Assembly (NCBI GenBank): GCA_016946835.1
Contig: JACVTC010000148.1
Span: forward strand, 302,501-322,500
Length of the DNA: 20,000 nucleotides
Direction: 5' to 3'
Source of the DNA: Neocallimastix lanati (nom. inval.)
Taxonomy: Eukaryota > Neocallimastigomycota > Neocallimastigomycetes > Neocallimastigales > Neocallimastigaceae
The notes under the pieces were generated by a model, which was given only the letters and a program-made list of their open reading frames with translations, did not search any database and had not been told where the DNA came from. The position numbers and the translations under genes were made by a program. Shown here piece by piece: positions 1 to 20,000 of this stretch; the stretch's first letter is position 1; each line of letters begins with the position of its first letter.

Positions 1-1310
1 AAATGTACACAATATAAAACATTAAATCAATGTCCATCTTTCATTATTTTAAATAATGAGAATCAAATCTTAGAATATGATGACTCACATAATCATCTTG
101 AAAATAAATTTGGAGCAGCTAAATCAATTATAAAAAATAAAATTAAAGATGAAATTTCAAAAAGTTCAATTCCTTTTAATATAAATATAAAACGTACATA
201 TGATGAAATTTCTCAAGGTATGGGTCTTATATGTCCAGGATATAATTCAATTAAATTCCAAGTAACAAGAAGTAGAAGAAAACAACAACCTCCTTATATA
301 ACAACATTTGATGAAATTCCCAATGAATCAAAATATTATAAAACAAAAAGGGATGAAAATTTTATGATATTCAAAAATAATGATTTAATTGTTTTTCAAT
401 TTCAATTCCAAGCAGAATTATTTTCTAAAAATAAATATATTTTTGCGGATGGCACATTTTATATTGCACCTATATTTAGTTATCAAATATTCATAACTAG
501 AACCTATGTTACAGAATTAAATTGTTTTTACACTACTTCCTTTTCTATATTAAAAAATAAAAAGCAAACAACTTATGAAATATTATTGGAAGAAATAAAA
601 AAAAATTCTAGTAAATATAATAGTATTGAAATTACACCAAAAATATTTCATTGCGATTTTGAAAAAGCTGTATCTAATGCTGCACAAAAAGTTTTTATTA
701 ATGCAAATATTAAATACTGTATATGGCATTTTAAAAGAGCATTAGAAATTAAAAAAAAAAGAATTATGTGGTGATAAAGTAGAAAAAATAAAAGATTTAT
801 ATATTTATTATAATAATATCTCGAACTTTCCTTTCATTAATCCTGAATATATATATGATATATATAGTAAAATAAAAAGTGAGTGCCAAGAACATAATTA
901 TGTTCAATTTTTAGAATTTTTAGAATATTTTAAAAAAACTTATTTAATTAACTTTGAAACTGAAAATTGGAACTATTATGATAATATTGAGCATATTACA
1001 AATAATGTTTCAGAAACTTTTAATAAATACTTTAAAAAATTATTTACAAAAAAACCAACTTTTTTTCAATTACTATCAGAATTGCAAAAAGAAGAATCGA
1101 AATATTACATTAATTACGAAAGGAGAACTGCTGGAATTTTAAGAAATAAAAAACAAAAAAAATTAATAAGAACTGAGGAAATTAAAGCTTTGGTTAAATA
1201 TTACAAAAATATGGAAATTCTATTAAAATAAAAGGAAAAGTGTTAGAAATGATTTAATTGACTTAAGGTTGAAATGCTTAAATGATTTAAATATAAAAAT
1301 TATTGATTAA
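1..1310 (+). pseudogene. MULE-A transposase, FLYWCH finger + DDE domain, two frameshifts
   Basis: The reading frame is open from base 1 to 774 and lacks its N-terminus because of the window edge. It is closely similar to the intact transposase at 8641-10089 over its whole length. Visible parts are the end of a FLYWCH zinc finger (Cys codons 4-6 and 31-33, then HNH at 88-96), the first catalytic Asp in FADGTF (448-450), the second in FHCDFEK (655-657), the Mutator C-x2-H motif (718-729), and the third acidic residue, Glu in NNVSETF (1013-1015). The frame shifts at a run of ten A (751-760) from frame 1 to frame 2. It shifts again at an A-rich stretch near 1226-1231 to frame 3, where the last ~27 codons match the C-terminus of the intact copy (the RNDLID region) and end at TAA 1308-1310. 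All catalytic residues survive. The gene is probably dead unless slippage on A-runs occurs; only the two indels block it. Confidence 0.88.
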
Positions 1311-1360
1311 ATAATAAATTATTAAGAAATGACAGAAAATTGACCAAATGAATTCTGTCA

Positions 1361-2015
1361 TATATAATAATAATTTTTTAATAGTAAAAATTATTTTAAA
1401 AAGAGAATAAATGAATAAATACAATAATTATTAAAGTATTTTTAATCTTTATTAGATTAGGTTAGCTTAAGAACATTAAAATATATTTTTATGATAAAAT
1501 ATTATTATTTTAAAAATATATTTATATAATTAAAATATTATTATAATATTATTTTTTACAAATATTAAAATATATCTTTATAATTAAATATATTTTTATA
1601 ATTAAATATTTTAAATAATTATTTTATTACTATTTTACAAAATATTAAAATATATCTTTATAATAAAATATTATAAATTATTATTTTATTACTATTTTAC
1701 GAAATATTAAAATATATAATAATAATTTTTTTAATAGTAAAAATTATTTTAAAAAGAGAATAAATGAATAAATACAATATTTATTAAAGTATTTTTAATC
1801 TTTATTAGATTAGGTTAGCTTAAGAACATTAAAATATATTTTTATGATAAAATATTATTATTTTAAAAATATATTTATATAATTAAAATATTGTTATAAT
1901 ATTATTTTTTACAAAATATTAAAATATATATTTATAATTAAATATATTTTTATAATTAAATATTTTAAATAATTATTTTATTACTATTTTACAAAATATT
2001 AAAATATATCTTTAT
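1361..2015. repeat. AT-rich ~352-bp tandem units (units 1 and part of 2) in the MULE-A right arm
   Basis: A block beginning TATATAATAATAATTTTTT at 1361 recurs at 1713 and again at 7204, beyond the copia insertion. Unit 1 is 352 bp. Unit 2 is split by the copia element (1713-2015 plus 7135-7203). Unit 3 begins at 7204 and degenerates near 7480. Each unit carries the landmark GGTTAGCTTAAGAACATT. A related sequence, GGGTTAGCTTAAAAATATT, lies 3' of the MULE-B transposase at about 10198, so the unit derives from the element's own 3' arm rather than from host DNA. No reading frame of note occurs here. The stretch between the transposase end and 1361 holds only a short inverted repeat, GACAGAA (1331-1337) with TTCTGTC (1353-1359). 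Confidence 0.85.
2011..2015. repeat. Target-site duplication of the copia element, left copy (TTTAT)
   Basis: TTTAT directly precedes the left LTR and is repeated at 7130-7134 directly after the right LTR. Five bases is the usual duplication length for Ty1/copia integrases. Deleting 2016-7134 leaves sequence that continues the tandem unit exactly as in unit 1 (near 1570-1620), which confirms the boundary. Confidence 0.9.
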
Positions 2016-2258
2016 TTTTAAAACACAGAAGTAAGAAAAATTATTTAAGTAATAATTACATATAATCTTTTAATATGATTAGTTATATTTATTTTTATTT
2101 TTATTTTTTTATTTTTAGGTATTTTATTAAGACAAATGTTCATTTATTTATATTTTCAGTTGTAGTATTATTTAACAATATAAATATAATTGGTTAAATA
2201 TTTATGAATAAATTTCTTTTAATAAATTTTCATAGATATAAAAAATATCTTTCTGACA
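2016..2258 (-). repeat. copia 3' LTR (243 bp)
   Basis: It is a direct repeat of 6886-7129, differing by three substitutions and one single-base indel. In the element's sense it starts TGTCAGAAAG, with the usual TG, but ends TTTTAAAA instead of the usual CA. The boundary is fixed by the duplication TTTAT outside and by the polypurine tract inside. Confidence 0.95.
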
Positions 2259-2267
2259 TTCCCCCTC
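2259..2267 (-). other. Polypurine tract (plus-strand DNA primer site)
   Basis: On the minus strand the sequence reads GAGGGGGAA immediately before the TGTCAG start of the 3' LTR. A G-rich purine run abutting the 3' LTR is the standard RNase H-resistant primer for second-strand synthesis. It stands out strongly against the AT-rich background. Confidence 0.85.
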
Positions 2268-2289
2268 AAATTTAACTGGGGTTATAAGT

Positions 2290-2696
2290 TCAATTTGATA
2301 TAATGATATCATTACAATCGTAGAGAATGGACTGTCTGAAATTATCCATGAGAGTGTTATTTAAATATTTTGTGAATCCATACGCTAAATTTTTTTCAGG
2401 TTTGACATAATTCAGTTTAATTTTATTTTCTTTAATTAATTCTCTTACATAATGAAATCTTATATCGATGTGTTTTGTTTTTGGATTTATAGATTGATTT
2501 TTGCTATTGTATATTGTCGCTTTATTATCTACATTGATATTGATGAAGTTTATTTTGAAGTCAAGTTCTTTTAATATATTCAAGTACCAAATACAATGTT
2601 TAGAGCATTCACTGAGACTATAATATTCTGATTCGGCAGTGGAGGTTGAAACGCAGTGTTGAAGCTTAGAACACCAACAAGTTGGTGTTCCCTTCC
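2290..2696 (-). pseudogene. copia pol fragment: RNase H domain
   Basis: This is the C-terminal part of Pol, removing RNA from RNA-DNA hybrids during reverse transcription. In this frame the minus strand shows the copia RNase H signatures: a GTPTCWCSK block, STAESEYYSLSE with the catalytic Glu, NVDNKAT with an Asp, and KHIDIRFHYVRE near the end, also with a catalytic Asp. The first RNase H Asp (DADYAGD) lies upstream in the RT frame. The two frames are separated by a frameshift in the G/A run at 2690-2700 (plus-strand CCCTTCCCCCC). The segment ends at a stop at 2290-2292, just inside the polypurine tract, as expected for the end of pol. The apparent start at 2583 is TTG inside the domain and not a true start. 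Confidence 0.9.
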
Positions 2697-3944
2697 CCCC
2701 ATAGTTATAATGAATCCGGTAGTAGATCTTCTTGTTTCTTCATCTCCAGCATAGTCAGCATCTACATAGGCTATTATTTCTTTTTTCCTTGTGAACCTTA
2801 ATCCAAAATTTATTGTACCTTTTAAATATTTTAATATTTTCATTACGTTATTCCAGTCTTCCATTGTAGGTTCCTTTGCCTTTCTAGCAGCTTTACTTAC
2901 AGCGAAGAGGATGTCAGGCCTAGTACATATTGCCAAATATAGTAAGCTGCCTATAGCTCCTCTGTATTCTGTTTCATTTACCATTTGTTTTCTTAACGTT
3001 TCATTTTCAATTGGTTTTAGATTTCTTGATGGCGCTAACTTTAATATATTATATTTTTCTAATAAATCTTTTAAGTATCTCTTTTGACTTAAAAAATATC
3101 CATCTTTATATTTAATAAATTTTATACCTATCACGAAATCAACATTTCCTATATCCTTTATATTGAATCTATTTTTTATTTTATTTTTTGTAATTTGTAT
3201 TTCTTTATTTTTACCTGCTATTAGAATATCATCTACATATACCCCAAGTATACATGTAATGTTATTTTGATTATTCCTTTTGATATATAGGCATGGTTCG
3301 CTTGTTAATCTTTCAAATCCTATTTTTAAAATAAAACTGTTCAATTGAAGATTCCATTCTCTTCCACTTTGTTTTAGACCATAGATTGCCTTTTTGAGTT
3401 TCCAAAAATATCTTTTGTAATCTTGATGTCCTTCAGGGGGTTTCATGAATACTTCTTCTGTTAGGTTTGCATTTAAATATGCAGCGTTAATGTCAATTTG
3501 TTCTATATTAAAATTGTTTTGTACTGCAAATGCTGTAAGAATTCTTAAGGAATCATGCTTTAAAGTAGGAGAGAAGGTTTCTTTAAAATCTATACCATAT
3601 TGTTGAGTTAATCCTCTAGCTACTAGTCTTGCCTTTCGTTGGATTATATTACCAGATGAGTCCCTTTTATATTTAAATATCTATTTTGAAGATATAAGGT
3701 TTGCATTTTTGGGTAATGTTCTAATTGATTTGTATACATTCAGTCTCTTCATGTTGTTTAGTTCATTTTCAACAACCTTTAACCATTCTGTTTTATCACT
3801 AAGGTTTGATATATCCTTATAACTGTTTGGTTCAATAAGTTTGTTTCCAAATTTTTGTTTCTTGATTGGATTAATGATTTCTTTCTCATATTTTTCATAT
3901 TTTCGTTTTTTACATCTTTGGTTTGACTTTTGCTTATATATAAA
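2697..3944 (-). pseudogene. copia pol fragment: reverse transcriptase (RVT_2)
   Basis: Copia-type reverse transcriptase, which copies element RNA to DNA in the virus-like particle. The frame contains in order an EPNSYKD..EWLKVVENEL segment (from about 3840), RKARLVARGLTQQ, ETFSPTLKHDSLR, LNANLTEE, FMKPPEGH (3446), AIYGLKQSGREW, the catalytic YVDD box (3228-3239), SQKRYLKDLL, GSLLYLAICTRPDI, and DADYAGDEETRRSTTGF at the start of RNase H. Met at 3446 is internal, not a start. An in-frame TAG at 3681-3683 replaces what is normally Trp in the KW.FK motif. Upstream, the frame differs from the integrase/poly-Asn frame, so a frameshift lies between about 3840 and 3944. The catalytic residues are intact but no continuous Pol can be made without bypassing these lesions. 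Confidence 0.93.
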
Positions 3945-4174
3945 TTAAACATTAAAGTGTTATTTAGTGAATTTTTTATGGTTAAGTCGTCACTATTTTT
4001 ATGATCGTTATTATTATTGTCAAAGTTGCTTTTAGTGGTATTGTCACTATTATTATTGTCATTGTTTTTTAATCTATTGTTATCGTGATTATTGCTTGAA
4101 CTGTTACAATTATTTTTATTGGGATTTTCGTTGTTTATATTTTTGTTATTATTATCATTATTATTGTTATATTC

Positions 4175-4249
<75 letters not shown>

Positions 4250-4688
4250 GTTGTTGTTGTTGTTGTTGTTATTATTGTCGTTGTCATTATTATTATTATT
4301 ATTATTTTTCTTTTTTGTCTTGTTTGGTCTTTTTATTTGATTGTCTTGTATATCTTTATAATATTTTAATGTAGTTGAATTTTGTGAATGATACTTATTG
4401 TTATTTAAAGGTAGATGGTTGTTATAATAGGAATTATAACTGTCATTAAGAAAATATGAATTATTCCCCCTGATTTCGTGAGAGGGGATAAAATAATTAA
4501 AATCATGGGAACATTTATTTAAGAAAAAATTACAAGGTGTGTGTTCAAAGAATTCGACAGTTCTAGAGAAAACTATTTTATTGTTGGAGATATCAAGAAT
4601 TTTATAGGCAGATGGATTATCGGAATATCCTAGAAAAATTCCTGGTAAAGAATTATTTTCAAATTTATTACGTAAGGTCTTGGGAACG
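3945..4688 (-). pseudogene. copia pol fragment: integrase C-terminal SH3-like segment and poly-Asn linker
   Basis: The segment starts abruptly with VPKTLRNKF followed by GIFLGYSDNPSAYKIL and NKIVFSRTVEFFE. This is the segment just after the integrase catalytic core in copia Pol (SH3-like domain). After it comes a long Asn/Lys/Ser-rich linker with an uninterrupted poly-Asn tract encoded by AAT/AAC repeats. The pre-integrase HHCC finger and the DDE integrase core that should precede it are absent: the sequence passes directly from protease through a T-run (plus-strand A10 at 4689-4698) into this segment. That implies a deletion of roughly a kilobase of a normal pol. This frame stays open to a TAA at 3779-3781, overlapping the RT frame, so a frameshift joins the two. 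Confidence 0.88.
4175..4306. repeat. Trinucleotide array (ATT/GTT)n coding poly-Asn in pol
   Basis: Plus-strand ATT repeats (about 4175-4250) pass into GTT repeats (4250-4270) and back to ATT. Read on the minus strand in the pol frame this is AAT/AAC, coding only Asn. Codon switching between AAT and AAC while keeping Asn suggests expansion within a coding frame. Leu- or Tyr-rich plus-strand frames across it are artefacts. Confidence 0.9.
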
Positions 4689-5072
4689 AAAAAAAAAACT
4701 TTGCAAATTGTTAAATAGTATTTTATAATTTTGTTGGATTAGTTTACAAACAGACAATAAGTTTTTATCTACTCTTTTGGAGTAATATACATCATTTATA
4801 GTAATTTTAAAGTCATTGATAAAACCATCATATGTCCCAATGTAGTTGACTATGAATGATTCGTTGTTTGCTAGGTAAATTCTTTCATGGCAAGATCTTA
4901 TATTGGTTAATAAATTTTAATTGTTTGTGATATTTACTGAAGCTCCTGAATCGATTATCCAACAGGTAAAATAATTAATTGACGAATGATTGCCATTTTT
5001 ATTACTTTGAAAATTGATATAATTTATTTCATTCTCACGTTCAGTGTTGTAGTCGTTGGAGAATGCATCAGC
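4689..5072 (-). pseudogene. copia pol fragment: aspartic protease
   Basis: The frame continues directly from gag after its TAA. It contains CWIIDSGASVNIT, the copia aspartic protease active site (D-S-G-A-S at 4938-4952), then downstream FKITINDVYYSKRVDKNLLSV, the typical protease C-terminal block leading to the gag-pre-integrase region. It cleaves Gag-Pol in active elements. A TAA at 4917-4919 interrupts it 11 codons after the active-site Asp, and the frame runs out at the T-run (4689-4698) where integrase is missing. It shares the gag frame, so the parental element probably made one Gag-Pol polyprotein or read through the gag stop. Confidence 0.9.
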
Positions 5073-6059
5073 TTATCTTGTATTATAATTATCTCTTTTT
5101 TGTGTTAGGTTTAAATAATTTCTATTCCCCTTTTTATAATTATTTTTTAATTTTTTTGAATTGTCCTTATTGTAGTTATTAAATCCCTTTCGTTTATTAA
5201 ATTTGGTTTTTTTTCTTAATTGGCATTCGTAAAAATAGTGGCCAATTTTATTGCAGTAGTTACATCTTCCATTTTTCCTTTTTTCTTTAGAATGTTTGTT
5301 GCTTTTCTTTTGTTTGGATCTTTGGTTTTTATTTATATTGAAAATAATATTTTTATTTGTAGAGATGTTACTGCTTGTTTCCTTTAGATTTGAAAGATTT
5401 ATTTCAGGAATGACTTTTTTTACGTAGTTGCAGCATTTTTCCCAGTTGTCAAATTGAAACACATTTATCCATCGCAGGTCTGATGGAAGGCATCTATTCA
5501 GGATTCCTAATTTCAAATTAACACTTAATTCATTATCGATGTCTTCTAAGTCGTTTATGAGATTTTGTAATGTTGCAATAAAAATATTGATGTCTTCTTC
5601 TATATTAAACTTCAATGTTTTTATTTCATTCTCTATTTCTAATTTTCTTTTTCCTGGGCCTTTTGTGAAAGATCCTCGTAGAATTTCCCAGATGTCATAA
5701 GCTATTTTTTCGTTTCCTTCGATTAGTTTTAGAGTTTTGTCATCCAGTCCGTTTATTATCATCCATTTAGTGGTAGTGTCGTTTTCTATGTCTTCAATAC
5801 TAGTTCCCTTTTCATATACAAATAAATCATCAAATTGGTCCTGTATGTATTCTGATAAGTTATCTTTAACATTTTTCTTTCTTAGTTTTTTTATTGTTGG
5901 CTTTAATACATATTTTGTAAGCTTGTTGATTGATAATAAATAAAGTATCTTTCTTGACCATCCTCTGTAATTTTCAGAATAATTGAATGTGATTTGGTTT
6001 TTTCTAGAGTTGTTTTCTTCAGCATCAATAGTGTTAGTTGCAGCTTGTCTTCTTCTCAT
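5073..6059 (-). CDS. gag: copia Gag (nucleocapsid) polyprotein, 328 aa
   Basis: Structural protein that packages element RNA in cytoplasmic virus-like particles. Residues ~25-220 resemble the UBN2/copia-type gag domain, with an early YRGWSRKILYLL segment and AYDIWEIL near 120-127. A CCHC zinc knuckle occurs at C266-x2-C269-x4-H274-x4-C279 (CNYCNKIGHYFYEC), flanked by Lys/Arg-rich tails expected to bind RNA. The ATG at 6059 is the first Met and follows the leader. It ends at TAA 5073-5075 with the protease frame continuing after it. The stop could be natural (readthrough) or a later mutation of a single-ORF gag-pol. This is the only undamaged reading frame of the element, so this copy could still supply Gag. 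Confidence 0.93.
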   Translation of the reverse strand: MRRRQAATNTIDAEENNSRKNQITFNYSENYRGWSRKILYLLSINKLTKYVLKPTIKKLRKKNVKDNLSEYIQDQFDDLFVYEKGTSIEDIENDTTTKWMIINGLDDKTLKLIEGNEKIAYDIWEILRGSFTKGPGKRKLEIENEIKTLKFNIEEDINIFIATLQNLINDLEDIDNELSVNLKLGILNRCLPSDLRWINVFQFDNWEKCCNYVKKVIPEINLSNLKETSSNISTNKNIIFNINKNQRSKQKKSNKHSKEKRKNGRCNYCNKIGHYFYECQLRKKTKFNKRKGFNNYNKDNSKKLKNNYKKGNRNYLNLTQKRDNYNTR

Positions 6060-6382
6060 TGTAAGTGTTTACTTATTTTAATTAATAATGTTTTCTATAT
6101 AATTGGCTTATTTTAGTATTTATATATTATAATATTATTATAATATTGGTTTATTATATAAATATAGTTTTATTTATAATATACATATGGTTTTATTTAT
6201 TGTTTATATATGTTTATTTAATTATTATAACTCGATATGGTGTTTAGTTATTATTATATTATTATTTACAAGTAAAAATTAACTTTGGTGTTATTGGACA
6301 ATATTTTTAGTAATAAATTTAATTAATATTTCATTGAATTATTGTTATTTATATGAATATTAGTTGACTTTTACACAGTTCA

Positions 6383-6692
6383 TTTTCAACTTGATTTAAT
6401 ATATCAGTTGACTACTATATTATTTGTTTTCAACTTGATATAATATATCAGTTGACTATTGTATTATTTGTTTTCAACTTGATATACCAGTTGACTATTA
6501 TATTATTTGTTTTCAACTTGATTTAATATATCAGTTGACTATTGTATTATTTGTTTTCAACTTGATATAATATATCAGTTGACTATTATATTATTTGTTT
6601 TCAACTTGATTTAATATATCAATTGACTATTGTATTATATAATATATCAGTTGACTATTATATTATTTGTTTTCAACTTGATATAATATATC
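6383..6692. repeat. 44-bp tandem array in the copia leader, about 8 units
   Basis: Eight recognisable units, each beginning TTTTCAACTTGAT and containing ATCAGTTGACTA. Full units are 44 bp; unit 3 is shortened internally, unit 7 lacks its start and unit 8 its end. From unit 4 onward two variants alternate (GATTTAA with TATTGTA, GATATAA with TATTATA), making an 88-bp higher-order period. Each unit holds an imperfect inverted repeat (CAACTTGATATA against ATATATCAGTTG) able to form a hairpin in RNA. Confidence 0.92.
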
Positions 6693-6856
6693 TGAATTCT
6701 AATCGATATTCTTATAGGTTTTATTTATTAAGGAGGTAAGGTTTTTGTTTGTAGTATTAATTAAATTTAAATGTAATTGTATATTTAATTAGTATTTTCT
6801 ATTTAAGAGTTTATTAATGTATAGATTAGCTATATATAATACTTAGCTTTTTTATT

Positions 6857-6885
6857 GCTCAATTTGAGAGTTGAGACTCTTAATC
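6857..6885 (-). other. Primer-binding site matching the internal half of tRNA-Lys(CUU)
   Basis: No TGG, the complement of a tRNA 3' CCA end, adjoins the 5' LTR. Instead the plus strand here reads GCTCA, then AGAG, then TGAGACTCTTAATC ending exactly at the LTR. This matches the D-arm and anticodon arm of eukaryotic tRNA-Lys(CUU): anticodon stem TGAGA, loop CTCTTAA, first two bases of the 3' stem TC. The minus-strand (element RNA) sequence is therefore complementary to a tRNA-Lys 5' half ending near nucleotide 40. Use of half-tRNA primers is established for Drosophila copia and Ty5 (initiator tRNA-Met); the Lys assignment here is inferred from remembered consensus tRNA sequence. Confidence 0.75.
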
Positions 6886-7129
6886 TTTTAAAACACAGAA
6901 GTAAGAAAAATTATTTAAGTAATAATTGAATATAATCTTTTAATATGATTAGTTATATTTATTTTTATTTTTATTTTTTTATTTTTCGGTATTTTATTTA
7001 AGACAAATGTTCATTTATTTATATTTTCAGTTGTAGTATTATTTAACAATATAAATATAATTGGTTAAATATTTATGAATAAATTTCTTTTAATAAATTT
7101 TCATAGATATAAAAAATATCTTTCTGACA
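6886..7129 (-). repeat. copia 5' LTR (244 bp)
   Basis: Direct repeat of 2016-2258. In the element's sense this LTR would hold the promoter and transcription start. AT-richness prevents picking out a TATA box. It is one base longer than the 3' LTR (an extra T in TTTATTTAAG). The element-sense start TGTCAG at 7129 abuts the TTTAT duplication. Confidence 0.95.
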
Positions 7130-7134
7130 TTTAT
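7130..7134. repeat. Target-site duplication of the copia element, right copy (TTTAT)
   Basis: Identical to 2011-2015. The following AATTAAATATATTTTTATAA continues the interrupted MULE-A tandem unit. Confidence 0.9.
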
Positions 7135-7583
7135 AATTAAATATATTTTTATAATTAAATATTTTAAATAATTATTTTATTACTATTTTACGAAATATTA
7201 AAATATATAATAATAATTTTTTTAATAGTAAAAATTATTTTAAAAAGAGAATAAATGAATAAATACAATAATTATTAAAGTATTTTTAATCTTTAGTAGA
7301 TTAGGTTAGCTTAAGAACATTAAAATATATTTTTATGATAAAATTTTATTATTTTAAAAATATATTTTTATATTTAAAGTATTGTTATAATATTATTTTT
7401 TTACAAAATATTAAAATATATCTTTATAATTAAATATTATTAATAATTATTTTATTTTAAAAAATATCTATAATTAATTATAAAATATAATAAAAACAAA
7501 TTTAAAAAAATTATTTTGAATTTTTATTTATTTAAAAAAATTATTATGAATTTTTATTTATTTATTCATTTACTTATAATAAT
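7135..7583. repeat. Rest of MULE-A tandem unit 2, unit 3 and AT-rich tail
   Basis: 7135-7203 completes the interrupted unit 2. Unit 3 starts at 7204 with the landmark GGTTAGCTTAAGAACATT near 7305 and fades by about 7480. The rest up to the terminus is AT-rich, with a short duplicated ATGAATTTTTATTTATTTA. No coding potential is seen. Confidence 0.8.
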
Positions 7584-7689
7584 AAGCCATTTGTCGAAAT
7601 GCAACTTGGGGAAATGCAACATTTTAATAATACGCCACTTGACGAAATGCAATCTGGCGAAATGCAATCTGGGGAAATGCAACTCTCCC
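7584..7689 (-). repeat. MULE-A right terminus with subterminal repeats
   Basis: A GC-richer end that reads inward on the minus strand as GGGAGAGTTGCATTTC. It contains three copies of a 15-bp unit GAAATGCAATCTGG[C/G] (7644-7658, 7659-7673, partial 7674-7683), an earlier GAAATGCAAC pair (7605-7620 region), and two GCCA motifs each followed by CGAAATGC (7587 and 7635). Such subterminal repeats are typical transposase-binding regions in Mutator-like elements; that role is inferred. Reading frames here rich in KCNL or CIS are products of the repeat. Confidence 0.7.
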
Positions 7690-7864
7690 GCTTTGAATTG
7701 AAGCATAGACCTTGATGATTGTAAAATTTCCAATTGCCAATGATTACACCCACTAGGGAGGAGTTAATGATGTTCATGGTAAAAAAAAAAAAAAAAAAAA
7801 AACAGAAATTATCAGATAAATAGAAGGTGAAAATGATGCATGGTCTAACCCTAACCCATAGGAA
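7690..7864. other. Host segment between the two MULE insertions
   Basis: Sequence of clearly higher GC than its surroundings, broken by an A22 run (7781-7802). Short frames are open on both strands: plus ATG at 7733 giving MITPTREELMMFMV followed by poly-Lys, and a minus frame MNIINSSLVGVIIGNW. Neither is recognised. It probably represents host genic or former genic DNA, with MULE-A on one side and MULE-B on the other. CTAACCCTAACCC occurs at 7845-7857 but is only two telomere-like units. Confidence 0.5.
7804..7838. repeat. 35-bp host direct repeat, copy 1
   Basis: Identical at 34 of 35 positions to 12899-12933, and likewise preceded by an A-run. It ends in GGTGAAAATGATG. Both copies lie in host DNA outside the MULE-B duplication, so this is not a transposon end. 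Confidence 0.85.
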
Positions 7865-7875
7865 CGTTAGGAATG
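7865..7875. repeat. MULE-B target-site duplication, left (11 bp)
   Basis: CGTTAGGAATG directly abuts the left terminus and is repeated exactly, in the same orientation, at 12415-12425 after the right terminus. Mutator-like transposases make duplications of about 8-11 bp, typically 9. An 11-bp identical match containing four G and one C is very unlikely by chance in DNA this AT-rich. Confidence 0.9.
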
Positions 7876-7921
7876 GGGAGAGCGCGTTTCGGAACCCCAC
7901 GTGAATAGATATAAGCCACAT
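7876..7921 (+). repeat. MULE-B left terminal inverted repeat and subterminal motif
   Basis: It starts GGGAGAGC then GCGTTTCGGAA, the inverse of the right end, followed by CCCCACGTG and an AAGCCACAT motif (7913-7921) that also occurs twice near the right end. The inverted repeat proper is about 19 bp, short for Mutator-like elements, which often have longer ones. Short or divergent termini are known in several MULE groups. Confidence 0.82.
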
Positions 7922-8640
7922 GTTTTTTGAGATGGCGTATTATATATAAATTTTTTATATAAATAAATAATTAAATAATAATTAAATAAATATTTTATTT
8001 TATAATAATTTCATAATTTAATATATATTTGATAATAAAAAATAAAAAAATAAAAAAATAAAAAAATAAAAAAAAAAAAAAAATAAAAAAATAAAAAAAT
8101 AAAAAAATAAAAAAAATAAAAAAATAAAAAAAATAAAAAAAATTAAAAATAAAAAAAAAATAAAAAAAATAAAAAAGATTAAAAAAATAAAATTACAAAA
8201 AAAATAAAATAAAATATTTTCATTTTTATTTATATTTATAACTGTAATTTTTTATTATATAAATAAATAAATAAATAATAATTAAATAAATATTTTATTT
8301 TATAATAAAAAAATAAAATAAAAAAAAGAAAAGATAAATATTTTTTTAGTAATTTTCTTGAAATAAAATAAAATATTTTCATATTTATTTATATTTATAA
8401 CTGTAATTTTTTATTATATAAATAAATAATAATTAAATAAATATTTTATTTTATAATGAAAAAATAAAATAAAAAAAAAAAGATAAATATTTTTTTAGTA
8501 ATTTTCTTGAAATAAAATAAAATATTTTCATATTTATTTATATTTATAACTGTAATTTTTAAAAAAATTGAAAATACATATTAAATAAAAAATAAAAAAT
8601 AAATATTTCATATTTATTAATATTTATATTAAAAATTTTG
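7922..8640. repeat. A-rich left arm with ~150-160-bp tandem repeat
   Basis: No gene is seen. 8035-8200 is almost pure A with spaced T (AAAAAAT-type repeats on the plus strand). From about 8200 a unit containing TATTTATAACTGTAATTTTT recurs with ACTGTAA starts at 8241, 8400 and 8549, so the period is 159 then 149 bp. The promoter of the transposase gene must lie in this arm, but no element can be singled out. Confidence 0.75.
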
Positions 8641-10089
8641 ATGGAGGGAAATCTAAAAATTGATATAAGTGAAACAAATCGAGGAAAAGAGCAAATAATT
8701 ATAGATCGAAAATTTAAATATAATTTTTCAAAATTAAAAAAAGATAATACAAAAATATATAGATGTACAGAATATAAAACATTAAATAAATGTAAGTCTT
8801 TTATTATTTTAAATGATAATAAAGAGGTTTTAAATTATGATTCTTCCCATAATCATCCTGGTAATGAAATTAATGCATCCAAATCATTAATAAAACATAA
8901 AATTAAAGATGAAATAAAAAAAAGTTTGATTCCTTCTGATATAAAATCAAAACGCATATTTGATAAAATTTCTCAAGAAATAGGATATATATGCCCTGAA
9001 TATAAAACAATTAAATCCCAAATAACAAGATATAAAAACAAACAATTATTTCCTAATGTAAAAACATTTGATGAAGTTCCTAATGTATCTGAATATTATA
9101 AAACAATAAGAGGTGAATACTTTATGATATTCAAAAATTCTAATATAATAATTTTTCAATCACCATTCCAAGCAAAATTATTTATGGAGAATAAACATAT
9201 ATTTACTGATGGTACATTTTTAATAGCTCCAACTAATAGTTATCAAGTATTCATTACCAGAACTTATGTTACAGAATTAAATTGTTTTTACACTACTTCC
9301 ATGTCAATATTAAAAAATAAAGAACAAACAACTTACGAAATATTATTTAATGAAATAAAAAAAAATATAATTAAATATAATACAAATATTAATTTCTCAG
9401 AAAAAATTTTTCATTGTGATTTTGAAAAAGGAATATCTAATGCAGTGGAAAATATTTTTCTCAATATAAATATTAAATATTGTTTTTGGCATTATAAAAG
9501 ATTATTAATGACAAAAAAAAATAAATTATGTTACAAGGAAGTGAAAGATCATAATATTTTAAATACTTATTATAAAGCCATTTCTAATTTATGTTTTATT
9601 AATATTGAATACATACCTGATATTTTTAATAAAATTAACAATACATGCATGAGATATAAATCTACCTGTTCCCAATTTTTGAATTTTTTAGATTATTTTG
9701 AGAAAACATTTCTAAATATCTATAATATAAAATATTGGAATTATTACAATAATATAGACCACATAACAAATAATGCTTCAGAATCTTATAACAGTTATTT
9801 AAAAAATTTATTTGTAAAAAAGCCTTCATTTTATAAATTAATATATACAATACAATTTGAAGAATCCAAATCTTACTATGATTACCATATGAGAATTAAA
9901 GGAATTTGGAGAAAAAAGAGCAGAATATCAGAAAGGGTCGATGACATTAATATTTTAGTTGAATATTATAAAAATATGGAAACCGAATTAAAAAATATTG
10001 GATGTAGTAAAAATGATATCATCGAAAATTGGTTTAATTGTTTAATTAGATTGAATAATGAAATCATTAATTTTAATAAAACAAAATAA
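8641..10089 (+). CDS. MULE transposase with FLYWCH zinc finger, 482 aa, intact
   Basis: DDE-superfamily transposase of the Mutator-like group, expected to bind the element ends in the nucleus and cut and paste the element. Numbered from ATG 8641 (a TTG one codon earlier is not a plausible start): an N-terminal FLYWCH-type zinc finger with C42, C51, H70, H72 (YRCTEYKTLNKC..DSSHNHP). Then the MULE domain with catalytic D190 (FTDGTF), D260 (FHCDFEK), the Mutator C-x2-H signature C281-H284 (YCFWHYKR) and E381 (NNASESYN). A basic region KGIWRKKSR follows near residue 420. It is one exon with no stops, ending at TAA 10087-10089. It is closely related to the broken copy at 1-1310, whose indels are absent here. 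The FLYWCH + MULE pairing is known in eukaryotic Mutator-like elements. All catalytic residues are present, so it may be active. Confidence 0.95.
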   Translation: MEGNLKIDISETNRGKEQIIIDRKFKYNFSKLKKDNTKIYRCTEYKTLNKCKSFIILNDNKEVLNYDSSHNHPGNEINASKSLIKHKIKDEIKKSLIPSDIKSKRIFDKISQEIGYICPEYKTIKSQITRYKNKQLFPNVKTFDEVPNVSEYYKTIRGEYFMIFKNSNIIIFQSPFQAKLFMENKHIFTDGTFLIAPTNSYQVFITRTYVTELNCFYTTSMSILKNKEQTTYEILFNEIKKNIIKYNTNINFSEKIFHCDFEKGISNAVENIFLNINIKYCFWHYKRLLMTKKNKLCYKEVKDHNILNTYYKAISNLCFINIEYIPDIFNKINNTCMRYKSTCSQFLNFLDYFEKTFLNIYNIKYWNYYNNIDHITNNASESYNSYLKNLFVKKPSFYKLIYTIQFEESKSYYDYHMRIKGIWRKKSRISERVDDINILVEYYKNMETELKNIGCSKNDIIENWFNCLIRLNNEIINFNKTK

Positions 10090-10936
10090 AAATAATTATT
10101 AAAATCTTTTCAAAATCATAATTACAATTAATTGAAAATTAAATTTTTTTATTTAATAAGAAATTCAATATTGAAATTTATTTAATATTTATTGATAGGG
10201 TTAGCTTAAAAATATTAAAAAAAAATTTTTTTTATAAATTTATTTTAAATATTTTTTACTTTATTAAATATTATTAAATAAAATTAAAAGATGTCTTTAT
10301 TATTATATATTAGTATTATAAAATATTAAAAATATGAATGTATTGCATTTCGCATTATTTTTATTTTATATTGTAGTAAATTAATAAATAAATAAATAAT
10401 TTTTATAAAATAAACTAATTATTAATATATTTTTTAAAAATATATTTAATGTATATTTCATATTTTTAATAAATATTCAAATATACATTTTAAATATATA
10501 TAATGATATTTAAGTATTATAATACTTATAAAAGAAAATAATTAATATTTTAAATTATTTCTATCAGGCTTTCTAAAAAAACTTTACTATTTGTAAAAAT
10601 AATAATACTCTTTTTGTTAGTTTATTAGATTTATATAATATAAATATCTAAAATAATTTATTTATTATTTAATAGAAATTTATGTTTAAAAATGTTATTG
10701 TTATTATTACTATTACTAAAAAAAAGTTTTAATTTAATATTTATAATTAAATTTTCAAATAATCTTTCCTTATCAAGTTAAATATAATGCTCCTGAGTAA
10801 AAAAGATTTTTGTATTATATAAAATTTATTTAAAATATTAGATAAAAAAATATTAAAAAGGAAATAAGAATTTTAAAAAGAATATTTAAAAATAAAATGA
10901 AAAAAATATAGAATGTAATAATATAGAAGTACAAGT
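10090..10936. other. MULE-B right arm, proximal part, noncoding
   Basis: AT-only sequence with no supported gene. GGGTTAGCTTAAAAATATT near 10198 corresponds to the landmark of the MULE-A tandem units, showing that the two arms share ancestry. In MULE-B this block is single-copy. Nothing else is recognisable. Confidence 0.7.
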
Positions 10937-11950
10937 ATATAAAATAAAATAAAATAAAATAAATAGTTGAAATATAAATATGAAGTACAGAATGAATAAA
11001 ATAAAATAAATAGTTGAAATATTAATATAAAGTACAGATTGAATAAAATAAAATAAATAGTTGAAATATAAATATGAAGTACAGAATGAATAAAATAAAA
11101 TAAAATAAAATAAAATAAAATAAAATAAAATAAAATAAAATAAAATAAAATAAAATAAAATAAAATAAAATAAAATAAAATAAAATAAAATAAAATAAAA
11201 TAAATAGTTGAAATATAAATATGAAATACAGATTGAATAAAATAAAATAAATAGTTGAAATATAAATATGAAATACAGATTGAATAAAATAAAATAAATA
11301 GTTGAAATATAAATATGAAATGCAGATTGAATAAAATAAAATAAATAGTTGAAATATAAATATGAAATACAGATTGAATAAAATAAAATAAATAGTTGAA
11401 ATATAAATATGAAATACAGATTGAATAAAATAAAATAAATAGTTGAAATATAAATATGAAATACAGATTGAATAAAATAAAATAAATAGTTGAAATATAA
11501 ATATGAAGTACAGATTGAATAAAATAAAATAAAATAAAATAAAATAAAATAAAATAAAATAAAATAAATAAAATAAAATAAAATAAAATAAAATAAAATA
11601 AAATAAAATAAAATAAAATAAAATAAAATAAAATAAAATAAAATAAAATAAAATAAAATAAAATAAAATAAAATAAAATAAAATAAAATAAATAAAATAA
11701 AATAAAAAAATTATTTGAATTATAATAAAAATACAAGTATTAATAAAAATAAAATAAAATAAAATAAAATAAAAATTTGAATTATAATAAAAATACAAGT
11801 ACTAATAAAATAAAATAAATAAAATAAATATGTGAATAATAATAAATTGCAAGTATCAATAGAAATAAAATAAAATAATATAAAATAAATAAATATGCAG
11901 TGAAATAATAATATATAATATGATAAAATAAAATAAATAAGATATTGATA
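10937..11950. repeat. Composite mini/microsatellite: 47-bp units and (TAAAA)n
   Basis: Ten units of exactly 47 bp, each containing TAGTTGAAATATAAATATGA, start at 10964, 11011, 11058 and, after a (TAAAA)n block (about 11091-11200), at 11205, 11252, 11299, 11346, 11393, 11440 and 11487. A second (TAAAA)n block fills about 11518-11700. Related units with TTGAATTATAATAAAAATAC follow at about 11716 and 11776. Minus-strand frames rich in Phe/Ile/Leu/Tyr run through it because the 5-bp repeat lacks stops; they are not genes. Each 47-bp unit carries its own AAAATAAAAT stretch, so the long blocks probably grew from it. Confidence 0.93.
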
Positions 11951-12347
11951 TGAAATTAATATAAAAACTGAATTTAGCAACAAATAAATTATATAATAAA
12001 GTAAATGATATAGCATATTCATATATATTAACATGAATTTTATTATAATTTTTACAGTATTTTAAATTAATGTAAATTATTATATTTCCATATAATAAAC
12101 AAACTTTATAATTAGAAAATAGTATAAAAAAAAATATTATTAAATATTATTATAAAATAATTAAATGAATAAATTAATAAATAAATAAAAATTTTCAGAA
12201 TATGGCGAATGTAAATCATCATTTTTTTTGAAATATATCACATTTTAAATATTTTTAATAATTATTTTTTCAAAGAAATTATATGTGCCATTTTATTTTA
12301 ATGTTTAAATATTATATTCATAAATAAAAATTTATAAAAAATAATAT
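11951..12347. other. MULE-B right arm, distal part, noncoding
   Basis: AT-rich DNA without a supported gene, structured repeat or RNA. It leads into the terminal region at 12348. Confidence 0.6.
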
Positions 12348-12414
12348 AAGCCACATTCCGAAATGAAAATTTATGTAAAAATATTTAAAGCCACATTCCG
12401 AAACGCACCACCCT
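12348..12414 (-). repeat. MULE-B right terminal inverted repeat and subterminal motifs
   Basis: Read inward on the minus strand it starts AGGGTGGT then GCGTTTCGGAA, matching the left end at the same 8-bp offset. The plus strand carries two copies of AAGCCACATTCCGAAA (12348-12363 and 12388-12403). They correspond to the two GCCA..CGAAATGC motifs at the MULE-A right end. These are likely transposase-binding sites. Confidence 0.82.
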
Positions 12415-12425
12415 CGTTAGGAATG
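12415..12425. repeat. MULE-B target-site duplication, right (11 bp)
   Basis: CGTTAGGAATG, identical to 7865-7875 and directly abutting the right terminus. Confidence 0.9.
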
Positions 12426-12505
12426 CATCTCCGAGTAGTGTGTACCGACGATTGAGAGCGGCGAAGCTGTTACAGTATGCCAATAACTCATCACCTTACA
12501 GTTAA
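12426..12505 (+). pseudogene. Possible host reading frame split by MULE-B (3' part; 5' part 7833-7875)
   Basis: If MULE-B and one duplication are removed, a plus-strand frame starting ATGATG at 7833 continues without shift across the site into 12426 and ends at TAA 12503-12505: 40 codons plus stop. The right part includes VYRRLRAAKLLQYANN and has far higher GC than the surrounding DNA. The product is not recognised. The minus strand of the same segment is also open (AYCNSFAALNRRYTLLGDA), so strand and reality are uncertain. It could be a small exon, a uORF or chance. Confidence 0.3.
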
Positions 12506-13140
12506 TTAATAACTGTATGGTCATATGGGAGATGGGTACCCATTATGTGCAAGTCTATGTTTTCATTTAAAAAAAAAAAAAAAAAAAAAAAAGGAACGAT
12601 AATAATCATTTCATAATCCATAATTACCATAGGTCATTCTTTTTTTTTTTTTTTTTTTAATTTTAATTAAAAAAAATAGAAAAAAAACTAATAATATTAA
12701 TAATACTTCAAACATTCGAAAATATTTTTTTTATGGTTTAGTAGTGGTGGTGGTGGTAGTGTTTAATGATAAAACACTGGATATTATTGAATTGAACGTC
12801 TAAAAAATAAAAAAAAAATATTCTTCATTTCAAATATACAATAAATAAATTTCTACAGTTAAAAAAATAAAAATAAAAAATTAAATAAAAAAAAAAATAG
12901 AAATTATCTGATAAATAGAAGGTGAAAATGATGATGAATTTAATTTTTCAAAATTTTCTCTCTCTCTCTTTTTTTTTTTTTTTTTTATTTTTATTTTTTT
13001 CTTCCTTCTTCTTCTCTCTATTCACCTACTTCGTCTTCAATAAAGTTGATATTAAGTAGGCAGGCAATCAATCCCACTATAAAAAAAAATTCTATATATT
13101 CTTTTTTTTTTTTTTTTTTTCATCTAATTAAACTATAAAG
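12506..13140. other. Host DNA right of MULE-B, no clear gene
   Basis: Mixed composition with an A24 run (12569-12592), a T-run at 12640-12658, a GGTGGTGGTGGTAGTG patch at 12743, a CT-rich tract (12957-13020) and a 35-bp host repeat (12899-12933). It is likely flanking or UTR-like host DNA. I can support no reading frame. Confidence 0.5.
12899..12933. repeat. 35-bp host direct repeat, copy 2
   Basis: Matches 7804-7838 with one mismatch. It is preceded by an A-run and ends in GGTGAAAATGATG. On the plus strand both copies place ATGATG at the end; on the minus strand the single difference is at the third base of an open frame. Confidence 0.85.
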
Positions 13141-14086
13141 TAAAGCATTATTTCGTATTCTATTATGTATTCTATCATATATTCATTCTTTATTCTATAA
13201 TATATTCTGTATTTTGTTTATTACATAATTTAACAATATTAATATATTATATTTCTTAATATAAAGTTCTAATCATAATTTTTTCTTTTTTCAATTTAAA
13301 ATATTCCAAAAAATTAGATAATATTAAAAGTAGATAATATAAATGAATTTTAAAAGAAAATAGTTATTATTATTGGATGTTATATAAAGTATTTAATAAA
13401 GTATATTTTGGAAGTTAATAAAATATTAATAAAGATATTAATAAAATATTTATTATAAAAAAAAAAAAAAAAAAAAAATTAATAAAATATTAATTATAAA
13501 ATTTACCTTATTAATATTTTATAATTAATATTTTATTAAGGTATTAAATAAAAATATAAAATAAATTATTATAATGATTGATTATCCATTAATGAATTTT
13601 ATTAATAAACGATTTATTATAAAAATTATTAAGTTTATTAATAAAAAAATTATTAATAAAAGATGTATTATATGAATATATAATTTATTAATAAAAGATT
13701 TATTATAGGAATATTTATTATAAAATATATTAATAATATTTAGTATAAATTATTAATAAAATTAATAAGAGTTATAGAATATTAATAGTAATAAAAAGTA
13801 CAAAATATTAATAAAGTATTAATTAAGTATTATAGTTATTTAGATGTTTGATTTATTATTATTTTTATTATTATTAAGTTAAAAGATTAAAAATTTAGTT
13901 TATGAATTAATATATTTTTAAAGATATATTGCATTAATTATGATGCAGAACATTTAAAAATATTCCATATAGAGTTATTTATTTAGTTGGTCGTTTCTAT
14001 AAGGAATTATGACACAATAATATATTTTAATAATTTATAAGAAAATAATTTAATAATAATAATGTTTTATAATAATATTTTATTTG

Positions 14087-14125
<39 letters not shown>

Positions 14126-14284
14126 TTTTTTTTACATATATAAATATTTATTATTACATTCTCATAATTTTATATAATTGTTAAAATAATTATTTAATAT
14201 CATATATATTTTTTCTTTTTTTAAAACATTACAATATTTTTTATTAAACATATCTCTTAAACTATTAATTTCCTAATAACTTTA

Positions 14285-14319
<35 letters not shown>

Positions 14320-14717
14320 AATATCATAATTTAATAATATATAACTTATAAATACTTAAAATATATTTCCTAAATAAGATTTAATTATCAATATTTAAAA
14401 TATAATTCCTAAAACTATATAATTCTCAAAATAATATTTAAAATATAAAAACTTATTAATAATAATAATGAATTAATTTATTATCATAATAAATTGAATC
14501 AATTAATTAATTTAATTTATCTTTTTTAATTATGATAAAAAGAATTAACCATAACTATTTTTTTTTAAAAAAAAAAAAAATAATTATTTGAATAAACTAT
14601 CTGTCTAAAATTATTTTAATTAATATAACCAATACTATTTATACATTATTTCTAAACCCAAAGTTTCGACCTAAATCTTATTTTTATAGTGGGAACATAA
14701 TTTATTTTATAATTGAA
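13141..14717. other. AT-only intergenic DNA
   Basis: No gene or RNA is seen. The stretch is dominated by degenerate ATTAATAAAATATT-like repeats (13400-13820), a TTA microsatellite at about 14089-14125 and an A31 run at 14288-14318. The repetition is too irregular to define a unit. Confidence 0.65.
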
Positions 14718-14790
14718 TGCTGTTTGGCTTAGTGGTGGAGCGTCGCTCTTGTAAAGCGAAGGTCGGTTGGTTTAGTACCGTCAATAGGCA
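14718..14790 (+). tRNA. tRNA-Thr(UGU)-like gene, degenerate, possibly a pseudogene
   Basis: The sequence folds as a tRNA. D-stem GCTT/GAGC (14727-14730, 14738-14741). A perfect 5-bp anticodon stem TCGCT/AGCGA (14743-14747, 14755-14759) around loop CTTGTAA, with anticodon TGT at 14750-14752. T-stem with three strong pairs. Acceptor pairs 3-7 with 66-70. Discriminator A at 14790. An intact A box (TGGCTTAGTGG) is present. Defects: acceptor pairs 1-72 and 2-71 do not match, one T-stem pair is T-T, the linker before the T-stem is one base long, and the B box reads GGTTTAGTACC, lacking the nearly universal C56 and A58. A T9 run follows at once. These faults favour a recently decayed gene, though this sequence is far from random in such DNA. 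Confidence 0.65.
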
Positions 14791-14799
14791 TTTTTTTTT
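14791..14799 (+). terminator. T9 run, RNA polymerase III-type terminator
   Basis: Nine T directly follow the discriminator base of the tRNA-like gene, the standard Pol III stop signal. T-runs are common in this window, so position rather than sequence is the evidence. Confidence 0.5.
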
Positions 14800-14838
14800 C
14801 TGATTATTAATGTCAAGTTATATATTAAAAATCTAGAT

Positions 14839-14881
<43 letters not shown>

Positions 14882-14969
14882 TTATTTATTTAACCAATAG
14901 TTATTCATGATATTAAAAAAAAATCTAATTTCTAAATAGTATTACTAAATTACTAATACATAATAACAC

Positions 14970-15000
<31 letters not shown>

Positions 15001-16810
15001 TTATTAATACATGTTTATTATAATCGATAATGTTATACTTATAAGAATTAATTATAATAATTTTATTAAATAATATAAAATTAATACTATTTTTACATAT
15101 AAATGGAAAATTTAATAAGTTTTAATTACTAAAACCACATTATTATTTTCTACAATTTTGATAAAATTATCTTTTCAATATATTAATGTTATATTAATAA
15201 TTAATTAGGATAAATATTTTATTTATTATAGAAATACTTAAATTAATATAAATTTATTTGATATAATTTAAAAATAACAACTATTAATAAATGGTATTAA
15301 AAGAAAGAAATGACTTTACCGTTTCTAATTAATTCTAAAGGTATAAAAGAAATAGTTTAGTCTAGGAAAATTTTAATTAATGAATTAATAAAATAATTAT
15401 TAATATTATATTTCATGTAATAAATTATAACAATTAAATTTTAATAAATACTTTTTTTTTTTTTTTTTTTTTAATAAACCAAATTTTCTTTTTTTTTCAT
15501 TTTAATATTAATTTTTTTTTTTTTAATTTTATTTACAATTTTTGATGAAATTTATAATAAACCCGAACCATAACATTTCTGAAGTATATCCAATTTTATA
15601 AAACAATTCTTTATAAAAATTAATAAATTTAATCTAATCCAAAACTAAATCAAAAAAATTAAAAAATTGATAACCATCCATAAATTAAAAAAAAAAAAAA
15701 AAAAAAAATTAAACTTTTCATCATCAAAATTCTATTTTATTTTATTTTATTTTATTTTATTTTTTTTTTTTTTTTTTTTTTGGAAAAATTTAAATAAAAA
15801 TTTTTATATTAATTAAAATTTAATTTAAAAATGTCTCTCTATTACCAACTTAAAAATCGAAAAGCTTGTGAAAAATAAAAAAAATAAAAAATTTATAATA
15901 AATTACATCTTAATTGTAAAATAATGGACACCTTAAAACATTCTAGCTATTTCTTTAATATAAAAAAATAGTAGTATTAAAAATAAAAAAATCAATAATA
16001 AAACAAAATACTACAACAAAACTATAAATAAATTATCAACAATTCCTTATAACAAAACTTCATTGAAAATACATTAAAACATAATAAAAATATTCTTTCT
16101 TCATATATTATTAATTCTTTAAAATAAACTTAAACAAAAACACGTGCTTAATTCTAGTTATTTCTAAATAATAAAATAGTTACTTTAAAAGTAATTTTCT
16201 TTTTTATTTTTTAACTTATAAATAGTCTTGTAAATAGTAAATTTGTAAAAATAAATAATATTATTTTTATTTCTTTTATTTCTTTTATATTGCTTTTGTG
16301 ATTTAAAATGTAAAATAGTTTAATTCTTTTGAAAAATATAAATCAATGTTATTTTTTCATTATTTAATTATTCTTTATTATTAAATTTTATTATTAATAC
16401 ATAATATTAATTTTATCATTATTTCTATATAATATTATTTAATAATCAAGATATTGAATTTTATTATTAATACCTAATATTAAAATTTATTAGTATTTAT
16501 AATATTATTTAGTAATCAAGTTAATTAATCAAAGTTAATAAAAGTGTAAACACTTTTAACAAGGATAATAATAAATATTTTAAAAATATTTAAAGCATTA
16601 TTTTAAAAAAATATATATATATATTTTAATATTCTTAAATTTTTTTTTTATATTTGTTTTCTACATTATAAAATAACAATAATAATAATAATAATAATAA
16701 TAAAGTCGTTTTTACAGTTATATATTATTAAAACTCTTTTTTTTTTTCTTATTAATTTTTTTTTTATTATAATCTTTTTTATTATTTTTATTATTAATTT
16801 AATTATATTT
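14800..16810. other. AT-only intergenic DNA
   Basis: No gene is seen. Contains a T39 run (14841-14879), (TA)n at about 14980-15001, TTTTA repeats at 15733-15760 followed by a T-run to 15781, and (AAT)n at 16676-16702. No long reading frame, RNA fold or dispersed copy of the transposons was found. Confidence 0.65.
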
Positions 16811-17312
16811 AATTAAAAACTAAAAATTAACTCTACAATAATTTTTATTTTTATTTTTATTTTTTATTTAGTTTGAATAATTGTAAATTATTATTTCTAT
16901 TATTATTATTATTTCTTTTATTATTAATATTTATTTTATTATTAATATTAATATTATTTTTATTATTTCTATTATTATTATTAATATTTATTTTATTATT
17001 AATATTCATATTATTATTATTAATTCTATTACTATTATTATTTCTATTATTATTATTATTTCTTTTATTATTATTAATATTTATTTTATTATTAATATTT
17101 ATATTTTTATTATTTCTATTATTATTATCTTTATTATTATTATTATTATTTATTTATTAATTAAAAACTAAAAATTAACTCTACAATAATTTTTATTTTT
17201 ATTTTTATTTTTTATTTAGTTTGAATAATTGTAAATTATTATTTCTATTATTATTATTACTTCTTTTATTATTAATATTTATTTTATTATTAATATTTAT
17301 ATTATTATTATT
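16811..17312. repeat. 348-bp tandem duplication with ATT-rich bodies
   Basis: A unique leader beginning AATTAAAAACTAAAAATTAA at 16811 recurs at 17159, and about 115 bp after each start agree nearly base for base. Each leader is followed by ATT/TTA-type repeats with interspersed TTTCT and TTAATATT. The second copy's body has expanded into the 36-bp array. Leu/Ile-rich plus-strand frames (from 16873 and 17221) arise from the TTA repeats and are not called as genes. Confidence 0.88.
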
Positions 17313-17636
17313 AATTCTATTATTATTATTATTTATATTATTATTATTAATTCTATTATTATTATTATTTATATTATTATTATTAATTCTATTATTATTA
17401 TTATTTATATTATTATTATTAATTCTATTATTATTATTATTTATATTATTATTATTAATTCTATTATTATTATTATTTATATTATTATTATTAATTCTAT
17501 TATTATTATTATTTATATTATTATTATTAATTCTATTATTATTATTATTTATATTATTATTATTAATTCTATTATTATTATTATTTATATTATTATTATT
17601 AATTCTATTATTATTATTATTTCTATTATTATTATT
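17313..17636. repeat. 36-bp tandem array, 9 units
   Basis: Units start with AATTCTATT at 17313, 17349, 17385, 17421, 17457, 17493, 17529, 17565 and 17601, exactly 36 bp apart. They are nearly identical, the last diverging slightly (TTTCTATT for TTTATATT). A period divisible by three keeps a frame open, but the content is only AT triplets. High homogeneity points to recent expansion. Confidence 0.93.
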
Positions 17637-17640
17637 ATAA

Positions 17641-17977
17641 TTATATCTTTTTTTTTTATAGTTTATTTTTTTTTATCGTTTTTATATTATTATTAGTAGT
17701 TAAAAAAAAAAAATTAAGCAAAAAAAAAAAATAAAAAAATAAAATATAATTAATAATATAAAATATTAAAACTCTTATCAATATATAAAAAAAAATTTGA
17801 TAAACTTTAATTTCGTTTTCTTGCTTAAATAAAATAAAAAAAAAAATTTATTATTATTATATTATTTTTTTTTATAATTTTATTATTATTTAATAGTTAA
17901 TTATTACTATTAATAAATATTTTATTAGAATTATTATTAATAATTATTTTATTAGTATTTAATTTTTTATTATTATT

Positions 17978-18021
<44 letters not shown>

Positions 18022-18155
18022 TTTTTAATTTTTTTTATCAAATAAATAATTATAAATAATAGATAAATAACATTATATTGATAATTGACATGAAATCTCC
18101 AACTACCTATACTATATATGATTTTAAGTAAAGTGAAAAAAAAAAAAAAAAAAAA

Positions 18156-18199
<44 letters not shown>

Positions 18200-18420
18200 T
18201 AGTATGAAATGTTTTTTTTTTTTTTTTTTTTTTTTTTAATTATTTTTAAGATAATAATAAAATTAGTAAACCTTTAATGAAGTCATTTTTTTTAATTAAA
18301 AAGAATAAAGTATTTCCTTTTAATTATTAAAAAGTATTTTACCATTGAAATTTGAATTTTTAAGAATATTAAAAAAAAAAATAATAATTTTTTTTTCTTT
18401 ATCGTTATTATTATTAGAGT
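17641..18420. other. AT-only DNA with long homopolymers
   Basis: No gene. Holds T40 (17980-18019), A21 (18136-18156), T37 (18159-18195) and T26 (18212-18237). Confidence 0.7.
18136..18179. other. Perfect 44-bp palindrome (A21-GC-T21)
   Basis: A21 then GC then T37: the central 44 bases are exactly self-complementary around AGCT. Either DNA strand could form a 21-bp hairpin, and the structure should be unstable in replication. Confidence 0.9.
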
Positions 18421-18528
18421 GGATTAAGAAAAAACAGAGAGAAAGAGAGAGAAGACAAGTAGCATTTTTTTTATTAATGGTATCATAATAGAGCTTAAAC
18501 TTAAAAAATTTAGAGGAAATATTTTTTT

Positions 18529-18625
18529 TTATTCATTGAATAAAATTTGCAAAGATTCAACTATCTCTTCAGAATTATCATTCATAGGGTTCTTAATGGA
18601 TTTAGTCGTTGAACCACCATCTCCA
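18529..18625 (-). CDS. Possible terminal exon of an unidentified host gene
   Basis: On the minus strand a pyrimidine-rich tract ending CTTATCTTCAG, a good 3' splice site, precedes a 31-codon frame (GDGGSTTKSIKNPMNDNSEE and more), ending at TAA 18529-18531. GTAAGTAATTC lies 55 bp upstream of the exon, which would give a 55-nt intron of canonical GT-AG type. GC is about 37%, well above the local background, and codons are varied rather than homopolymeric. No homology is recognised. The upstream exon is not certain: the DNA before the GTAAGT is a T-run. It may be chance. Confidence 0.3.
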
Positions 18626-19095
18626 CTGAAGATAAGGAAGAGGAGAAGGAGTTTTAAGGGAATATTTTAGAATTACTTACTGTAAAATAAAAAAAAAAAA
18701 AAAATATTATCCATTATTTTTTTTTCTTCTTAAGACGCGCCTGCCTCCAAAGGGGATTGGAGACAATGGTTGGTGTTAGAGAAGAGGATACGATTAAGGG
18801 AAATGATGAAATCTGTGTCCTTTTTCTCTCTCTCTTCTCTCTCCTTTCCTCTTTCTCTCTTTCTTTAAAAAAAAGGAAGGTAGGGTAGGGTTCTCTTTTC
18901 TTCAAAAAAAAAATAGTTTTAGTTCGGCAGAGGGATATGATCTACTTCTTTTGAACTTTTGAGATAGACTTTAGGTGGAGGTGAACCACTGGACCACTAA
19001 GGACTTAGTGGAGTTTACTTAATTTATTTGAAGTATAGGAAGAAAGAAGAAAACCTTAGGAAAAAGAGGGTCGATGACTTTACCTCTAGTTTTCT

Positions 19096-19136
<41 letters not shown>

Positions 19137-19498
19137 AAGACAGTTTTTTTTTAAAAGGGAAGGGGATGAAAAAAAAGAGTTTCTGATAAAAAAAAAAAGA
19201 GTTTCTGATAAAAAAAATTTCCTACTAAAGAAAAAAAAAAAAAAAAAAAAGAGAGAGAGAGAAAGAGCTTCAAGACAGAATTTTATTTTTTTTACCCCAA
19301 GCAGTAGTCGAGTTCAAGTTGATTTTTTTTTTTTTTTTTTTTTTTGGTTGTTGTTGGTTGATGGGAGGAAGAACATAATTTGGTGGTGGAGGTACTAGAA
19401 TCGCGAAAGGAGAATTGAAGTTGTAAAGGTAGATTCTCCAAAAACAAAGAAGTATTATTGTTTCTACAGTTAGAGGGCATCCGCTGTGGGTACGGAAG
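18626..19498 (-). other. Higher-GC patch with several short minus-strand frames; possible host gene body
   Basis: Islands of normal composition between homopolymers. Minus-strand frames worth noting: 18714-18905 (63 aa, Arg/Glu/Lys-rich then LTPTIVSNPLWRQARL); 18919-18996 (SGSPPPKVYLKSSKEVDHI, preceded by TAG and followed by TAA); and 19292-19480 (62 aa from ATG, MPSNCRNNNTSLF with a poly-Lys run). A competing frame over the last reads NSPFAILVPPPPNYVLPPIN. None is recognised and they are in different frames. They could be exons of one proline-rich protein with short introns, or decayed coding DNA. CT-rich tracts lie at 18820-18865. An inverted repeat, CCACTAAG/CTTAGTGG, sits at 18994-19011. 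Confidence 0.3.
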
Positions 19499-19850
19499 AA
19501 AAAAAAAAGGTGAAAACCGGTTTAAGAATAATTAATTTTTTTTTTTTTTTTATTTTAATTTTATTTTATTTTTTTATTCTTATAATAAATTTAAAAATTT
19601 TTTATTCTTTCAATTTTTTTTTTATTTTGTATTGGATTCATGTTTCTTATTGGCAATCTATTTGTCCTATTAAAATTTTTTTAAAAATTTTTATTTAAAC
19701 TCCTAAATTGATATGAGAAATAACTAAATTTACATTAAATGGATTTTATACCAATTATAAAAAAAAATAAAAACTAAAATGCCTATGCCTTGGATTTTGG
19801 TATCTTTCTTTTATTAGTTAAATGAGTTTGTCTTTTTTTTTTTTTTTTTT
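19499..19850. other. AT-rich DNA, nothing supported
   Basis: Contains T-runs and one short plus-strand frame rich in Phe/Ile with no ATG at its nominal start (19486 is GTG). No feature can be supported. Confidence 0.6.
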
Positions 19851-19980
19851 AAAATATAAAAATCCATTGACAAGTTATTAAATTTTTACATTATTTGGCA
19901 AATCTTTTTTTTTTTTTTTTTTTTTTAAAATATAAAAATCCATTGACAGGTTATTAAAATTTTACATTATTTGGCAAATC
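19851..19980. repeat. 76-bp direct repeat, two copies, T-run between
   Basis: A segment starting AAAATATAAAAATCCATTGA at 19851 recurs at 19927. Both copies end ATTATTTGGCAAATC followed by a T-run. They differ by about one substitution (ACAAG/ACAGG) and one or two bases in an A/T run. It may continue beyond the window as a tandem array. Confidence 0.9.
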
Positions 19981-20000
19981 TTTTTTTTTTTTTAATTGTT

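Follow-up and report, generated by a model that had tools for sequence, protein, structure and literature searches.

A Mutator-like transposon with a FLYWCH-DDE transposase and its young, high-copy family in a genome that very probably belongs to an anaerobic gut fungus

Introduction

The window analysed here, a stretch of 20,000 nucleotides (C55:302501-322500) from a 199-Mb assembly of 762 contigs, holds an open transposase frame between repeated flanks, which raises the question of whether it contains a complete and mobile transposon and, if so, of what kind. A preliminary description, made from the letters alone, had proposed a complete FLYWCH-type Mutator-like element that is probably autonomous and fairly recent. 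Our data argue strongly for a complete DNA transposon of the Mutator (MULE) type whose FLYWCH-DDE transposase is Phantom/Muta-like in build, and whose family is young and present in many copies.

Host genome and surroundings of the element

The genome holds no fewer than 150 fungal-dockerin (CBM_10) domains, frequently in tandem (the best 150 of 1,440 candidates), compared with 0 of 14 control genomes; the controls named in the COX1 search are prokaryotes. We take such dockerins to mark Neocallimastigomycota, and their number thus makes an anaerobic gut fungus the very probable host. COX1 was not found in the assembly, which may only mean that mitochondrial DNA is absent from it. With an insect host in mind, an arthropod cuticle domain was sought and had no match in the genome, but neither did the control of that search, so that this result carries no weight.

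Outside the element, the window carries a copia-type retrotransposon, represented by RVT_2 reverse transcriptase and gag frames (2580-3446 and 5073-6059, reverse strand), and two tandem arrays, with a 44-bp unit x 6 (6383-6638) and a 36-bp unit x 21 (16887-17637). Part of another, related MULE transposase lies at 220-774 on the forward strand (Pfam MULE 1.3e-11) and is 65% identical to the main transposase over the aligned part. Its genome relatives at 63–68% amino acid identity are numerous and include the main family (best 150 of 2,341 candidates).

Borders and termini of the element

The element was first placed at 7865..12425. An element with real ends is indeed present there, but its borders lie further in, giving a corrected span of 7875-12415 (4,541 bp). 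Its features, in window positions, are as follows.

7866..7874, forward strand: left target-site duplication GTTAGGAAT; found a single time in L072, an empty copy of the target
7875..7894, forward strand: left terminus GGGGAGAGCGCGTTTCGGAA; matches the right terminus imperfectly in inverted orientation, its boundary set by the end pairs sampled
7913..7921, forward strand: left subterminal motif AAGCCACAT; falls within the 39-mer used for the left-end search
8641..10089, forward strand: transposase frame, 482 aa; FLYWCH, D190/D260/E381, C281-x2-H284, W366
10948..11706, forward strand: minisatellite after the frame, 16 units of 47 bp
12322..12403, forward strand: right subterminal tandem unit of ~40 bp, two copies, AAGCCACATTCCGAAA in each
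12395..12415, reverse strand: right terminus, GAGGGTGGTGCGTTTCGGAAT from the outer end; 207 genome matches to the 29-mer
12416..12424, forward strand: right target-site duplication GTTAGGAAT

The 11-bp repeat CGTTAGGAATG reported on both sides is present, but the ends seen in other copies set the length of the duplication at 9, and one of 11 bp was therefore rejected. Since these copies show that the element begins with GGGGAGAGC... and finishes with ...ACCACCCTC, the true duplication is the 9-bp GTTAGGAAT, within the 8–11 bp of the MULE superfamily, and the outer C and G of CGTTAGGAATG are chance identities, one base per side. The inverted GCGTTTCGGAA, an 11-bp core, does stand at an equal offset from both ends; this offset is nine bases from the true ends rather than the eight counted from the earlier borders, and the nine bases outside the core are only partly alike between the two ends. 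The copies have left ends of the form GGGGAGAGC-GCGTTTCGGAACC; their right ends, read inwards, are mostly G(A/G)GGGTGGT-GCGTTTCGGAATGTGGC. The terminal inverted repeats of ~20 bp are imperfect and common to full-size and short copies, as in other MULEs. The subterminal motif AAGCCACAT occurs at both ends as described (7913, 12348, and 12388), running in the same direction at both, with no inverted copy within the element. At the right end, TTTCGGAATGTGGCTT is present as two units with a spacing of about 40 bp.

Transposase and comparison with known elements

The 482-aa frame is intact from the ATG at 8641 to the stop at 10089, and D190, D260, C281-x2-H284, and E381 all stand where they had been placed; W366 is additionally present. 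Pfam recovered the proposed FLYWCH domain at residues 11-72 (8.9e-10) and a MULE domain at residues 188-285 (1.5e-9), both above the curated cut-offs, and the DDE domain with CxxH between the second D and the E is that of the MULE superfamily. By eye, C42, C51, H70, and H72, which we take to be the zinc ligands under the FLYWCH pattern, are all present. NCBIfam gave only a sub-threshold IS256 match (18.6 bits versus a cut-off of 150), no PDB chain matched up to an E of 10, and two scans for relatives in viral contigs returned 2 and 74 pattern matches, none of which was confirmed. The minisatellite after the frame sits inside a wider AAAAT-rich stretch at 10889-11937.

Muta1 of Aedes aegypti is an active MULE (PMC5225508) that has been grouped with Phantom (PMC6446971). 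Its reported features are FLYWCH at 24-92, D214, D283, H307, W401, and E419, and alanine at any of these five residues abolished its activity or nearly so (PMC5225508). The residue spacing in our element and in Muta1 (from PMC5225508) is 70 and 69 for D-D, 24 and 24 for D-H, and 15 and 18 for W-E, respectively. Like Muta1 as described there, the element has an N-terminal FLYWCH, a transposase of ~500 aa and a DDE domain in which a CxxH-type H and a W are closely spaced alike, and its family shows 8–9-bp duplications, several identical copies, and non-autonomous derivatives. Unlike in the mosquito element, the similarity between the ends is limited to ~20 imperfect bp, and the frame is followed by a minisatellite; the two elements are likened here by features. 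Tm1 of root-knot nematodes, of the Phantom subclass, has a 496-aa protein with FLYWCH at 5-66 and a MULE domain at 197-294, and shares the 9-bp duplications and MITE-like relatives (PMC3169594). Tm1 is reported to have Foldback-like composite ends, a gene of seven exons, and just one coding copy, and to lack the last zinc histidine (PMC3169594), whereas our element has four zinc ligands and one open frame, and its family has many intact frames.

Phantom elements are described with 8–10-bp duplications, ends of 18–613 bp or none, and one or two genes; in group 20, the N-terminal domain is absent, FLYWCH or SWIM, and a minisatellite follows the gene in aphid members only (PMC6446971). Our element has both the N-terminal FLYWCH and the minisatellite downstream of the gene. 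The group 20 hosts given in that account are animals and an ichnovirus in its table and stramenopiles in its text (PMC6446971). The present host, very probably an anaerobic fungus, falls outside this list, which describes the group without defining it, so that membership may still hold. The main text of PMC6446971 has no mention of Neocallimast-, chytrid, Piromyces, Orpinomyces, or Anaeromyces, and no report of a FLYWCH MULE in Neocallimastigomycota was found among the open-access titles and abstracts listed.

The most serious alternative is a FLYWCH MULE of another clade, such as the MuDRx or TvMULE groups, outside the Phantom clade, which we rate at somewhat below an even chance. FLYWCH also occurs in MuDRx-Phytophthora, with 9-bp duplications, and in one TvMULE, with 9–11 bp (PMC6446971); against this, a single gene, short ends, a 9-bp duplication, a minisatellite, and Muta1-like spacing are all known in the Phantom group or Muta1, none being shown as exclusive in these accounts (PMC6446971, PMC5225508). 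We file the element provisionally as a FLYWCH-type MULE of Phantom/Muta-like anatomy, a placement made by features.

Copies in the genome

Searching the genome with the element gave 28 long matches including the window, the other 27 at 88–95% identity, a lower bound since these are the best 28 of 7,714 first-look candidates scored. The left-end pattern, a 39-mer from the GCGTTTCGGAA core with up to 3 mismatches, had 159 matches, 100 of which were listed, and the right-end pattern, a 29-mer with up to 2 mismatches, had 207, likewise listed in part. Reversed-pattern controls gave 0 and 0, so the termini are not chance sequences. In the protein search, 60 of the 89 listed matches (88 of 4,144 candidates were scored) span at least 481 of the 482 residues and are stop-free by hand count. 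The 27 loci that were read, the best-scoring ones rather than a random sample, hold 18 distinct frames, each of 482 aa, with eight loci sharing one frame nucleotide sequence. Frame identities are 99.0–99.9%, and the pooled pN/pS of the distinct frames is 0.38, which is no proof of selection because few changes underlie it.

Short internally deleted copies share the ends of the element. Both ends are present in 11 of the 12 extracted (339–902 bp), the C35 copy having no right end, and these copies are non-autonomous because they are too short for the gene. Spans between sampled end pairs are 237–2,020 bp and 4.4–7.0 kb. The intact frames and the copies, together with the empty targets described below, support the view that the element is probably autonomous, and we consider its autonomy likely, with transposition itself inferred from sequence.

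The window copy differs from the 17 other distinct frames by 2 to 11 amino-acid-changing differences. It is unlikely, in our estimate, that it looks open and yet is non-functional, no longer mobile, and carried by other active copies. Consistent with such decay, its frame has five amino-acid-changing and three silent differences from the frame shared by eight loci (L039 versus L042), but its catalytic and zinc residues are present, its ends are intact, its duplication is perfect, and the C312 frame differs from it by just 2 bases in 1,446.

Target-site duplications and empty targets

Target-site duplications were sampled among the left- and right-end matches listed, with the borders fixed, in pairs of the right orientation at most 8 kb apart. 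There were 62 such pairs initially, and one, a second right end beside the C146 copy, was left out. Copies with the same ends and differing duplications, as the preliminary description had anticipated, are common, with an exact 8–10-bp match in 39 of the 61 end pairs. When left and right ends were mismatched as a control, 22 of 5,030 pairs matched by at least 8, comprising 6 exchanged duplications on one contig, 9 matches from one repeated target, and 7 chance matches or shared repeats. No 8–10-bp duplication was found in 22 of the 61 pairs; exchange with another copy explains 7 of these (C743 in part) and not the other 15. Beyond the sampled pairs, inspection by eye showed a 9-bp duplication for the C588 forward copy and no own duplication for either C357 pair. 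The 31 distinct 9-mers show a weakly palindromic insertion preference, RTTTWAAAY, with T left and A right of the centre at 103 versus 57 (p = 3.4e-4) and purine first and pyrimidine last in 41 of 62 (p = 0.015).

An empty target was also found. C165:29346-29495 matches the joined flanks at 99% over all 150 bases and contains GTTAGGAAT once; over ~1.5 kb on each side, it is 97.6% and 98.2% like the window locus, to which it may be allelic or related as another copy of a repeat. The C158 copy, likewise full-length and empty, matches the 150 bases in full at 97% and has a single GCTAGGAAT at the site, and 37 further of the 40 scored flank matches span only bases 58/59-150. The contrary arrangement, CGTTAGGAATG twice without the element, was not seen in loci L072 or L073. 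The differing duplications beside shared ends, the empty targets, and the intact listed protein matches bear out the fairly recent age first suggested.

One 9-bp target, GTTGTAAAC, within a single abundant host repeat was hit at C2:1501549, C146:701595, C390:409417, and C588:656570 (the last by eye), and the right end at C90:1162656 is also at this target, suggesting either a hot target or co-amplification. That part of the copy number reflects co-amplification, with the element carried inside another copied repeat, would fit these five sites and the flanks of the C2 and C146 copies, which are 95.4% alike over 459 bp. We nevertheless regard it as distinctly unlikely, for the host repeat is empty at the exact GTTGTAAAC site in 40 of 40 scored copies (579 first-look candidates) and, family-wide, the 39 duplications comprise 37 distinct sequences. 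Compared over their first 730 bp, the C2 and C146 elements are 88.2% alike with gaps counted, below the identity of their flanks; with gaps left out, the elements have 14 mismatches in 760 columns and the flanks 11 in 459, so that the elements are no less alike.

Exchanged duplications and inversions

Inverted copies with exchanged duplications at five places (C743:794744-853009, C37:21974-27547, C57:1674870-1675814, C78:156452-157742, and C357:660025-669592) are inversions between copies. On C37 and C78, both duplications are swapped between two head-to-head neighbours; on C57, one is swapped, the right end of the partner not being found in L142; on C743, one is swapped between copies 53.6 kb apart; and on C357, a tail-to-tail pair matches at 9/9 and 8/9 by eye. 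The other two C743 flanks resemble, by eye, the two halves of the GTTGTAAAC host repeat with ~15 bp missing, consistent with an inverted segment of about 49 kb. No difference separates the two C743 elements in 4,711 bp, whereas the full-length C55 copy differs from them by 89 mismatches and 314 gap columns, and the full-length C24 copy by 121 and 287.

A single intramolecular replicative transposition, considered for all close inverted pairs, was rejected for C37, C78, and C357, because the paired elements at these places differ (5.1 kb versus 0.5 kb, different internal deletions, and a protein match of 98% without stops versus 90% with four stops, respectively), but not for C743. By one account, chimeric copies with exchanged duplications point to ectopic recombination, and identical copies to hybrid-element insertion (PMC2775673). 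As their partners are unlike, C37, C78, and C357 fit recombination, while C743 fits either recombination or hybrid-element insertion. In Galileo of Drosophila, inverted copies with exchanged duplications likewise flank inverted DNA (PMC2775673, PMC3573991); its P-superfamily transposase, long inverted repeats, and 7-bp duplications are its own, and it is compared for the inversion signature alone. The C588 forward copy and the C65 reverse copy are counter-examples, as each has retained its own duplication, the C65 one, TATTATTAT, being of low complexity. Close pairs are in excess, with 6 left-end pairs less than 2 kb apart (counted by eye) among the 100 listed versus ~0.1 expected at random; C65 is a seventh, its second end lying outside the 100 listed. 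Hot targets may be behind this surplus.

We give little credence to a broader scenario in which a Phantom-type MULE, still mobile today, reached anaerobic gut fungi by transfer across kingdoms, diversified into several families, and reshapes the genome through inversions, at least one of which, the ~49 kb on C743, would have arisen by one-step aberrant transposition of sister-copy ends and not by homologous recombination.

Proposed mechanism and significance

For the FLYWCH-type MULE favoured here, the FLYWCH domain would bind subterminal motifs, the TTTCGGAA and ATGTGGCTT units being candidate sites. The DDE domain would excise the element and reinsert it, probably by cut-and-paste, with a 9-bp stagger, which would leave 9-bp duplications, sometimes 8 or 10, under the weak palindromic preference. 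Short internally deleted copies would be mobilised by the same transposase. The element is ordinary in kind and of good quality rather than a new kind of element, and the inversion signature is the less expected part.

As of 2018, no gene-insertion protocols were available for anaerobic gut fungi, according to one account (PMC5796279). With its many open transposase frames and defined ends, the family is a likely source of host variation and a candidate genetic tool, and the exchanged duplications show its part in rearranging the host genome.
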